The translations under genes and the position numbers were made by a program. From Pseudonocardia sp. (lineage in GTDB: Bacteria; Actinomycetota; Actinomycetes; Mycobacteriales; Pseudonocardiaceae), in contig NZ_JAJCYB010000046.1 in the NCBI RefSeq assembly GCF_029263155.1, forward strand, positions 1-64,000: DNA of 64,000 nucleotides, written 5' to 3'. Shown here in pieces: positions 1 through 64,000 of the stretch (the first letter of the stretch is position 1; each line of letters opens with the position of its first letter). The notes under the pieces are model-generated. The model was not told the origin of the DNA. It saw only the letters and a list, made by a program, of their open reading frames with translations, and did no database searches.

Positions 1-18
1 CGCGTATCTTCCGCATCT

Positions 19-91
19 GATGGGTGCCCTTCCGCCCGGGACTTTGATCTCTTCGCACAGACCATTTTCCCAGCTCAGCAGGGCACCCATC
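19..91. repeat. Inverted repeat with 12-bp arms and 49-nt spacer
   Basis: Arms GATGGGTGCCCT (19-30) and AGGGCACCCATC (80-91) are perfect reverse complements. The spacer is less GC-rich than the surroundings (for example ACCATTTTCC). No reading frame fits inside. The arrangement looks like a miniature transposon-type element or the end of a larger mobile element lying outside the window. It could also act as a transcription barrier behind the dtd operon, but the long loop makes an ordinary terminator unlikely. Confidence 0.55.
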
Positions 92-134
92 CTCATTTCG
101 GGGCCCGTGTCGCGCACCTACCTGCGGATTCGGG

Positions 135-560
135 TCAGACCTCCAGCAGGACCGTGAACGGGCCGTCGTTCACCGACTCCACGGCCATGTCCGCGCCGAA
201 CACGCCGGTGCCGACGGTGGCGCCGCGCTCGCGCAACGCGTCGACCACGGCGTCGACCAGCGGCTCGGCGTGGTCGGGCCGCGCGGCGGCCGACCAGGAC
301 GGGCGGCGCCCCTTGCGGGTGTCGCCGTAGAGGGTGAACTGGCTGACCACCAGCAGCGGCGCGCCGACCTCGGCGCAGGACCGCTCGCCGTCGAGGATCC
401 GCAGCTCGTGCAGCTTGCGGGCCATGACGGGGACGGAGTCGAGGGTGTCGTCGCGGTGCACCCCCAGCAGGACGAGCAGCCCGGGGCCCGCGATCTCGCC
501 GACCACGTCGCCGTCGACGCGCACGGCGGCCCGGGCGACCCGGGCGACGACCGCCCTCAT
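135..560 (-). CDS. dtd: D-aminoacyl-tRNA deacylase
   Basis: This 141-residue protein has the full length and motifs of bacterial [11 protein letters not shown] at about residues 73-80 and the C-terminal NDGPFT motif holding the Gly-cisPro dipeptide that reads substrate chirality. The enzyme hydrolyses D-amino acids, and mischarged glycine, from tRNA in the cytosol as a proofreading step. The ATG at 560 was chosen because residues beyond it upstream do not match the family and the protein then begins with the typical MRAVVARV. It lies 13 bp downstream of the methyltransferase gene on the same strand, so the two are probably cotranscribed. Confidence 0.95.
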
Positions 561-573
561 TCGCGGCGCCCCC

Positions 574-2067
574 TCACGCCGGGACCAGCAGCCCGTGCCG
601 GACGAGCTCGCGCACCGCGGGCACGGTCGCGGCCACCAGCTCACCCGCCGGGCGGTCGTGGGCGAACGCCAGCAGCTCCACCAGCTCGCCGAGCGGCAGC
701 GCTCCGCGGCAGCCCGCCAGCAGGGCGGCCGCGGGTTCGTCGACCTCGTGGCGCCAGCGCGGGCCGTCCGGGCGGGCCACGGCCGTGCCCGCGGCGGTCC
801 AGCCGTCGTCGCCGGGCTCGGCCCAGCTCTCCAGGACCACGCCCGGGGCGAGGGCGAGCCGCGCGCCGAGCAGCGCGTCGTCGCTGCCGTGGGCGCGCAG
901 CCAGTCGACGCCGCGTAGCCAGGACGCCACCTCGGGCCCGAGCGGGTCGGTGACCTCGCCGAGGAGGTCCTCCACCACGACCACCGGGGGCTCGTCGGTT
1001 CGTCGCAGGACCAGGTGTCCGAACCCGATCGCCTCGACGCGCTCGGCGTCCATCCAGTCCAGCCACGCGCCGGCCTGCGCGCGGGTCGCCGGTGCGGTGA
1101 GGTCGAGCCCGGCGTCGCGCTGCCAGGTCCCCACGTGCATCGCCGGGTCGGCCACCTCCCGCTGCACGATCCAGGCGTCCACGCCGGGCGGGAGCCAGGA
1201 GCGCACCCGGTCGGGCCAGTCCTCGCCGCGCACGTGCAGCCAGGAGCCCAGCAGCTGTGCCACGCCGCCGGGTTCCAGGTGCGCGGGCAGGTCGGCGACC
1301 AGCGCGGCCAGCGCGTCGTCCCCGGCGCGCCCGGAGTCGCGGTAGACGTAGTCGACGCGCGCGGGTCCGGGCACGAACGGCGGGTTGGACACGATCCGGT
1401 CGAAGCGCCGCCCGGCCACCGGCTCCAGCCACGGGCCGTCCCGCAGCTCGACGTCGAGGCCGTTGAGGGCGAACGTGGCCGCGGCCATCGCGAGCGCCCG
1501 GGGGGCCACGTCGGTGGCGGTGACCGCGCCCGCGTGCCGGGTGGCGTGCAGCGCCTGCACCCCGCAGCCGGTGCCGAGGTCGAGCAGGGTGCCCACCGGC
1601 GTCCGGTCGGTCGCCGCCGCCAGCGTCAGCGACGCCCCGCCGACGCCGGTGACGTGGTCGCGCTCGTGTCGGCCCGCGTCGAGATCCGAGAGCACCCACC
1701 AGCCCGACCCCTCCTCCTCGGCGTACGGGCGCAGGTCCAGCGCGGCCGCCCAGCCTCCCTCCACGGCCCGCAGCAGCCCGGCGGCCGCGGCATCGGCCGG
1801 GGTGAGCGGGGCGAGCGCCGAGGCCACCGCGGCGTCCGGCTCGACGGCCCCGAGCAGCAGCAGCCGCACCAGCACCCCCAGCTCACCGCCGTCGCGGGTG
1901 GCCCGGTGGGCGGGCTCGACCTCGCCGCGGCCGAGCGCCGCGTGGGCGGAGTTCCCGAGCAGCTCGCGCACCCCGTCGGTGGTGTAGCGGGATCGGGAGA
2001 AGGCGGTGCGCAGGGCGTCGGCGGCGGCGGGTGAGAGGTGGGGAAGCACCCCCCGATCCAAGCCCAC
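574..2067 (-). CDS. Class I SAM-dependent methyltransferase, HemK/PrmC-like core
   Basis: A 497-residue protein with an N-terminal helical region (about 1-140), a Rossmann methyltransferase core with the SAM-binding loop DLGTGCGV at 163-170, the acidic end of strand 2 (TATDVAPRA) and the NPPF motif at 228-231, then a C-terminal domain of about 250 residues. NPPF-type motifs act on amide or exocyclic amino nitrogens, as in PrmC glutamine and N6-adenine methyltransferases, so the substrate is probably a protein Gln or a nucleic-acid base. The length exceeds PrmC (about 280), and the family resembles the actinobacterial proteins often labelled DUF7059/methyltransferase. The exact substrate is unknown. 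Confidence 0.8.
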
Positions 2068-2127
2068 CGCCGCCGCACCGCCGCGGCCAGGCCCGCCCGC
2101 CCGCAGGCGTCTCGCGCGCTCGCGCTG

Positions 2128-2157
2128 GTCCCGCGCGCTGCCGACGGCGCGCGGGAC
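2128..2157 (-). terminator. Strong hairpin downstream of the anti-sigma gene
   Basis: GTCCCGCGCGC (2128-2138) pairs perfectly with GCGCGCGGGAC (2147-2157) around an 8-nt loop. It sits between the end of the anti-sigma gene and the start of the methyltransferase gene. No U-tract follows, as is common for terminators in GC-rich actinobacteria. Confidence 0.5.
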
Positions 2158-2194
2158 GCGGGTCGGCGCGCGAACCCGGGGCGGGCGGGCGCGG

Positions 2195-2872
2195 TCAGGC
2201 CACCGGGCCGCGCAGCAGGCTGTCGCCGGAGTGGCCCGCGTCGCCGTCCCAGCGTTCCGCGGAGACGTCGAGGACCCCGAACTCGGCGAGCGGGAGGTCG
2301 GCCGGCACCGTGAAGGCGCCCCGGAAGCCGTCGCCGTCGGGCGCCAGTGACCCGAGGGACACCAGCCCGGTGCCGGTGCCGTCCATCAACCAGGCCTCCA
2401 GGTAGTCGGTGCCCGCCGGGGTCGTGACGCCGTGGACGCGCACGACCATCTCGCGCACGCCGGCGCGCTCGGTGAGCGCGGCCGTCCCCGTGCCCGCCGA
2501 CTCCACCGGGGCGAGAGTGGCCAGCGGACGCTCGGCGGGCGGGGCGGCGGCCACCGCATAGCCGATGCCGAGCCCGGCGGCGACGCCGAGCACGGCGGCC
2601 GCCACCGGGAGCGCGAACCGCCGCCACCGCGTCCGCGGCGGCGGCTCCTCGACGATGTCGAGCTCGCCGGTGATCGCGGTCCAGATGCGCTCCGGCGGGT
2701 CCTCGTCCTCTCCGCCGGTGCCGCCCGCCACCGCGAGCTCCACGGTGCGGCGCAGGGACTCGACGTGCCCGCGGCACAGCGCGCAGCCGCTCAGGTGTTC
2801 GTCCACGGCCGCGTCGCGCCGCTCCGAGGGCAGCGCGGCGAGTGCGAGCAGGTCAGGATCGGGGTGCCACAC
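2195..2872 (-). CDS. Zinc-type anti-sigma factor, RskA-like
   Basis: A 225-residue membrane protein. The N-terminus carries the zinc anti-sigma motif His-x3-Cys-x2-Cys (HLSGCALC, residues about 26-33). A single transmembrane segment follows at roughly 83-107. The extracytoplasmic part matches the RskA C-terminal domain (YLEAWLMD, LVSLG, GAFTVP, AHSGDSLLRG). It should hold the sigma factor encoded immediately upstream inactive until a membrane or envelope signal releases it. Its start lies 20 bp inside the sigma gene, implying translational coupling and stoichiometric production. Confidence 0.92.
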   Translation of the reverse strand: MWHPDPDLLALAALPSERRDAAVDEHLSGCALCRGHVESLRRTVELAVAGGTGGEDEDPPERIWTAITGELDIVEEPPPRTRWRRFALPVAAAVLGVAAGLGIGYAVAAAPPAERPLATLAPVESAGTGTAALTERAGVREMVVRVHGVTTPAGTDYLEAWLMDGTGTGLVSLGSLAPDGDGFRGAFTVPADLPLAEFGVLDVSAERWDGDAGHSGDSLLRGPVA

Positions 2873-3410
2873 CGTCGACCTCCCAGCGTCGTCGCAACCG
2901 CTCCAGCCCGCGCCGGAGATGACTCTTGACCGTGCCGAGCGGGAGACCCGTCAGCGTGGCGATCTGCTGGTGGGTCAGGTCGTCGAAGAAGGCCAGACGG
3001 ACCACCGTTCGTTGCTGCGGCGGCAACCGGTTCAGCTCGTCGGCGACGACCACCGCCTCCACGACCCGATCGGGCACCCCGCGCGACACCGCCCTGCCCT
3101 CGACCCGTGCCGCTCGGGACATGATGTCGGTCTCCCGGGTGCGGGCGGTCAGCCGGTCGGCCACCTGGCGGCGGGCGATGCCGACGAGCCACTGCCCGAG
3201 CCTGCCGCGTGCGGGGTCGAACGTGGCCCGGCCGCGCCAGGCCCGCACGAACACCTGCTGGGTGACGTCCTCGGCATCGTGGTGGCTGCGCAGGCAGCGC
3301 AGGGCGAACCCGAACACGGCGCGGGCGTGCAGGTCGTAGAGCTCCCGGAGCGCGGCCGGCTCCCCGGCCAGGAAACGCCCGGCCAGGTCGCCGTCCGCGC
3401 CGCCGGTCAC
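2853..3410 (-). CDS. ECF RNA polymerase sigma factor (SigK-like)
   Basis: A 185-residue ECF sigma factor. Region 2 is seen as AEDVTQQVFVRAWR and region 4 as LPPQQRTVVRLAFF followed by the helix-turn-helix LTHQQIATLTGLPLGTVKSH. Its start overlaps the sortase stop by 4 bp and its end overlaps the anti-sigma start by 20 bp, so sortase, sigma and anti-sigma form one transcript. The pairing with an RskA-type anti-sigma is like mycobacterial SigK-RskA. The likely regulon includes its own operon with the DUF4397 surface protein and sortase. Confidence 0.92.
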   Translation of the reverse strand: MTGGADGDLAGRFLAGEPAALRELYDLHARAVFGFALRCLRSHHDAEDVTQQVFVRAWRGRATFDPARGRLGQWLVGIARRQVADRLTARTRETDIMSRAARVEGRAVSRGVPDRVVEAVVVADELNRLPPQQRTVVRLAFFDDLTHQQIATLTGLPLGTVKSHLRRGLERLRRRWEVDGVAPRS

Positions 3411-3994
3411 GGGACGGGAACCGCGGTGACGACCACGTTCTCGCGGTAGCTGCGCGTGTCCCGGTCGAAGTCGCCGCCGCAGGTCACCAGCGTCAGCACC
3501 GGGGCGCCGTCGCGGGCGAAGAGCTGCTCGACGGGCAGCTCGTCCTTGTCGATCCGGGCCACGGCGTCGACGCGGAACCCGAGCACCGTGCCGTCGGCGA
3601 GATCGACCTGCACCGGGTCGCCGACCGCGAGCTCGGAGAGCCGGTAGAACGCGCCGCGACCCTGCACCCGGTCGTCGACGTGACCCGACAGCACGCTCGA
3701 CCCGGCCGGCGCCCCCGGCCCGGGGCCGAAGCGGTACCAGCCGACCGTGCTCACCTCCGGTGGCACCTCCATCTCACCCAGCTCGTCGACGCCGACGTCG
3801 ACCACGGCGGCGTCGACGTCCACCGCAGCCAACCGCACCCGGACGGGAGCCGCGAGACGATCACCGTCGGCGGCCGACGCCGCGGTGGGCGCGGTCGTGG
3901 CGGCGGTGGGGGGCGCGGCAGGTGCGGGGGAGGGGCCGGGCGCCGCACACCCCGCGAGCACGACCGCAGCCACCAGCCCCCACGCAGCCACCAC
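3407..3994 (-). CDS. Class F sortase
   Basis: A 195-residue exported transpeptidase. After a hydrophobic N-terminus with a lipobox-like LAGC (Cys16) and an Ala/Pro/Thr-rich linker (20-48), the sortase beta-barrel shows the catalytic His105 (LSGHVD), Cys172 (TLVTCGG) and Arg184 (SYREN). Class F enzymes are typical of actinobacteria and lack the C-terminal extensions of class A-E. The lipobox suggests the enzyme is anchored as a lipoprotein rather than by a transmembrane helix. It starts with GTG, 50 bp behind the DUF4397 gene, which is its best candidate substrate or partner. Confidence 0.9.
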   Translation of the reverse strand: MVAAWGLVAAVVLAGCAAPGPSPAPAAPPTAATTAPTAASAADGDRLAAPVRVRLAAVDVDAAVVDVGVDELGEMEVPPEVSTVGWYRFGPGPGAPAGSSVLSGHVDDRVQGRGAFYRLSELAVGDPVQVDLADGTVLGFRVDAVARIDKDELPVEQLFARDGAPVLTLVTCGGDFDRDTRSYRENVVVTAVPVP

Positions 3995-4044
3995 CCCCCG
4001 GCCACCCCGTCCCCGGCCACCCCGGGGAGGGGTGCGGGTGCCGC

Positions 4045-4863
4045 TCAGCGGCGGGTGCCCGTCACCGCACGGCCGGTCGCCGCGGCGGCGACCAGCGCCG
4101 CACCGGCCAGGCCCAGTGCCAGCAGCCCCGCCGGCACGCCCGGCTCGTACGGCGCACCGGACGGCGCGCCCGACGGCACGCCCGAGGGGGCGCTGTGCAG
4201 GCCGTCGACGGTGAACACGACGAGGCCGAGCGTGTCGTCCTCGAGCGAGCCGATGGCGTGCACGAACGTCGCGGTGCCCTCGCCGAGGTCGAGATCGGCC
4301 GGGCCGATGACGGGATCGGTGGTGCCGGCCGCGGCGACCGCGGCCGAGACGGTGCCCGCGGGCACCTCCAGCGCCTCCTGGTTCGGGTTGCTCAACCCGC
4401 TGACGACGGGCGCGCCGCCCGCCAGCACGTCGACGGCCGGGGCGGCCGCGGTGTGGCGCACCGCGAGCCGTGCCTGGCCCGCGGCCACGTCGGAGACGTC
4501 GTTGACGAACGGGGTGACGGTCGGCTCGCCCGCCTCGGTCAGGTGGGCGGCGAGGGTGACGCTCGCCCCGGCCGGGAGGTCGGCGGTGGCCGCGAGCAGC
4601 GGGTCGCCGGAGCCGTCGGAGTCGGCGGCGAAGATCGTGACCTCGCGGGATCCCGCGGGCAGGTCGACCGGGCCGGTGGACGTGCCGGGCTCGAAGTCGT
4701 CGATGGCGCGCTCACCGTCGACGTAGACGTCCACGGGCGTGTCCGGGATGCCGTGGACCACGTAGACGGTGCCCGTGTCCTGGGCGAAGGCTGCGGGCGC
4801 GATGGCCAGGGTCGTCGCGGCTGCGGCGAGCAGTCCGCAGGCGGCGAGGGTGAAGCGTCGCAC
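4045..4863 (-). CDS. DUF4397-domain surface protein
   Basis: About 272 residues. A Sec signal peptide ends near AAFAQDTG, two DUF4397-type beta repeats follow (VYVVHGIPDTPVDVYVDG and ARLAVRHTAAAPAVDVLAGG), then a Ser/Gly/Ala/Pro linker with repeated PSGAPSGAP, a hydrophobic segment and a short basic tail. The C-terminal order resembles a cell-wall sorting signal, but I see no LPxTG. The GTG at 4863 is preferred because GAGAGGA lies at ribosome-binding distance and the signal peptide then begins properly. DUF4397 proteins are of unknown function, usually surface-exposed and adhesin-like. Confidence 0.82.
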   Translation of the reverse strand: MRRFTLAACGLLAAAATTLAIAPAAFAQDTGTVYVVHGIPDTPVDVYVDGERAIDDFEPGTSTGPVDLPAGSREVTIFAADSDGSGDPLLAATADLPAGASVTLAAHLTEAGEPTVTPFVNDVSDVAAGQARLAVRHTAAAPAVDVLAGGAPVVSGLSNPNQEALEVPAGTVSAAVAAAGTTDPVIGPADLDLGEGTATFVHAIGSLEDDTLGLVVFTVDGLHSAPSGVPSGAPSGAPYEPGVPAGLLALGLAGAALVAAAATGRAVTGTRR

Positions 4864-4961
4864 GGATGATCCTCTCGAGGGTGGGCGGAGCTTGCGTGAG
4901 GGACTACCGACGCACGGGGCACATCGGATGCACACCGCGCAGGCGGCGCTAGGCTCGTGGC

Positions 4962-5585
4962 GTGCCGCTGCGACTGAGCCAGGACCCCGACTCCGACGCG
5001 CTGCTCGACCGCGACCCGCTCGCCCTGCTGATCGGGATGCTGCTCGACCAGCAGATCCCGATGGAGCACGCGTTCTGGGCGCCGGCCGAGCTGGCCCGGC
5101 GCCTGGGCCGTGACACCCTCGACGCCCGCGAGATCGCCGGGTACGACCCCGACGAGCTGATCGCCGTGTTCGCCACGCCGCGCGCGCTGCACCGCTACCC
5201 GAGGTCGATGGCCGGGCGGGTGCAGGCCCTGTGCGCGGCGCTGGTCGAGCAGTACGACGGCGACGTCACGCTCGTGTGGACCGGCGCGGCCGACGGCGCG
5301 GAGCTGTACTCCCGGCTCGTGGCGCTGCCCGGGTTCGGCAAGCAGAAGGCGCAGATCTTCACCGCGCTGCTGGGCAAGCAACGCGGGGTCGCCCCCGACG
5401 GCTGGCGGGAGGCCGCGGGCAGCTACGGCGAGGACGGCGCGTACCGCTCGGTGGCCGACGTCGTCGACCCGGCGTCGCTGGCGAAGGTCCGGGAGTTCAA
5501 GCAGGCGGCCAAGGCGGCGGCGAAGGACGCCGCGGCGAAGAACGACGCGGCGAAGAACGACGCCGCGACAGCCGCGAAGGCCTGA
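4962..5585 (+). CDS. HhH-GPD base-excision repair glycosylase-like protein
   Basis: A 207-residue protein of the actinobacterial HhH-GPD family. The helix-hairpin-helix is seen as LPGFGKQKAQ at about 122-131, and the N-terminal part DPLALLIGMLLDQQIPMEHAF is the conserved start of this family. I do not see the Cys cluster of Fe-S glycosylases. The C-terminal 30 residues are low-complexity Ala/Lys repeats (KAAAKDAAAKNDAAKND) that probably bind DNA non-specifically. It starts with GTG. Substrate base unknown. The next gene starts 1 bp after its stop. Confidence 0.8.
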   Translation: MPLRLSQDPDSDALLDRDPLALLIGMLLDQQIPMEHAFWAPAELARRLGRDTLDAREIAGYDPDELIAVFATPRALHRYPRSMAGRVQALCAALVEQYDGDVTLVWTGAADGAELYSRLVALPGFGKQKAQIFTALLGKQRGVAPDGWREAAGSYGEDGAYRSVADVVDPASLAKVREFKQAAKAAAKDAAAKNDAAKNDAATAAKA

Positions 5586-5586
5586 C

Positions 5587-5988
5587 GTGCACCAGCTGTC
5601 CGAACCCCGCCACCGGGCGCGCGTCGTGGACCCGGACCAGGTCTGCGACGCCACCGCGGTGCTCGCCGACACCGCACAGGTCCAGCAGGCGGCCGCCGTG
5701 CTCGACGCGCTGGGCGACGTCAACCGGCTCAGCATCCTGCTCGCACTGCACCACGCGGGTGATCTGTGCGTGTCCGACCTGGCGTTCGCGGTCGGCATGA
5801 GCGACAGTGCGGTGTCGCACGCCCTGCGCCTGCTGCGCGCCCACGGCATGGTGCTCGCGCACCGCGAGGGCCGGCTGGTGCGCTACCGCGTGACGGGCGG
5901 TCTCACCGAACGGCTGCTCGACGTCGTCTCCGAGGGCGTCGTCGGCGACGTGGCCCTGCACGCGCACGGTGTCGCGGACGAAACCTGA
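5587..5988 (+). CDS. ArsR/SmtB-family metal sensor, probably nickel/cobalt
   Basis: A 133-residue winged-helix repressor. Residues 38-105 hold the ArsR fold with the recognition helix MSDSAVSHALRLLRAHG. The Cys61 in GDLCVSDL is at the classic alpha3 metal-site position, and the C-terminal tail has His124 and His126 (LHAHG), a placement used by NmtR/KmtR-type nickel/cobalt sensors. It lies directly upstream of cbiMNQO with an ArsR-type operator in between. The inferred role is repression of nickel/cobalt uptake in response to metal status. Metal identity is not proven by sequence. Confidence 0.85.
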   Translation: MHQLSEPRHRARVVDPDQVCDATAVLADTAQVQQAAAVLDALGDVNRLSILLALHHAGDLCVSDLAFAVGMSDSAVSHALRLLRAHGMVLAHREGRLVRYRVTGGLTERLLDVVSEGVVGDVALHAHGVADET

Positions 5989-5998
5989 ACGTCAACAA

Positions 5999-6046
5999 AT
6001 GAAGACCTGTTCATGCTTGCAGGTCACCCGTCCGGGGTTCTAAGGT
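5999..6046 (+). promoter_or_regulatory. ArsR-type operator and promoter of cbiMNQO
   Basis: ATGAAGACCTGTTCAT (5999-6014) matches the SmtB/ArsR operator pattern ATGAA-N6-TTCAT. Just downstream, TTGCAG (6017-6022) and TAAGGT (6041-6046), 18 bp apart, could be the -35 and -10 elements. The operator abuts the -35, so binding would occlude RNA polymerase. The promoter elements are only approximate matches. The operator is the firmer call. Confidence 0.6.
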
Positions 6047-6085
6047 CGCCAGACCACGCTGTCGCGACCATCCCTGGGAGCCGTC

Positions 6086-6778
6086 ATGCACATCGCTGAG
6101 GGGTATCTGCCACCGCTGCACGCCGCGGCGTGGACGGTCGTCGCTGCGCCGTTCGTGGTGCACGGCGCCCGGGCGGTGGTCAAGCAGGTCCGCGAGGACC
6201 CCGACACCAAGCTCCTGCTGGGGGCGGCGGGGGCGTTCGCGTTCGTGCTGTCGGCGCTGAAGATCCCGTCGGTCACCGGCTCGAGCTCGCACCCCACCGG
6301 CACCGGGTTGGGGGCGATCCTGTTCAGACCCCCGGTGATGGCCATGCTCGGCACGATCGTGCTGCTGTTCCAGGCGCTGCTGATCGCCCACGGCGGGATC
6401 ACGACGCTCGGGGCCAACGCCTTCTCCCTGGCGATCGTCGGCCCGTGGGTCGCGTATGGCGTGTTCGTGCTGGTCCGCAAGCTGGGCGGGGGGCTGTCCC
6501 TCGGCGTGTTCCTGGCCGCGTCGCTCGCCGACCTCGCCACCTACTCGACCACCTCGGTGCAGCTCGCGCTCGCCTACCCCGACGTCACCTCCGGCGTCCT
6601 GGGCTCGATCGTCAAGTTCGGCACGATCTTCTCGATCACCCAGATCCCGCTCGCGATCTGTGAGGGCCTGCTCACGGTCCTGATCGTGCGCCTGCTGATC
6701 AAGGTCAGCCCCGACGAGCTGCGCCGCCTCGGTGTCCTGCGCCCCCGTCCCGCCGCGTCCGCACCGCAGGAGGTCTGA
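6086..6778 (+). CDS. cbiM: Cobalt/nickel ECF transporter, S-component CbiM
   Basis: A 230-residue membrane protein beginning [10 protein letters not shown]. The N-terminal Met-His-Ile-Ala-Glu-Gly stretch is the invariant metal-binding start of CbiM/NikM, where His2 coordinates the metal. Several transmembrane segments follow, with the family motif [15 protein letters not shown] at about 69-83. It captures Co2+ or Ni2+ for the energy-coupling-factor transporter built with the three next genes. The CbiN partner argues for cobalt, which is the usual CbiMNQO substrate, but nickel cannot be excluded. Confidence 0.95.
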
Positions 6779-6779
6779 G

Positions 6780-7112
6780 ATGTCGCGTTCCACGCTGGTC
6801 AACTGGCTGCTCGTGGTGGCGGTGCTGGTCATCGCGATCATCCCGCTGGCGTTCATCGGCAGCGAGACCGAGTTCGGCGGGGCGGACGGGGTGGCCGTCG
6901 AGCAGATCGAGGCCGACAACCCCGACTACGAGCCCTGGTTCTCCCCGCTGTTCGAGCCGGAGCCCGAGACGGCGTCCACGCTGTTCGCGCTGCAGGCGGC
7001 GATCGGGGCGGGCTTCCTCGGATACCTGTTCGGCAGCCTGAACACCCGGCGCAAGCTGCGGGCGACCAGCTCGGGCGGCGCGTCCCCACCCGTCGACGAC
7101 CACCGGACCTGA
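6780..7112 (+). CDS. cbiN: Cobalt transport accessory protein CbiN
   Basis: A 110-residue protein with an N-terminal transmembrane helix (about 7-27), an extracytoplasmic loop holding the family motif NPDYEPWFSPLFEP, and a second helix (about 72-88). CbiN has two helices and stimulates metal capture by CbiM. The ATG at 6780 lies 1 bp after the cbiM stop and follows GCAGGAGG. Its stop overlaps the start of cbiQ. Confidence 0.93.
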   Translation: MSRSTLVNWLLVVAVLVIAIIPLAFIGSETEFGGADGVAVEQIEADNPDYEPWFSPLFEPEPETASTLFALQAAIGAGFLGYLFGSLNTRRKLRATSSGGASPPVDDHRT

Positions 7113-7846
7113 TGCACTCCCTCGACGCGCTGGCCCACACCAACCCGTGGCGCCGACGGCACCCGGGGGAGAAGGCCGTGCTCGCGCTGGGGCTGCTCGG
7201 CTGCGCGGTGGCGCTGCCGCCGTGGCCGGGCGCCCTGCTCGTCGGGGCCTGCGCGCTCGCGGTCCTGCTCGGGCCGCTGGCCCTGCGACCCGGGCAGCTG
7301 CTGCGCGCGCTGCGGGCGCCGCTGGTGTTCGTCGCCGTCGGGTCGGTGCCGCTGCTCGTCGCCGTCGGGGGGGACCCGCTGATCCGCTGGGCGCCCGAGG
7401 GCATCGGCGCCGCGGTCGCGCTGGCCGGGCGGGCCACGGCCGCGCTGCTGTGCCTGATCCTGTTCGCCGCGAGCACGCCGCTGGCCGACGCGCTGCCGCG
7501 GCTGGAGCGCCTCGGCGTCCCGGCGGCGGTCACCGAGGTCGCGGCGCTGATCTACCGGCTGCTGTTCCTGCTGCTCGACACCGCCGCGGCCGTGCGCGAG
7601 GCGCAGGCGGGCCGACTGGGGTTCCGCACCTGGCGCACGACCTACCGGTGCGTCGCCGCGCAGGGCGCCGCGATCTTCGTGGGGTCGCTGGACCGGGCCC
7701 GGCGCCTGGAGCAGGGGCTGGCGCTGCGCGGGTACACCGGCTCGCTGCGGGTGCAGGTGCAGGAGCGGCCGGTGTCGGTGCCGTTCGTCGTCGCCTCGGT
7801 GGGGCTGGTGGTCGCGGTCGTGTCCACCACCCTGGTGCTGGCGTGA
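7112..7846 (+). CDS. cbiQ: ECF transporter T-component CbiQ
   Basis: A 244-residue membrane scaffold with several transmembrane segments. The cytoplasmic coupling motifs are visible as EAQAGRLG (about 162-169) and SLDRARRLEQGLALRG (about 190-205), the Ala-Arg-Gly-type helices that dock into the ATPases. It links CbiM to the ATP-hydrolysing CbiO dimer. Its start overlaps the cbiN stop by 1 bp and its end overlaps the cbiO start by 4 bp, indicating coupled translation. Confidence 0.93.
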   Translation: MHSLDALAHTNPWRRRHPGEKAVLALGLLGCAVALPPWPGALLVGACALAVLLGPLALRPGQLLRALRAPLVFVAVGSVPLLVAVGGDPLIRWAPEGIGAAVALAGRATAALLCLILFAASTPLADALPRLERLGVPAAVTEVAALIYRLLFLLLDTAAAVREAQAGRLGFRTWRTTYRCVAAQGAAIFVGSLDRARRLEQGLALRGYTGSLRVQVQERPVSVPFVVASVGLVVAVVSTTLVLA

Positions 7847-8724
7847 CGCCGGTGCTCGAGGCGCGGGGCCTGACCTTCGCCTACGAGACCGACCGGCCCG
7901 TCCTCGACGGGGCCGACCTGGCCCTGCACCCCGGGCGTCGGGTCGCCGTGCTCGGACCCAACGGGGGCGGGAAGACGACGCTGTTCCGCCTGCTCGCGGG
8001 GGCGCTGGCCCCGGCGGCGGGTGCGGTGCTGCTCGACGGCGTGCCGGTGGTGCGCAACCGGCGCGGGCTCACCGCGCTGCGCACGCAGGCGCAGCTGGTC
8101 CTGCAGGATCCCGACGACCAGCTGTTCTCGGCCGGCGTGGCGCAGGACGTGTCCTTCGGACCGGTCAACCTGGGGCTGCCCCCCGACGAGGTGCGGTCCC
8201 GCGTCGACGGTGCGCTCGCGGCGCTGGGGATCGGAGCGCTCGCCGACCGGCCGACGCACCTGCTCTCGTTCGGGCAGAAGAAGCGGGTGGCCATCGCCGG
8301 TGCGGTCGCGATGGCGCCGCGGCTGCTGGTGCTCGACGAACCGACCGCGGGCCTGGACCCGGCGGGGGTGGAGGAGCTGCTGGACACGCTGGTCGGCCTG
8401 CACGCCGCCGGCACCACCCCGGTGCTGTCCACCCACGACGTCGACCTCGCGCAGCGCTGGGCCGACGAGGTGGCGGTCGTCGCGGACGGGCGGGTCGTCA
8501 CGGGGGAGGCCTCGGCGGTGCTGGGCGACGCCGCGCTGCTGCGCTCCGCACGGCTGGGTCCGGCGTGGGCCCCCGCGGTGCATCGGCTGCTGGCCCGGGC
8601 CGGGTCGAGCGCCCGGCCGCGCACGGCCGCCGCACTGCACGAGCTGCTCGGTCCGCCCCCGACGTCCGGGGTCCCGTCGGCGTTCGGGATCACGGCCGGG
8701 TCGGCAGGCGAGACCTCGGGCTGA
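7843..8724 (+). CDS. cbiO: ECF transporter ATPase CbiO
   Basis: A 293-residue ABC ATPase. Walker A is GPNGGGKTT, the Q-loop region is LVLQDPDDQLFSA (the QDPDDQ form typical of CbiO/EcfA), the signature is LSFGQKKR, Walker B is LLVLDEPTAGLDP, and the switch His is in STHDVD. It powers cobalt/nickel import. It starts at GTG 7843 inside the last codons of cbiQ and closes the operon. The last 60 residues are a less conserved tail. Confidence 0.95.
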   Translation: MTPVLEARGLTFAYETDRPVLDGADLALHPGRRVAVLGPNGGGKTTLFRLLAGALAPAAGAVLLDGVPVVRNRRGLTALRTQAQLVLQDPDDQLFSAGVAQDVSFGPVNLGLPPDEVRSRVDGALAALGIGALADRPTHLLSFGQKKRVAIAGAVAMAPRLLVLDEPTAGLDPAGVEELLDTLVGLHAAGTTPVLSTHDVDLAQRWADEVAVVADGRVVTGEASAVLGDAALLRSARLGPAWAPAVHRLLARAGSSARPRTAAALHELLGPPPTSGVPSAFGITAGSAGETSG

Positions 8725-8829
8725 GTGGCACGATGGCGGGTGGCGGTCGAGTGGCCCGGTTCCCGTGGCCACCGCTGGTCACCAGCGCCGCCGGCGAGGG
8801 CGCCCCCGGGCGCCGGCGAAGGAGTTTCC

Positions 8830-9144
8830 GTGGCCGACCCGCAGCATGCGGCGAACCCGGTCCTGATCACGGACGCGGCGTTGTCCTACGAGGAGGAGCT
8901 CGCCGCTCGCAAGCACCGATACAAGATCATGATGGGGATGCGGATCCCGCTGATGATCCTCGCGGCGGTGTTCTACACCACCCCGTGGCTCGCGGTCACC
9001 CTGCTGGTCCTGTCGATCCCGCTGCCCTGGATGGCCGTGCTGATCGCGAACGACCGGCTGCCGAAGAAGCGCGAGGACGCCAACCGCTACCAGGGCGACC
9101 GCCGCCAGATCGAGCAGCGCGAGCACCGCGTCATCGACGGCTGA
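8830..9144 (+). CDS. DUF3099 small membrane protein
   Basis: A 104-residue protein matching DUF3099: a cytoplasmic N-terminus with PVLITDAALSYEEELAARK, two adjacent transmembrane helices (about 37-75) and a charged C-terminus. Function unknown. The family is confined to actinobacteria. The GTG at 8830 is preferred because GAAGGAG sits 5 nt upstream, although the frame stays open to 8725. Confidence 0.85.
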   Translation: MADPQHAANPVLITDAALSYEEELAARKHRYKIMMGMRIPLMILAAVFYTTPWLAVTLLVLSIPLPWMAVLIANDRLPKKREDANRYQGDRRQIEQREHRVIDG

Positions 9145-9217
9145 AGGGTCATCGACGGCCGAGCGCCCGTCCACGGCTGCGGGGTCCACGGCGGCCGAGG
9201 GCGATGCGGGCCCGGCG

Positions 9218-9988
9218 ATGACCGCGGCACCCGAGGTCCTCGCCGGCGGAGCCGCGCTGGGTGACCGGTTCGTCGCCCGGCTGGGCGTCCCGACGGGGCC
9301 CGGCTGGCTGGAGGTGCCGGACCTGTTCGGGCCGGCCGTCCTCGCCGCCGCCGCCACGGCCTTCGGGACCACGAGTCCCGCGGTCGCCGCCACCCTGCTG
9401 TTCGAGCGCTACGCCCAGCGCCTGGTCGCGCCGGTGCTCGCCGCCCGGTACCGCGACCGCACCCTGCTCGACGCCCGGATGCCCCGGATCCGGGCCCGCG
9501 TCGAGGACGGCGTGCTGCGCCGCCTGGCCTTCGCCGGGGCGCCGGAGCCGATCGCCGGGGCCGCGGCCGACGAGGCCGTGCTGCACCGGCTGCTGGCCGG
9601 GAACCTCGATCCGGTCGCCGACACGCTGCACCGCCGGGCCCGGGCCGGGCGCCGCGTGCTGCGCGGGGCGATGGCCAACGCCGTGGCGAGCGCGCTGCTG
9701 CACCTGTCCTGGCCGAACGCGGACCGGGCCGCCCACGTGGCCGACGCCCTCGCCTGGCTGGAGCGGGTGCCCGGCTGGGCCGACCTGGTGGACGTGCGCG
9801 CCCAGCGGGTCGGGGGCGAGCCGTGGATGTACGTGCGCAGGAGGAGCTGCTGCCTGGCCTTCCGCACGACGGTCAACCAGGCCCGGGAGCAGCCGTACTG
9901 CAGCAGCTGTCCCGTGCTGGCGCCGTCGACGACCGCCGCGCTGTTCGAGCGGGCCACGACCGCCTACGCGGCCCGCCGTCCCCGCTGA
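9218..9988 (+). CDS. FhuF-like [2Fe-2S] protein
   Basis: A 256-residue cytosolic protein. The C-terminus carries the FhuF-type cluster ligands Cys211-Cys212 (RRRSCCLAFR) and Cys228-x2-Cys231 (YCSSCPV), the C-C-x15-C-x2-C arrangement of ferric-siderophore reductases. Such proteins remove iron from siderophores by reduction. No siderophore genes are adjacent here, but a siderophore-interacting protein occurs at 55 kb. The N-terminal 200 residues are helical and weakly conserved. Confidence 0.8.
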   Translation: MTAAPEVLAGGAALGDRFVARLGVPTGPGWLEVPDLFGPAVLAAAATAFGTTSPAVAATLLFERYAQRLVAPVLAARYRDRTLLDARMPRIRARVEDGVLRRLAFAGAPEPIAGAAADEAVLHRLLAGNLDPVADTLHRRARAGRRVLRGAMANAVASALLHLSWPNADRAAHVADALAWLERVPGWADLVDVRAQRVGGEPWMYVRRRSCCLAFRTTVNQAREQPYCSSCPVLAPSTTAALFERATTAYAARRPR

Positions 9989-10012
9989 CGGTCCCCGCGC
10001 CCCGCCCCGCAT

Positions 10013-10420
10013 CTAGGTGGCGGAACCGAACCGCGCCCACATCCCGGGCAGCCCCGCGATCGGCGCGACCAGGTCGTGCACCCCCTGGTCGAACAGGACG
10101 CCCGCGACACCGGACCGCGCGAGGGTGTCGGCCAGCCCGGTGAGGTCGGCGGGCGTGATGGTCATGGCGGCGGTGCCGGGTGCGGCGTCGGCCCCGTCAC
10201 GGGCGCTCGCGAACGTCGCGACGTGCCGCTCGCTGGTGAACGCCAGCAGGTAGCGCTGCCCGCCCGCCACGCCGAGCATCGGCCGGGGGTCGGTGAGGTC
10301 GCCGGTGGGCAGCAGCCACCAGTGCTCCAGCCCGTAGACGGCCTGCCAGAGCCGGGCGAGCTCCGGGCCGGTCGGATCGGCGCGGGCCTGCGCGGCGAGC
10401 TCGTCGACGTCGGGGTCCAT
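10013..10420 (-). CDS. SseB-family protein
   Basis: A 135-residue cytosolic protein. Features such as WWLLPTGD, RYLLAFTSERH and VFDQG-like VLFDQGVHDLVAP match the SseB N-terminal domain, a small alpha/beta fold found widely in actinobacteria with no settled function. It is transcribed toward the FhuF-like gene. A perfect 16-bp palindrome lies 14 bp upstream of its start, so it may be repressed by one of the nearby MarR proteins. Confidence 0.65.
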   Translation of the reverse strand: MDPDVDELAAQARADPTGPELARLWQAVYGLEHWWLLPTGDLTDPRPMLGVAGGQRYLLAFTSERHVATFASARDGADAAPGTAAMTITPADLTGLADTLARSGVAGVLFDQGVHDLVAPIAGLPGMWARFGSAT

Positions 10421-10434
10421 CCACCCACCCTAAT

Positions 10435-10450
10435 ACTTCCGAACGGAAGT
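10435..10450. promoter_or_regulatory. Perfect palindrome ACTTCCG-AA-CGGAAGT, probable MarR operator
   Basis: The 7-2-7 palindrome ACTTCCGAACGGAAGT lies just upstream of the SseB-like gene. On the minus strand the adjoining TATTAG (about 10428-10433) could be its -10 element. The half-site TACTTCCG recurs at 12580 and 13908 in the promoters divergent from two MarR genes, which suggests all three are sites for those regulators. Confidence 0.55.
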
Positions 10451-10457
10451 GTCTTGC

Positions 10458-10856
10458 TCAGATCTCGCCCGCCTCCATGCGGGCGCGCCGCGAGGGCGTG
10501 AACACGCAGAGGTCGAGCAGACCGGGCGGGTCGTCGACGCCGGGCCCGCCGCCGCGCACCCAGTCGACGACCTCCGCCACGGTCTCCGGGTGCAGGACGT
10601 TCGCCAGCCACGTGGGCCGGGCCCCGGCGCGTCTGCCTGCGGGGGAGGGGCCGACCACCACGACGTTGGACCGCTCGCAGGCGTCGAGGCAGTCGGTCAC
10701 CCGGACCCGCCCGGCATCGCCGACACCGTCCACGAGCGCGGCCACCTGGCCGGCGTGGTCGACGCCGGGGTGCTTGCGCTCGGTGCCGCAGCAGCACCCA
10801 CGACAGACCGTCACGGTGCAGCCATCGGTGACCGGTCTGGCGCGGCGGGGGGACAT
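10458..10856 (-). CDS. Thioredoxin-like [2Fe-2S] ferredoxin
   Basis: A 132-residue protein of the thioredoxin-like ferredoxin family. The N-terminal ligand cluster is CRGCCCG (Cys18, 21, 22, 23) and the second pair is Cys56-x3-Cys60 (DCLDACERS), followed by VVVVGPSP. The CRGCCCGTERKHPG start is the form typical of actinobacterial members. It probably carries electrons for an unidentified oxidoreductase. It is divergent from the AmiC-like gene and shares a 126-bp intergenic region with it. Confidence 0.75.
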   Translation of the reverse strand: MSPRRARPVTDGCTVTVCRGCCCGTERKHPGVDHAGQVAALVDGVGDAGRVRVTDCLDACERSNVVVVGPSPAGRRAGARPTWLANVLHPETVAEVVDWVRGGGPGVDDPPGLLDLCVFTPSRRARMEAGEI

Positions 10857-10982
10857 GATGGCCTACTTAACATGCATAGCTGCGCAGTTACCACTCGATC
10901 GGCGCAGCCGTTGTCAATCTCACGGCAACACACCGGTCCCAGACTGGGCGCTCACCGCACCGGGAGGGCTTGGGGAGGTCGA

Positions 10983-12047
10983 ATGGCCACGGACGTGCTC
11001 GATGTCGCCTTCGTCGTGCCCGGCAGCGGGCCGTCCGGAATCTACGGCCCGTCGTGCTGGGCGAGCGGGCGGCTGGCGGTCTCGGAGATCAACGAGGCCG
11101 GAGGCATCCTGGGTCGGGAGGTCCGGCTGCGGCCCGTGGACGGCGGTCGCACGCCGCTGGAGGTGGCCGCCGAGGTCGGATCGCTCGTCGCGTCGGGATC
11201 GGTGTCCGCGGTGGCCGGGTGGCACACCTCGGCGGTCCGCCAGGCGGTGGCGCCGCGGCTGCGCGGTCGCGTGCCCTACGTCTACACCGCGCTCTACGAG
11301 GGGGGCGAGCGCACTCCCGGGGTGTTCCTCACCGGGGAGACCCCGGCGGGTCAGGTGCGGCCCGCGATGGCATGGATGGCCCGAGAGCTCGGCGTGCGCT
11401 CCTGGTGCATCGTCGGCAACGACTACGTCTGGCCGCGGGCCTCCGCGCGGGCGGCCCGTGCCTACGCCGACTCGGTGGGCGCGCAGATCCGCGACGAGGT
11501 GTACGTGGAGCTGGGCACCCAGGAGTTCGGCCCGGCCCTGCGCCGGGTGGAGCGCTCGCACGCGCAGGGCGTGCTGATGTTCCTGCTGGGCTCGGACGCG
11601 GTCCAGTTCAACCGGGCCTTCACCGAGATGCGCCTGAACGACCGGTGCGTGCGTCTGAGCCCGCTGATGGACGAGAACATGCTGCTCGCGACCGGGGCGG
11701 CGAACACCGGGGAGCTGTACTCGGCGGCCGGCTTCTTCGAGGCGCTGGGCACCGCGCACGGCCTGGACTTCGAGCGCCGCTACGTGGACTCGATGGGCCC
11801 GACGGCTCCCGCGATCACCTCGCCCGGTGAGTCCTGTTTCGAGGGCATCACGCTGCTGTCGCACCTCGCGGCCGCCGCGGGCAGCACGGACGTCTCGGCG
11901 ATCAGCGGGGCGTCGGAGGCCGTCACCTACGAGGGTCCGCGTGGCGCGGTGCAGGTACGGGACCGGCACCTGCTCCAGCGCATCTACCTGGCCCGGGCCG
12001 ACGGGCTGGAGTTCGACGTGCTGGCGGAGATCAGCGGCGGCGTGTGA
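10983..12047 (+). CDS. AmiC/FmdD-like amide-binding sensor protein
   Basis: A 354-residue periplasmic-binding-protein fold (two Rossmann lobes) resembling AmiC, the amide sensor of the Pseudomonas amidase operon, and the FmdD/UrtA branch of amide and urea binding proteins. Matching stretches include INEAGGILGREVRL, the hinge WHTSAVRQAVAP, YVYTALYEGGERTPGVFLTGETP and IVGNDYVWPR. There is no signal peptide or lipobox, so it should be cytosolic and act as a ligand sensor rather than a transporter subunit. No AmiR partner is adjacent; two MarR repressors are instead. The GTGs and ATGs further upstream add residues unlike the family. Confidence 0.78.
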   Translation: MATDVLDVAFVVPGSGPSGIYGPSCWASGRLAVSEINEAGGILGREVRLRPVDGGRTPLEVAAEVGSLVASGSVSAVAGWHTSAVRQAVAPRLRGRVPYVYTALYEGGERTPGVFLTGETPAGQVRPAMAWMARELGVRSWCIVGNDYVWPRASARAARAYADSVGAQIRDEVYVELGTQEFGPALRRVERSHAQGVLMFLLGSDAVQFNRAFTEMRLNDRCVRLSPLMDENMLLATGAANTGELYSAAGFFEALGTAHGLDFERRYVDSMGPTAPAITSPGESCFEGITLLSHLAAAAGSTDVSAISGASEAVTYEGPRGAVQVRDRHLLQRIYLARADGLEFDVLAEISGGV

Positions 12048-12068
12048 CCGGCCCGTCTGGTCGGTGGA

Positions 12069-12503
12069 TCACGTCCGGGCGGCGAGCCGGTCGAGCAGGT
12101 CGAGCAGCAGCGCCGCCTCGGGTCCGAGGATGCCGAGCACCTCCGCCTCGACGGCGCACACCGGCCCTACGAGGCGGTCGTGGGTGGCGCGCCCGCCGTC
12201 GGAGAGGAACACCAGCACGCGCCTGCGGTCCTGCACGTCGGGGAGCCGGTAGACCGAAGCCACGTCGACCAGGCGGTCGACGACCTTGGTCAGGGTGGGG
12301 CCGGGGACCGCGATCGCCGCGGCGATCGCGGACATCGTGCGGCCGGACCCGTCGGCCAGCAGGTGCAGCACGCGCCACTGGTCGACGGTGAGTCCCTCGG
12401 CGGCCACCGTGGCCTCGATGCGGCGGGACACCTGCCGCTCCACCTGGGCGAGCAGGCGATCCAACGGGGCACGCACCACACTGTCCGGCCGGCTGGTCGT
12501 CAC
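12069..12503 (-). CDS. MarR-family regulator 1
   Basis: A 144-residue winged-helix repressor: LTVDQWRVLHLLAD leads the DNA-binding domain, recognition helix AIAVPGPTLTKVVDRLVD, wing DRRRVLVFLSDGG. The GTG at 12503 is preferred, preceded by AGGGGGC. It has exactly the same length as the second MarR protein at 13.3-13.7 kb and about half of the residues in the DNA-binding core are identical, so the two arose by duplication. It faces away from the unknown gene at 12637 and probably represses that promoter. Confidence 0.88.
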   Translation of the reverse strand: MTTSRPDSVVRAPLDRLLAQVERQVSRRIEATVAAEGLTVDQWRVLHLLADGSGRTMSAIAAAIAVPGPTLTKVVDRLVDVASVYRLPDVQDRRRVLVFLSDGGRATHDRLVGPVCAVEAEVLGILGPEAALLLDLLDRLAART

Positions 12504-12578
12504 CTGGTGCCCCCTGGTCCGGTTCGGCCGGGTCCGGCCGAACACCTGCTGTCATCGTAAAGCAATCGTCACGAGGAT

Positions 12579-12616
12579 GTACTTCCGTTTGACACTATTC
12601 CCGTAGACTGTAGTGC
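12579..12616 (+). promoter_or_regulatory. Promoter of the 12637 gene with MarR-type element
   Basis: GTACTTCCG (12579-12587) runs into a consensus TTGACA -35 (12589-12594). A weak -10, TAGTGC, lies at 12611-12616 after 16 bp. The stretch GTACTTCCGTTTGACA agrees at 13 of 16 positions with 13907-13922 in front of fmdB. Binding here would cover the -35. Confidence 0.55.
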
Positions 12617-12636
12617 ACGCCACACGGGAGGTGCCG

Positions 12637-13260
12637 ATGGCCCCGGACCAGGGCATGCGCTACGAGCTGACCGCCGTGGTCGGCACCCTCTCGGTGCTCG
12701 AGACCCTGGCGACGGCGCATCCGGACGCGCGCGCCGTGCCGCTCGCCGTGCCCGGTCTCGGCCTGCTGCCGGTGACCGCCCCGCTGGCCGGTGAGATCAC
12801 GCCCGCGTCGCTGTGCGTGCTGGGGTCGGGGCCGCTTCCCGGCGGCACCCGCGACGCCGCCCACCGCAGGCAGTCGTGGCTGACCGGCCCCGAGTCCGGG
12901 TTCGACGTCCTCACCCCCGGACTCGCCGCGCTGGTGGAGGCCGGCTCGATGCGCGCGCCGCTGGCCTGGGTCGAGGCCGACTACCTCGGCCTCGACGGAC
13001 GCCAGGCCGCAGCGGTGTGGCGGTCCGGGAGTCTCGTGTGCGGCCCGCTGCTGCTAGGTCCCCGGGAGGAGTTCGTGTCGGCCCGCGCGCCGATCTCGGT
13101 CGCCCTGCGAGCGCTCGGAGTGGTCGCGGCCGCCCGCCGCGACGAGTTCGTCGTCGCCGGGCTCGGCCGGCACCGGCGCACCGCCGACTGGTGCGCCGCG
13201 GGCCCAGGGGCGGGGGGCCGGGCCGAGGGGGATCGGGCCGAGGGGGATCGGGCGGGGTGA
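12637..13260 (+). CDS. Unknown protein in the amide/tubulin-like locus
   Basis: A 207-residue protein I do not recognise. The ATG at 12637 follows GGGAGG at good distance. Residues 1-180 look like a compact alpha/beta cytosolic domain (RYELTAVVGTLSVLETLA; LSLCVLGSGPLPGGTRD-like; FDVLTPGLAALVEAG). It has no signal peptide or membrane segment. The C-terminus ends in a Gly/Asp/Arg tail encoded by a 15-bp tandem repeat (13220-13249) giving GDRAEGDRAEG. It is divergent from MarR regulator 1 and lies between the two regulators, so its expression is probably linked to the fmd and tubulin-like genes. Confidence 0.7.
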   Translation: MAPDQGMRYELTAVVGTLSVLETLATAHPDARAVPLAVPGLGLLPVTAPLAGEITPASLCVLGSGPLPGGTRDAAHRRQSWLTGPESGFDVLTPGLAALVEAGSMRAPLAWVEADYLGLDGRQAAAVWRSGSLVCGPLLLGPREEFVSARAPISVALRALGVVAAARRDEFVVAGLGRHRRTADWCAAGPGAGGRAEGDRAEGDRAG

Positions 13261-13282
13261 GGGCGGGCCGGTCGCGCCGGGG

Positions 13283-13717
13283 TTACTCGGCCAGACGCTC
13301 CAGCAGGCGGCGCAGCGTCGTCCGCTCGGCCGCGTCGAGGTCGCCGGACATCCGGTCCTCCGCGGCGGCCACGCCCGGCGCGAGCTCGTCGTGCACCGTG
13401 CGGCCGTGCTCGGAGAGCAGGACCAGGACCCGCCTGCGGTCGGCCACGTCGGCCCGCCGGTACACCATCGCGGAGTCGGTGAGCCGGTCGACGATCTTCG
13501 TCAGGGTCGGTGCGGGCACCATCGCGTGCTCGGCGATCTCGCTCATGGGATGCCCGGCGCCGTCGGCGAGTAGGCCGAGCACGCGCCACTGGTCGATGGT
13601 GAGCCCGGCGGCGGCGAGTTCCCGCTCGACCTCCCGGGCCATCCGGTGCGCGACGCGTCCCACGAGGTCGCCCAGCGGCACGGGACGGCGCACCTCGTCG
13701 GTCCGCACCACGGACAC
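13283..13717 (-). CDS. MarR-family regulator 2
   Basis: A 144-residue MarR repressor, paralogous to the one at 12.1-12.5 kb: LTIDQWRVLGLLADG, recognition helix HAMVPAPTLTKIVDRLTD, wing DRRRVLVLLSEHG. The GTG at 13717 has AAGGGAG 6 nt upstream. It is divergent from fmdB, with a 246-bp intergenic region holding a promoter with the shared element. MarR proteins usually respond to small phenolic or amide-like ligands. The effector here is unknown. Confidence 0.9.
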   Translation of the reverse strand: MSVVRTDEVRRPVPLGDLVGRVAHRMAREVERELAAAGLTIDQWRVLGLLADGAGHPMSEIAEHAMVPAPTLTKIVDRLTDSAMVYRRADVADRRRVLVLLSEHGRTVHDELAPGVAAAEDRMSGDLDAAERTTLRRLLERLAE

Positions 13718-13899
13718 CGGCCGCTCCCTTCGTCGGGTTCGGAGCTCATGATCGCTCCTGGGGCCGGGCGCGGCCAGGCCGGGCGGCCGCATCCTGCCGA
13801 CCGCACCCACCCGTGGTCGTTCCGCGTCGCGCGTCCGGCGCGACGGCAGCGTTGTCGGCCCGGCTTCCCCGGCTCGCGGACCCGCCCGGGGGGCGAGGG

Positions 13900-13928
13900 T
13901 TGACAGGTACTTCCGATCAACATAGTTT
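13900..13928 (+). promoter_or_regulatory. Promoter of fmdB operon with MarR-type element in the spacer
   Basis: TTGACA (13900-13905), a 17-bp spacer and TAGTTT (13923-13928) make a plausible sigma-A promoter. The shared element GTACTTCCG (13907-13915) lies inside the spacer, the classic position for a MarR operator. The surrounding 13718-13899 shows no other clear signal. This promoter probably drives fmdB, fmdA and the genes behind them. Confidence 0.6.
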
Positions 13929-13963
13929 GAGATGACAGTAATTGGTCGTGAGAGGAGGCCCCG

Positions 13964-14248
13964 ATGCCCACCTACCGGTTCTCCTGCACGGTCTGCGGAC
14001 CCTTCGACCTGATCCGCCCGATGCGCGAGTCGGGGGCGCCCGCCGGGTGCCCGTCGTGCGCCCGGGAGGCGAGGCGGGTCCTCACCGCTCCGGCGCTGCG
14101 GTCGATGCCGTCCGCGTTGCGCGGCGCCCTCGACGCGCAGCACCGCAGCGCCGACACACCCGGCGTCGTCACCTCGCCTCCACCCCGAACCGGGCGGGCC
14201 CAACGGCGGGTCACCGACCCGCGTCAGCTGCGGCTGCCCCGCCCCTGA
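13964..14248 (+). CDS. fmdB: FmdB-type zinc ribbon protein
   Basis: A 94-residue protein starting MPTYRFSC, the hallmark of the FmdB zinc-ribbon family, with two Cys-x2-Cys knuckles (CTVC at 8-11 and CPSC at about 29-32). The rest is Pro/Arg-rich and disordered. FmdB was named as a putative regulator of the Methylophilus formamidase operon; its real role is unsettled. A strong AGAGGAGG precedes the ATG. It is followed 44 bp later by fmdA. Confidence 0.85.
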   Translation: MPTYRFSCTVCGPFDLIRPMRESGAPAGCPSCAREARRVLTAPALRSMPSALRGALDAQHRSADTPGVVTSPPPRTGRAQRRVTDPRQLRLPRP

Positions 14249-14292
14249 GCTCCGTCCCCTGCTCGTCCGAGAAGAATCGTTGGAGGTTCGCC

Positions 14293-15546
14293 GTGCCTGA
14301 TGTCGTGTTCAGCGTGGACCAGGCCAAGTCGATGCGCGACCAGGTCGTGCCCGGCCACAACCGGTGGCACCCCGACATCCCGGCGGCGGCCACCGTGGCG
14401 CCGGGATCGTCGATCCGGATCGAGTGCCGCGAGTGGACCGACGCCCAGATCGGCAACAACGACTCCGCCAACGACGTCCGCGACGTCTACCTCGACGGCT
14501 GCCACATGCTGTCGGGCCCGATCGCGATCGAGGGTGCCGAGCCGGGCGACCTGCTCGTCGTCGACATCCTCGACCTCGGCCCGGTGCAGGCGCCCCAGGA
14601 GTACGGCGACGCCCCCGGCCAGGGCTGGGGCTACACCGGCATCTTCTCCAAGCTCAACGGCGGCGGCTTCCTCACCGACCAGTACCCCGACGCCTACAAG
14701 GCCATCTGGGACTTCAGCGGGCAGAAGGCGACCTCGCGGCACATCCCGGGCGTCAGCTACACCGGCATCACCCACCCCGGCCTGTTCGGCACGGCACCCT
14801 CACCGGAGCTGCTGGCGAAGTGGAACGAGCGCGAACGCGCGCTGATCGCCACCGATCCCGACCGGGTGCCCCCGCTGGCGCTGCCCCCGCTGGAGGCCGC
14901 CGTGCTGGGTGGTACCGCCACCGGCGAGCAACTGGCCGGTATCGGCCGCGACGGAGCCCGCACCGTGCCGCCGCGGGAGAACGGTGGCAACCACGACATC
15001 AAGAACTTCACCCGCGGCTCGCGCGTGTTCTACCCGGTGCACCACCCCGGCGCGCTGTTCTCCGGCGGCGACCTGCACTTCTCCCAGGGCGACGGCGAGA
15101 TCACCTTCTGCGGCGCCATCGAGATGGGCGGGTTCATCGACTTCCATGTCGACCTGATCAAGGGCGGCATGCAGACCTACGGGGTCACCACCAACCCGAT
15201 CCTCATCCCGGGCAACGTCGAGCCGCGGTACTCGGAGTTCGTCACGTTCATCGGCATCTCGGTGGAGCACGAGACGAACACCAACTTCTACAACGACGCG
15301 ACGGTCGCGTACCGCAACGCCTGCCTCAACGCGATCGAGTACCTCAAGAAGTTCGGCTACTCGGGCCCGCAGGCGTACCTGCTGCTCGGGTCGGCGCCGA
15401 TCGAGGGCCGGGTCAGCGGCGTGGTGGACATCCCGAACGCCTGCTGCACGCTCTACCTGCCCACGGCGATCTTCGACTTCGACATCACCCCGTCGGCCGC
15501 CGGTCCGATCATGGCCGACCGCGGGTCCTGCGCGGTCTCGTCGTGA
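14293..15546 (+). CDS. fmdA: Formamidase/acetamidase FmdA
   Basis: A 417-residue amidohydrolase of the FmdA/AmdA family, full length. Conserved stretches include [48 protein letters not shown] and [19 protein letters not shown]. The family hydrolyses formamide, acetamide and related short amides to ammonia and the acid in the cytosol. The GTG start at 14293 follows TGGAGG. Its stop overlaps the start of the amidase-like gene, so they are cotranslated. All family motifs I can judge are intact, so it should be the active amidase of this locus. Confidence 0.93.
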
Positions 15547-16310
15547 GGACGGTCGGGGTCGCGGTGCTCAGCCACACCGTGCCGACGCCGCGCACCCGCG
15601 GCGAGGTGCGGCTGAACTACCTGCGCATCGCCGACCTGGTGGTCGGCATGGCGCACGGTGAGCCCGGCCTCGACCTGATCGTGTTCCCCGAGTACGGCAC
15701 CCACGGCTTCCGCGGGGCGCCGGCGTCCGGGCCGCTGGTCGAGCCCGGCGAGGACGTCGCGATCTTCTCCCGGGCCTGCCGGACGGCCGGGGTGTGGGGG
15801 GTGTTCTCGACCAGCGGCGGGTGCTGCCGCCCCGAACCGGGGCACGCCGTGGTGCTCATCGACGACCGCGGCGAGGTCGTGGCGCGACACCGGCGCGGCG
15901 CGGGCGGCCGCGGGGGCGACCCGCCCGACGTCGTCGACGGTCCGGGCGGGCTGCGCACCGGCCTGAGCATCAGCCGGGACGACCCGCTGGCCGGCCCGGC
16001 CTGCCGGTACCGGGGCGCGGAGCTGCTCGTGCGCTACCAGGCCGAGCCGGGCCTGCCGGCCGCCGCGCAGGTGCGTGCGGCACGTGCGGCGGCCTGGCTG
16101 GGCACCTGCTACGTCGTGGCGCCGAACGCGGCGGGGCGAGCGGGTCCGCACCGCTGCTCGGGTCATTCGGCGATCGTCGGATTCGACGGCGCGACGCTGG
16201 CCGCCTGCGGCGACGAGGAGCACGAGTTCTCCTACGCCGAGCTGTCGGTCGACGCGCTGCGCCGGGCGCGGGCCGGCCGCCACCGACCGGAACGGGCCCG
16301 CGCCTGCTGA
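15543..16310 (+). CDS. AmiE/AmiF-like amidase homologue lacking catalytic Lys and Cys
   Basis: A 255-residue member of the carbon-nitrogen hydrolase family, closest to aliphatic amidase/formamidase: [58 protein letters not shown]. Of the catalytic Glu-Lys-Cys triad only Glu50 remains. The Lys loop (YRK-x-PWCPIEGW in AmiE) is replaced by a Gly/Arg-rich stretch at 115-130, and the Cys strand LIVCDDG reads LSISRDD at 141-147. It also lacks the C-terminal 80-90 residues of AmiE. It is probably a pseudoenzyme with a binding, sensing or structural role. Its start overlaps the fmdA stop. Confidence 0.8.
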
Positions 16311-16357
16311 CCCGCACCCCCCAGACCGAGTGATCAACCAGAGAGGTGCAATCCCAG

Positions 16358-17848
16358 ATGTCAGACGACCACGGCCACGGGCACGGACACGACGACAACG
16401 GCCACGACACCACGCTGGCCCGCATCGAGGCACTGAGCAAGGAGAACGTCCACCACGCGGGCGATCACGAGGGTCCGTTCTCGCTGCACGTGCTGGGCCT
16501 GGGCGCGGCCGGTGCGGCGGTCGTCGCCGAGATCCTCGCCGACGCCCCGGACGGCTTCACCGCGCTGGCGGTGAACATCGGCGACGAGCCGCTCGCCGCC
16601 GTCCGCGCCGCGGCGGGCGGCTCGTCCGCCGTCGCCACGGTGGACCTGCCCATCCCGAGCCGGGCCGGATTGTCGGCCTCGCTCAACCGCTACCGCGAGT
16701 TCCTCAAGATGGAGTACCCGCGCTACTACTGGAACCCGAACTACGAGCCGTGGCTGCCCGGTGACCTGGCCCTGCCCGGCCCGGGCGAGCCGGTGCCCCG
16801 CGCGATCGCCAAGGCGATCTACAACTGCGAGTACTACCAGAACGGGGAGATCACGCAGGCGATGGAGGCGTTCGCCGCGGGCGTGCTCGCCAGCGACAAG
16901 ACGCCGGTGGTGGTGATCCCGTTCTCGCTCGGCGACAGCTCCGCCAGCGGCATCGTCGTGGACCTGGCCCGACACCTGTCGTCGATCAAGCTGGGGCGCC
17001 GCCCCTGGGTGGTGGGCGTCGGCATCACCCCGACCGAGCCGTCGGCCGGGTTCTTCCCGGTGATCAACGAGCTGGACTGCATGATCGACAGCTCGAAGAA
17101 CCAGGGCGTCATGGCCGTGTGGGGCGACCTGTACAAGAACCCGTTCACCGGCGGATTCTTCTCGGTGCCCCAGCCCGAGGGCCGTGACGTCGCCCCCGGG
17201 ATCGGGAAGTTCCTGTCCGCAGGTGGCGGGAAGGACCTCTACGAGTCGCTCAAGGCGCTGAACTGGCTCGCCGTGCCCGGCGACCAGTGGCACCCGGCGA
17301 TCCGCGGGGAGCAGAGCGACAAGTGGATCAACGTCCTGACCGTCACCGGCCTCGACGACGCGGGGTCGCTGGGCGACCTGGGCCTGACCAAGGGTTTCTC
17401 CACCGAGTACGCCGAGGCACGCGTGTTCGGTTCGGGCAAGGAGGCCACGGCCGCGGCGAAGGCCGTCGGCGCGGCGATCCCCGAGGTCGCGGCCACCCGG
17501 GTCGCACCGGTGGTCAAGACCGCGCCGGGCGCCGGCTTCGTCAGCGTCGTCCTGCCGCGCGCCACCAAGCTGGACCTGGCGGCGTTCGTCCCGTCCCGTG
17601 ACCTCTACGACCCGCTGGAGTGGGACGACAAGCTGCTGTTGCACTCCTGGATCCTCGATCTCGGCGTGCTGCTCTGCGAGCCCTCCATCCGGTTCGACGG
17701 CATGGGTGGGGAGTGCATCTGGGGCTGTGCCTGCTGGGTCGTCGTCCCGCACGCCGCGATCCGGGGCGAGGCGATCGAGTCTCCGGTCACCGAGCCCGAG
17801 GTCGCGGCGATCGCCAGGTCCGGGGCCGGCGTGGCGGCCTCCGGATGA
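16358..17848 (+). CDS. Tubulin/FtsZ-like protein, subunit A with degenerate nucleotide loop
   Basis: A 496-residue cytosolic protein. The N-terminus is His-rich (HGHGHGHDDNGH, 5-16). Residues 42-230 follow the tubulin/FtsZ nucleotide domain: a T1-like loop GLGAAG (47-52), a second strand FTALAVNIGDEP, and the T4 position where GGTGSG is replaced by GDSSASG (192-198), followed by IVVDLARHLSSIKLGRR. Blocks nearly identical to subunit B are KMEYPRYYWNPNYEPWLPGD and NQGVMAVWGDLYKNPFTGGF. The C-terminus has Cys453, Cys457 and Cys459 in CIWGCACW. The family placement is an inference; the function is unknown. It probably pairs with subunit B. Confidence 0.75.
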   Translation: MSDDHGHGHGHDDNGHDTTLARIEALSKENVHHAGDHEGPFSLHVLGLGAAGAAVVAEILADAPDGFTALAVNIGDEPLAAVRAAAGGSSAVATVDLPIPSRAGLSASLNRYREFLKMEYPRYYWNPNYEPWLPGDLALPGPGEPVPRAIAKAIYNCEYYQNGEITQAMEAFAAGVLASDKTPVVVIPFSLGDSSASGIVVDLARHLSSIKLGRRPWVVGVGITPTEPSAGFFPVINELDCMIDSSKNQGVMAVWGDLYKNPFTGGFFSVPQPEGRDVAPGIGKFLSAGGGKDLYESLKALNWLAVPGDQWHPAIRGEQSDKWINVLTVTGLDDAGSLGDLGLTKGFSTEYAEARVFGSGKEATAAAKAVGAAIPEVAATRVAPVVKTAPGAGFVSVVLPRATKLDLAAFVPSRDLYDPLEWDDKLLLHSWILDLGVLLCEPSIRFDGMGGECIWGCACWVVVPHAAIRGEAIESPVTEPEVAAIARSGAGVAASG

Positions 17849-17861
17849 GCGGCGGGATCTG

Positions 17862-18161
17862 ATGGCCACCGACTGGGCCGCCGTCGTGGAGCGCTACCGC
17901 GACGGCGCCGAGCTCCCGTCGATGCCGGGGGCGCGCACGCTCAAGGTCACCGGCGCCGACGACGGCTACATCTACGTCTCGCACCGCCTCTGGCAGGACA
18001 AGATCACCCGGGCGTACCTCGAGAAGGCGATGACGCTGCTCGACGAGGGCCGGATGACCCGCAACTACGGCGACGTGATCGACCACTACCGCACCTACAT
18101 CGCCGACGAGCGACCGACGACCGCAGCCACGATCCTCAAGGACCTCGGCTACCTCGACTGA
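17862..18161 (+). CDS. Small conserved protein 1 of the tubulin-like locus
   Basis: A 99-residue protein beginning MATDWAAVVERYRDG. It is paralogous to the proteins at 20936 and 21232: all share DW-x2-V-x2-RY-x2-G near the start, G-x2-TL-x-V/I, an LW-x2-x-x-x-R middle and, in the first two, a VLKDLG-like end (here ILKDLGYL). I recognise no known domain. Predicted mixed alpha/beta, no Cys, no membrane segment. It lies between the two tubulin-like genes, which suggests it is a stoichiometric partner, chaperone or assembly regulator. Confidence 0.75.
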   Translation: MATDWAAVVERYRDGAELPSMPGARTLKVTGADDGYIYVSHRLWQDKITRAYLEKAMTLLDEGRMTRNYGDVIDHYRTYIADERPTTAATILKDLGYLD

Positions 18162-18222
18162 CCCGTCCGCACGTCCCGGGACGTACCGCGCTGCCGCACG
18201 CCCGAAAACAGGAGGAACACCA

Positions 18223-19878
18223 ATGGGACTGTCCATGTACCACAGTGCGACCGGCGCGCAGTCGCCGCACTGCATCCACGCGATCGGCATCGGCAAGACC
18301 GGCGCCTACATGGTCGAGGCGCTGCTGCGCACCGGTGAGATCGAGGACATGCTGGAGGACCCGCGCGCCCGGTTCACCGGCCTGTCGATCGACATCGGCG
18401 ACCAGGACCAGCACGAGCTCAAGGAGTACATGGGCGGGTTCGACCAGCGGCTCGCCGAGCGCGGCATCCCGACCGATCGGGCCCAGGTCCGCACGGTCTC
18501 GCTGGACATGCCGGAGAAGAAGGACCTCATGACCAGCCTCAACCGCTGGCGCGAGTACCTGAAGATGGAGTACCCCCGGTACTACTGGAACCCGAACTAC
18601 GAGCCGTGGCTGCCCGGTGACACCCAGCTGCCCAAGGCGGGCGACTCGATCCCGCGCGCGATCTCCAAGGCCGTGTACGGGCACTACTACTACGGCGAGG
18701 ACAAGTCCCTGGAGCGCGAGCTCGACGACTTCGTCGCGAGCATCAACCAGACCAAGCTGCCCTCGCTCGTGCTGGTGTTCTTCTCGATGTCGGGCGGCAC
18801 CGGCTCGGGCATGGTCGTCGACCTCGCACGGCACCTGTCCAACATCAAGCTCGGGCGCCGCCTGCCCGTCGTCGGCGTGGCGGCCATGCCGTTCTCCGGC
18901 GACGAGGCCCACGTCGGCGGCGACGCCGCGCTCTACCCGACCATGAACGAGATCGACTGCATGCTCGACGACGCCAAGAACCAGGGCGTCATGGCCGTGT
19001 GGGGCGACCTCTACAAGAACCCGTTCACCGGCGGCTTCCTCGCGCTGCCCCAGGAGCACTCCTGGCAGCGCCTGGGCTCCTACACCCAGACCGGCAAGCC
19101 GGCGATCCGCGACGCGCTGCGCAAGGGCGTCACCCGCAAGTTCGTCAACGACTCGTTCATGCGCTTCGTCGTGCAGGACTACGGCCGCCTGCTGTTCAAG
19201 ATGCTGCGCCCGATGGGCTTCACCGGGGCCCCGCACGAGCGCAACATCTCCGGCGACCGCACCTGGACGGTCTTCGACGTCGCCAAGTACACCCACCCGG
19301 GCGTGGAGGTGCTGCCCGGCGAGCCGCGCAGCAAGTGGCGCGAGGTCGTCAACAAGTGGATCGGCTACATCCCGCAGTGGTCGGGGCTCAAGGAGGGCTT
19401 CAAGACCGACTACGTCGAGGCGCACACCGTGGCCCCGCGCGAGCTGTGGAACGAGGGGCTGGAGACCAAGCTCCGCGACACCCTGCAGACCTTCGTGCTC
19501 GATGGCGACGACGGCACCGTCAACACCTCGGTCGGGGAGTTCTTCGACGAGCTCACGGCGTACTCCAACATCATCATCCCGGGCGTGGCGAAGACCGACT
19601 TCACGGCCTTCTACGCCGCCCGCGACGCCTACGACGCGATCGAGTCGTGGGACGAGAAGCTGATGATGCACTCCTGGCTGCTCGACCTCGGCGTCATCCT
19701 GTCCGAGCAGTCCATCCGCTTCGACGGCATGGCGGGCGAGTGCATCTGGGGCTGCGCGTGCTGGGTGGTCATCCCGCACGAGGCGATCCGCGGCGACGCC
19801 CCGATCTCCAAGGACGTCTCCGCCGTGCAGGCCGACCACATCTCGATGATGGTCAAGACGGTCGTCCCGACCCCCTGA
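18223..19878 (+). CDS. Tubulin/FtsZ-like protein, subunit B with intact GGTGSG loop
   Basis: A 551-residue cytosolic protein with an excellent AGGAGG ribosome-binding site. The N-terminal half shows the superfamily order: T1-like GIGKTG (22-27), strand FTGLSIDIGDQ (51-61), and the signature loop SMSGGTGSGMVVDLARHL with GGTGSG at 191-196, followed by LPVVGVAAMPF. A large middle region (about 270-450) is absent in part from subunit A. A stretch PGVAKTDF (453-460) faintly resembles the T7 catalytic loop PGLINVDF of FtsZ, but its Asn is Lys and the order is displaced, so this is weak. The C-terminus repeats CIWGCACW (Cys507, 511, 513). Likely the nucleotide-binding member of a pair. Confidence 0.78.
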   Translation: MGLSMYHSATGAQSPHCIHAIGIGKTGAYMVEALLRTGEIEDMLEDPRARFTGLSIDIGDQDQHELKEYMGGFDQRLAERGIPTDRAQVRTVSLDMPEKKDLMTSLNRWREYLKMEYPRYYWNPNYEPWLPGDTQLPKAGDSIPRAISKAVYGHYYYGEDKSLERELDDFVASINQTKLPSLVLVFFSMSGGTGSGMVVDLARHLSNIKLGRRLPVVGVAAMPFSGDEAHVGGDAALYPTMNEIDCMLDDAKNQGVMAVWGDLYKNPFTGGFLALPQEHSWQRLGSYTQTGKPAIRDALRKGVTRKFVNDSFMRFVVQDYGRLLFKMLRPMGFTGAPHERNISGDRTWTVFDVAKYTHPGVEVLPGEPRSKWREVVNKWIGYIPQWSGLKEGFKTDYVEAHTVAPRELWNEGLETKLRDTLQTFVLDGDDGTVNTSVGEFFDELTAYSNIIIPGVAKTDFTAFYAARDAYDAIESWDEKLMMHSWLLDLGVILSEQSIRFDGMAGECIWGCACWVVIPHEAIRGDAPISKDVSAVQADHISMMVKTVVPTP

Positions 19879-19955
19879 CCGGCCCCTGGGCGGCCGGTCG
19901 TCGGCGAGGCCGGTCGGCCGCCCCTGTCCCGTTCCTTCCACCAGGAGAGAGAGCC

Positions 19956-20438
19956 ATGCCCGCCATCGGAGACAAGGTCCCCGACACCACCGTGATGGTC
20001 ACCACCGCGGACGGCCCCGGCCCGGCGAGTTCCGCCGAGCTGCTGGGCTCGGGCACCGTCGTGCTGATCGGCGTGCCCGGCGCCTTCACCCCCGTCTGCA
20101 GCGACTTCCACCTGCCCGGATTCGTGCTCGCCGCCGAGCAGCTCAGGAACAAGGGGGTCGACCGGATCGCGGTCGTCTCCGTCAACGACGCGTTCGTGAT
20201 GGGCGCGTGGGGTCGCTCGGAGGACGCGGGAGCGGAGTTCCTCATGATCGCCGACCCGGACGCCGCGTTCGCGACGGCGATGGGTATGGCCACCGACGCG
20301 AGCTCGTTCGGCCTGGGCACCCGCTCCGAGCGCTACGCCGCGATCCTGCGTGACGGCGTGATCACCTCGCTGGAGGTGGAGTCGACGTTCGTCGAGCACG
20401 AGGTCAGCTCCGCCGAGGCCGTGCTCGCGAGGCTCTGA
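19956..20438 (+). CDS. Prx5-type peroxiredoxin
   Basis: A 160-residue peroxiredoxin of the AhpE/Prx5 group. The peroxidatic Cys48 is in PGAFTPVCS, and VSVNDAFVMGAWG and IADPDAAFATAMGM are standard Prx5 features. I see no obvious resolving Cys, so it is probably a 1-Cys type reduced by glutathione-like or mycothiol systems. It lies 77 bp behind the subunit B gene and 4 bp before the next gene, so it belongs to the operon. It may protect the conserved Cys clusters of the tubulin-like proteins. Confidence 0.92.
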   Translation: MPAIGDKVPDTTVMVTTADGPGPASSAELLGSGTVVLIGVPGAFTPVCSDFHLPGFVLAAEQLRNKGVDRIAVVSVNDAFVMGAWGRSEDAGAEFLMIADPDAAFATAMGMATDASSFGLGTRSERYAAILRDGVITSLEVESTFVEHEVSSAEAVLARL

Positions 20439-20442
20439 CGCC

Positions 20443-20934
20443 ATGCCGGACACGGTCGAGGCGCAGGTCGCCCGGGAGTTCGCCGAGTGGCTCGACCGGG
20501 TCCGGGTGACCTTCGAGGCGGTGCGCTACACCTGCGCGCACCGCCTCGCCGAGCCGGCGCTGGCCGAGCAGGTGAGCGTGCAGGTCGTGGCCGGGATGGT
20601 CGCGCGGCCTGCGGTGTTCCGGTACTTCGGCCTGCCGTACTCGGGGCGGATCGCGCGGCTGGCCGAGGCCCGGATCGCCGAGGCCGACGCCGGCGAGCTC
20701 GCCGCCGTGTGCGGCTGGGAGGAGCTGCGGGACCTGCTGGTCGCGCTGCCGCTCGAGCACCGCGACGCACTCGTCGTCATGTGCCTGCGCGGCGGTGACG
20801 TCGAGGACCTCGCGGCGGTCATCGGCTGTGACGAGCCGACGGCGGAGCTCCGGCACGAGGCGATGCTCACCTACGTGGGCGAGCTGGTCAGGCCCGGTCT
20901 GGCGCCCGCGCCGGACCCCGACGGAAGGCGCTGA
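20443..20934 (+). CDS. Degenerate ECF-sigma-like protein
   Basis: A 163-residue protein with the layout of an ECF sigma factor. RYTCAHRLAEPALAEQVSVQ resembles region 2 (LTGDPALAEDVVQE), and ALPLEHRDALVVMCLRGG followed by DVEDLAAVIGCDEPTAELRHE resembles the region 4 helix-turn-helix. The acidic core-binding motif and the polar recognition helix are poorly preserved, so DNA binding is doubtful. No anti-sigma gene is adjacent. It may have been recruited as a protein-protein adaptor in this locus, or be a diverged regulator. It starts 4 bp after the peroxiredoxin stop. Confidence 0.55.
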   Translation: MPDTVEAQVAREFAEWLDRVRVTFEAVRYTCAHRLAEPALAEQVSVQVVAGMVARPAVFRYFGLPYSGRIARLAEARIAEADAGELAAVCGWEELRDLLVALPLEHRDALVVMCLRGGDVEDLAAVIGCDEPTAELRHEAMLTYVGELVRPGLAPAPDPDGRR

Positions 20935-20935
20935 G

Positions 20936-21235
20936 GTGCCACTGGACTGGACGAAGGTCATGGACCGCTACGCGGGAGGCACGACGATCCCGACCGTGGC
21001 GGGCGGGAAGACCCTGCAGATCACCGGCGTCGACGACGCGGGGGTGCACATCCGCAACTCGCTGTGGCGCGACACGCTCGCCCGCGAGCACCTGGAGAAG
21101 GCCGCAGACCTGATCGAGTCCGACGCGATGAGCCGGCACGCGGGGCTCTTCGTCGAGGAGTACCGGGCGCTGGTGGTCGACGCCCGCGCGACGTCCGCGG
21201 CGCACGTGCTCAAGGACCTCGGGTTCCTGGAATGA
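20936..21235 (+). CDS. Small conserved protein 2 of the tubulin-like locus
   Basis: A 99-residue paralogue of the protein at 17862, of identical length: VPLDWTKVMDRYAGG at the start and AAHVLKDLGFLE at the end. The GTG at 20936 begins 1 bp after the upstream stop. The last codon overlaps the ATG of the third paralogue by 4 bp. No known domain. Conservation of length and both ends in two copies separated by 3 kb argues for a defined interaction surface at each end. Confidence 0.75.
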   Translation: MPLDWTKVMDRYAGGTTIPTVAGGKTLQITGVDDAGVHIRNSLWRDTLAREHLEKAADLIESDAMSRHAGLFVEEYRALVVDARATSAAHVLKDLGFLE

Positions 21236-21576
21236 CCGGTACCGGGACGGCGGGGATCGACTGGACCGCGGTCCAGGAGCGCTACCGCGGCGGCCGTGCG
21301 GTGCGTCCGCTCGCCGGGTCGTCGACGTTGCGCGTCGAGGCCGCGGGCGACGCGCTGGTCGTCAGCCAGCGGCTGTGGCGGGCGGAGCTCACGCGTGACG
21401 AGCTGGCGGTGGCGGTGCGGCTGCTGGGGGAGCAGCCGCCGGGGATCGGTGCCGTCGCGTTCTCCGAGGTGCTGCGCCGGCACTACTCGGGCGGGCCACA
21501 GGTACAGCCGACCTGCAGCCGCACGCCCAACATGAGCGCGGTGGTGCTGGTGGACCTGGGCCTGCTGGCGTCGTAA
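21232..21576 (+). CDS. Small conserved protein 3 of the tubulin-like locus
   Basis: A 114-residue third paralogue: IDWTAVQERYRGG at 9-21, STLRVEAAGDALVVSQRLWRAELTR in the middle and VVLVDLGLLAS at the end. It differs from the other two by an 8-residue N-terminal extension and an insertion PQVQPTCSRTPN near residue 90. It is the last gene of the operon. A convergent psuK gene ends 15 bp further on. Confidence 0.7.
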   Translation: MTGTGTAGIDWTAVQERYRGGRAVRPLAGSSTLRVEAAGDALVVSQRLWRAELTRDELAVAVRLLGEQPPGIGAVAFSEVLRRHYSGGPQVQPTCSRTPNMSAVVLVDLGLLAS

Positions 21577-21591
21577 CCGCGGCCCGGAGGG

Positions 21592-22419
21592 TCAGCAGGG
21601 GCGCGGCGGGCGGGCGCCGGGGCGGGCCACGGCCAGCGCCGCCGCCCGGCACCCGGCCCGCAGCGCCGCATCCGGCGCGGCGCCCGCCAGCCACGCCCGC
21701 AGCAGGCCGGCGTCGAACGCGTCGCCCGCGCCGGTGGGGTCGCGCACCGTGGTGGCCGCGGCCGGCACGCTCCACCTGCCGCCCGCGTCGGTCCAGCTCG
21801 CGCCGCGGGGCCCGTCCGTGGCGGCCACCGCCGTGACCGCGGAGCGCGCTCCCGGGCCGAGCGCGGCCAGCTCGTCGGCGTTGGGCAACAGCAGGTCGAC
21901 CCCGCGCACCCAGCCCAGGAACCCCGGGGTGAGGGCGGGAGCGGCCTGCGGGTCCACCGACGTGGTGAGACCGGCCGCCCGCGCCGCGGCGAGCGCGGCC
22001 AACCCGGCCGGCCGCGACGACGGGTCGAGCAGCACGTAGCCGGACAGGTGCAGGTGGTCGAAGCCCGCGAGAGCGGGCAGGTCGGCGGGTGAGAGCCGGG
22101 CGGCGGCACCCCGGTCGGACAGCATCGTCCGGTCGCCGTCGAGCACCACCACCGTGCACGTCGGCGCGTCCGGGTCGACGGCCAGGGCCAGATCCACACC
22201 CGGCAGGTCGGACGCGGCCGCGCGACCTGCCGGGTCGTCGCCGATCCGGGCCACGAGCGTCACCTCCACGCCCAGATGCGCGAGCCAGGCCGCCGTGTTG
22301 GCCCCGGCGCCGCCGGCGACCGTACGGATGCGGGCCGCGACGTCGGCACCCGGCACGGCGGGCGCCGACGGCGTCACCAGCACGTCGACGCCGACATCGC
22401 CGACCACGGCCACCCTCAT
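21592..22419 (-). CDS. psuK: PfkB-family kinase, probably pseudouridine kinase
   Basis: A 275-residue PfkB/ribokinase-fold protein. The N-terminal signature region reads AGGAGANTAAWLAHLG and the C-terminal signature with the catalytic Asp and anion hole is DPTGAGDAFDAG. The gene lies directly behind psuG, 10 bp away, which argues for pseudouridine as substrate: PsuK makes pseudouridine 5'-phosphate, PsuG then splits it to uracil and ribose 5-phosphate. Other nucleoside or sugar substrates remain possible on sequence alone. Confidence 0.82.
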   Translation of the reverse strand: MRVAVVGDVGVDVLVTPSAPAVPGADVAARIRTVAGGAGANTAAWLAHLGVEVTLVARIGDDPAGRAAASDLPGVDLALAVDPDAPTCTVVVLDGDRTMLSDRGAAARLSPADLPALAGFDHLHLSGYVLLDPSSRPAGLAALAAARAAGLTTSVDPQAAPALTPGFLGWVRGVDLLLPNADELAALGPGARSAVTAVAATDGPRGASWTDAGGRWSVPAAATTVRDPTGAGDAFDAGLLRAWLAGAAPDAALRAGCRAAALAVARPGARPPRPC

Positions 22420-22429
22420 CCGGCGGCCC

Positions 22430-23362
22430 TCATCCGGCCAGCGCCACGGCCACCCGCGCGGCCAGCCCGGCGTTGGCCCGCACCAGCGCCAGGTTGGCGC
22501 GCAGGCTCGCGCCGCCGCTGCCCGCGTGGAAGTGCTCCAGCAGGGCCGGGGTGACGTCCTTGCCGGTGACGCCGCGACGGGCCAGCTCGGCGAGGCCCTC
22601 GGCCAGCAGCCGGTCGTGCACCGCGGCGTCGAGCTCGTCGGCCGCCGGGACGGGCTGGGCCAGCACGGCACCCACCCCGGGCGAGAGCGCGCGGTGCGCC
22701 CGCCACACCGCGGCGACCTCGGCGGGGGAGTCGACCCGCCACGGCACCGGGTGCCCGGAGTCGCGCCGGTAGAACCCGGGGAAGGCGTCCGTCCCGTACC
22801 CGAGTACGGGTACCGACCCGGACTCGAGCACCTCCAGCGTCGCCGGGACGTCGAGGATCGACTTGACCCCGGAACAGACCACGAGCACGCCCGTACGGGC
22901 CAGCGCGGCGAGGTCGGCGGAGACGTCCCAGGTGTCGCGGGCGCCGCGGTGCACCCCGCCCAGCCCGCCGGTGGCGAACAGGGCCACCCCGGCCGCCGCC
23001 GCGAGCGCCGCCGTGGCCGCCACCGTCGTGGCCCCGTCGCGGCCCAGGCCGGCGGCCGGTCCCAGGTCGCGCACCGAGAGCTTGACCAGATCGCCCGCGC
23101 AGACCCGGTCCAGCTCGGCGGCCGAGAGCCCCACCCGCGGCACCCCGTCGAGCACCGCCACGGTGGCCGGCACGGCTCCGTGGGCGCGGACGGCGGCCTC
23201 CAGCTCGTCGGCGGCCACGCGGTTCTGCGGTGCCGGCAGGCCGTGGGCGAGCAGGGTGCTCTCCAGCGCGACGACGGCCCGGCCCGCGGCCAGCGCCGCG
23301 CGTACCTCGGGGGAGGCGACGGCATCGGGGGACGGGGAGACGGAAGGGGACACGTGGGGCAT
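22430..23362 (-). CDS. psuG: Pseudouridine-5'-phosphate glycosidase
   Basis: About 310 residues, full length for PsuG. Recognisable family stretches are [14 protein letters not shown], the catalytic Lys region [34 protein letters not shown] and [17 protein letters not shown]. It cleaves the C-C glycosidic bond of pseudouridine 5'-phosphate. The start is uncertain: ATGs at 23362 and 23365 or a GTG at 23353 are possible, and the divergent DUF3039 gene begins within about 10 bp, leaving no room for separate promoters unless the mRNAs are leaderless. Confidence 0.9.
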
Positions 23363-23372
23363 CATGGACGAC

Positions 23373-23621
23373 ATGGCGACCCAGGTTCTGCCCGACGTCG
23401 AGACCCGCCCGGAGGGCACCGACAGCACGGGCAACGACGAGCCCAAGATGTTCCACTACGTGAAGAAGAACAAGATCGCCGAGAGCGCGGTGCTGGGCAA
23501 CATGGTCCAGGCGCTGTGCGGCGAGAAGTTCCCCGTCACGCGGTCGCCCAAGCCGGGCTCCCCGGTCTGCCCGGACTGCAAGAAGATCTTCGAGGGCCTG
23601 CGTCCCGGCGGGGACGACTGA
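23373..23621 (+). CDS. DUF3039 protein
   Basis: An 82-residue actinobacterial protein of the DUF3039 family: [28 protein letters not shown] and the Cys-x2-Cys of [12 protein letters not shown]. The Cys residues (one in ALCGEK, two in CPDC) suggest a small zinc-binding fold. Function unknown. The ATG at 23364 is an alternative start. The methyltransferase gene follows after 5 bp. Confidence 0.88.
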
Positions 23622-23626
23622 GCGCC

Positions 23627-24256
23627 GTGCCTGCGCGGGGCTCGGTCCGTGGCTGGGTCTACGACCGAGCCATCACCGGCCTGACCACGGGCTGGTACCG
23701 CGCGGTGCTGGACCGCCTGCCCTACGGCGCGGCCGTGCTGGACGTCGGCGTCGGCACCGGCACCTCGCTCGCCCGCTGCGCCGAGCAGGTGCGGGCCAAG
23801 AACCTGCAGTTCACGGGCCTGGACATCGACCGCGACTACCACGCGCGGTGCGTCGAGGAGATCGCGCGCGCCGATCTCGGCGCGCACGTCACGCCGCTGC
23901 TGGAATCGGTGTACGACCACCGCGGCGGCCCGTACGACGCGGCCTACTTCAGTGCCAGCCTCATGCTGCTCCCGGACCCGGCGGCTGCGCTGCGGCACGT
24001 GTCCGGGCTGCTCGCCCCCGGCGGGCACCTCTACCTGACCCAGACCTTCCACCACCGCCGCTCGGCGCTGCGCGAGCGGGTCAAACCGATGCTCCGCCAC
24101 GTCGTCACGATCGACTTCGGGCGGGTCACCTACGAGGACGAGTTCCGCCGGGTCGTCCAGGACGCCGATCTGGAGCTGGTCGAACTCGCCACGCTGGACA
24201 CGACCCGCACCACGTCCTACCGCCTCGCCGTCGCCCGCCCCCCGGCCTCCGGCTGA
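23627..24256 (+). CDS. Class I SAM-dependent methyltransferase
   Basis: A 209-residue methyltransferase. The SAM loop is LDVGVGTGTSLARC (about 39-52), the acidic strand 2 end is TGLDIDRDYHARC, and the post-motif strand is YDAAYFSASLMLLPDP. It resembles UbiE-like small-molecule methyltransferases. The absence of an NPPY-type motif argues against nucleic acid substrates. GTG start 5 bp behind DUF3039. Substrate unknown. Confidence 0.8.
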   Translation: MPARGSVRGWVYDRAITGLTTGWYRAVLDRLPYGAAVLDVGVGTGTSLARCAEQVRAKNLQFTGLDIDRDYHARCVEEIARADLGAHVTPLLESVYDHRGGPYDAAYFSASLMLLPDPAAALRHVSGLLAPGGHLYLTQTFHHRRSALRERVKPMLRHVVTIDFGRVTYEDEFRRVVQDADLELVELATLDTTRTTSYRLAVARPPASG

Positions 24257-24264
24257 CCCGCCCG

Positions 24265-25086
24265 TCAGGGCTGCGCGAGGAACTCGTCGATCACCGGGGC
24301 CAGCTCGTCCGCCTCGGTGAGCAGCGCGAGGTGCCCGCCCGCGTACACGTGCAGCGTGGAGTTGGGGATGCCCCGGTGCATGATGCGGGCGTTCACCACC
24401 GGGACGATCGGGTCGTCGTCACCGGCCACGATGAGCGTGGGCTGGCGGATCAGCGGCAGCCCGGGCAGACTGCTCCAGCCCGCGCCCGCCAGGAGCTGGT
24501 AGTAGTAACCCCGCTTGGGGCCCTTGCGCGTGTAGGTGTGCAGCACCTCCGACGCCTTCTCCGGATGGGTGCGCATGGTGCCGCCGTAGATCTCACCGGC
24601 GATCTGGCGCGCGTACTCCGGGTCGCGGTGCCGGCGCGGCGTCAGCATCTTGGCCAGCACGGCCGGGCGGCCCGGCACCATCAACGATCCGGTACCCGTG
24701 GCGGCGAGCACGAGCCTGCGGCACCGGCGGCGCTGCACCGCCGCGAACTGTTGCGCGAGCCCGCCGCCCCAGGAGAAGCCCATGACGTCGACCTCGCCGT
24801 AGCCCAGGCGCTCCACCAGCGTTCCGACGAGCGGCGCGAACGTCGACATGTGGTAGGGCAGCATCGGCATGGGGGAGCCGCCGATGCCGGGCACGTCGAA
24901 GCGGATCACCTCGATCTCCGGTGACAGCTCGTCGACGAAGGGCTGCAACAGCTCCAGGCTCGCGCCGATGCCGTTCATCAGCAGCAGCGGGACGCGGGTG
25001 TCGCCGACGGCCCGCCGGACCGACACGCGCAACCTGCGACCACGGATGGTGACCTCGAAGACGTCGTCGGTCACGGCGGTTCCCAT
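24265..25086 (-). CDS. Alpha/beta hydrolase, probable intracellular PHA depolymerase
   Basis: A 273-residue alpha/beta hydrolase. The oxyanion strand LLLMNGIGASLELLQPF and nucleophile elbow GFSWGGGLAQQ (Ser nucleophile) match the PhaZ-like group of intracellular poly(3-hydroxyalkanoate) depolymerases, with the acid in AGDDDPIVP and the His in YAGGHLALL. Its start shares one base with the stop of the PHA synthase gene, so synthesis and mobilisation are encoded together. A role as a lipase-like esterase cannot be excluded. Confidence 0.83.
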   Translation of the reverse strand: MGTAVTDDVFEVTIRGRRLRVSVRRAVGDTRVPLLLMNGIGASLELLQPFVDELSPEIEVIRFDVPGIGGSPMPMLPYHMSTFAPLVGTLVERLGYGEVDVMGFSWGGGLAQQFAAVQRRRCRRLVLAATGTGSLMVPGRPAVLAKMLTPRRHRDPEYARQIAGEIYGGTMRTHPEKASEVLHTYTRKGPKRGYYYQLLAGAGWSSLPGLPLIRQPTLIVAGDDDPIVPVVNARIMHRGIPNSTLHVYAGGHLALLTEADELAPVIDEFLAQP

Positions 25087-26774
25087 CAGGTCTCCAGGAT
25101 GTAGTCGCCGGGGGCCGGGACGATCGCGGGCATGCCGCGCCCGCCCAGCTCGGCCGGGGCGTCGCATTCGGGGCCGCTGCGGGCGGCGAGCCAGGCCGCG
25201 TGGTCGGGCCACCACGAGCCCTTCTCGGTGTCGGCGGCCGCGAGCCACGCCTCGGCGTCGGCGGGCGTGTCGGTCGCCACCCGGAAACTCGCCTTCGGGT
25301 TGCCCGGCGGGTTGACCATGGACGCGATGTGCCCGCTCGTCGAGAGCACGAAGCGGCTCGTGCCGCCGAGCAGCTGCGTGGTGCGGTAGCAGGACTGCCA
25401 GGCGCACAGGTGGTCGGCGATCCCGGCGATGACGTAGGTGTCGCGGTCGACCTTCGACAGGTCCACCGGCGTGCCCAGCATCGTCGCGGCCCCCGGCGTG
25501 ACCAGGGCGTTGCTCATCGCGATGTCGATGAAGTCGCGGTGCAGGCCGGCCGTCATGCGGGTGGTGTCGGCGTTCCAGAACAGGATGTCGAACGCCTTCG
25601 GCGCGCGGCCGGTGAGGTAGTTGTTGACCCAGTAGGACCAGATCAGGTCGTTGGGGCGCAGCCACGCGAACACCTCGGCGAGCGTGCGGCCGTCCAGGTA
25701 GCCCTGCCTCTGCGACGCGGCGACGGCCGCGCGGGCGGTCTCCGGGTCGAGCAGTGCGCCGGTCGTGCCGGCCTTCTCCTGGTCGAGCACGGTGACGGCG
25801 AACGTCACCGAGGCCACCCGCTCCTGCGCGCCGGTGGCGGCCAGGTGGCCCAGCAGCATCGACGTGATCATCCCGCCGGAGCAGAACGCCATCAGGGCGG
25901 TGCGCGGCCGGCGGGTGATGGTCTCGCAGGCGTCCATCGCCTCGAGGATCGCCCGGCCGTAGGTGTCGAGGTTCCACCCGGCGTGCTCGGCCGTGGGGTT
26001 GCGCCACGACATGAGGAACACCTGCTGGCCGGCGCGCACCAGGTTCTCGACGATGCTGCGGCCGGGCGCGAGGTCGGCGACGTAGTACTTGTTGATCGTC
26101 GGCGGCACGACGAGCAGCGGCACCTCGCGGACGCGGTCGGTCTGCGGCAGGTACTGGATCAGCTCGAACACCGGCGTGCGCAGGACCACGGCACCGGGGG
26201 TGGCGGCCACGTCGGTGCCCACGGTGAAGGCGTCGGGCTCGACCATCGACGGCACCCGCGGCGCCGTGGACAGGTCGTTCACCAGCCGTCGCACGCCGCG
26301 GACGACGCTGGCGCCGCGGGTGTCCCTGGCCGCCTTCCAGGCCAGCGGGTTGAGCAGGGTGTTGCTCGGAGCGAGGGCGTCGACGATGTTGCCGACGGCG
26401 AACTGCACCCGTTCGTGGTCGGCCCAGTCCAGTTCCGCGTCCTCGACGAGGTCGGTGGCGGTCCCGCCGGCGGCGATGTGGGCCTGCACGAGACGGCGCA
26501 GCAGGGGGTTGTCGGTCCACGCCGGGTCGGTGTAGCGCTTGTCCTTGGGGTGCGGCCCGACCTCGGAGACGCCCGCACCGATCTTGGCCAGCTCGACGCC
26601 GAGACCGACGCCCCGGCGGGTGAGGGTCACCGGTCGGGCGGCCAGCGACGCGGCCCACCGCAGCCCGGCCGCCGCGGGCAGCATCCTGCGTAGCGGGCCC
26701 AGCGCGCCGTCGGTGAGGAGCATGTCCAGACCGGTCGCGACGTCGGCGTCGGGCCCGTCCTGATCCGCGGCCAT
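25086..26774 (-). CDS. phaC: Poly(3-hydroxyalkanoate) synthase
   Basis: A 562-residue class I/II-type PhaC. The lipase-like box holding the nucleophile is AFCSGGM (Cys298), with the general acid in IAGIADHLCAWQSCY and the catalytic His in STSGHIASMVNPPG. WSYWVNNYLTG and LVVPPTINKYYVADL are typical. It polymerises hydroxyacyl-CoA into storage granules. Phasin and PhaA/B genes are not present here, which fits a scattered actinobacterial PHA pathway. The second Gly of the usual G-x-C-x-G box is Ala on the N-terminal side, a common variation. Confidence 0.92.
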   Translation of the reverse strand: MAADQDGPDADVATGLDMLLTDGALGPLRRMLPAAAGLRWAASLAARPVTLTRRGVGLGVELAKIGAGVSEVGPHPKDKRYTDPAWTDNPLLRRLVQAHIAAGGTATDLVEDAELDWADHERVQFAVGNIVDALAPSNTLLNPLAWKAARDTRGASVVRGVRRLVNDLSTAPRVPSMVEPDAFTVGTDVAATPGAVVLRTPVFELIQYLPQTDRVREVPLLVVPPTINKYYVADLAPGRSIVENLVRAGQQVFLMSWRNPTAEHAGWNLDTYGRAILEAMDACETITRRPRTALMAFCSGGMITSMLLGHLAATGAQERVASVTFAVTVLDQEKAGTTGALLDPETARAAVAASQRQGYLDGRTLAEVFAWLRPNDLIWSYWVNNYLTGRAPKAFDILFWNADTTRMTAGLHRDFIDIAMSNALVTPGAATMLGTPVDLSKVDRDTYVIAGIADHLCAWQSCYRTTQLLGGTSRFVLSTSGHIASMVNPPGNPKASFRVATDTPADAEAWLAAADTEKGSWWPDHAAWLAARSGPECDAPAELGGRGMPAIVPAPGDYILET

Positions 26775-26868
26775 CCCGATCTCCCCTCACCGTGTCGCCT
26801 GTCGCCCGCAGCATGGTTGGCTCAGCGGCCCCGGAGCAAGTCGGAGCGCCCCGGCGCGTCGGACGGGG

Positions 26869-26940
26869 CGCTCGCGCACACCCATCGGGCTCGCACACGG
26901 GTTCCAACCTGTGCGCGAGCGGGGAACCTGTGCGCGAGCG
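26869..26940. repeat. Direct and inverted repeat cluster upstream of the helicase gene
   Basis: The 16-mer AACCTGTGCGCGAGCG occurs at 26906-26921 and again at 26925-26940 (period 19). Its inverted core CGCTCGCGCACA lies at 26869-26880. The cluster sits in the 321-bp region 26775-27095 between the divergently transcribed phaC and helicase genes; the rest of that region shows no recognisable feature beyond the ribosome-binding site GAGGGA in front of 27096. It resembles the 22-bp repeats at 28.8 kb in layout and in the GTGCGCGAG core. Confidence 0.65.
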
Positions 26941-27095
26941 CCCTGTGTCTGCGCGTCCCACCTGCGTGCGGGCCGCCGCTCGCGGGCTCGGCGCATCGCG
27001 CGATCCCGTCCCGTTACGCTGGGGCGGGCCCCGTCCACGACGACGCGGGCCGGCGAGCCCCATCCAGCCGAGCCGTCGTCGAGCGAGGGAGTCGT

Positions 27096-28808
27096 GTGTC
27101 GCAGGCCCAACAGCAGCTGCCGGTGTCCCAGCGGCCGATGCGTGCCTGGCAGCGCAAGGCGCTGAGCCGATACCTCGCCGCGGGTCCGCAGGACTTCCTC
27201 GCGGTCGCCACGCCCGGCGCCGGGAAGACCGCGTTCGCGCTGCGGGTGGCCGCGGAGCTGCTCGCCGACCGTACCGTCACGAACCTCACCGTCGTGGCGC
27301 CCACCGAGCACCTGAAGTACCAGTGGAGCCAGGCCGCGGCCGCCGCCGGGATCGCGCTGGACCCGGAGTTCCGCAACTCGGCGGGCGGCACCTCGTCGGA
27401 CTACACGGGCATCGCGGTCACCTACGCCGGCGTCGCGGCGCACCCGATGCTGCACCGGATGCGCACCGAGAACCGGCGCACGCTCGTCGTCCTCGACGAG
27501 GTGCACCACGCGGGCGACGCCCGGTCGTGGGGGGACGCGGTCAAGGAGGCGTTCGACCCGGCCACCCGCAGGCTCACCCTCACCGGCACCCCGTTCCGCA
27601 GCGACGACAACCCGATCCCGTTCGTCGACTACCTGCCCGACGCGGACGGCGCCCTGCGCAGCCGCGCCGACCACTCCTACGGCTACGCGGAGGCGCTGGC
27701 CGACGGTGTGGTTCGGCCGGTGGTGTTCCTCGCCTACTCCGGGGTGTCGAGTTGGCGGACCAGCGCGGGGGAGGAGATGACCGCCCGGCTGGGCGAACCG
27801 CTCTCCGCCGAGCACACGGCCCGCGCCTGGCGCACCGCGCTCGACCCGGGCGGCGAGTGGGTGCCCGCGGTGCTCGCCGCGGCCGACCGTCGCCTGACCG
27901 GACACCGCGCGGGCGGCATGCCGGACGCCGGCGGGCTCGTCATCGCCTCGGACCAGACCGCGGCCCGCGCCTACGCGACGATCCTCACCGAAGTGACGGG
28001 TACCGCCCCGGTCGTGGTGCTCTCCGACGAGCCCGGGTCCTCGGAACGGATCGCGCGGTTCGCCGCGTCCGAGGACCGGTGGATGGTCGCGGTCCGGATG
28101 GTGAGCGAGGGCGTCGACGTGCCGCGGCTCGCGGTGGGTGTGTACGCCACGAGCGCGTCGACACCGCTGTACTTCGCCCAGGCCATCGGGCGCTTCGTGC
28201 GGTCGCGGCGGCCCGGGGAGACGGCGTCGGTGTTCGTGCCCAGCGTGCCGGTCCTGCTGGGCCTGGCGAGCGAGCTGGAGGCCCAGCGCGACCACGTCCT
28301 GGGCACGCCGCACCGCGGCGACGAGCAGTGGAACGACGAGGAGCTGGCGGCGGCGAACCGCCAGTCCGACGAGCCGGGGGAGGACGAGCCCGCGTTCACC
28401 GCGCTCGGGGCCAACGCCGAGCTCGACCAGCTGATCTACGAGGGGACGTCGTTCTCCGCCGACGAGGAGGACTACCTGGGGCTGCCCGGCCTGCTCGATC
28501 CCGACCAGGTCCGCACGCTGCTGAATCAGCGCCAGTCCGAGTGGCTCGGCCGCTCCGGCCGCCGAGCCCCCGCCGTCCCCACCCCGCCGGAGCCGCCCGC
28601 CGAGCCCGCGCCCACCTCGGTCCGGGAGCGCCTCGGCGCCCTGCGCAAGGAGCTCAACACGCTCGTCGCGCTGCACCACCACCGCACGAACAAGCCGCAC
28701 GGAAAGATCCACAACGAGCTGCGCACGCTCTGCGGCGGGCCCCCGACGGCGATGGCGAGCATGGAGCAGCTGGAGGAGCGCATCGCCACCCTCCGCTCCT
28801 GGCGCTGA
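27096..28808 (+). CDS. DEAD/DEAH-box (DExH) superfamily 2 helicase
   Basis: A 570-residue SF2 helicase. Walker A is ATPGAGKTAF, motif II is VVLDEVHHAG (DExH), motif III-like TGTPFRSD, motif VI QAIGRFVRSR. The helicase core (about 1-420) resembles type III restriction/UvrB-like nucleases without a nuclease domain, and a helical C-terminal region of about 150 residues has no family I recognise. A stand-alone helicase of this kind is common in actinobacteria and may act in DNA repair. The GTG at 27096 has GAGGGA 5 nt upstream. Confidence 0.88.
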   Translation: MSQAQQQLPVSQRPMRAWQRKALSRYLAAGPQDFLAVATPGAGKTAFALRVAAELLADRTVTNLTVVAPTEHLKYQWSQAAAAAGIALDPEFRNSAGGTSSDYTGIAVTYAGVAAHPMLHRMRTENRRTLVVLDEVHHAGDARSWGDAVKEAFDPATRRLTLTGTPFRSDDNPIPFVDYLPDADGALRSRADHSYGYAEALADGVVRPVVFLAYSGVSSWRTSAGEEMTARLGEPLSAEHTARAWRTALDPGGEWVPAVLAAADRRLTGHRAGGMPDAGGLVIASDQTAARAYATILTEVTGTAPVVVLSDEPGSSERIARFAASEDRWMVAVRMVSEGVDVPRLAVGVYATSASTPLYFAQAIGRFVRSRRPGETASVFVPSVPVLLGLASELEAQRDHVLGTPHRGDEQWNDEELAAANRQSDEPGEDEPAFTALGANAELDQLIYEGTSFSADEEDYLGLPGLLDPDQVRTLLNQRQSEWLGRSGRRAPAVPTPPEPPAEPAPTSVRERLGALRKELNTLVALHHHRTNKPHGKIHNELRTLCGGPPTAMASMEQLEERIATLRSWR

Positions 28809-28816
28809 CCCCGCCC

Positions 28817-28947
28817 CGCGAGTCGGGCTCCGGGTGCGCGCGAGTCGGGCCCTGGGTGTGCGCGAGTCGGGCCGGGCGGGCCGCACCGAGACCCCGACTC
28901 GCGGGTTCCGAGACCCCGACTCGCGGGTTCGCAGACCCCGACTCGCG
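28817..28947. repeat. 22-bp repeats, three forward and three inverted (core CGCGAGTCGGG)
   Basis: The 11-mer CGCGAGTCGGG occurs at 28817, 28839 and 28861, exactly 22 bp apart. Its reverse complement CCCGACTCGCG occurs at 28893, 28915 and 28937, again exactly 22 bp apart. Together they can fold into a large cruciform directly behind the helicase gene. The same repeat with the same period occurs inside the thiX-like gene at 38.1 kb. No gene lies in 28809-29061. Confidence 0.85.
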
Positions 28948-29061
28948 GGCGGCCGGTCGGTGCGAACGGGTCCCGGGGACGACGACGGGGCGGCACCCCG
29001 CTGGGGGTGCCGCCCCGTGGACGGTTGTCGGATGGGTTGCCGGCGTTCGGGCCGACCCCGC

Positions 29062-29247
29062 TCAGCTGCCGGTCTGCACGCTCGCCTCGAGTTCGCGGAG
29101 CTTGTCGGCGTGCGCGCGGGCGTGGTGCCCGCAGAAGAGCAGTTCGCCGCCGGACGGCAGTACGGCACGAGCCTTCGCCGCCGCGCCACAACGGTCGCAA
29201 CGGTCGGCAAGGGTCAACTCGGGCCGGGTCAGGGTTCCTGGCTGCAT
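29062..29247 (-). CDS. DUF7455 small zinc-binding-like protein
   Basis: A 61-residue protein: TLADRCDRCGAAAKARAVLPSGG and LLFCGHHARAH. The Cys-x2-Cys and Cys-x-x-His-His pattern suggests a single zinc site. The family is widespread in actinobacteria, with no known function. The ATG at 29247 is supported by GGAGGGAG at ribosome-binding distance. The 291 bp between this gene and 29539 contain divergent upstream regions with no certain promoter. Confidence 0.82.
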   Translation of the reverse strand: MQPGTLTRPELTLADRCDRCGAAAKARAVLPSGGELLFCGHHARAHADKLRELEASVQTGS

Positions 29248-29538
29248 GGCGGTCTCCCTCCGTCTCGGCTCCGGTAGGCCCGGAACCGCTTCCTGGACGA
29301 CCGCTTGCGCGGTGACGCCCACTCTCCCAGACGTTCCACACCCCCGCACGTGTTCCCGGGGCGAGTCGCGACGACCGTCACGTTTGACCGTGAGTGATCG
29401 TGTGACCGTCGGCGCGGTGACGCCCCGGTGACCTGTGTGGGACCTTCGTTGACTACGAGTGAATGATGCGGTGCCGCGTGTGACATCGCAAGGTGGCGCG
29501 TGTAAACACCTTCGACGCGCCGACTACCGTGCGAAGTC

Positions 29539-30414
29539 GTGACGGCCGTCGTGCACGAGCGGGTGCCGGCGCCCGCGCTGTTCGTGCTCGGCGGGCTGTC
29601 GATGTACCTCGGTGCGGCGCTCGCGGTGGGCCTGTTCGATGTGTTGACGCCCACGGCGGTCGCGCTGCTGAGGCTGCTCGGGGCGGCCGCGGTGCTGCTG
29701 GCGTGGCGCCGCCCGGGCCGCGCGGCGTGGCGCGGCGCGCGGTTGGCGCGGGCCGTCGTCTTCGGGTTGGCCACGGCGCTGATGAACCTGGCGTTCTACG
29801 AGGCCATCGCCCGGCTCCCGCTGGGTACCGCCGTGGCGATCGAGTTCTGCGGCCCCGTGGCCGTCGCCGCGGTGGCCTCGCGGCGCCCGCGCGACGTCGC
29901 CGCCGTGGTCCTGGCGGCCCTCGGTGTGCTGCTCATCGCGGATGTGCGCTGGTCGGGCAGCCCTTCGGGGGTGTTGTGGGCGCTCGCGGCGGCGGCGATG
30001 TGGGCCGCGTACATCCTGCTCGGCAAGCGGGTGGCGTCCGCGGGAAACGGCCTCGACGACATGGCCGTCGGCTTCGCCGTGGCCGCGGTGGTGCTCTCCC
30101 CGTTGCTGCTGCTCGGCGGCCCGGACGGGCTCGGAGCGCTCGGTGACCCGGCCGTGCTGGTGCTCGCGGTCGGGGTCGGGCTGCTCTCGACCGTGGTCCC
30201 CTATGTGCTGGACCAGCTCGTGCTGCGCCGGGTCGGGCAGGCCCGGTTCGCCGTGCTGCTGGCGCTGCTGCCCGTCACGGCCACGGTGGTGGGCCTGGTC
30301 GCGCTGGCCCAGGTCCCCGGGACGGTCGAGGCGCTGGGCATCGCCGCCGTCATCGCCGCCGTGGCGCTGCGATCGCGCGACGGTGACGGTCCCGCCGTGC
30401 CGGACCCGCGGTAG
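29539..30414 (+). CDS. EamA-family (DMT) transporter, RhtA-like
   Basis: A 291-residue inner-membrane protein with about ten predicted transmembrane helices in two EamA repeats. The stretch NLAFYEAIARLPLGTAVAIEFCGPVAVA is characteristic of the RhtA branch, which exports threonine, homoserine and other amphipathic compounds. It starts with GTG. No regulator is adjacent. Substrate unknown. Confidence 0.87.
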   Translation: MTAVVHERVPAPALFVLGGLSMYLGAALAVGLFDVLTPTAVALLRLLGAAAVLLAWRRPGRAAWRGARLARAVVFGLATALMNLAFYEAIARLPLGTAVAIEFCGPVAVAAVASRRPRDVAAVVLAALGVLLIADVRWSGSPSGVLWALAAAAMWAAYILLGKRVASAGNGLDDMAVGFAVAAVVLSPLLLLGGPDGLGALGDPAVLVLAVGVGLLSTVVPYVLDQLVLRRVGQARFAVLLALLPVTATVVGLVALAQVPGTVEALGIAAVIAAVALRSRDGDGPAVPDPR

Positions 30415-30569
30415 CCCGTTCACGGAATGTAGTCCACCCCGATGTGACTGTCCGTGACGGAAATCGACCCATTAGGACGATGGTTCAAACGGGTGACGCA
30501 CGTCTCGCCCGGGGGTCGGTGTTGCGCCGTCCGGCGGTACCGGATGAGGCGACGGGGCTCGTCCTCGGA

Positions 30570-31508
30570 TCAGGCCTGCGGTGGCCTGCGCGTGCGGCCG
30601 GCCAGGGCGGGGAAGTGGCCGGGCTGCTCGCCGAACTCGAACACCTCGGCGGCCGGCCCGACGATCAGGGGGTCCGGGTCCGTCGCGATGTCGAGGTCCT
30701 TGTCCGGATAGTCGAACAGCCGGAGCACGTGGCGCATGGCCTCCAGCCGGGCGCGCTTCTTGTCGTTGCTCTTGATCACCGTCCACGGCGCGTCGGCGGT
30801 GTCGGTGTAGAAGAACATCGCCTCCTTGGCCTCGGTGTAGTCGCTCCACTTGTCGAGCGACGCGAGGTCCATCGGGCTGAGCTTCCACTGCCGGACCGGG
30901 TCGACCTGGCGGATCCTGAACCGCGTCCGCTGCTCGTTCTGCGACACCGAGAACCACAGCTTGACCAGGTGGATCCCGCTGCGCACGAACATCCGCTCCA
31001 GCTCGGGGGCCTCGCGCATGAACTCCATGTAGTCGCGCGCCTCCGCGAAGCCCATGACGCGCTCGACGCCCGCGCGGTTGTACCAGCTGCGGTCGAACAG
31101 CACGATCTCGCCCGCCGAGGGCAGGTGGGCGATGTAGCGCTGGAAGTACCACTGCGTCGACTCGCGCTCGCTGGGCTTCTCCAGGGCGACGACCCGGGCG
31201 CCGCGCGGGTTGAGATGCTCCATGAAGCGCTTGATCGTGCCGCCCTTGCCCGCGGCGTCGCGCCCCTCGAACAGGATGACGACCCGCGCACCGGTCTCCT
31301 TGACCCAGTTCTGGAGCTTGAGCAGCTCGATCTGCAGCAGCCGCTTGGTGCGCTCGTAGTCCGCACGCGACATTCGCTCGTCGTAGGGGTACCCCTCACG
31401 CCAGGTGTCGACGTGCGCCCCGTCCGGGTCGAGCAGTACCGGATCGTCGTCGTCGGTGTCGTCGACGCGCAGGGCGGAGTGGTCGGCGAGCAGTGCGGGG
31501 AGGTCCAC
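30570..31508 (-). CDS. ppk2: Polyphosphate kinase 2
   Basis: A 312-residue PPK2-family protein. Walker A is FEGRDAAGKGGTIKR, the lid and Walker B regions include STQWYFQRYIAHLP and FDRSWYNRAGVERVMGF. The sequence matches single-domain class I PPK2 enzymes that phosphorylate nucleoside diphosphates from polyphosphate. The start is uncertain: GTG at 31508 is the first usable start before the conserved core, and its ribosome-binding site is weak. It is divergent from the sugar transporter operon. Confidence 0.9.
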   Translation of the reverse strand: MDLPALLADHSALRVDDTDDDDPVLLDPDGAHVDTWREGYPYDERMSRADYERTKRLLQIELLKLQNWVKETGARVVILFEGRDAAGKGGTIKRFMEHLNPRGARVVALEKPSERESTQWYFQRYIAHLPSAGEIVLFDRSWYNRAGVERVMGFAEARDYMEFMREAPELERMFVRSGIHLVKLWFSVSQNEQRTRFRIRQVDPVRQWKLSPMDLASLDKWSDYTEAKEAMFFYTDTADAPWTVIKSNDKKRARLEAMRHVLRLFDYPDKDLDIATDPDPLIVGPAAEVFEFGEQPGHFPALAGRTRRPPQA

Positions 31509-31762
31509 GCGGTCACCATCGCGGGTACGGATGTCCGCGAGGTGAACGGTGGCTGTCCGGCGGCGGGCGACGCGCCGCTTCCTCTCGTCGGCCCCGAGCG
31601 GCCCGGTGGTGCGGCGGAGGCGACAACGGGCGCGGCACGCGGCGCCGACGCTGCGACCGTTCGGTCGCAGCAGCGGGGTCCATCCGGTGCGATACACAAC
31701 AAATCCGGCCGTACGTGACCGAATCGAGACCCAAAAGCGATCACTTTCACGATCCAGTGTGC

Positions 31763-31792
31763 TTGGCACCACTCCGCTCCGGCACATACGTT
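31763..31792 (+). promoter_or_regulatory. Likely promoter of the xylose-type transporter operon
   Basis: TTGGCA (31763-31768), an 18-bp spacer and TACGTT (31787-31792) form a plausible sigma-A promoter 46 bp before the binding-protein gene. Immediately downstream, GTTG-N7-CAAC (about 31791-31805) is a small inverted repeat that could bind the ROK regulator. The rest of 31509-31837 (329 bp, shared with the divergent ppk2) is relatively AT-rich but I see no further signal. Confidence 0.4.
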
Positions 31793-31837
31793 GCCGCTCA
31801 CAACATTTAGTGCGACCCCGACGACGTGGAGACGAGC

Positions 31838-32953
31838 ATGCGCACCAGGAGAACTGCCGGGTTGGCCCTCGGGCTCGGACTCGCCCTCACGCTCGCGGCG
31901 TGCGGGCAGAACGCCGCGGCCCCCGATGCCGCCGGAGGCGCCGAGGTGGCCGAGGGGGCGCCGACCGTCGGCGTGATCCTCCCGGAGACCGAGAGCTCGG
32001 CCCGCTGGGAGGGCTTCGACCGCCCGCTGCTGGAGGCCGCCATGGCCGAGGCCGGGCTCGACGCCGACATCCAGAACGCGCTCGGCGATGAGCAGGCGTT
32101 CTCGACCATCGCCGACGGCTTCATCGCCCAGGGCGTGGACGTGCTGGTCATCGCGGCGATCACGAGCGAGTCCGGCGCCGAGGTGGCGGCGAAGGCGAAG
32201 GCCCAGGGCATCCCGACCATCGACTACGACCGGCTGAGCCTCGGCGGGTCGAGCGACTACTACGTGTCGTTCGACAACGTGGAGGTCGGCTCCCTGCAGG
32301 GCCAGGGCCTGGCCGAGGCGCTGTCGGGCCAGCAGGGTGCGCAGGTCATCGAGATCCGCGGCGCGCCCACCGACAACAACGCCACCCTGTTCTGGAACGG
32401 TGCCCGCGAGGTGCTCGACCCGCTCTACGCCTCGGGTGCGCTGGTCGAGACGGCGAGCCAGCCCATCGAGGACTGGGACAACCAGATCGGCGGCCAGACC
32501 TTCGAGCAGCTGCTCACCGGCAACGGCGGCCAGGTCGGCGGCGTGCTCGCGGCCAACGACGGGCTCGCGGGAGCGGTCATCACCGTGCTGCAGAAGTACG
32601 GCCTCAACGGCACCGTGCCGGTCACCGGCCAGGACGCCACCCCGGACGGACTGCAGGCCATCCTGCGCGGCGACCAGTACATGACCGTCTACAAGCCGAT
32701 CCAGGACGAGGCCGAGGCCACCGCCCAGCTCGCCGCCGCGCTCGCCGCGGGCGACACCGCGGCCGCCGACGCGCTGGCGACCGACACGGTGAACGACCCG
32801 GAGGGCAACCGCGATGTCAAGTCGGTGCTGCTCACCCCGCAGCTGATCACCCGTGACAGTGTCAAGGACGTGATCGACGACGGCGCGGTCCCGGCGGCCG
32901 ACGTCTGCGTGGCCGAGCTCGAGGCGGCCTGCGCCGAGCTCGGCATCAGCTGA
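31838..32953 (+). CDS. Sugar ABC transporter substrate-binding lipoprotein, XylF-like
   Basis: A 371-residue lipoprotein: signal peptide ending LTLAACGQ with lipidated Cys22, then a periplasmic-binding-protein fold of the XylF/ChvE group. The stretch IEIRGAPTDNNATLFWNGA is typical of xylose-binding protein, and VTGQDATPDGLQAILRGDQYMTVYKP matches the hinge and sugar contact region. It should bind D-xylose or a related pentose outside the membrane. The ATG at 31838 is preceded by GGAG and gives a clean signal peptide. Confidence 0.88.
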   Translation: MRTRRTAGLALGLGLALTLAACGQNAAAPDAAGGAEVAEGAPTVGVILPETESSARWEGFDRPLLEAAMAEAGLDADIQNALGDEQAFSTIADGFIAQGVDVLVIAAITSESGAEVAAKAKAQGIPTIDYDRLSLGGSSDYYVSFDNVEVGSLQGQGLAEALSGQQGAQVIEIRGAPTDNNATLFWNGAREVLDPLYASGALVETASQPIEDWDNQIGGQTFEQLLTGNGGQVGGVLAANDGLAGAVITVLQKYGLNGTVPVTGQDATPDGLQAILRGDQYMTVYKPIQDEAEATAQLAAALAAGDTAAADALATDTVNDPEGNRDVKSVLLTPQLITRDSVKDVIDDGAVPAADVCVAELEAACAELGIS

Positions 32954-33015
32954 CCGACACCCCGTGAGGGCCCCGGCGGGTCGCCGGGGTCCTCACCGGC
33001 ACGAGAGGGACAGGC

Positions 33016-33789
33016 ATGACCGAACCGATCCTCGCGTTGCGCGGGGTGAACAAGACCTTCGGGGCCGTGCAGGTGCTGCACGACGTCGACTTCACGGTGC
33101 GGGCCGGCGAGGTCACCGCGCTGGTCGGCGACAACGGAGCCGGGAAGTCCACGCTGGTCAAGTGCGTGGCCGGCATCCACCCGACCGACAGCGGCGAGGT
33201 GCTGTTCGACGGGAAGCCGGTGACCGTGGCGGCCCCCTCCGACGCGGCCAAGCTCGGCATCGAGGTCGTCTACCAGGATCTTGCGCTCGCCGACAACCTC
33301 GACATCGTCCAGAACATGTTCCTGGGCCGGGAGCGCGGCAGGCCGTGGCTGCTCGACGAGGCCGACATGGAGCAGGCCGCCCGCGCGACGCTCGCGTCGC
33401 TGTCGGTGCGTACCGTGACCTCCGTGCGGATGCCGGTCGCGGCCCTGTCCGGCGGGCAGCGCCAGACCGTCGCGATCGCCAAGGCGGTGCTCTGGGACTC
33501 CAAGGTCGTGCTGCTCGACGAGCCCACGGCCGCGCTGGGCGTGGCCCAGACCCGCCAGGTGCTCGACCTCGTGCGGCGCCTCGCCGAGCAGGGGCTCGGG
33601 GTCGTGCTGATCAGCCACAACATGGCCGACGTGTTCGAGGTCTCGGACCGCATCGCGTGCCTGTACCTGGGCCGGATGGTCGCCGAGGTGGCGACGAAGG
33701 ACGTCAACCACGGGCAGGTGGTCGAGCTGATCACCGCCGGCCGGTCCGGTGACCTGGGCCTGCAGCGTCCCGAGGCGGTGACGGCCTGA
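33016..33789 (+). CDS. Sugar ABC transporter ATPase, single-domain XylG-like
   Basis: A 257-residue ABC ATPase. Walker A is GDNGAGKST, the Q-loop is VVYQDLAL, the signature is LSGGQRQ, Walker B is VVLLDEPTAAL, switch His in ISHNMADV. XylG in proteobacteria has two ATPase domains (about 500 residues). Here there is one, which is usual for the actinobacterial branch and requires a homodimer. It works with the binding protein and permease on either side. Confidence 0.9.
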   Translation: MTEPILALRGVNKTFGAVQVLHDVDFTVRAGEVTALVGDNGAGKSTLVKCVAGIHPTDSGEVLFDGKPVTVAAPSDAAKLGIEVVYQDLALADNLDIVQNMFLGRERGRPWLLDEADMEQAARATLASLSVRTVTSVRMPVAALSGGQRQTVAIAKAVLWDSKVVLLDEPTAALGVAQTRQVLDLVRRLAEQGLGVVLISHNMADVFEVSDRIACLYLGRMVAEVATKDVNHGQVVELITAGRSGDLGLQRPEAVTA

Positions 33790-33829
33790 TGGCCGCCGAC
33801 GACGCGCGCACGCCCGCGGAGGCGACGCC

Positions 33830-35284
33830 GTGAGCGCCCCGGAGAAGCCCGACCTGGAGAAGAAGGGTGCGGCCGAGCGGGCGGCGCCGGCGTCCGCCCG
33901 GTCCGCCGACTTCGGCATCGACACCACCGCCCGCACGACCGGCCAGGCCGTCACGGCCTACCTGCGCGGGCTGCGCACCGGCGAGCTGGGGGCCCTGCCG
34001 GCCCTGCTGGGGCTGGCCGCGCTGCTGGTCCTGTTCACCGTCCTGGACAACTCGGGCACCTTCCCGAGCCTGCTGAACCTGGCCAACCTGCTCCAGCAGG
34101 GAGCCGGACGCACGATCATCGCGATGGGCCTGGTGTTCGTGCTGCTCACCGGCGAGATCGACCTCGCGGCCGGCACCGCGTCCGGCCTCACGGCCGCGGT
34201 GATGGCGCTGCACCTGGTGAGCGGGGGCAACCTGCTCGGTGCCATGGGAACCGTGGTGTTCGTGCTGTTCATGCTGGTCATCGTGCTGGCGATCGTGCTG
34301 GCGCTGGTCCTGCGGATCTGGGCGGGCGCGGCGATCTCGGCCCTGGCACTGGGCCTGATGGTGATCGGCTTCCCGCCCAACCCGTGGCTGCAGATGCTGC
34401 TCGCGGTCTGCATCGGTGTCGTGATCGGCTGCATCACCGGCTTCCTCGTCGCGAAGGTCGGGATGCCGTCGTTCGTGGTGACCCTGGCGCTGTTCATCGC
34501 CTGGCAGGGCATCATCCTGGCCCTGATCGGCGACGGCGGCACGCTCGGCCTGCGCGACCCGGTGCTCAACGCCGTCGCGAACGGCAACCTCTCGACGCTG
34601 GGCAGTTGGCTGCTGTTCGTGATCGCCGCGGGCGGGTACGCTGCGGTGCTGCTGAACCGGCAGGTGTCGCGGCGCAGGCTCGGGCTGGTGGCGCAGCCGA
34701 CCGGGCTGGTGCTGCTGAAGGTCGGTGCGGTCGTGGTGCTCGGCGCGTTGGCCACCTTCCTGCTGACGCTCAACCGGGCGCCGGGCGACACGGTCATCGA
34801 GGGCGTGCCCTACGTGGTGCCGCTGGTGCTCGCGCTGCTGGTGATCGGCACGTTCGTGCTGGACCGCACCCGGTTCGGCCGGCACGTCTACGCGGTGGGC
34901 GGCAACCGGGAGGCGGCGCGCCGGGCCGGTATCGACGTGGTGCGCATCCGCGCGTCGGTGTTCGTCATCGCGTCGGCGTTCGCGGCGATCGGCGCGATCG
35001 TCTACTCGTCGAAGGTCGGGTCGGTCAGCCCCGGCGCGGGCGGGGGCAACACGCTGCTGTTCGCGGTGGGCGCGGCCGTCATCGGGGGCACGTCGCTGTT
35101 CGGGGGGCGAGGGCGGATCTCCACGGCCGTGATCGGCGGGGCGGTGCTCGCGACCGTCGAGAACGGGCTGGGCCTGCTGCGCCAGCCCGCGGCCGTGGTG
35201 TTCGTCGTCACCGGGCTGGTGCTGCTGCTCGCGGCGTCGGTGGACGTGCTGTCCCGCCGCCGCTCGGCGGTCGCCGGCAGGTGA
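33830..35284 (+). CDS. Sugar ABC transporter permease, XylH-like
   Basis: A 484-residue membrane protein of the RbsC/XylH family with about 12 transmembrane segments. LLTGEIDLAAGTASGLTAAV and FGRHVYAVGGNREAARRAGI are the conserved transport and coupling loops. The N-terminal 60 residues form a charged cytoplasmic extension. The GTG at 33830 follows GGAGG. It forms the channel of the pentose importer. Confidence 0.9.
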   Translation: MSAPEKPDLEKKGAAERAAPASARSADFGIDTTARTTGQAVTAYLRGLRTGELGALPALLGLAALLVLFTVLDNSGTFPSLLNLANLLQQGAGRTIIAMGLVFVLLTGEIDLAAGTASGLTAAVMALHLVSGGNLLGAMGTVVFVLFMLVIVLAIVLALVLRIWAGAAISALALGLMVIGFPPNPWLQMLLAVCIGVVIGCITGFLVAKVGMPSFVVTLALFIAWQGIILALIGDGGTLGLRDPVLNAVANGNLSTLGSWLLFVIAAGGYAAVLLNRQVSRRRLGLVAQPTGLVLLKVGAVVVLGALATFLLTLNRAPGDTVIEGVPYVVPLVLALLVIGTFVLDRTRFGRHVYAVGGNREAARRAGIDVVRIRASVFVIASAFAAIGAIVYSSKVGSVSPGAGGGNTLLFAVGAAVIGGTSLFGGRGRISTAVIGGAVLATVENGLGLLRQPAAVVFVVTGLVLLLAASVDVLSRRRSAVAGR

Positions 35285-35360
35285 ACCGTCCGCCCCGGCA
35301 CGTCGGTGCCACGACGCCGTCCACGACCGTGAGGATGTGCGTCGTGGCTCCGACGCGTGG

Positions 35361-36548
35361 GTGCGTGTGAACCGCGCCTGGGTGGGGGAGGGCCCGGGTG
35401 GCGCCCGGCCCGACGAGGCCCGCCGGCACAACCGGGCCGCCCTGCTGCGGCGCCTGCACATCGACGGGCCGTGCACCCGGGCCACCCTGGCCGCCGAGCT
35501 GGGGCTCAACCGCAGCACGATCAAGGCTGTGGTGGACGGGCTCGCCGAGTCCGGCGTCGTCACCGAGGCGGTGCCCGCGCGGCGCAACGGGGCGGGGCGG
35601 CCGTCGCTGATGGTGCTGCCGCAGCCGGAGTCGGCGGTGGTGCTGGCCGTCGACGTCCGGGTGGAGCAGGTCGCGATGTCGATGGTCGGGCTGGGGGGCC
35701 AGGTGATCGGTCGGCACAGCTGGAACCTGCGCCGGGCCACCCGCACACCCGGCGAGGTGATCACGCACGTCGCCGAGTCGGCGCAGCTGCTGGCCGAGGA
35801 GCTCGCGGTGACCCCGGCGGGGGCCGGGATCTCGGTACCCGGGGTCGTCCGCCGCGACGACGGCTGGGTGCACGAGGCGCCCAACCTCGAGTGGCGCGAC
35901 ATCGCGCTGGGCAGTCGGCTCGCGGCGGTGCTGAGGCTGCCGGTGCAGGTGGCCAACGACGCGGAGCTGGGGGCGCTCGCCGAGCACGTGCGGGGCATGG
36001 CCCGCGACGTCGACGACCTCGTCTACATCTCCGCGGAGCGGGGGGTCGGCGGCGGGGTGATCTCGGCGGGCCGACCGCTGCGCGGCACCCGCGGGTACGT
36101 CGGCGAGCTGGGGCATCTCGCGGTGCGGCCGGGCGGGCGGCCCTGCTACTGCGGGTCGCGGGGCTGCTGGGAGACCGAGGTCGGCGAGGCGGCGCTGTGC
36201 CGGGCGCTCGGGCTCGACGAGGACACGCCCCGCGGGGTGGTCGTGGCCGAGCTGCGGTCGCTGGGCACCGCGCCGCAGCCGGGCCCGCTCGACGAGTTCG
36301 CCGAGTGGCTGGCGACGGGGCTCGTCACCGTCGTCAACATGATGGCGCCCGAGCTGGTGGTGCTGGGCGACCTGTTCACCGCGCTGCCGCGCGGGCTGGT
36401 CGACCACGTGCGCGCGCTGGTGCACGAGCGCAGCCTGGTCAGTCGGGCCGTCGGGGGCACGCGGATCGAGACCAGCCCGCTGGGCCGCGACGCCGGCCTC
36501 GTCGGGGCCGCGGAGCTGGCGTTCGAGCCGGTGCTCGGCGCGGTCTAG
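35361..36548 (+). CDS. ROK-family transcriptional regulator
   Basis: About 395 residues. An N-terminal winged helix (NRAALLRRLHIDGPCTRATLAAELGLNRSTIKAVVDGL) precedes a ROK sugar-kinase-like domain with the zinc motif CYCGSRGCWE and the ATP-loop ISAERGVGGGVIS. NagC/XylR-type regulators of this build bind sugars and control the adjacent transporter. GTG at 35361 or 35367. It follows the XylH gene by 76 bp. Its stop codon overlaps that of the convergent lipoprotein gene through the shared CTAG. Confidence 0.9.
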   Translation: MRVNRAWVGEGPGGARPDEARRHNRAALLRRLHIDGPCTRATLAAELGLNRSTIKAVVDGLAESGVVTEAVPARRNGAGRPSLMVLPQPESAVVLAVDVRVEQVAMSMVGLGGQVIGRHSWNLRRATRTPGEVITHVAESAQLLAEELAVTPAGAGISVPGVVRRDDGWVHEAPNLEWRDIALGSRLAAVLRLPVQVANDAELGALAEHVRGMARDVDDLVYISAERGVGGGVISAGRPLRGTRGYVGELGHLAVRPGGRPCYCGSRGCWETEVGEAALCRALGLDEDTPRGVVVAELRSLGTAPQPGPLDEFAEWLATGLVTVVNMMAPELVVLGDLFTALPRGLVDHVRALVHERSLVSRAVGGTRIETSPLGRDAGLVGAAELAFEPVLGAV

Positions 36549-36862
36549 GAACGCCGTACCTGCATCCCCACGTCCTGACCGGAGATCGAGTCGACGCGGA
36601 CCAGCAGGCCGCCGACCTGAGCGCTGTCCCCGACACCGAGCTCGGCGGCGTCCCCGCGCGCCGAGACCGTCACGGCGTCGGGGCCGATGGGCCCGACCCG
36701 CAGGTCCCGCTCGAACGACCCGATCTCGATCTCGACGGTCTGCTCGCCGCTGAGGGCGACGGTGCAGACGCCGTTCGTGCACCGGCTCGACCGCGACGTC
36801 GCGGTGCAGGAGGCCAGGACGAGCAGGGTCAGCAGGACGGCGGCGACGGCACGGGCACGCAC
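36545..36862 (-). CDS. Small secreted lipoprotein
   Basis: A 105-residue protein with a lipoprotein signal peptide (VLASC, Cys about 19) followed by a short beta-rich domain with a likely disulfide (CTNGVC). I do not recognise the family. The GTG at 36862 has GAGGAG 7 nt upstream. Convergent with the ROK gene; the two stops share the palindrome CTAG. Confidence 0.7.
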   Translation of the reverse strand: MRARAVAAVLLTLLVLASCTATSRSSRCTNGVCTVALSGEQTVEIEIGSFERDLRVGPIGPDAVTVSARGDAAELGVGDSAQVGGLLVRVDSISGQDVGMQVRRS

Positions 36863-37002
36863 GGCACTCTCCTCGGTCGGTGGACGGCGATCCGAAGTAT
36901 CGGGGTCCCGACCGGTCCGGCGAACGGGTGGCGGTACCGCCGGACACGGTGATGCCGGCACGCACGTGCGGGGAGGGGCACCGGCCGCGTAGAGTCGTCG
37001 CC

Positions 37003-37095
37003 GACCCGCGGGAGCCCACGATCCGAGGCTGAGAGGGCGGCAGGCCGGCCGTCGACCGTTCGAACCTGACCCGGTTAGCACCGGCGTAGGGAGGA
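37003..37095 (+). ncRNA. TPP riboswitch (THI element)
   Basis: All core parts of the thiamin pyrophosphate aptamer are visible: GCTGAGAGGG (37028-37037) and the distal arm GACCGTTCGAACCTGACCCGG with TTAGCACCGGCGTAGGGAGG. The final AGGGAGG (37088-37094) also serves as the ribosome-binding site of the next gene, so ligand binding should block translation when TPP is plentiful. Confidence 0.95.
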
Positions 37096-37100
37096 CCGTC

Positions 37101-38099
37101 ATGGCCCGTCTTCTGGTTGCGCTGCTCGCCGCGGCCGCGCTGGTGCTCGCCGGCTGCTCCGGTGACCCCGGTCCCCGGCCGATCCGCGTCGCACTGGACT
37201 GGACACCGAACACCAACCACACCGGCCTCTACGTCGCCCAGGCGCAGGGGTACTTCGCCGACGCGGGGCTCGACGTCGAGTTCCTGCCCTACAACTCCAC
37301 CTCGCCGGACACCCTGGTGTCGTCGGGGGCGGCGGAGTTCGGCATCTCGTTCCAGGACTCGTTCACCTTCTCCAGGGCCGCGGGCGCCGAGATCACCTCG
37401 GTGATGGCGATCCTGCAGCACTGGGCCACCGAGATCGCCGTGCGCGCCGACCGCGCCGACATCGTCACCCCCGCCGATCTCGACGGGAGCGTCTACGGCG
37501 GCTTCGGCGGTCCCGGTGAGGTGCCGAAGATGCAGGCGGTGATCCGCGCCGCCGGGGGCACCGGCGAGTTCACCACCGTCGTGCTCGGCACCGCCGCCTA
37601 CGAGGCCCTCTACGCGGGCGAGGTCGACTTCACCGAGCCGTTCGTGGCCTGGGAGGGCATCGAGGCCGAGCTGCGCGGGCAGCCGCTGAAGACCTTCGCC
37701 TACACCGACTACGGTTTCCCCGACGCCTACGCCGTCCTGCTGATCGGCAACTCGCCGTGGCTCGCGGCCAACCCGGACGCGGCGCGCGCCTTCGTGCAGG
37801 CCGCGCAGCGCGGCTACCAGCTCGCCGCGGACGACCCGGCGCGCGGCGCACAGCTGCTGATGGACGCCAACCCCGGGGTGTTCGCCGAGCCCGAGCTGGT
37901 CACCCGCAGCCAGGAGATGCTCGCCGCGGAGTTCCTGCGCGACGGGTCCGGAACCGTCGGCCCGCAGACCCTGGAGCGGTGGGCGGGCTACTCGGGGTTC
38001 GTCGTCGACTCGGGTGCGCTCGCCGGCCCGGACGGGGCGCCGCTCACCGCCCGCCCGGACTTCGCGACCTGGTTCACCAACGACTACCTCGCGCGGTGA
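37101..38099 (+). CDS. thiY: Thiamin-precursor ABC transporter binding protein (ThiY/NMT1-like)
   Basis: A 332-residue lipoprotein, Cys19 in LVLAGCSG. The mature part matches the NMT1/THI5-like family: ALDWTPNTNHTGLYVAQAQGYF, EFLPYNSTSPDTLVSSGAAEFG, and TEPFVAWEGIE. ThiY binds formylaminopyrimidine or related pyrimidine precursors of thiamin. The TPP riboswitch directly in front supports this. It starts a three-gene operon with overlapping stops and starts. Confidence 0.93.
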   Translation: MARLLVALLAAAALVLAGCSGDPGPRPIRVALDWTPNTNHTGLYVAQAQGYFADAGLDVEFLPYNSTSPDTLVSSGAAEFGISFQDSFTFSRAAGAEITSVMAILQHWATEIAVRADRADIVTPADLDGSVYGGFGGPGEVPKMQAVIRAAGGTGEFTTVVLGTAAYEALYAGEVDFTEPFVAWEGIEAELRGQPLKTFAYTDYGFPDAYAVLLIGNSPWLAANPDAARAFVQAAQRGYQLAADDPARGAQLLMDANPGVFAEPELVTRSQEMLAAEFLRDGSGTVGPQTLERWAGYSGFVVDSGALAGPDGAPLTARPDFATWFTNDYLAR

Positions 38100-38920
38100 C
38101 GGCCACCCTGGGGCGCACGCATACCCCGACTCGCGCGCCCGCAGGCCCCGACTCGCGCGCACGGATACCCCGACTCGCGGGGCGGGTGGGGCCGCCGGTG
38201 CTGCTCGTCGTCGCCGGGCTGCTCGCGTGGCAGGTGGGCGTGGACGCGTCCGGGGTGCGGCCGCAGGTGCTGCCCTCGCCGCTGCGGGTCCTGGAGCAGG
38301 GGTGGGCCTACCGCGAGGCGATCTGGTCCAACACGGTGCCCACGCTGCAGGCCACCGCGGTGGGGTTCACGGTGTCGCTGGCGCTGGCCTGGGCGATCGC
38401 GGTGGCCGTGGACTTCTCCCCGTGGCTGCGCCGCGCACTCACCCCGCTGCTGGTGGCCTCGCAGACGCTGCCGATCATCGCGATCGCGCCGCTGCTGATC
38501 ATCTGGTTCGGGTTCGGGCTGGCGCCGAAGGTGGTCGTGATCGCGCTGGTGACGTTCTTCCCCATCGCGGTCGGGCTGATCGAGGGCTTCGGGTCCACGC
38601 CGCGGGAGGCCACCGACCTGCTGCGCAGCATGGGCGCGTCCCGTCTCGCGCAGTTCCGGTACGTGCGGCTGCCCGGCGCGATGCCCTCGTTCTTCACCGC
38701 GTTGCGGATCGGGATCACCTACGCCGTCACCGGTGCGATCTTCGCGGAGTACGTCGGGGCCACCGCCGGGCTGGGCATCTTCATGAGCGTGCAGAAGAAC
38801 TCCTTCCGCACGGACCTGGTGCTCGCGGCGGTGATCGTCACCGCGCTGGTGTCGGTGGCGCTGTTCGGGTTGACCTACCTGGTGCAGCGGGCCGTCGCGC
38901 CGTGGAGCGCGCGTGGCTGA
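38096..38920 (+). CDS. thiX: Thiamin-precursor ABC transporter permease (ThiX-like)
   Basis: A 274-residue membrane protein of the NitT/TauT permease type: about six transmembrane segments and the coupling loop SMGASRLAQFRYVRLPGAMP. Residues 1-32 (THTPTRAPAGPDSRARIPR and so on) are encoded by three copies of a 22-bp interspersed repeat and are not conserved in the family, so the repeat has been translated into the N-terminus. The GTG at 38096 overlaps the thiY stop. An alternative internal start near the first membrane segment (about 38190) is possible. Confidence 0.88.
   Translation: MTATLGRTHTPTRAPAGPDSRARIPRLAGRVGPPVLLVVAGLLAWQVGVDASGVRPQVLPSPLRVLEQGWAYREAIWSNTVPTLQATAVGFTVSLALAWAIAVAVDFSPWLRRALTPLLVASQTLPIIAIAPLLIIWFGFGLAPKVVVIALVTFFPIAVGLIEGFGSTPREATDLLRSMGASRLAQFRYVRLPGAMPSFFTALRIGITYAVTGAIFAEYVGATAGLGIFMSVQKNSFRTDLVLAAVIVTALVSVALFGLTYLVQRAVAPWSARG
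38125..38179. repeat. Three copies of the 22-bp repeat inside the thiX reading frame
   Basis: CCCGACTCGCG occurs at 38125, 38147 and 38169, with an exact 22-bp period, in the same form and period as the inverted cluster at 28893-28947. Three copies add 66 bp, a multiple of three, so the reading frame is kept. Spacers (CGCCCGCAGGC, CGCACGGATAC) vary as in the other cluster. Confidence 0.85.
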
Positions 38921-39674
38921 GCCGAAGCTGCGGGTCCAGGCCGTCCACCGGGGCTACCCGGGGCTCCCGGTGCTCGACGGGGTGTCCTTCGACGTGGCGC
39001 CCGGGGAGTTCGTCGCCGTGATCGGCCCCAGCGGCTGCGGCAAGTCGACGCTGTTCAACGTGGTCGCTGGGCTGGAACGGCCGGACGCGGGCCGGGTGCT
39101 GGTGGACGGGGTGGACGCCACGGGCCGTGTCGAGCCCTTCGCCTACATGCCCCAGCAGGACCTGCTGTTCCCGTGGCGCACGGTGCTGGACAACACCGCG
39201 CTGGGCCTGGAGGTGGCCGGGGTACCGAAGCGGGAGGCCCGGCGGCGTGCGGCGCGGCTGTTCGCACCGTTCGGGCTGGCCGGTTTCGAGCAGGCCCGGC
39301 CGGGGGAGCTGTCGGGGGGGATGCGCCAGCGGGCGGCGCTACTGCGCACCGTGGTGCAGGACCGGGCGGTGCTGCTGCTCGACGAGCCGTTCGGGGCGCT
39401 GGACTCGCTGACCCGCTCGGACATGCAGACCTGGCTCGACGGCGTCCGCGCCGGGTTCGGCTGGACCGTCCTGCTGGTCACCCACGACATCCGCGAGGCG
39501 GTGCGGCTCGCCGACCGGGTGATCGTGCTGGGCCCGCGCCCGACCTCGGTGCGCGCCGACATCGCGGTGCGCCTGCCCCGGCCGCGGCCCCCCGAGCTCG
39601 TGGCCGCCGGAGAGTTCGTGGCGGTCGAGGCGGAGCTGCTGGCGGTGCTCCGGCAGGAGTCGGTCACGCGCTGA
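38913..39674 (+). CDS. thiZ: Thiamin-precursor ABC transporter ATPase (ThiZ-like)
   Basis: A 253-residue ABC ATPase: Walker [11 protein letters not shown]-loop [11 protein letters not shown], signature LSGGMRQR, Walker [13 protein letters not shown], switch VTHDIREAV. The pattern is that of NitT/TauT/ThiZ ATPases. It starts with GTG 8 bp before the thiX stop. Its 3' end overlaps the convergent TPR gene by 11 bp. Confidence 0.92.
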
Positions 39675-40449
39675 GCCCGAGCCGCTGCGGGCGGTCGGCC
39701 GCGGGCGAGCGGACGTCGGCGAGATCGGCCCGCAGCGCGCGGGTGTCGGGGTGGTCGGGGCCCAGCAGCTCGGTGGCGTCGGCCACCGCCTGTTCGAGCC
39801 CCCCGACGGCGTCCGCCCGGCGGCCCAGCACGGCACGGCAGCTCGCCAGCGTGGCCCGGATCGTGATCGTGCGCAGGTCCCGCGAGCCCAGTGTGTAGTC
39901 GGCGTTGCGCAGGGCCGACTCGAGGATGCCCGCCGCCGCGGTGGGGTTGCCGTCGGCGACCTGGGCCAGCGCCAGCCCGGTGTGGGAACCCAGGGTGTCC
40001 GGGTCGGCCGGACCGAACAGGTGCCGCCGGGTGTCCGCGACACGTGCGGCCGTGTCGAGGGCCTCGGCGTGCCGTCCGGCGAGCCGGTAGGCCGTGGCCA
40101 GGGCGTCCTGGGCGTCGAGGGTGCGGGGGTCCTCGGGGCCGAGGACCCGTGCGCGGTCCGCGGCGCAGCCCAGCGAGAGGTCGACGCCCTCGTCGAACCG
40201 CCCGTCGGCGACCGTGGCCACGGCGAGATTCCCCTCCGCGGTCAGCGTGTCGGGGTGGTCGTCCCCGAGCAGGGCGCGGCAGGCGACCACGGTCGAGGTC
40301 AGCAGCCGTACCGCCGCGGCGGCGTCGCCGTCGGCGAGGTGCCGGGCGGCGTCGCGGTTGCGGGCGGCGAGCCCCTCGATCCGCTCGGCCCGCGTACCGT
40401 GCCGGGGCGTCGGTCGGGCCCCCGTCGTGGTGCGTTTCCACCAGGCCAT
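39664..40449 (-). CDS. Tetratricopeptide-repeat protein
   Basis: A 261-residue protein built of NPHPHD-type TPR units: LLGDDHPDTLTAEGNLAVA, VLGPEDPRTLDAQDALATA, LFGPADPDTLGSHTGLALA, LLGPDHPDTRALRADLADV. The N-terminus is basic (MAWWKRTTTG). Such repeats are protein-interaction scaffolds, often with NB-ARC regulators in actinobacteria; none is adjacent here. The 173 bp upstream (40450-40622) is unusually AT-rich and probably holds both divergent promoters. Confidence 0.8.
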   Translation of the reverse strand: MAWWKRTTTGARPTPRHGTRAERIEGLAARNRDAARHLADGDAAAAVRLLTSTVVACRALLGDDHPDTLTAEGNLAVATVADGRFDEGVDLSLGCAADRARVLGPEDPRTLDAQDALATAYRLAGRHAEALDTAARVADTRRHLFGPADPDTLGSHTGLALAQVADGNPTAAAGILESALRNADYTLGSRDLRTITIRATLASCRAVLGRRADAVGGLEQAVADATELLGPDHPDTRALRADLADVRSPAADRPQRLGLSA

Positions 40450-40622
40450 CGCGCGCCCCCCGGGTCGGTGACTGTTCCCGGCGGAAAGTACCGGCCCGAC
40501 TTTTCTATCGTCCATTACCGGCGTCAGATTGTGGGATACCGCATTGCCATTTCTCTCATTTATCACGGTGCGTGGGTGAATGATCACGAGGGGTTCTCGG
40601 CGGGCGCGTTTATGCTCGCACC

Positions 40623-40862
40623 GTGCGACTGACGAGCAGCGCCCGCAAGCACGGCGTCGCCGCCGACGACGTGCGCCGGGTGCTGGAGCGCCCGCTGCGG
40701 TCGGTGCCGCAGGACTCGCCGCGGGGTCCGGTGGTGCTGCACATCGGCGTCGCGGCCGACCGGGACCTGATCGAGGTGGTCGTGGCGGCCGGGGACCCGC
40801 CGGTGGTGCTGCACGCCATGCGCCTGCGCCCGGCCAACTACCGGTATCTGACGCCGTCGTGA
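40623..40862 (+). CDS. Small protein, possibly BrnT/toxin-like
   Basis: A 79-residue protein: MRLTSSARKHGVAADDVRRVLERPL, VLHIGVAADRDLIEVVV and VLHAMRLRPANYRYL. The order of a helix with HGV-x3-DV, a short beta-sheet and an HAM-R-L end resembles actinobacterial proteins annotated as toxins or BrnT/DUF4258 relatives. An antitoxin is not evident next to it. It starts with GTG. It is likely real because the codon pattern and length fit the family, but the function is uncertain. Confidence 0.6.
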   Translation: MRLTSSARKHGVAADDVRRVLERPLRSVPQDSPRGPVVLHIGVAADRDLIEVVVAAGDPPVVLHAMRLRPANYRYLTPS

Positions 40863-40868
40863 CCGACC

Positions 40869-42497
40869 TCAGGGGGCGACCGGCAGCGTGAGGCGACCGC
40901 CGCCGAGGGTGTGCAGCGAGGACACCAGCGTCGTGGCCTCGGCCGGGTGCTCGGCGGTGCCGGTGTTGCGTGCGAAGCGCGGGTGCGACCCGCCCGCCAC
41001 CAGCAGGCGCAGCCGGTGCCCCGCGGCGAAGCGGTGGGCGCAGGCGTCCAGCTCCAGGCGGACCGGCCCGTCGGCGCGCGCCGGGTCCAGGCGCAGGTGG
41101 GCGTCGGTGACGTTGCGCGAGCGGCCGCGCGCGTCGACGTCGCAGAGGCGGACGAACAGGTCGGCGTGCGGGTTGTCGGTGTGGTGCTCCAGCTCCAGCA
41201 CGGGTGATCCGATCACCTCGACCGCGGCGCCGAGCGGCTCGGAGGTGAACGCCACGACGTCGGCCCTGGCCTCCAGCGGCGCGTTGTCGCGCACGCCGGC
41301 GGGCGGGTTGAGCAGCCGGCCGCCGAGGGTGGGCGTGGGGTCGGCGGGGTCGTAGCGGAACGCCGCCACCGGCCCGGTGCGGCCCGGGTCGCGGCCGACC
41401 AGCCGGCCCGCCGTCAGCCAGCGGACCTGCGGGGCGGTCGGCGGCGGCCACTCCGGCAGGTCGCGCCATCCGCCCCCGCCGGTGACGTGGATGCGCACCG
41501 GGGAGCGCCGCGCGCGGCCGGTGGCCCCGGCCAGGTTCTCGTCGAGCCAGCCCAGCGCCTCGCGGGCCACGTCGCCGGCCAGCGCGGCCTGCACGTGGGT
41601 CCAGGGACCCACGGTCAGCGCGACGTCGACGCCGCGCCCGCGCAGCGTCGCGTACTGGTGCAGGGTCTGGTCCAGGAACAGGTCCTGCCAGCCGCCCACG
41701 AGCAGCACCGGCAGGTCGGCCTTCTCCAGCGCGTCGGTGACGCGGCGCGGCTCCCAGAACGGGTCGGCCGGATCGGGGTGCGAGACCCAGTCCCGGTACC
41801 AGGGCGCGCGGCCGGCCAGCACCGGTTCGGCGGCCGCGGGCAGCGGCAGCCCGCGGAACGCCGACTCGAGGGCCCGTCGCCCGCGGGCACCGCGGAGCAG
41901 CCTGCGCACCATCCCGCCATCCTCCTGCCCGGCCACCATCGCGCTCCAGCCCAGGAACCCGAGCAGCGTGAACGCCCCGGTGCCGTGGGTGACCTCGGCG
42001 AAGTCGTGCGGGCCGACGATCACGACGGCCGCCGCGAGCTCCGGGGGCGGGTCGGTCAGCAGCGACCACTGGGTCCAGCCCAGGTAGGAGGCGCCCATCG
42101 TGGCCAGCCGCCCGTCGAACCACGGCTGCTCCCGCAGCCACGCCACCGTGTCCAGGCCGTCGTCGACCTCGTGCACCATCGGGTCGAACACGCCGCCGGA
42201 GCCGAACGTGCCGCGGCAGCTCTGCACCAGCACGTGGTAGCCGCGCGCGGCGAGGGCACGCGCCGACCCGATGTCGAGGGGCGTGCCCCGCCCGTACGGG
42301 GTGCGGACCAGCACCGTGCCCAGCGGGTGGGCGGTGTCGGGCACCAGGTGCTCGGCGAGCAGCACCGCGCCGTCGCGGACGGGGACGGCTTCCTCGCGGA
42401 CCCCGTAGCCGGTGCGGGCGGGCGGCAGCCCCAGCAGGCGGGTGGCGATCCGGTCGACGGCCCGGGCGGCCGGGCCCGGCGGGACGGGGGTGGTCAT
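40869..42497 (-). CDS. CocE/NonD-family hydrolase
   Basis: A 542-residue serine hydrolase. The nucleophile elbow is TMGASYLGWTQ (Gly-x-Ser-x-Leu), the N-terminal strand region is VLVRTPYGRG, and the catalytic His lies near GPWTHVQAALA. The C-terminal jelly-roll domain starts around LVGRDPGRTGP and ends GHRLRLLVAGGSHPRFARN. The family includes cocaine esterase and X-Pro dipeptidyl peptidases. The natural substrate is probably an ester or acylpeptide. Full length, cytosolic. Confidence 0.9.
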   Translation of the reverse strand: MTTPVPPGPAARAVDRIATRLLGLPPARTGYGVREEAVPVRDGAVLLAEHLVPDTAHPLGTVLVRTPYGRGTPLDIGSARALAARGYHVLVQSCRGTFGSGGVFDPMVHEVDDGLDTVAWLREQPWFDGRLATMGASYLGWTQWSLLTDPPPELAAAVVIVGPHDFAEVTHGTGAFTLLGFLGWSAMVAGQEDGGMVRRLLRGARGRRALESAFRGLPLPAAAEPVLAGRAPWYRDWVSHPDPADPFWEPRRVTDALEKADLPVLLVGGWQDLFLDQTLHQYATLRGRGVDVALTVGPWTHVQAALAGDVAREALGWLDENLAGATGRARRSPVRIHVTGGGGWRDLPEWPPPTAPQVRWLTAGRLVGRDPGRTGPVAAFRYDPADPTPTLGGRLLNPPAGVRDNAPLEARADVVAFTSEPLGAAVEVIGSPVLELEHHTDNPHADLFVRLCDVDARGRSRNVTDAHLRLDPARADGPVRLELDACAHRFAAGHRLRLLVAGGSHPRFARNTGTAEHPAEATTLVSSLHTLGGGRLTLPVAP

Positions 42498-42596
42498 GGC
42501 CCCATACTGCCCATCGGAGGGCCGGCGCGGCGCACCGAACGGATGACGCGCCCGCCCGGGTGGTAACCGATGCCGCGGGGACCGCGATGACCGGAC

Positions 42597-42734
42597 ATGA
42601 CCGTCGTCACCGTCCCGGGCCGCACCGCCGCCCCCGGACCCGCCCTGACCACCGGCCCCACCGCGGACCGCGTCATCGCCGTCCTGTTCGCCGTCAGCGT
42701 CGCGGTGTTCCTGCTCGCCCTCGTCACCCTGTAG
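42597..42734 (+). CDS. Possible 45-residue single-pass membrane protein
   Basis: A short frame MTVVTVPGRTAAPGPALT leading to a hydrophobic C-terminal helix VIAVLFAVSVAVFLLALVTL. It fits neatly into the gap between the CocE gene and the DUF2252 gene, whose GTG follows 19 bp later. The ribosome-binding site is poor. I cannot tell a function. Confidence 0.4.
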   Translation: MTVVTVPGRTAAPGPALTTGPTADRVIAVLFAVSVAVFLLALVTL

Positions 42735-42753
42735 AGCGGCGTAACCTCGTCCG

Positions 42754-44196
42754 GTGCCTCCCATCCCGATGACCGCGCTCCCGGGGCACACCGTGCTCGC
42801 CGACGCCGACGGCACCGCGTACGCCTCGCTGCGCAGGCGCCCCGCGCACCGCTCCGAACGGCACGCCATGGGCAAGGCGCTGCGCAAGCGGGTGCCCCGC
42901 TCGTCGCTGGGGGACTGGCGGGCCCTGCCCGGGCGACCCGACCCGCTCGCCCTGATCCGGGAGTCCCACCGCGGCCGCCTCGACCGGCTCGTGCCGATCC
43001 GGGTGGGCCGCATGACCGCCTCGCCCTACGGTTTCCTGCGCGGCAGCGCCGTCGTGATGGCCTCCGACGTGGCGGGGCTGCCCGCCACCGGGATCACCCC
43101 GGTGGTCTGCGGGGACGCCCACCTGGGGAACTTCGGCTTCTACGCCTCCCCCGAGCGCGACCTCGTCATCGACCTCAACGACTTCGACGAGGCCCACCCG
43201 GGCGGCTGGGAGTGGGACCTGCGGCGCCTGGTCGCGAGCATCTGGGTGGCCGGGCGGGAGAACGGGGCGTCGGAGGACCGCTGCGCGGACGCCGTGGCCT
43301 CCTGCGTGAGCGCCTACCGCGCCGAGGTGCGGTTCCTGGCCGACCAGCCGCTGCTGTCGCGCTCCTACGAGCGGCTCGACGTGGACCGGCTGGCCGACGG
43401 CGTCGACGGCTCGCTGCGGGCCGAGGTGACCCGGGCGGCCAAGCGCGCGCGGCGACGCACCAGCGACCGTGCGGTGCCGCGGTTCACCGAGCAGGTGGCC
43501 GACCGGCGCCGGATCATCGAGGAGCCACCGCTGATCACGCGCGTGCCCGACGACGAGGCGGACCGGCTCGCGGCGGCACTGGACGACTACCTGCACACCC
43601 TCGCCCCGCACTGGCGCCGCGTGCTCGGCGGCTACACGCTCGTCGACATCGCCCACAAGGTGGTCGGCGTGGGCAGCGTCGGGCTGCGCGCCTACATCGC
43701 GCTGCTGGAGGGCTCGGCCCCCGACGACGTCGTGTTCCTGCAGCTCAAGCAGGCCCGCCGGTCCGTGCTGGCGCGCTACGTGCACGGCGCCACGGCGCTG
43801 CACGCGCACCAGGGGCAGCGGGTCGTGGAGTACCAGCAGGCGTTGCAGACCGTCAGCGACCCGCTGCTGGGCTGGACCACCGTCGGTGGGCCCCACGGGG
43901 AGGAGACGCAGTACTACGTGCGCCAGTTCCGGGACATGAAGGGCACCGTCGCGCTGGACGGGATCGACGGCCGCGCGCTCGTCGACTACGCGGGCGTCGT
44001 CGGGCACCTGCTGGCGAAGGGCCACGCCCGGACCAGTGGCGCGTCGATGGTGGCGGGATACGTGGGGAAGGGCGACAATCTGGACCGGGCCATGATCCGG
44101 TTCGCCCGCGGGTACGCCGATCAGACCGAGGCCGACCACGCCGCGCTGGTGGCCGCGGTCGACCGCGGCGAGCTCCCGGCGGAGCGGGGGGTCTGA
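42754..44196 (+). CDS. DUF2252 protein (kinase-like fold)
   Basis: A 480-residue DUF2252 family protein. Conserved stretches are FLRGSAVVMASDVA, the catalytic-loop-like VVCGDAHLGNFGFYASPERDLVIDLNDFDEA, and VVGVGSVGLRAYIALLEG. The GDAHLGNFG then DLNDFDE order resembles the HxDxxxxN and DxD motifs of the aminoglycoside-phosphotransferase fold, so it is probably a small-molecule kinase. Substrate unknown. Starts with GTG. The next gene begins 4 bp after its stop. Confidence 0.88.
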   Translation: MPPIPMTALPGHTVLADADGTAYASLRRRPAHRSERHAMGKALRKRVPRSSLGDWRALPGRPDPLALIRESHRGRLDRLVPIRVGRMTASPYGFLRGSAVVMASDVAGLPATGITPVVCGDAHLGNFGFYASPERDLVIDLNDFDEAHPGGWEWDLRRLVASIWVAGRENGASEDRCADAVASCVSAYRAEVRFLADQPLLSRSYERLDVDRLADGVDGSLRAEVTRAAKRARRRTSDRAVPRFTEQVADRRRIIEEPPLITRVPDDEADRLAAALDDYLHTLAPHWRRVLGGYTLVDIAHKVVGVGSVGLRAYIALLEGSAPDDVVFLQLKQARRSVLARYVHGATALHAHQGQRVVEYQQALQTVSDPLLGWTTVGGPHGEETQYYVRQFRDMKGTVALDGIDGRALVDYAGVVGHLLAKGHARTSGASMVAGYVGKGDNLDRAMIRFARGYADQTEADHAALVAAVDRGELPAERGV

Positions 44197-44200
44197 CGTC

Positions 44201-45082
44201 GTGCGGATCGCGTCGTTGCTGCCCGCCGCCACCGAGATCGCCGCGGCGGTGGGCCTCGCCGACGATCTCGTGGCCGTCACGTTCGAGTGCGACCATCCCG
44301 CGGGGATCCGGGAGCGCTGCGCGGTGGTGGTCGACTCGCCGCTGCCGCCCGGGCTCGATCCCGCCGGCATCGACGCCGCCGTGCGCGAGCGCGTCGCCGC
44401 CGGCCTGCCGATGTACGCCCTCGACGCCGACGCGCTGGCCCGGCTGGACCCGGAGCTGATCCTCACCCAGGACCTGTGCCGGGTGTGCGCCCTGCCCGCG
44501 GGCTCCGTCGACGACGCGCTGGCCACCATCGGCTGCGCCGCCGACGTCGTCTCGATCGACCCGTGCACCGTGGACGACGTGCTCGCCGCGATCGCGGAGG
44601 TCGGGCGCCGGGGCGGAGCCGGGGCCCGGGCGGAAGCGCTGGTCGCGGCGCTGCGCGAGCGGCTGGACGCGGTCGAGCGGGCCGTCGCCGGCCGGGTCCG
44701 GCCGCGGGTGCTCGTGCTGGAGTGGACCGACCCGCCGTTCCTGGCCGGGCACTGGGTGCCGGAGCTGGTGCGGCGCGCGGGCGGCGAGCCGGTCGGCGGG
44801 GCGGACGCCGGGCGCAGCGTGACCGGGGACTGGGGCGAGCTGGCCGCGCTCGCCCCGGACGTGGTCGTCGTCGCGCCGTGCGGCTACGGGCTGGCCGACG
44901 CCCGCGCGCAGGCCGCGGCCGTCCGGGACCGGTTCCCCGGGGTGCCGCTGGTGGCGATGGACTCGGCGTCCTACGTCGTGCGGGCCGGGCCCCGGCTCGT
45001 CGACGGGATCGAGGCGCTGGCGTGGGCCCTGCACCCGGGCGCGGTACCGGCCCCGCCGCCGGGGCGGATCGCGCACCTGTAG
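44201..45082 (+). CDS. Cytosolic BtuF-like cobalamin/metal-chelate-binding protein
   Basis: A 293-residue protein with the class III binding-protein fold: RIASLLPAATEIAAAVGLADDLV at the N-terminus, PELILTQDLCRVCALP and LVLEWTDPPFLAGHWVPELV. These are typical of the BtuF-related proteins annotated as cobalamin-binding. There is no signal peptide, so it is cytosolic and cannot serve as a normal importer subunit. Its role may be sensing or storage of a corrinoid or chelate. GTG start, cotranscribed with DUF2252. Confidence 0.82.
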   Translation: MRIASLLPAATEIAAAVGLADDLVAVTFECDHPAGIRERCAVVVDSPLPPGLDPAGIDAAVRERVAAGLPMYALDADALARLDPELILTQDLCRVCALPAGSVDDALATIGCAADVVSIDPCTVDDVLAAIAEVGRRGGAGARAEALVAALRERLDAVERAVAGRVRPRVLVLEWTDPPFLAGHWVPELVRRAGGEPVGGADAGRSVTGDWGELAALAPDVVVVAPCGYGLADARAQAAAVRDRFPGVPLVAMDSASYVVRAGPRLVDGIEALAWALHPGAVPAPPPGRIAHL

Positions 45083-45128
45083 GTCCGGCCCGTCCCGGCG
45101 GCCGGGGTCGTCGTTCCCCGGTCCGCCC

Positions 45129-45240
45129 GTCAAGATCGCGTCAACGCGGTCACCCTCGCCGTCAGGCTCCCGTTCGAGAGGCCACCGGCGCGCTCGCGCG
45201 GGTGGACGATCCGGTCCGGCCCACCGGAGGTACCGGTGGG
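45129..45240 (+). promoter_or_regulatory. kdp-like upstream region: direct repeat and hairpin
   Basis: GTCAAGATCGCGTCAACG (45129-45146) contains two GTCAA repeats 10 bp apart, the kind of sequence that precedes kdpF in many actinobacteria. CCCACCGG (45220-45227) and CCGGTGGG (45233-45240) form an 8-bp hairpin 18 bp before the start of the short kdpF-like frame. The link to kdp is by resemblance only. Confidence 0.35.
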
Positions 45241-45258
45241 TGGTGGGAGGAACCGGAC

Positions 45259-45363
45259 GTGGCTGATCTGGCGTACGTGCTGCTGATCGTCGGCGGCTTC
45301 CTGGGCGACCCGGCGGTGAACGTGACGGAGCTGAACCCGGCCGTGGCGTCGGCGACCGGCTGA
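45259..45363 (+). CDS. Short KdpF-like peptide, possibly a kdp remnant
   Basis: A 34-codon frame starting VADLAYVLLIVGGFL, which resembles the start of the small KdpF membrane peptide, behind GGGAGG. After about 15 residues the sequence becomes polar (GDPAVNVTELNPAVASATG), so the transmembrane helix is incomplete. No kdpA, kdpB or kdpC follows. It may be the left-over head of a deleted kdp operon, or chance. Confidence 0.35.
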   Translation: MADLAYVLLIVGGFLGDPAVNVTELNPAVASATG

Positions 45364-45377
45364 GCCCATTGCAGCAT

Positions 45378-45414
45378 GGCCACCTACACGCAACGTCATT
45401 GCGTGAAGGTGGCC
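45378..45414. repeat. REP-like inverted repeat GGCCACCT-CACGCAA
   Basis: GGCCACCTACACGCAA (45378-45393) and TTGCGTGAAGGTGGCC (45399-45414) pair with one A:A mismatch around a 5-nt loop CGTCA. The hairpin is long and precise, and lies in the 289-bp gap 45364-45652, which has no other feature I can name. It is likely an interspersed palindromic repeat of this genome or a transcription stop. Confidence 0.7.
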
Positions 45415-45652
45415 TTCCTGCAACTCGGGAGGCCTGGTCGCGCCGGTGGCGGGGCGCCTGACCCCGACCCGGGTCCCGGCGGCGCAGCCGTGACCCGCGT
45501 GCTCGGAGGCCGAACCGTCCCGGCCTGAGCACCTGATCACCGAGCCGGGTATGGGCTATCGCTTCGAGATGTGAGGCGCGGCACCGTGGAGGGGTAGGGT
45601 CGGTGGGTCGGGCGAACGGGTCCGGCACCACAACCGAAGGAGTCGCGGACAC

Positions 45653-45856
45653 GTGAGCTGGACCGGAAGCCCTTCGACGAACGAGCAGAACGGCAGCTTC
45701 GCGGCGGCCCAGGCCGCCAACGACACGAGCAACGAGCTGCAGAACCGCCGGGCCGCCCGTGTGGTGGCCGGCCGCGCCATCGACGTGGACGACTGCGCCG
45801 AGATGCTCGCCATGCTGGGTCTCGACGCCGGCACCGAGCGGGTCGCCGCCGACTGA
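45653..45856 (+). CDS. Small hypothetical protein upstream of the LytS kinase
   Basis: A 67-residue hydrophilic protein: SWTGSPSTNEQNGSFAAAQ, then a helix NELQNRRAARVVAGRAI and DVDDCAEMLAMLGLDAG. It has a GTG start with GAAGGAG upstream at a rather long 11 nt. I recognise no domain. The C-terminal half has the feel of a small helical binding motif. It precedes the two-component operon by about 110 bp. Confidence 0.55.
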   Translation: MSWTGSPSTNEQNGSFAAAQAANDTSNELQNRRAARVVAGRAIDVDDCAEMLAMLGLDAGTERVAAD

Positions 45857-45967
45857 ACCCGTCCGCACCGCCGCTGCGCCCGCGCGGGTCGACGACGCGG
45901 CCGGTGGGTGCGTGTGGCACCGCTCGACCGGGTCACCTACCGTCACCTGGTTCCGATGGAGGCGTGC

Positions 45968-47053
45968 ATGGTGGCGGTGTCGCGGCGTGGTGGGTGGTTC
46001 CGGCCCTCCGCCACGTCCGGTGCGGCCGGGGCCATGGCGGCCCTGGCGGCGGCGCGGCGGGTGGCCGCGGAGCTGCGCGGCGGGCTCGACGGCCCGGGGG
46101 TGGCCGCCGCGGCACGGGAGCTGCGGCGGTTGCTCGACGTGCGGGCCGTCGGGCTCGGCGGGCTGCGGGGCGAGCTGGTGTGGTCGGGGCAGCCCTCGGA
46201 CGTCGCTGCCGTGGACGGGCTGGTGGACCGCGTGCTGCGCACCGACGCGCGGGCCGCGCGCGGCGAGGTGGTCGCGCTGCCGGTGCACGCCCGCGACGAG
46301 CTCGTGGGCGTGCTGGTGGTGGAGGGCGAGCAGACGACCGCTCAGGCGCGCGAGGCCGCGGCCTGGGTGGGGGAGGCGCTGGACCGGGCCCGCCTGGAGG
46401 CGTCGGCCGGGGTGGCCGAGCAGGCCGAGCTGCGGGCGCTGCGGGCCGAGATCTCGCCGCACTTCGTCTACAACAGCCTCACGGTGATCGCCTCGTTCGT
46501 GCGGACCGACCCGGAGCGGGCCCGCGAGCTCATGCTCGACTTCGCCGCCTACACCCGCCACAGCCTGGCCCGCCACGGCGACTACACGACCGTCGCCGGC
46601 GAGTTCGCCGCCATCGAGGCCTACCTGGCGCTCGCGCGCGCGGTGCTCGGCGAGCGCCTGGTCGTGCAGGTCCGGATCGCCCCGGAGATCCTGCCGGTCG
46701 CGCTGCCCTACCTCGCGCTGCAGCCGCTGGTGGAGAACGCGGTGCGGCACGGGGTGGAGCTCGGGTCGGGCGGCCTGGTCCAGGTCACCGGCGAGGCGCA
46801 GGGGAGCGAGTGCGTGATCAGCGTCGAGGACGACGGGCCGGGGATGGATCCCGGGTACGTGGCCGACGTGCTCGCCGGGCGCGGTCGCCCGGGCAGCCTC
46901 GGCCTCGTCAACGTCGACCGCAGGCTGCGCACCGTGTTCGGCCCCGGCTACGGCCTCGTCGTGGAGACGGCCGCGGACGCGGGCACGAAGGTGGTGCTGC
47001 GCGTGCCGCGGTTCCAGCCCGGCGTCAGCGCCGAGTGGGCGGTGAACCGGTGA
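45968..47053 (+). CDS. LytS-type sensor histidine kinase with soluble GAF-like sensor
   Basis: A 361-residue kinase of the PF06580 type. Residues 25-145 look like a GAF-related domain and there are no transmembrane helices, so the sensor is cytosolic. The phosphoacceptor box is EISPHFVYNSL with His165, followed by the N-box LQPLVENAVRHGV and the G-boxes VEDDGPGMDP and GSLGLVNVDRRL. The ATG at 45968 is preferred with GGAGG 5 nt upstream. It forms an operon with the LytTR regulator (4-bp overlap) and precedes two solute symporters it may control. Confidence 0.9.
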   Translation: MVAVSRRGGWFRPSATSGAAGAMAALAAARRVAAELRGGLDGPGVAAAARELRRLLDVRAVGLGGLRGELVWSGQPSDVAAVDGLVDRVLRTDARAARGEVVALPVHARDELVGVLVVEGEQTTAQAREAAAWVGEALDRARLEASAGVAEQAELRALRAEISPHFVYNSLTVIASFVRTDPERARELMLDFAAYTRHSLARHGDYTTVAGEFAAIEAYLALARAVLGERLVVQVRIAPEILPVALPYLALQPLVENAVRHGVELGSGGLVQVTGEAQGSECVISVEDDGPGMDPGYVADVLAGRGRPGSLGLVNVDRRLRTVFGPGYGLVVETAADAGTKVVLRVPRFQPGVSAEWAVNR

Positions 47054-47841
47054 GCCCGGGCGGTGGTCCGGCGCTGCGTGCACTGGCCGTCGACGACGTG
47101 GCGCCGGCGCTGGAGGAGCTGCGCCGGCTGCTGCTCGAGTCGCCCGAGGTGAGCGAGGTCGCCACGGCGCGCGACGCGCTGACCGCGCTGAAGCTGATCC
47201 AGGCCGGGCCGTTCGACGTGGTGTTCCTCGACGTGTCGATGCCCGCGATGGACGGGATGGAGCTGGCCTCGCTGCTGTCCCGGATGACCGAGCCCCCGGT
47301 GGTCGTGTTCGTCACCGCGTTCGAGGAGCACGCCGCGTCCGCCTTCGGCATCGGAGCCGTCGACTACCTGCTCAAGCCGGTCGGCCCGGAACGCCTCGCC
47401 GCGGCCCTGGACCGCGTGCGCCGATTCACCGCTCCCGCCGACCGGTCGGCCACCCCGGCCGCGCGGGCCGTGGACGCGCTCGCCGCGGTGCCGGTGGAGC
47501 TGGGCGGCCGCACCCGGTTCGTCCGCCGCAGCGATGTGCGGTTCGTGGAGGCGCAGGGCGACTACGTGCGGCTGCACACCGGCTCCGGTGGCCATCTCGT
47601 GCGGATCCCGATCTCGCGGCTGGAGGAGCACTGGCGCCACGCCGGGTTCGTGCGGGTGCACCGCAGCTTCCTGCTCGCCGTTCCCGCGGTGCGCGAGCTG
47701 CGCAGCGACGTCAGCGGCGGCCTGCTCGCCCACACCGACGTCGGCGACGTCCCGGTGAGCCGCCGGCACGCCCGCGAGCTGCGCGAGCTGCTGCTGGAGG
47801 CGGCCACCCGGGGCGACTTCGACCCGCGCGCACGGTCGTGA
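47050..47841 (+). CDS. LytTR-family response regulator
   Basis: A 263-residue regulator: receiver domain with phosphoacceptor Asp61 in VVFLDVSMPAMDG and the LKPVG end, then a LytTR DNA-binding domain (RRSDVRFVEAQGDYVRLHT, FVRVHRSFLLAV, VPVSRRHARELRELL). LytTR regulators bind paired direct repeats. The likely target is the symporter gene behind it or its own operon. GTG start overlapping the kinase stop. Confidence 0.93.
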   Translation: MSPGGGPALRALAVDDVAPALEELRRLLLESPEVSEVATARDALTALKLIQAGPFDVVFLDVSMPAMDGMELASLLSRMTEPPVVVFVTAFEEHAASAFGIGAVDYLLKPVGPERLAAALDRVRRFTAPADRSATPAARAVDALAAVPVELGGRTRFVRRSDVRFVEAQGDYVRLHTGSGGHLVRIPISRLEEHWRHAGFVRVHRSFLLAVPAVRELRSDVSGGLLAHTDVGDVPVSRRHARELRELLLEAATRGDFDPRARS

Positions 47842-47863
47842 CGGTGGCGAACGGGACGGCACC

Positions 47864-48223
47864 GTGACGAAGCAACGCCGGGTGGCGGTGGCGAGCCCGC
47901 AGACCCGCCTCGCGATGGCCCGACGCCGGTCCGGGGTGCGCGCCGACCGGCCGCACCTCGCTCCCGCCGACCTGGAACGGGCCCGTGTCGTCCACCGCGC
48001 CCAGCTGCGGTCCGCGCTGCTCGCCGTCGGCTGGCTCGCCGTCCTGATCATCGGGCTGCCGCTGCTGCTCGCCGCGTTCCCCGCCCTGGACGACGTGCCG
48101 GTGCTCGGGGTCCCGCTGTCCTGGCTCGCCGTCGCGGTGCTGCCCTACGCGGTGCTGGTCGCGCTGGCGGGCTGGGCCCTGCGGCGCGCCGAGCGCACCG
48201 AGCGCACCGAGCGGCGACCGTGA
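47864..48223 (+). CDS. Small two-helix membrane protein, DUF485-like position
   Basis: A 119-residue protein with two transmembrane helices (about 48-68 and 83-103), a basic N-terminus and a short C-terminal repeat ERTERTE. It precedes a cation/acetate symporter gene just as the true DUF485 protein at 51.7 kb precedes the second one. It probably serves as its small accessory subunit although the sequence is not clearly DUF485. GTG start. Confidence 0.7.
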   Translation: MTKQRRVAVASPQTRLAMARRRSGVRADRPHLAPADLERARVVHRAQLRSALLAVGWLAVLIIGLPLLLAAFPALDDVPVLGVPLSWLAVAVLPYAVLVALAGWALRRAERTERTERRP

Positions 48224-48266
48224 CGGGGCGGACCGAGCCGGGGCGGACCCCGACCGGGCCCCCGGC

Positions 48267-49946
48267 ATGATCGGGGCGGCGATCGTCCTCGTCGTGCTGG
48301 CGACGCTGCTGATCGGCGCCCGTGGGGTCGCCGCGATGCGCACCACGTCGGACTTCCTGGTCGCCTCGCGCCGGATCCCGCCGTGGCTCAACGCCGCGGC
48401 CGTCTCGGGGGAGTACCTGTCGGCGGCGTCGTTCCTCGGGGTGGCCGGGCTCGTCGTCAAGGACGGGATCGGGGCGCTGTGGTACCCGGTCGGGTTCACC
48501 GCCGGGTACATCGCGATGCTCGCGCTGGTCGCCGCGCCGATGCGCCGCACCGGGGCGCTGACCGTACCCGACTTCGCCGAGGCCCGGCTCGGGTCGGCCG
48601 GCCTGCGCAAGCTGTCGGCCGTGGTCGTGCTCGTGATCGCCACCCTCTACGTCGTGCCGCAGTTCAAGGCGGCCGGGCAGGTGCTGGCCGTCGTCGCCGG
48701 CACCCCCTACTGGGTCGGGGTGGTCGTCGCGGGCGCGGCGGTCAGCATCACCCTCGCGCTGGGCGGCATGCGCGCGGCCACCTACGTGCAGGCCTTCCAG
48801 TTCGGGCTCAAGCTCGTGCTGTTCGTCGTGCCCGCGGTCTGGCTGGTACTCACCGTCAGCGCCGAGACCCGCTCCGCCGCCCTCGCCCCGGTGCAGTTCA
48901 CGACGTTCGAGCGCACCACACCGGTCGACTTCCGGCTGGGCACCGAGCTCGCGGTCACCGAGGCGACCACCGTGGCGATCGACGGCCGGGATCCGGAGGT
49001 CCTCGCCCCCGGCCGGTACGTCGTGGAGGCCGGCAGCCGGTGGACCTTCGCCGCGGGTGCCGACGTGCCCGACGTGGCCGGGGCGGTCCCGCCGGGCGGG
49101 GAGAGCTGGTCGCGCCCGCTGCTCGACCCCGGAGAGGCCGGCTTCCCGGTGCTCGCGACGCTGTCGGTGCTCGTCGCCACGGTCCTGGGCACGATGGGGC
49201 TGCCGCACATCATCGTGCGCTTCCACACCAGCGCCGACGGCCGCGGCGCCCGGCGCACCGCGGCGATCACCGTCGTCCTGCTGTCGGCGTTCTACCTGTT
49301 CCCGGCCGTCTACGGGGTGCTGGGGGCGGTGCTGCTGCCCGAGCTGTACCTGTCCGGTGGCACCGACACCGTCGTCGTGCAGCTTCCCGCGCGGGTCGAC
49401 CCCGGCCCGGTGGGCGCCCTGTTCACCGCCCTGCTCACGGCGGGCGCGTTCGCCGCGTTCCTCGCCACCTCGCTGGGGCTGCTGCTGGCCCTGACCGGAG
49501 CGGTCTCGCACGACCTGCTCCCCGACACCACGCTGCGCAGGCTGCGGCTCACCCCGTTCGCCGCCGCCGCGCTCGTCGTCGCGCTGGCGCTGCCCGCCGT
49601 CGAGCTGGACGTGGGCGTGCTCGTGACGTCCGCGTTCGCCGTCGCGGCCTCGACGTTCTGCCCGCTGCTCGTGCTGGGCATCTGGTGGTCGCGGCTCACC
49701 GCGCGGGGAGCCGTCGTCGGGATGGTGGTGGGGCTCGCCGCGTCGGCCGGGGTGATCGGCGTCGACCTGCTGGTCGGGTCCCCACCGGGGCTGGCGTCGA
49801 TCCTGTTGGGGCAGCCCGCGCTGTGGTCGGTGCCGCTGGCGTTCGCCACGATGGTGCTGGTGTCGCTGCGCGGGCGCCCACCGGCGTGGGCGGCGGCCGC
49901 GATGCTGCGCCTGCACCTGGACGAGACCCGGCCCGGCCGGCTGTGA
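48267..49946 (+). CDS. Sodium/solute symporter, acetate-type (ActP-like) 1
   Basis: A 559-residue SSS-family transporter, 12-13 helices. YLSAASFLGVAGLVVKDGIGALWY and TMGLPHIIVRFHTSADGR are the signature sequences of the ActP/MctC group importing acetate, propionate or pyruvate with Na+ or H+. An external loop of about 90 residues (220-310) is larger than in ActP and contains VEAGSRWTFAAGADVPDV. It lies behind the LytS/LytTR genes and is a good candidate target. Confidence 0.88.
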   Translation: MIGAAIVLVVLATLLIGARGVAAMRTTSDFLVASRRIPPWLNAAAVSGEYLSAASFLGVAGLVVKDGIGALWYPVGFTAGYIAMLALVAAPMRRTGALTVPDFAEARLGSAGLRKLSAVVVLVIATLYVVPQFKAAGQVLAVVAGTPYWVGVVVAGAAVSITLALGGMRAATYVQAFQFGLKLVLFVVPAVWLVLTVSAETRSAALAPVQFTTFERTTPVDFRLGTELAVTEATTVAIDGRDPEVLAPGRYVVEAGSRWTFAAGADVPDVAGAVPPGGESWSRPLLDPGEAGFPVLATLSVLVATVLGTMGLPHIIVRFHTSADGRGARRTAAITVVLLSAFYLFPAVYGVLGAVLLPELYLSGGTDTVVVQLPARVDPGPVGALFTALLTAGAFAAFLATSLGLLLALTGAVSHDLLPDTTLRRLRLTPFAAAALVVALALPAVELDVGVLVTSAFAVAASTFCPLLVLGIWWSRLTARGAVVGMVVGLAASAGVIGVDLLVGSPPGLASILLGQPALWSVPLAFATMVLVSLRGRPPAWAAAAMLRLHLDETRPGRL

Positions 49947-49992
49947 AGTCTCTCAGCTCCGGCTCACCGGATCCTGCCGCGGACCCGCGAGG

Positions 49993-51507
49993 ATGGGCTC
50001 CGTGACCGACACGGCCGGGCTGGCGATGGCGACGGGTACGGCTGTCGGGTTCGGGGAGCCCGCCGTCGCGGCCGAGGACGGCCGGCGGGGCGTGCGGGTG
50101 CGCAGGCGGGTCCCGGCCCGCCTCGCGATCGTCGGCTGGGTCGTCGGCCTGATGTTCGGCGTGCTCACCGTCGTCAACCTCGCCTCGCAGCACGCGCTGC
50201 TCGCCGAGGTCGACGAGCTCGTCACCGAGACGCTCGCCCGCGAGTCCGGCGAGTTCGCGCGGTTCGCCGTCGCCGGCGTCGACCCGGACACCGGGCTGCC
50301 CTTCGCCGACGACGGCGCGCTGCTCGCGAGCCACCTCGACCGCCAGAGTCCCGACGACGACGAGATCGTGTTCGGTGTGCTCGCCGCGGACCGGGCGGCC
50401 ATCACCGTGCTGCGCCAGCCCGGAGCCCCGCCGTGGGACGCATCGGCCGACGCGCCCACGCGCGGCGCGATCCTGGACGACCCCGTGGCCGCCGGCAGCA
50501 TCGACACCCCGGCCGGGGAGATGCGCTGGGAGAAGCGACCCGCGGGCACCACCGGATGGTTCGTCGCCGGGTACTTCATCGACCGCGACCGCGCCGACGT
50601 CCGCGACTCGATGCGCACGCTCGTGCTCTACAGCCTGCTCGGTCTCGCGTTGGCCGGCGTGGGTGCGTGGTTCGTCTCCGGGCGGATCATGGCGCCCGTA
50701 CGGCTGGTGAGGTCGGTCGCCGCGGAGATCACCGAGCGCGACCTGACGCGGCGGATCGCCGTGGACGGGCACGACGACATGGCGGCGCTGGCCCGCCAGT
50801 TCAACGGCATGCTCGACCGGCTCCAGGAGGCGTTCGGCGCCCAGAACCGCTTCATCGACGCCGCGGCGCACGAGTTGCGCACTCCACTGACGATCGTGCG
50901 CGGCAACCTCGAGCTGCTCGGGCTGCAGGCGGTGGGCGACGATCCGCAGGAGCGCGCCGAGGTGGTCGCGCTGGCCACCGACGAGCTGGACCGCATGGCG
51001 CGCATCGTCGCCGACCTGCTGACGCTCTCGCGGTCGCAGCGCCCCGACTTCCTGCGCAGGCGGCCCGTGTCGGTCGCCGAGCTGACCTGCGACCTCGCCG
51101 ACGAGGCCGCCCGGCTCGCCCCGCGACGCTGGACCGTGGGCGACGTGGGCGAGGGCCGCGCCGACCTCGACCCGCACCAGTTGGTGCCCGCGCTGCTGCA
51201 CCTGGTCCGCAACGCCGTGCACCACACCGGTGACGGCGACGAGATCCGGATCTCGTCGTCGGTGGAGGGCGGTGTCGCGCGGTTCCGGGTGTCCGACCGC
51301 GGGCCCGGGGTGTCCCCGGCCGCCGCGGCCACGATCTTCGACAGGTTCGCCCGCGGCGGGTCGGCCCGTGCGCGGGCCACGGGCACCGGCGCGGGCCTGG
51401 GGCTCGCCGTCGTCCGCGCCGTCGCCGAGGCACACGGCGGCACCGCACGGCTCGACCCCGCGCCGGGCCCGGGGGCCACGTTCGTCGTCGAGATCCCCTG
51501 CGGCTGA
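49993..51507 (+). CDS. Membrane sensor histidine kinase
   Basis: A 504-residue kinase: transmembrane helix 44-63, an extracytoplasmic sensor of about 145 residues, second helix 210-228, HAMP (about 229-282), HisKA with His293 in AAAHELRTPLT, and HATPase (NAVHHTGDGDEIRIS, GPGVSP, GTGAGLGLAVV). No response regulator gene is adjacent, since the LytTR regulator belongs to the LytS kinase. It is an orphan at this place, between two symporter genes, and may sense carboxylates. Confidence 0.88.
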   Translation: MGSVTDTAGLAMATGTAVGFGEPAVAAEDGRRGVRVRRRVPARLAIVGWVVGLMFGVLTVVNLASQHALLAEVDELVTETLARESGEFARFAVAGVDPDTGLPFADDGALLASHLDRQSPDDDEIVFGVLAADRAAITVLRQPGAPPWDASADAPTRGAILDDPVAAGSIDTPAGEMRWEKRPAGTTGWFVAGYFIDRDRADVRDSMRTLVLYSLLGLALAGVGAWFVSGRIMAPVRLVRSVAAEITERDLTRRIAVDGHDDMAALARQFNGMLDRLQEAFGAQNRFIDAAAHELRTPLTIVRGNLELLGLQAVGDDPQERAEVVALATDELDRMARIVADLLTLSRSQRPDFLRRRPVSVAELTCDLADEAARLAPRRWTVGDVGEGRADLDPHQLVPALLHLVRNAVHHTGDGDEIRISSSVEGGVARFRVSDRGPGVSPAAAATIFDRFARGGSARARATGTGAGLGLAVVRAVAEAHGGTARLDPAPGPGATFVVEIPCG

Positions 51508-51659
51508 GCCGTGACGGGGGTGCCGCTCGTCGTCCCTGCCCACCGTTCGTCAGCCGTTCGCCGCCTGTCCGGGTGCTGTGTCGCGGACCACTACCGCCCC
51601 TGCGGGTGATCGCCTTTCCTGTGCGCGGACATCTGGGCGTCCGAGTGCGAGGAGGCACC

Positions 51660-52019
51660 GTGAGCACCACCGATCCGTCGTCACCACCGGGCGGCGAACG
51701 ACTGGACCAGTCGTCGCGCGACTGGTTGGCCGTGGAGGCCGAGCCGGAGTTCCAGGAGCTCCGCAGGCGGCTGCGCAACTTCGTCTTCCCGGTCACCGGC
51801 CTGTTCCTGGGCTGGTACCTGCTCTACGTGCTGCTGGCCACCTACGCATCCGACTTCATGGCCGTCCCGGTGTTCGGCAACATCAACATCGGGCTGCTCT
51901 TCGGGCTCCTGCAGTTCGTCTCCACGTTCGCCATCACCGCCTGGTACGTCCGCTTCGCCGACCAGCGGTTCGACCCGCTCGCCGCGAAGGTCCGCGCCGG
52001 GATCGAGGGGGAGAAGTGA
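51660..52019 (+). CDS. DUF485 membrane protein
   Basis: A 119-residue DUF485 protein: hydrophilic N-terminus, EFQELRRRLRNFVFPVTG, and two transmembrane helices (about 44-64 and 78-100), ending ITAWYVRFADQRFDPLA. DUF485 (YjcH-type) proteins are always paired with ActP-type acetate symporters. GAGGAGG precedes the GTG. The stop overlaps the symporter start. Confidence 0.93.
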   Translation: MSTTDPSSPPGGERLDQSSRDWLAVEAEPEFQELRRRLRNFVFPVTGLFLGWYLLYVLLATYASDFMAVPVFGNINIGLLFGLLQFVSTFAITAWYVRFADQRFDPLAAKVRAGIEGEK

Positions 52020-53677
52020 CCGTCCTCGCCCAGGACCACCTGGCCCAGTCCTCCGCGGTCGCGGGCAGCAACCCCGTCCTGAACATCACCGTGTTCGGGA
52101 TCTTCGTCGTCTTCACGCTCGGCGTCGTGATCTACGTGAGCCGGCGCGCCACCTCGGGCGCCTCGGACTTCTACACCGCGGGCGGGGGGTTCTCCGGACC
52201 GCAGAACGGCATCGCGATCTCCGGTGACTACCTGTCGGCCGCGTCGTTCCTCGGCATCGCGGGCGCCATCGCGCTCAACGGCTACGACGGTTTCCTGTAC
52301 TCCATCGGCTTCCTGGTGGCCTGGCTGGTCGCCCTGCTGCTGGTGGCGGAACTGCTGCGCAACACCGGCAAGTTCACGATGGGCGACGTGCTGGCGTTCC
52401 GGATGCGCCAGCGACCGGTGCGCGCGGCCGCGGCCTCGTCCACGTTGGCGGTGTCGTTCTTCTACCTGCTCGCGCAGATGGCGGGCGCGGGCGGCTTGGT
52501 GGCGCTGCTGCTCGACATCCAGGACCGCACCCAGCAGAGCATCGTCATCGCGATCGTCGGCGCGATCATGGTGGCCTACGTGCTCATCGGCGGGATGCGC
52601 GGCACGACCTGGGTGCAGATCATCAAGGCGTTCCTGCTCATCGTCGGTGCGGCCGTGATCACCCTGTGGGTGCTGGTGCTCTACGGGTTCAACTTCTCGG
52701 CGATCCTGGCCGAGGCGGTGGCCCGCGGCGGCGAGGCGGGCCAGGCGCTGCTGGCGCCCGGCAAGCAGTACGGCACCAGCGGGCTCACCCGGATCGACTT
52801 CCTCTCGCTCGCGCTGGCCCTGGTGCTCGGGACGGCGGGCCTGCCGCACATCCTGATGCGCTTCTACACCGTGCCCACGGCCAAGGAGGCGCGCCGCTCG
52901 GTGGTCTGGGCGATCTGGCTGATCGGCCTGTTCTACCTGTTCACCCTGGTCCTGGGCTACGGCGCCGCCGCCATCGTGGGACCGGAGACGATCCGCGCCG
53001 CTCCGGGCGGGGCCAACTCGGCCGCGCCGCTGCTGGCCGCCGCGCTGGGCGGCCCGGTGCTGCTGGGCATCATCGCCGCGGTCGCGTTCGCCACCATCCT
53101 CGCGGTCGTCGCAGGCCTGACGATCACCGCGTCGGCCTCGTTCGCCCACGACATCTACGCGAACGTGATCAAGAGCGGCCAGGAGGTGTCCGGCGACCAG
53201 GAGGTCAAGGTCGCCCGGACGACGGCGGTGGTGATCGGGCTCGTGGCCATCGTCGGCGGCATCCTGGCCAACGGCCAGAACATCGCCTTCCTGGTGGCGC
53301 TGGCCTTCGCCGTCGCGGCGTCGGCGAACCTGCCGACGATCCTGTACTCGCTGTTCTGGAAGCGGTTCAACACGACCGGGGCGCTGTGGAGCATCTACGG
53401 CGGCCTCTCGATCTGCATCCTGCTGATCGTGTTCTCTCCGGTCGTGTCCGGGAAGCCGCCGACGACGCCGGGCGGGCGCAGCCCCTCGATGATCGACGGC
53501 GTCGACTTCAGCTGGTTCCCGCTGGACAACCCGGGCATCGTGTCGATCCCGCTGTCGTTCCTGCTCGGCTACCTCGGCACGGTGCTGGGCAAGGACAAGG
53601 TGGACGCGAACAAGGTCGCCGAGATGGAGGTCCGCTCGCTCACCGGTGTCGGTGCCGAGAAGGCGAGTGCGCACTGA
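52016..53677 (+). CDS. actP: Cation/acetate symporter ActP
   Basis: A 553-residue SSS-family symporter, 13 predicted helices. AGGGFSGPQNGIAISGDYLSAASFLGIAG, GTAGLPHILMRFYTVPTAKEARRS and TITASASFAHDIYANVIK are hallmarks of ActP. It imports acetate and related short carboxylates. Overlaps the DUF485 gene by 4 bp. A strong hairpin follows. Confidence 0.94.
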   Translation: MTVLAQDHLAQSSAVAGSNPVLNITVFGIFVVFTLGVVIYVSRRATSGASDFYTAGGGFSGPQNGIAISGDYLSAASFLGIAGAIALNGYDGFLYSIGFLVAWLVALLLVAELLRNTGKFTMGDVLAFRMRQRPVRAAAASSTLAVSFFYLLAQMAGAGGLVALLLDIQDRTQQSIVIAIVGAIMVAYVLIGGMRGTTWVQIIKAFLLIVGAAVITLWVLVLYGFNFSAILAEAVARGGEAGQALLAPGKQYGTSGLTRIDFLSLALALVLGTAGLPHILMRFYTVPTAKEARRSVVWAIWLIGLFYLFTLVLGYGAAAIVGPETIRAAPGGANSAAPLLAAALGGPVLLGIIAAVAFATILAVVAGLTITASASFAHDIYANVIKSGQEVSGDQEVKVARTTAVVIGLVAIVGGILANGQNIAFLVALAFAVAASANLPTILYSLFWKRFNTTGALWSIYGGLSICILLIVFSPVVSGKPPTTPGGRSPSMIDGVDFSWFPLDNPGIVSIPLSFLLGYLGTVLGKDKVDANKVAEMEVRSLTGVGAEKASAH

Positions 53678-53703
53678 TCAGTGCCCTGATCGGTGCGTGA
53701 ACC

Positions 53704-53743
53704 AGCGGCGCTCCCGCCCGTCCCCTCGGGTGGGAGCGCCGCT
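53704..53743 (+). terminator. Terminator hairpin after actP
   Basis: AGCGGCGCTCCCGCCCG and CGGGTGGGAGCGCCGCT pair over 17 bp with one G:T-type mismatch around a TCCCCT loop. It lies between the convergent actP and NYN genes, so it could stop transcripts from both sides. No U-tract. Confidence 0.75.
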
Positions 53744-53777
53744 CGTCATGTCCGCGTCGTCACGGGTCGCACGTCGT

Positions 53778-54908
53778 TCACGCCACGGTCGCCCGCAACA
53801 GGTAGTCGCCGGTCTCCTCGTCCCACTCCATCGTGACGAGGTCGCGGGCCCGGGCGGCCTTCGCGAACGACAGGAACGTGTTGAAGCCGTAGCGCTTCTC
53901 GCTGAAGTCCGGGAGGCGCTTGCGGAGCTGGTCCTTCAGCCCCGAGAGCTGCGGCCGGAACCGCGGGGTCTGCAGCTCGCGGACGACGTCGACGAGCAGC
54001 CGGAACGCGTCGTCCTCGGCCGGACCGGCCTCCGCGATGCGGACCTCCGGATCACCCTGGGCGCTCCCGGTGCGTAGCTCCACGACGCCCTGGGACTCCA
54101 GATGGCGCAGCAGCTCCCCGAACCCGCGGAACCCGTGGTCGGCCTCGTCGAACGTGGGGTCCTTGCGCAGGATCGCGCGCTTGAGCCGTGACGCGAGCAC
54201 CGGGCCGTCGGCGTGGCGGGCCAGGTCGGCGAGGGTGCGTGCCACCACGGGGCCGACGTCGCGGTCCTCGGCGGTGCTCGCCACGGTCTCCTCGACGGCG
54301 ACGCTGTCCTCGACGGGCACGGTCTCCTCGACCCGGGCAGGCTCGTCCACGACGGTCACCCGAGCCGGGGCGGCGACGGGTGCGGACCGGCGGCCGCGCG
54401 ACGACCGGGCCACGGGGGCCTGCGACGGCTCGACGCCGGGCAGCCGGTCGTAGAACAGGAACTCGTCGCAGGCGGGCGGCAGCAGGGCCGAGGTGGAGGA
54501 CTGCACCCCGATGCCGATCACCCGCTTGTCCAGCTCGCGCAGCTTGTGCACCAGCGGGGTGAAGTCGGAGTCGCCGGTGCCGATCGCGAACGTGGTGATG
54601 AAGCCCCGCTCGAAGGCCATCTCGACGGCGTCCACGGCCATCTTGATGTCCGCGGCGTTCTTGCGCGACGCCCCCATGCGCTGCGGGATCTCGATCAGCT
54701 CGACCTGCGCCCGCGCCAGCAGCCTGCGGTCGTCGTCGAAGTTGGACCAGTCCGCGTAGGCGCGGCGGGCCACGACCCGCCCGCGCACGGCCAGCGCCTC
54801 GGCGATCGGGGCGAAGTCGAACGGCGTGACGCCCAGCCCGTCGCGGGCCCCGATGGCCAGGTTCTCGTAGTCGAGGAACAGGGCGATGCGCTCGTCGTCG
54901 TTGCTCAC
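53778..54908 (-). CDS. NYN-domain protein with two OST-HTH/LOTUS domains
   Basis: A 376-residue protein. Residues 6-150 form a PIN-like NYN nuclease domain: IALFLDYENLAIGARDG with the first acidic residue, AADIKMAVDAVEMAF and FAIGTGDSDFTPLVHKL with further acids. A disordered Val/Glu-rich linker (about 160-225) leads to two LOTUS domains (LASRLKRAILRKDPTFDEADHG and LSGLKDQLRKRLPDFSEKRYG). Such proteins are RNA-binding or RNA-degrading. Catalytic Asp residues appear intact, so it should be active. Confidence 0.88.
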   Translation of the reverse strand: MSNDDERIALFLDYENLAIGARDGLGVTPFDFAPIAEALAVRGRVVARRAYADWSNFDDDRRLLARAQVELIEIPQRMGASRKNAADIKMAVDAVEMAFERGFITTFAIGTGDSDFTPLVHKLRELDKRVIGIGVQSSTSALLPPACDEFLFYDRLPGVEPSQAPVARSSRGRRSAPVAAPARVTVVDEPARVEETVPVEDSVAVEETVASTAEDRDVGPVVARTLADLARHADGPVLASRLKRAILRKDPTFDEADHGFRGFGELLRHLESQGVVELRTGSAQGDPEVRIAEAGPAEDDAFRLLVDVVRELQTPRFRPQLSGLKDQLRKRLPDFSEKRYGFNTFLSFAKAARARDLVTMEWDEETGDYLLRATVA

Positions 54909-55028
54909 TGTTCTCCGTTGTCGAGGGCCGGGGAACCCGCAGCCTAGATCGGGCGGTCCTCTCGTCGGGGGTGCGGGCGTCGAAGGGGACGGAGGCCGGT
55001 CTCCGACGGGTGGCCGGACCGGAGGGTG

Positions 55029-55047
55029 GCAGGCTAGCCTCAGCTAA
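55029..55047 (+). promoter_or_regulatory. IdeR/DtxR iron box
   Basis: GCAGGCTAGCCTCAGCTAA agrees at about 13-14 of 19 positions with the IdeR/DtxR consensus TTAGGTTAGGCTAACCTAA. It lies 30 bp before the siderophore-interacting protein gene, a standard target of iron repression. Confidence 0.65.
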
Positions 55048-55077
55048 CAAATTCGTCGGTACTGAGGGGTGCACGCC

Positions 55078-55920
55078 ATGTCGGACGAGGAGAACACCAC
55101 CACCTACCTGGTCGAGGTCCAGGAGGTGCGGCGGCTCTCGCCGAGTCTCGTGCGGGTGCAGCTGGGCGGGGCGGGTCTCGACGGGTTCGCCTCGCTGGGG
55201 GTCCCGGACGAAGGGTGCGTGTTCCACTTCCCGGCCGACCCGGGCGGGGAACCCGACCCGGAGGTGGGTCGCTGGTACACGGTGCGCCGCTTCGACGCCG
55301 TGACCCGTCGGCTCACCGTCGACATCGTGGTTCACGACGGGGGCGCCGGGGGCGAGTGGGCCGCGGTCGCCCGGGTGGGCGACCGGTTGCGGATCACCCA
55401 CCGGAACAGCTGGTTCAAGCGCCCCGAGACGGCGCGATGGCAGCTGCTGGTCGGCGACGTCACCGCGCTGCCGGCGATCGGGCGCATCGTGGAGGAGTCC
55501 GCGGCGACCGTGCCGACCACGGTCGTCGTCGAGGTGCCCGACGCACAGGACGCGCAGGTCCTCGACGGGGCCGAGGTCACCTGGGTGCACCGCCCCGAGC
55601 TGGCCACCGCCGGCAGCGGGCTGGAGGCGCTCGTGCGGTCGGTCGAGCTGCCCGACGGACCGGGGTACGTCTACGCCGCGGGGGAGGCGGCGGCCACCCG
55701 AGCGGTGCGCAAGTACCTGCGCCACGAGGCGCGGATGCCGGCGGGGTCCTACGGCGTGATCGGCTACTGGCGCGTGGACGGGGAGAGGTGGAGCCGGAAG
55801 TTCGCGGAGTCCGGCGTCGACACGGTCGCGCTGTACGAGGCGGCACGGCTCGCGGGGTCGGACGAGGAGGAGGTCCGCGACATCTACGAGAGCAAGCTCG
55901 CGGAGGTCGGGCTGCTGTGA
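55078..55920 (+). CDS. Siderophore-interacting protein, ferric-siderophore reductase
   Basis: A 280-residue flavoprotein of the SIP/ViuB family. The FAD part is seen as GRWYTVRRFD and the NAD(P)H part as LLVGDVTALPAIGRI and YVYAAGEAAATRAVRKYLR. GSYGVIGYWR and the Trp-Arg end are typical. It reduces Fe3+-siderophores in the cytosol. The ATG at 55078 is chosen with GAGGGG upstream; a GTG lies at 55069. An iron box precedes it, so it is induced when iron is low. Confidence 0.93.
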   Translation: MSDEENTTTYLVEVQEVRRLSPSLVRVQLGGAGLDGFASLGVPDEGCVFHFPADPGGEPDPEVGRWYTVRRFDAVTRRLTVDIVVHDGGAGGEWAAVARVGDRLRITHRNSWFKRPETARWQLLVGDVTALPAIGRIVEESAATVPTTVVVEVPDAQDAQVLDGAEVTWVHRPELATAGSGLEALVRSVELPDGPGYVYAAGEAAATRAVRKYLRHEARMPAGSYGVIGYWRVDGERWSRKFAESGVDTVALYEAARLAGSDEEEVRDIYESKLAEVGLL

Positions 55921-55942
55921 TCACCCCGCTAGACATGCACAG

Positions 55943-56902
55943 ATGCGCATGAGTACGGTGTCGGCCATGGGGCTCGACGGGATCACGGCGCACCACGGCC
56001 ACGGGCACGGGCACGGGCACTCCGCCGACACCGACCGGCGCCGGCTGGCGGTCGCGCTGGCGGTGACGCTGGCGACCGCCGCGGTCGGCGCGGTCGGCGC
56101 CGTGCTCACCGGCTCGCTGGCCCTGCTCGCCGACCTCGGGCACCTGCTCACCGACGCCGGCGCGCTCGCGGCGGCGTTCGTCGCGTCCGTGCTCGTCCAG
56201 CGGCCCGCCAGCTCCCGCCGCACGTTCGGACTGGGCCGCGTCGAGGTGCTCGTGGCCGGGATCAACGCGATCACGCTGGTCGCCGTGGTGGTCTGGGTGG
56301 CGGTCGAGGGCGTCGGCCGGCTCATCGAGCCGGCCGAGGTGCCGGGGCTCCCGCTGCTGGTGATCGGCGCGCTGGGGCTCGTCGGCAATCTCGTGTCGCT
56401 CGCCGTGCTCGCCGGGGGCGACCGCCGCAACATGAACATGCGCGGCGCCATGCTGCACGTGCTGGGCGACGCGCTGGGATCGGTCGGCGTGCTCGCCGCG
56501 GCGCTGGTGCTGATCCTCACCGGCTGGCCCTACGCCGACACCGTGGCCTCGCTGTTCATCGTGGCGCTGATCCTGCCGCGCACGGTCGCGCTGCTCCGCG
56601 AGGTGGGCCACGTCCTGCTGGAGGGCGCGCCGCGCGGGATCGACACGTCCGACGTGCAGGCGGCCCTGCTCACCGTGCCCGGCGTGCTGGACGTCCACGA
56701 GCTGCACGTCTGGTCGATCAACGACCGGCGACCGACGGTGTCCGCGCACCTCGTCGTCGACGAGGCCACGCACGTCGGCTGCGGGGAGGCGTCGGTGCTC
56801 GACGCGGCCGCGGGCCTGCTGCGCGAGCGGTTCGGCCTCGCCCACAGCACCCTGCAGATCGAGCAGGACGACCACACCGACCACGAGGACCGCTGTCACT
56901 GA
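55943..56902 (+). CDS. Cation diffusion facilitator (Zn2+/Co2+ efflux)
   Basis: A 319-residue CDF exporter with six transmembrane helices. The metal sites are seen as LLADLGHLLTDAG (His-x3-Asp, helix II) and GAMLHVLGDALGS (His-x3-Asp, helix V). A His-rich N-terminal segment HHGHGHGHGHS and a C-terminal His/Asp tail HTDHEDRCH probably gather metal. His/Asp pairs at both helices indicate zinc selectivity. Starts at 55943, 55949 or 55967 are all possible. Confidence 0.9.
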   Translation: MRMSTVSAMGLDGITAHHGHGHGHGHSADTDRRRLAVALAVTLATAAVGAVGAVLTGSLALLADLGHLLTDAGALAAAFVASVLVQRPASSRRTFGLGRVEVLVAGINAITLVAVVVWVAVEGVGRLIEPAEVPGLPLLVIGALGLVGNLVSLAVLAGGDRRNMNMRGAMLHVLGDALGSVGVLAAALVLILTGWPYADTVASLFIVALILPRTVALLREVGHVLLEGAPRGIDTSDVQAALLTVPGVLDVHELHVWSINDRRPTVSAHLVVDEATHVGCGEASVLDAAAGLLRERFGLAHSTLQIEQDDHTDHEDRCH

Positions 56903-56903
56903 C

Positions 56904-56932
56904 AGCGAGCCTCGTGGCTCCTGGTGCTCGCT
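56904..56932 (+). terminator. Weak hairpin after the CDF gene
   Basis: AGCGAGC (56904-56910) pairs with GCTCGCT (56926-56932) around a 15-nt loop, just after the CDF stop. A possible terminator. Confidence 0.35.
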
Positions 56933-57062
56933 CCACCCGGTGTGCGGGCCGGGGCAGCGATCGCACCGCGCCGTCCTGGTGTCGGCGGTGTCGGGTGACC
57001 GGCGTCGTCGTGGGCCGGCTGCTCGCCGCGGCCGAAGGGTGCCACCGCGCTCGTGGTGCTCC

Positions 57063-57102
57063 GTGCGCCGTGGGGGAGCGAGTTCTGTGCGCCGCGGGGG
57101 AG
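57063..57102. repeat. Direct repeat GTGCGCCG(T/C)GGGGGAG
   Basis: GTGCGCCGTGGGGGAG (57063-57078) and GTGCGCCGCGGGGGAG (57087-57102) are 15/16 identical, 24 bp apart. They lie in the 227-bp space between the CDF gene and the small gene ending at 57130, which has no other feature. Confidence 0.6.
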
Positions 57103-57129
57103 ACGGCGGCCCGATGGCCGCGGCCGGGG

Positions 57130-57348
57130 CTACTGCGCCAGATCGTCCAGGCTCGCCGCGGCGAGGATCCGCGCGACCCGCTCCTCGTCGGGGAGCACCG
57201 CCAGCCGGGCCGCGACGGAGTCGAGCCGGGCATCGTGCCCGAAGCGACGACGGAGCAGGATCCGCACGACGGTCCACGAGCAGCCGAGTTGTCCGGCGTC
57301 GACGTCGTCGAACCGGTCGGGGACGGGTCGCCCGGAGGAGTCGTTCAT
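57130..57348 (-). CDS. Small hypothetical protein downstream of nothing known
   Basis: A 72-residue protein: VDAGQLGCSWTVVRILLRRRFG, SVAARLAVLPDEERVARILAAASLDDLAQ. The last 40 residues resemble the C-terminal helices seen in Rpn-type/DUF4351 proteins (arginine-rich helix, then LARILAAASLDDL). The ribosome-binding site is weak. It could be a remnant of such a protein. Low certainty on function. Confidence 0.5.
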   Translation of the reverse strand: MNDSSGRPVPDRFDDVDAGQLGCSWTVVRILLRRRFGHDARLDSVAARLAVLPDEERVARILAAASLDDLAQ

Positions 57349-57394
57349 GGCGCGGCAGGCTAGGCCCGGGAACCAGGTTTCGGGGGCGAACGCG

Positions 57395-57430
57395 AAAGGC
57401 CCCTGCACCGCCCGAGGTGCAGGGGCCCTT
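57395..57430. terminator. Rho-independent terminator of sigA
   Basis: GGCCCCTGCACC (57398-57409) and GGTGCAGGGGCC (57416-57427) are perfect 12-bp arms around a 6-nt loop, flanked by AAA on the left and CTTT on the right, so it may work in both directions. It lies 20 bp behind the sigA stop. Confidence 0.85.
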
Positions 57431-57446
57431 TCATTGCGTGTCGCCG

Positions 57447-58865
57447 CTAATCCAGGTAGTCGCGCAGGACCTGGGAGCGGCTCGGGTGGCGCAGCTTCGA
57501 CATCGTCTTCGACTCGATCTGCCGGATCCGCTCGCGGGTGACGCCGTAGACCTGGCCGATCTCGTCGAGCGTGCGCGGCTGGCCGTCGGTGAGGCCGAAC
57601 CGCAGCCGCACCACACCCGCCTCGCGCTCGGACAGGGTGGCCAGCACCGACTGGAGCTGGTCCTGCAGCAGCGTGAAGCTCACCGCGTCGACGGCCACGA
57701 CCGCCTCGGAGTCCTCGATGAAGTCGCCGAGCTGGCTGTCGCCCTCGTCGCCGATGGTCTGGTCGAGAGAGATCGGCTCCCGGGCGTACTGCTGGATCTC
57801 CAGCACCTTCTCCGGGGTGATGTCCATCTCCTTGGCGAGCTCCTCCGGGGTGGGCTCACGGCCCAGGTCCTGGAGCAGCTCGCGCTGGATGCGACCCAGC
57901 TTGTTGATGACCTCGACCATGTGCACCGGGATGCGGATGGTGCGCGCCTGGTCGGCCATCGCGCGCGTGATGGCCTGCCGGATCCACCAGGTGGCGTAGG
58001 TGGAGAACTTGTAGCCCTTCGTGTAGTCGAACTTCTCGACCGCACGGATCAGGCCCAGGTTGCCCTCCTGGATGAGGTCCAGGAACGCCATCCCGCGACC
58101 GGTGTAGCGCTTGGCGAGCGAGACCACGAGCCGGAGGTTGGCCTCCAGCAGGTGGTTCTTGGCGCGCTCGCCGTCGCGGACGATCCAGCGCAGGTCGCGC
58201 CGCAGCTGCGGGGAGACCTTCTCGCCGGAGTCGATCGCCCGGCGCAGGCGCTCGGCGGCGTAGAGGCCGGCCTCGATGCGCTTGGCGAGCTCGACCTCCT
58301 CCTCCGCGTTGAGCAGCGCGACCTTGCCGATCTGCTTGAGGTACGCGCGGACCGAGTCGGCCGAGGCGGTGAGCTCGGCGTCCTTGCGCGCCTGGCGTAG
58401 CGCCTCGGACTCCTCCTCGTCCCAGACGAAGTCGCCCGACTTCGTGGGCGTGGACGAGCGCTCGCGCGGGCCGCGGCGGTTGGCGCCGGTGTTGGCCGGC
58501 TCCTCGTCGTCGTCCTCCTCGTCGTCCTCGTCCGTGACGACGTCGGCGGTGGTGACGATGTCGGCCGGGGTCTCGGCGACGAGCTCGGGGTCGTCGAGGT
58601 CGACCTCGACCTCCTCGAGGTCGCCGCTGACCAGATCCGGGCCCTCCGGCGACCCGTCGAGTTCGGCGGAGCCGTCGGGCTCGGTCGACTCGTCCCCGGG
58701 CTCGCCCTTGGTGGCCGGCGCGGCCTTGGCGGCGCGCGAACGCGGCTTCGGCGTGGCCTTCGACGCGGGAGCGGTCTTGGCCCGGGGCGCCCGGCGTGCG
58801 GGAGCGGGAGCCGTGGCCTGATCGGCCGGCGACTCGGTTCGGGTTGCGGAATCTGCGGCTGCCAC
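57447..58865 (-). CDS. sigA: Principal RNA polymerase sigma factor (SigA/HrdB)
   Basis: A 472-residue group 1 sigma-70. An N-terminal Ala/Lys-rich and then very acidic segment (1-165, including [11 protein letters not shown]) replaces the usual region 1.1. Region 1.2 begins [15 protein letters not shown]. Region 2 is seen as [37 protein letters not shown] and [15 protein letters not shown], region 3 as [16 protein letters not shown], and region 4.2 as [23 protein letters not shown] start. It recognises the housekeeping promoters noted elsewhere in the window. Confidence 0.97.
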
Positions 58866-59111
58866 CTAGGCCCTCTCACTACGGTGCGCTCTGTGGTGAG
58901 CCGGAAGAGCACATACCGGCTGCGTGACGAGATCTGTGCCTGACGTGTTCGACAGGGCTTGTGATCGTGCCCGCCCCCGGCGGCGCCCGGGCTGGTGATG
59001 CTCTCGGCGGCCGATCCGCGGTGGGGTACCCGGCCATTGTAACTGTGTGCGTCGTGGGTGCTGACGCCTTGCATGCCGCAGGCGTGTCCCGGCCCGTCGA
59101 TGTGATCGGAT

Positions 59112-59984
59112 GTGGCGGTGACCGACCCGTCCCGCACTGCCCCACCCGCGGCCGACCCGGCCGCGTTGCGCCTGCTCGCCGAGGGTGTCGCCCGCGACGC
59201 GGCCGAGCATCTGCGCGGCCTGCCGCGGCCGTGGGACACCGGTCCGGCAGGCGGCTCGGTGGGCACCAAGAGCAGCCCCACCGATGTGGTCACGGCGTCG
59301 GACACCGCGGTGGAGGCCCTGATCCGCGAGCGGCTGGCGGCGCTGGCCCCCCGCGACCTGATCGTGGGGGAGGAGCACGGCGGGGTGGCCGGCACCGACG
59401 CCGAAAGGGTCGTGTGGGTCCTCGACCCGATCGACGGCACGGTCAACTTCCTCTACGGCCTGCCGTGGTACGCCGTGTCGGTGGCGGCCACGCGCGGCGG
59501 GGTGACGCTCGCGGGCGCCGTCGTCGAGCCCGTGTCGGGGCGGGTCTGGAGTGCCGCGGCGGGCCAGGGCGCCACCTGCGACGGCAGGCCGCTCGCCGTC
59601 TCGGCCGTCACCGAGCTGGCCCTGTCGCTGGTCGGCACCGGGTTCGCCTACGACGCGCGCCGCCGCGGCAGGCAGGCCGCGCTGGTCGCGGGCCTGCTGC
59701 CGCGGATCCGCGACGTGCGCCGCACCGGGTCGGCGGCGCTCGACATGTGCGCGGTCGCCGCCGGCTGGACCGACGCCTACCTCGAACACGGCTGCAGCTG
59801 GTGGGACTGGGCGGCGGCCGCGCTCGTCGCGCAGGAGGCCGGTGCCGTGGTGCGGGTACCCGGGGTCGCGGGGCTGCCCGATCCCGACGACGGGCTGGGG
59901 TCCGACGCGATCCTGGTCGCCGCGCCCGGGATCGCGACCGAGCTGGCCGCACTGGCCCGCGGGCACGGCGCCGCGGAGGTCTGA
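59112..59984 (+). CDS. Inositol monophosphatase-family protein
   Basis: A 290-residue FIG-superfamily phosphatase. Metal motifs GEEHGG and DPIDGTVNF (DP-I-D-GT-x-NF) and the C-terminal WWDWAAAALVAQEAGA are intact. Substrate is an inositol phosphate, histidinol phosphate or similar. The gene lies next to sigA in many actinobacteria, where it is often called suhB-like. GTG at 59112. It is divergent from sigA; the shared 246-bp region should hold both promoters. Confidence 0.93.
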   Translation: MAVTDPSRTAPPAADPAALRLLAEGVARDAAEHLRGLPRPWDTGPAGGSVGTKSSPTDVVTASDTAVEALIRERLAALAPRDLIVGEEHGGVAGTDAERVVWVLDPIDGTVNFLYGLPWYAVSVAATRGGVTLAGAVVEPVSGRVWSAAAGQGATCDGRPLAVSAVTELALSLVGTGFAYDARRRGRQAALVAGLLPRIRDVRRTGSAALDMCAVAAGWTDAYLEHGCSWWDWAAAALVAQEAGAVVRVPGVAGLPDPDDGLGSDAILVAAPGIATELAALARGHGAAEV

Positions 59985-60051
59985 GCGGCAGGGGTGCCGG
60001 CCGTCGGCGTCCGTGGCGCGAGCGGCGACCTGCCGGGCCGTGCGCCGCCCG

Positions 60052-60675
60052 TCAGCAGGCTGCGCCGCGCGCCTCGGCGAGCGTCGTCGGGTCGGGCGGC
60101 ATCGGCTCGCCGGTGGCCCCGTCGTCCGCGGGTGAGGGAGCCCCCAGGCTCTCCAGGACGTCGCGGACCGGGCGCGGCGGGTTGACGTCGCCGAACGCGG
60201 TGCCGACCGACACGTCCACGGTGGGTTCGGCCCGCCCGTCCCGCACCAGCTCGGCGCAGGGCAGTACCAGGGCGACGGTGCTCGCCGCCCCCTCGCCCGC
60301 CGCCCCGAAACGGATCTGCCCGACGCACTCCATGTCGCCGTCGGGGAAGAAGGGGTCGTTGTCCGGGTCGCCCGCGGCGGCGAAGCCGAGATCGCCGAGC
60401 TGGGCGGCCACGAGGTTCGCCTGGCCGCGCTGGCCGCTCGCGTTGAGCACGCGCACGGGCGCCTGGCCGGGGGGAGCCGGGGCCACCGCGTCGAGCGCCT
60501 CCGCGTCCAGCGACTCGCCGGGCGACCCGACCGCGGACTCGGGGCAGGACTGCGGCCCCGACGGCCCGGACGCGTTCGTCAGCACGACGGTCCAGGTGAC
60601 GACCGCGGCCACGGCGAGGACCGAGACGACGGCGACGAGCGGGCCGCGCCGGCGGCGCCGCAGCGGGGCGGTCAC
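60052..60675 (-). CDS. cei: Envelope integrity protein Cei (LytR C-terminal domain)
   Basis: A 207-residue protein: basic start LRRRRRGP, one transmembrane helix (about 13-33), and a LytR_C domain at about 72-160 with PVRVLNASGQRGQANLVAAQLGDLGF. It has the order of mycobacterial Cei, which maintains the cell envelope. GTG start. Upstream on the same strand lies the phosphotransferase gene 46 bp away, so they may be cotranscribed. Confidence 0.85.
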   Translation of the reverse strand: MTAPLRRRRRGPLVAVVSVLAVAAVVTWTVVLTNASGPSGPQSCPESAVGSPGESLDAEALDAVAPAPPGQAPVRVLNASGQRGQANLVAAQLGDLGFAAAGDPDNDPFFPDGDMECVGQIRFGAAGEGAASTVALVLPCAELVRDGRAEPTVDVSVGTAFGDVNPPRPVRDVLESLGAPSPADDGATGEPMPPDPTTLAEARGAAC

Positions 60676-60721
60676 GGCCGCACCTCGCGTGACCCGGCGG
60701 TTCGTGCGGCCGCAGGGTGCC

Positions 60722-61819
60722 TCACGAGCCCAGCCCCTCGGTGAGCACGTGCCGGCCGAGCGTGACGAGCGGGTCGACGGCGTCGTCGAGCCCGTCGGCC
60801 ATCGACGCGGGCACCATCCCGGCGTGCACCCGGGCGAGGATCCCCGCGAGCACGACGGCCAGCTTGAACGTGCCGAACGCGACGTACCAGTTGAGCGGTT
60901 CCAGATCGAGGCCCGAGCCCGCGGCGTAGGCCGTCGCCACCTCGGTGCGGGTGGGGAACCCCGGCAGTCGGGTGGGGCTGGGGATCCGCTGCGCGGCCTC
61001 CCACAGGGGATGGTCGTCGGCCTGGCGCCAGTAGACGAGCAGCAGACCCAGGTCCGCCATCGGGTCACCGAGGGTGGACAGCTCCCAGTCGAGCACGGCG
61101 CGGATCCGCCCGGGGTCGTCGGCGTCGAACAGGCAGTTGTCGATGCGGTAGTCGCCGTGCACGATCGTGTTCCGCTGGGTGGCGGGCACCGAGTCGGCCA
61201 GCGTCCGGGCGAAGCCGGTCAGCGCGGCGGCCGTGTCCTCGTCGGCGGCCCCGCCCGCGTCGCGGGCGGCCTCCCACTGCTTCCCCCAGCGCCGCACCTG
61301 GCGGGCCATGAACCCGTCCGGGCGGCCGAAGTCGCCGAGCCCGACGGACTCCGGCTCGACCGCGTGCAGCGCCACCAGCACGTCGACCAGCGCCTGCCCG
61401 GCCCGCCCGCGCTCGCCCTCGGTGGCCGCCCACCCGTCGGGGAGCTCGCCGAGCGGTACCACCCCGTCGACGAGCTCCATGACGAAGCACGGCGCGTCGA
61501 CAGGGGGGCCCTCCTCGGCCCAGGCGAGCACCCGGGGCACCGGCACCGCCGTCGACGCCAGCCCGCTGATGACGCGCCGCTCGCGGCCCATGTCGTGCGC
61601 CGTGGCCGCGACCTGCCCCACCGGCGGCCTGCGCAGCACGACGTCCCCGGCCGCGCTGGACACGCGGTAGGTGAGGTTGGACCGGCCCGCGCCGATCGGG
61701 CTGAGCGTGCACTCCGACCACCGGGGATCGTCGAGTCGAGCGGCCAGCCAGGCGCCCACCCGACCGGCGTCGGCGCCGGGGACGGAGCGGTCGGGTCCGG
61801 GAGCGGGAGACGCGGTCAC
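60722..61819 (-). CDS. Phosphotransferase-family protein (ACAD10/APH-like)
   Basis: A 365-residue kinase-like protein. IGAGRSNLTYRV is the nucleotide loop, VVLRRPPVGQ holds the Lys-like position, IVHGDYRIDNCLF is the catalytic loop (Asp and Asn), and AVLDWELSTLGDPMADLG the metal-binding DxD region. It resembles the APH-like domain of ACAD10, often linked to fatty-acid or acyl-CoA metabolism. Specific substrate unknown. Begins with GTG. Confidence 0.88.
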   Translation of the reverse strand: MTASPAPGPDRSVPGADAGRVGAWLAARLDDPRWSECTLSPIGAGRSNLTYRVSSAAGDVVLRRPPVGQVAATAHDMGRERRVISGLASTAVPVPRVLAWAEEGPPVDAPCFVMELVDGVVPLGELPDGWAATEGERGRAGQALVDVLVALHAVEPESVGLGDFGRPDGFMARQVRRWGKQWEAARDAGGAADEDTAAALTGFARTLADSVPATQRNTIVHGDYRIDNCLFDADDPGRIRAVLDWELSTLGDPMADLGLLLVYWRQADDHPLWEAAQRIPSPTRLPGFPTRTEVATAYAAGSGLDLEPLNWYVAFGTFKLAVVLAGILARVHAGMVPASMADGLDDAVDPLVTLGRHVLTEGLGS

Positions 61820-62073
61820 GAACGAGGACCCTACGGGGGTGGTGGGCCCGCCGAGCAGGCCCGTGGCGTTCGGAGCGGGCCGACGAGCCGATCATGTGAG
61901 GCGCGCCGTGACGGGGGGTTGACGGGTGGGCTAAGGTTCGCCGCCCGGGCAGGGGTTCGGGCGCGTGTTCGGGTGAGACCGGCGTCACTCCCGGAGCCGG
62001 GCACAAACCCCGCCGCTGTGACGTTGTCCAGCGGCACGACGACGACGAACTGCAGTTCACGAGGGTGGGGACG

Positions 62074-62376
62074 ATGGCAACCGACTACGACGCTCCGCGG
62101 CGCAACGAGACCGACGACATGGCGGAGGACTCGCTCGACGAGTTGAAGGCTCGTCGCAACGAGGCGCAGTCGTCCGTGGTCGACGTCGACGAGACCGACA
62201 CGGCCGAGAGCTTCGAGCTCCCGGGTGCCGACCTGTCCGGCGAGGAGCTCACCGTCAAGGTTCTCCCGAAGCAGGCCGACGAGTTCACCTGCGCCAGCTG
62301 CTTCCTTGTGCACCACCGCAGCCGGCTCGCCGAGAGCAACGGCAGCCAGTACATCTGCCGCGACTGCGCCGCCTGA
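62074..62376 (+). CDS. DUF4193 protein
   Basis: A 100-residue actinobacterial DUF4193 protein: MATDYDAPRRNETDDM, an acidic middle, and a zinc-ribbon-like C-terminus FTCASCFLVHHRSRLA with CRDC. The four Cys (C-x2-C ... C-x2-C) probably hold a zinc ion. It is highly conserved next to dut and sigA in actinobacteria; function unknown. Possible promoter GTGACG (61908-61913) and TAAGGT (61932-61937). Confidence 0.93.
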   Translation: MATDYDAPRRNETDDMAEDSLDELKARRNEAQSSVVDVDETDTAESFELPGADLSGEELTVKVLPKQADEFTCASCFLVHHRSRLAESNGSQYICRDCAA

Positions 62377-62462
62377 GCTCCGATCGCCGACGCCCCCGGA
62401 CCCCGCAGGTCGGGGGCGTCACCGCGTTCCGGGGTGGCTGTGCCGCGGGGTGGATGTGCAGC

Positions 62463-62945
62463 TCAGCGTCCGAGCGCGGCCAGCAAGCGGTCGGGATCCG
62501 ACACGCTGATCACCCAGTACGGCACGTCCGCGTCCGGGTCGGTGATCTCCAGGCGCACCACGGGCCGGATCCAGGCGCGGTGCAGCAGGTGGGCTGCCGG
62601 GTCCAGGTCGGGACCCAGCGCCACCTGCTTGGCGTCGCGGTCGCGGATCACCTCGACCCGGCCGATGCTGTCCACCGCGACCGACTCCTCGCCCGCGTGC
62701 AGCCGCCCCTCGCGGACCCGCACCCGGGTGCGACCCAGCCACACCAGCACGCCGACCGCCACCGGGACCACCACCGCGTAGCCGATCCACGACCGCAGAC
62801 CCGGGTAGCCCATGTGGATCTCGGCGCCGAGCAGGGCCGCCACGCCGACCGCCGGCAGGTACCACCACCACGGCACGGACAACCGCTCGTCGAACCCGGG
62901 GATGCCGGACGTCGCAGGTTTCGGCGTCGATGGGTGCTCGTTCAC
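62463..62945 (-). CDS. DUF3093 membrane protein
   Basis: A 160-residue DUF3093 protein: [32 protein letters not shown] covers the first helix, a second helix lies at about 50-70, and a cytosolic beta-rich part follows ([39 protein letters not shown]). Function unknown. The GTG at 62945 or 62951 may start it. It is divergent from dut, with only about 26 bp between the starts. Confidence 0.9.
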
Positions 62946-62971
62946 AAGCACCGAGGGTAGCGTCGACCGTC

Positions 62972-63547
62972 GTGTCCGGCTCCGTCGATGCTCCCCAGCA
63001 GGCGCCGTCCACCGCACCGCCCGCCGCACCGCAGACGGCCGGGTCGTCGGTCGACGGGCGCGCCGCCGACGTGTCGCCATCCGACGTGTCGCCGCTGGAG
63101 GTTCCGGTCGTCCGGCTCGACCCGGCGCTGCCGCTGCCCTCCTACGCCCGCCCGGGCGACGCGGGGGCCGACCTGTCCTGCACCGCCGATCTCGTGCTCG
63201 CGCCCGGGGAACGCCGTCTCGTCGGCACCGGCGTCGCTCTGGCGCTCCCGCACGGGTACGCCGGGTTCGTGCACCCGCGGTCCGGGCTCGCCGCCCGCAC
63301 CGGGCTCTCGATCGTCAACGCCCCCGGCACCGTCGACTCCGGGTATCGCGGCGAGATCCGGGTCTGCCTGATCAACCTCGGCGGCGAGGAGGTGACGTTG
63401 CGGCGCGGTGACCGGATCGCCCAGCTCGTCGTCCAGCGGGTGGAGCAGGCCCGGTTCGTCGAGGTCCCCGCCCTGCCCGCGTCGGAGCGGGGCGCCGGGG
63501 GGCACGGCTCGACGGGCGGTCACGCCGCGCTGGGGGAGGCCCCGTGA
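62972..63547 (+). CDS. dut: dUTP diphosphatase
   Basis: A 191-residue trimeric dUTPase with an N-terminal disordered extension of about 40 residues. Motifs 1-5 are seen as [40 protein letters not shown] and [13 protein letters not shown]. It turns dUTP into dUMP plus pyrophosphate. GTG at 62972. Its stop overlaps the next gene by 4 bp. Confidence 0.96.
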
Positions 63548-64000
63548 CCGCCGACGCCCCGGGCCGTGTCGGCAGGCGCACCGGCGCCACCGGGGCGTTC
63601 CGCACGGGCTCGCACAAGGCGGCCCGACAGGCCGCGCGGGACTTCGGGCCCCACGACGCCGAGGACCTCGACCCGGGCGCGGCGCCCGCGCCGGGGACGG
63701 TCGACTTCGGGTCGGTCCGGGTGCCGGTGCCGGAGGGCGGCACGGTCACCGTCGAGCCCACCGCGAACGGGCGGTTGCAGGCCGTGCACGTCACGATGCC
63801 CGGCGGCCGGCTTTCGGTGAGCGCGCTCGCGGCCCCGAAGTCCTCCGCCCTGTGGCCCGAGCTGGTCGCCGAGATCGACACGTCGCTGCGCGACGGCGGC
63901 GCCCGGGTGCGGTCGTTCCAGGGTGAGTGGGGCCGTGAGCTGCACGCCCGCACCGGTGCCGCCAACTCGGTCTTCATCGGCGTCGACGGTGCCCGCTGGA
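63544..64000 (+). CDS. DUF3710 protein, truncated by the window end
   Basis: The first 152 residues of a DUF3710 protein: [25 protein letters not shown]-like start, then [21 protein letters not shown] and [31 protein letters not shown] with GEWGRELHA. The gene follows dut in actinobacteria and its function is unknown. It continues beyond position 64000. Confidence 0.93.

Follow-up and report, generated by a model that had tools for sequence, protein, structure and literature searches.

Paired tubulin/FtsZ-like proteins of Pseudonocardia sp. as putative subunits of an acetonitrile hydratase-type cobalt enzyme

In a 64,000-nucleotide stretch of a Pseudonocardia sp. contig (NZ_JAJCYB010000046.1; hereafter the window), two proteins, A and B, are encoded on either side of a small gene, and it is very probable that they constitute the two subunits of a cobalt nitrile hydratase of the acetonitrile hydratase (ANHase) type, built on a tubulin/FtsZ fold and served by the small protein, AnhE, as its chaperone. 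This reading draws on the orthology and order of the genes, the predicted fold, the pattern of motifs and the gene neighborhood; nitrile hydration, cobalt and the need for AnhE are published for the enzyme of Rhodococcus jostii RHA1. The apparent novelty lies in the fold and in the candidate metal site, the enzyme itself being already known in one Rhodococcus strain.

Relationship to the acetonitrile hydratase operon of R. jostii RHA1

Subunit A (16358..17848, + strand) has 496 aa and subunit B (18223..19878, +) has 551 aa, as reported in a preliminary description of this DNA. The two proteins are paralogs, with 207 of 527 aligned positions identical in BLASTP (39%, E 5e-118), and they are indeed identical in the two blocks that had been described as common to both. 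Full-length homologs of A, B and the 99-aa protein encoded between them (17862..18161, +) are found in an operon on plasmid pRHL2 of R. jostii RHA1 (NC_008270, 163335-166915), identifying A as the putative AnhA ortholog (ANHase alpha; 53% identity), B as the putative AnhB ortholog (ANHase beta; 56%) and the small protein as the putative ortholog of the cobalt metallochaperone AnhE (63% identity to a 99-aa protein). The order A-AnhE-B on one strand recurs in all 46 loci holding both A and B, with an AnhE homolog detected by tblastn between the subunits of every pair. It is also the order of the pRHL2 operon, which is accompanied by genes for a MarR regulator, a substrate-binding protein and an aliphatic amidase, as well as one annotated as a nickel transporter.

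The small protein of RHA1 has a computed mass of 11.1 kDa, one His and no Cys, which we take to be the properties of AnhE. Gene order, this computed mass and these general properties of AnhE, rather than a matched locus tag, are the grounds on which we equate the pRHL2 operon with the published anh operon. For the cobalt ANHase of RHA1, passages of PMC3511329 and PMC3680314 give the gene order alpha-AnhE-beta and describe AnhE as a cobalt metallochaperone essential to maturation of the enzyme, and a passage of a review (PMC7193024) names cobalt, copper and zinc as metals of the R. jostii enzyme. Maturation of ANHase by self-subunit swapping is stated in part of PMC7329996, whereas part of PMC3511329 denies such swapping for AnhE.

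The preliminary description, which knew of no described system of this type, was therefore wrong as to function, since gene order and the identities of the three core genes point to the ANHase operon of RHA1, and the window copy would presumably have the same nitrile hydratase activity. The two loci also share nearby genes for an amidase, a substrate-binding protein and a MarR regulator, and each has a metal transporter. The window differs, however, in that fmdA lies beside a degenerate amidase, in carrying cbiMNQO where RHA1 has its annotated nickel transporter, and in encoding two additional AnhE paralogs, at 20936..21235 (+; 38% identity to RHA1 AnhE, E 2e-30) and 21235..21576 (+; 30%, E 1e-11).

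Predicted fold and nucleotide-binding loops

Structural predictions with AF2 yielded models of A (pLDDT 89.7, pTM 0.90) and B (pLDDT 89.0, pTM 0.91), with a C-terminal part of mixed alpha/beta structure in both. The best 50 Foldseek rows for each model all correspond to FtsZ, CetZ, TubZ or tubulin entries or to tubulin-containing complexes (chain identity being taken from entry titles and lengths), with FtsZ as the top match for both A (6umk, E 8.4e-8) and B (1w5e, E 1.4e-9). Over these rows, whole-chain TM-scores by query length were moderate and derived from long gapped alignments, ranging from 0.28 to 0.40 for A (rmsd 6.6-12.2) and from 0.30 to 0.47 for B (rmsd 6.6-10.4).

In the Pfam scan, A matched no family at E <=1, and B passed the Tubulin_2 (PF13809) cut-off of 27 marginally, with 27.8 bits, and scored 26 bits against PF00091, below its cut-off of 33. 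A stronger result than this marginal score came from comparing the A/B family profile with a profile of four Tubulin_2 proteins (probability 95.6%, E 1.3e-8), the four sequences having been picked from six matching genomes, of which the other two (G000 and G169) carry A/B-family members. A phmmer search against the PDB gave no significant match, and comparison with one sequence, the FtsZ encoded in the host genome, gave only a weak one, spanning 30 columns in the T4 region (probability 5.7%, E 0.0067), so the link to the superfamily rests on Foldseek and the Tubulin_2 profile. On the predicted models, the fold of A and B is that of tubulin/FtsZ, and the superfamily assignment of the preliminary description was correct. 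A confident match to a characterized enzyme family had been regarded there as an argument against this assignment; such a match exists for function, with ANHase, but the ANHase family itself is predicted to have the tubulin/FtsZ fold.

The T1-like loops (GLGAAG and GIGKTG) and second strands (FTALAVNIGDE and FTGLSIDIGDQ) reported earlier are present in the translations. Of the tubulin-type loops claimed for both subunits, T1 holds for A and B, whereas T4 holds for B, as GGTGSG (residues 191-196; 18793..18810, +), but is degenerate in the A of the window. Across the family alignment, T1 is kept in 48/48 B and in 44 of the 45 assessable A, and a T4-like loop in 48/48 B and 34/46 A. The T7 signature that follows helix H7 (N-x-[DE]-x-x-[DE]) is absent from the aligned region of all 95 sequences (0/48 B, 0/47 A), and it is therefore probable that A and B are enzyme subunits that adopt a tubulin fold and do not form a filament. 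They further differ from FtsZ, CetZ, TubZ and tubulin, with which the predicted models share the fold, in a conserved insert around KMEYPRYYWNPNYEPWLPGD and in a candidate metal motif.

These features bear on the possibility that A and B form a cytoskeletal, tubulin-like heteropolymer with the amide genes as incidental passengers. The predicted fold, the T4-like loop found throughout B and a strict A-B pairing resembling that of alpha/beta tubulin are consistent with such a polymer. Against it stand the missing T7 signature, the degenerate T4 in part of A (the window's included), the cobalt and amide genes nearby and the orthology of the operon to a published enzyme operon, and together they make it very unlikely; the absence of T7 and the gene neighborhood led us to set a cytoskeletal role aside. 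GTP-driven filament dynamics are likewise unlikely given the missing catalytic loop, although the T4 loop of B may still serve for nucleotide binding during cobalt loading or assembly of the enzyme.

The Tubulin_2 (FtsZl1) proteins resemble A and B in their profile and in their T1 and T4 loops, but A and B, at 496-551 aa, have a C-terminal domain and Cys motif of their own. In descriptions of FtsZl1, a coiled coil is combined with a C-terminal domain of helical structure, and the proteins are tied to membrane remodeling, with VWA, GTPase and OmpA partners (Makarova and Koonin 2010). Among the window proteins scanned with Pfam and NCBIfam, none matched VWA or OmpA; VWA genes adjoin the operon or its third paralog in two other loci (L075 and L078), and CobW GTPases are encoded in 20 of 50 loci.

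Cysteine motif and canonical nitrile hydratases

Both subunits in the window end in a conserved G-E-C-x-x-G-C-A-C-W motif, present as ECIWGCACW at residues 452-460 of A (17711..17737, +) and 506-514 of B (19738..19764, +). We propose this motif as both the cobalt-binding and the active site, the copy in B being a putative second cobalt site. Among 49 pairs with both C-termini visible, at least one subunit always carries the motif: both in 34 pairs and one only in 15 (A in 12, B in 3). This complementary pattern stems from just three independent changes, one in A and two in B. In RHA1, the motif (with spacing CxxxCxC) is in A only, in contrast with its presence in both subunits of the window.

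The reaction, the metal and three clustered cysteines are shared with canonical cobalt nitrile hydratases (PF02979/PF02211), which could suggest that A and B are strongly diverged canonical alpha and beta subunits; in line with this, part of PMC7329996 states that all known nitrile hydratase alpha subunits carry C-x-L-C-S-C. Neither sequence nor fold similarity to the canonical enzymes was found, however. Neither A nor B matched the canonical domains at E <=1 in the Pfam scan, the A/B family profile gave E 0.57 against nitrile hydratase alpha, the best Foldseek rows all belong to the tubulin superfamily, and C-x-x-x-C-x-C occurs in place of C-x-L-C-S-C. A canonical origin is hence extremely unlikely, and the Pfam scan and profile comparison led us to discard it. 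The spacing in RHA1 A is itself at odds with the statement in that part of PMC7329996.

To our knowledge, ANHase has been considered a nitrile hydratase that shares no significant sequence identity with the characterized ones, and no link between ANHase and tubulin appears in the titles or abstract openings among the literature matches listed. We think it reasonably likely that A and B represent a second origin of nitrile hydratase activity, this time on the tubulin/FtsZ fold: a lineage of the tubulin superfamily would have lost the GTPase site at T7 and acquired a C-terminal cobalt site (E-C-x-x-G-C-A-C-W), turning into a metalloenzyme that forms no filaments, with a distribution across Actinobacteria, Cyanobacteria, Proteobacteria and Firmicutes. 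If ANHase has this fold, the tubulin/FtsZ superfamily would include a metalloenzyme whose chemistry has nothing to do with GTP hydrolysis, and cobalt nitrile hydratases would have arisen at least twice on unrelated folds. This reading offers a concrete candidate metal site for testing, would correct database names such as "tubulin-like" and "hypothetical protein", and indicates uncharacterized nitrile hydratases in several phyla.

Gene neighborhood and proposed pathway

Upstream of the operon, tblastn and open frames locate a cbiM, cbiN, cbiQ and cbiO cobalt importer at about 6086..8724 (+; Pfam CbiM 181, CbiN 79.9, CbiQ 123.8 and ABC_tran 99.2 bits), contrary to the earlier view that no membrane protein belonged to the neighborhood. 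It is followed by genes for an AmiC-like amide/urea-type substrate-binding protein (10977..12047, +; PF13458, 257 bits; homologs in 28/50 loci) and two MarR-type regulators (12069..12545 and 13283..13750, both -; PF12802, 43 and 47 bits); the RHA1 operon likewise has an annotated MarR gene. The amide-metabolism neighbors noted previously do adjoin the subunit genes and would carry nitrile breakdown one step further: the formamidase gene fmdA (14293..15546, +; NCBIfam NF045496, 629 bits against a cut-off of 500; GTG start picked from homolog L025) and a relative of aliphatic amidases (15543..16310, +; CN_hydrolase, 68.7 bits) that is probably inactive, with Arg and Ser replacing Lys134 and Cys166 of the RHA1 amidase. 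Downstream lie a peroxiredoxin gene (19956..20438, +; PF08534, 109 bits; homologs in 11/50 loci) and one for a conserved 163-aa protein weakly resembling sigma-70 region 4 (20443..20934, +; homologs in 22/50 loci), which has no Pfam match and an NCBIfam match of only E 0.0065. DUF3045 and antiporter matches of small proteins were dismissed as noise.

Pfam searches on representatives revealed a cobalt-handling or amide gene in 47 of 50 loci. Metal genes (CobW, CbiM/N/Q, CbtA, NicO, DUF1636) occur in 37 and amide genes (amidase, binding protein, FmdA, AmiR) in 42, with metal and amide genes together in 32. No metal gene was found within the stretch analyzed in 13 loci, the window being counted among them because its clustered excerpt began at 8001, after cbiMNQ.

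The CobW and cobalt transporter genes nearby, together with a His-rich stretch that precedes the core in 24 of the 39 A sequences that could be assessed and two genes for canonical nitrile hydratase alpha subunits at other places in the genome of the window, are also consistent with a non-catalytic role, in which A and B would be a cobalt-handling scaffold or GTP-dependent metallochaperone serving another nitrile hydratase. The profile model for nitrile hydratase alpha, which matched this genome and 0/14 control genomes, detected no canonical alpha gene on pRHL2, the RHA1 replicon searched, and the alpha and beta proteins of the same gene order are named enzyme subunits in passages of PMC3511329, PMC3680314 and PMC7193024. 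We consider this role unlikely.

With A and B as the ANHase-type enzyme, cobalt would be imported via CbiMNQO and passed by AnhE to the enzyme, where the C-terminal G-E-C-x-x-G-C-A-C-W motif would hold it. The held cobalt would activate water or the nitrile, converting R-CN to R-CO-NH2, and FmdA would then split the amide into acid and ammonia, a step presumably taken by an aliphatic amidase in most relatives. In other lineages, CobW, CbtA or NicO genes are found at the place corresponding to that of the importer.

Relationship to acetonitrile hydratase

Subunits A (16358-17848, + strand, 496 aa) and B (18223-19878, + strand, 551 aa) were confirmed as real open reading frames matching their preliminary description, and share 39% identity. 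That description had found no known system of this type; however, the window system is almost certainly an operon of acetonitrile hydratase (ANHase), an enzyme described from Rhodococcus jostii RHA1. A, B and the small protein encoded between them (17862-18161, + strand, 99 aa) are 53%, 56% and 63% identical, respectively, to their counterparts on the RHA1 plasmid pRHL2, and follow the published gene order. The pRHL2 gene set comprises MarR, a binding protein, an aliphatic amidase, A (annotated "tubulin-like"), the small protein, B (annotated "hypothetical"), a helix-turn-helix gene and a nickel transporter.

The accessible excerpts of PMC3511329 and PMC3680314 describe the RHA1 enzyme as a cobalt nitrile hydratase with the gene order alpha, AnhE, beta, and AnhE as a cobalt metallochaperone. 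Excerpts of further papers report Co, Cu and Zn in the R. jostii enzyme (PMC7193024), expression of acetonitrile hydratase by RHA1, for which one nitrile hydratase is listed (PMC6941271), and the place of Rhodococcus acetonitrile hydratase among the non-corrin Co(III) enzymes (PMC6719099). The RHA1 small protein has a computed mass of 11.1 kDa, a single histidine and no cysteine. AnhE is reportedly an 11.1-kDa protein with a sole histidine, and the cobalt is said to reside in AnhA; ANHase is not known to have significant sequence identity to characterised nitrile hydratases. Counting against the ANHase identity, A of pRHL2 lacks the C-x-L-C-S-C motif of the canonical alpha subunit, which an excerpt of PMC7329996 calls common to all known nitrile hydratase alpha subunits. 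No canonical alpha gene was found on pRHL2, using a model that was silent in 14 controls and gave two matches in the window genome, which carries two such genes (C27:34567-35118 and C131:15590-16132) besides its ANHase operon.

Predicted tubulin/FtsZ fold and nucleotide loops

The original assignment of A and B to the tubulin/FtsZ superfamily proved right, as indicated by Foldseek comparisons of predicted models and by a Tubulin_2 profile match. B reaches 27.8 bits against Pfam Tubulin_2 (cut-off 27) and scores under the family cut-off against PF00091, and a Pfam scan of A at E up to 1 gave zero family matches; the FtsZ proper of this genome is a separate gene on another contig. The A-B family profile matched a four-sequence Tubulin_2 profile (probability 95.6%, E 1.3e-8) and left a nitrile hydratase alpha profile unmatched (E 0.57). 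AlphaFold2 models built from family alignments had a pLDDT of 89.0 and a pTM of 0.91 for B (72 rows), and of 89.7 and 0.90 for A (43 rows). Searched against the PDB with Foldseek, they matched 973 (B) and 352 (A) chains at E up to 0.001, the best being the FtsZ entries 1w5e (E 1.4e-9) and 6umk (E 8.4e-8), respectively. The best 50 of the 973 and the best 50 of the 352 all came from entries for FtsZ, CetZ, TubZ or tubulin, or from tubulin-containing complexes; TM-scores were moderate for both subunits (<0.5 by query length).

The T1 loop is kept in 48/48 B and 44/45 A sequences, and a T4-like loop in 48/48 B and 34/46 A; in window A this loop is degenerate. None of 48 B and 47 A sequences shows the T7 signature in the region aligned after helix H7. 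Of the 39 assessable A sequences, 24 have a His-rich stretch ahead of the core.

Tubulin_2 proteins are treated as divergent FtsZ-like proteins in the accessible part of PMC9871819, and FtsZl1 and FtsZl2 are described in that of PMC2875224; neither part mentions the A-B family. The words tubulin, FtsZ and acetonitrile are absent from the COG0523 survey PMC2770081. Among the matches listed, in searches that covered few subscription papers, we found neither the tubulin/FtsZ fold of the ANHase class nor its candidate metal motif in print.

Candidate cobalt site and amide step

The motif G-E-C-(I/L)-x-G-C-A-C-W is found close to the C-terminus of A and of B. Scored as CxxxCxC in 49 A-B pairs, which include five plasmid loci (L072, L075, L076, L077, L079) and leave out five loci with a missing C-terminus or partner (L028, L030, L063, L066, L068), the motif is present in both subunits in 34 pairs, in A only in 12, in B only in 3 and in neither in 0. 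In L063, A has lost the motif and the contig stops within B. Since the fewest motif changes on the B tree are only one for A and two for B, this complementary pattern is suggestive but not statistically strong. The motif of RHA1 is in A only, which agrees with the cobalt of its ANHase reportedly residing in AnhA.

Gene order suggests that cobalt would be imported and then delivered by AnhE, as is in print for RHA1 AnhE. By analogy with the canonical enzyme, the three motif cysteines would bind cobalt, and the metal would serve as the Lewis acid that activates water or the nitrile. A short aliphatic nitrile is the probable substrate. Amide hydrolysis in the window would fall to FmdA (629 bits, NCBIfam): in the neighbouring amidase relative the catalytic Lys and Cys are gone, so that FmdA seems to have taken over this step. 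Given FmdA, conversion of cyanide to formamide is a possible, putative alternative reaction.

Aliphatic-amidase relatives without the catalytic residues occur in the window (15543-16310), L023 (5338-6114) and L026 (5242-6099), all three with fmdA; those of L027 and L040 lack the Lys, with no fmdA in the stretch covered. Glu, Lys and Cys are kept in 29 of 35 aligned amidase sequences, the sixth exception (L044) being a partial ORF.

Distribution and gene neighbourhood

A scan for relatives using one genome per species yielded 49 loci (L023-L071, with L071 a 39% fragment only), whose record titles span Actinobacteria, Cyanobacteria, Proteobacteria and Firmicutes. The distribution is sparse and patchy: B is present in 7 of 41 genomes (40 relatives plus the window genome), with A just upstream in 7/7, and 4 of 396 genomes match in a phylum-wide set, three with the A-B pair and the fourth with a 21-bit, 71-position candidate stub. 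The L030 contig is labelled Deltaproteobacteria and its B is 82% identical to window B; since the nearest kin of this B are Pseudonocardiaceae, mis-binning or recent transfer may be involved.

ORFs were clustered over 49 loci and window positions 8001-30000 (50 loci), and neighbours were named by Pfam on one representative each, FmdA by NCBIfam and MarR by the window copies. All 46 loci with both subunits show the order A, AnhE-like small protein (by tblastn), B, with A and B on one strand. Neighbours include an aliphatic amidase (32/50 loci), an amide/urea-type binding protein (28), CobW (20), MarR (18), CbiM (9), FmdA (8), CbiQ, CbiN and CbtA (7 each), NicO (6), and AmiR and DUF1636 (4 each). 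A metal gene occurs in 37/50 loci, an amide gene in 42 and both in 32; loci with neither are L028 (5.2-kb contig), L030 (3.4-kb contig) and L033 (contig starting inside A). The window, which holds a complete cbiMNQO set (about 6086-8724), was scored metal-gene-negative because cbiMNQ lies before 8001, outside the clustered stretch.

A conserved 163-aa protein (20443-20934) adjoins the window operon and has homologues in 22/50 loci; Pfam assigned it to no family, and its sigma-factor-like similarity is weak. Proteobacterial loci encode a third tubulin-like paralogue, which is shorter and lacks the Cys tail (L048 12221-13474; L050 12241-13500; L055 12629-13972; L061 12188-13540; L075 14619-15767; L078 9983-11131). 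Its gene in L075 and L078 comes after those of a CbbQ/NorQ-type AAA protein and a VWA-domain protein, perhaps a maturation machine. In 6/50 loci, Williamsia and Tetrasphaera among them (e.g. L057 4971-6119, Pfam on this copy; L060 4906-6147), the operon has a ClpB-like AAA protein nearby, perhaps with the same role. Cyanobacterial loci L046 (401-3163) and L041 (199-3018) encode similar proteins of 921-940 aa, with an N-terminal part that reads like a permease and a C-terminal part that is a histidine kinase (Pfam, L046 copy); these proteins may sense nitriles or amides.
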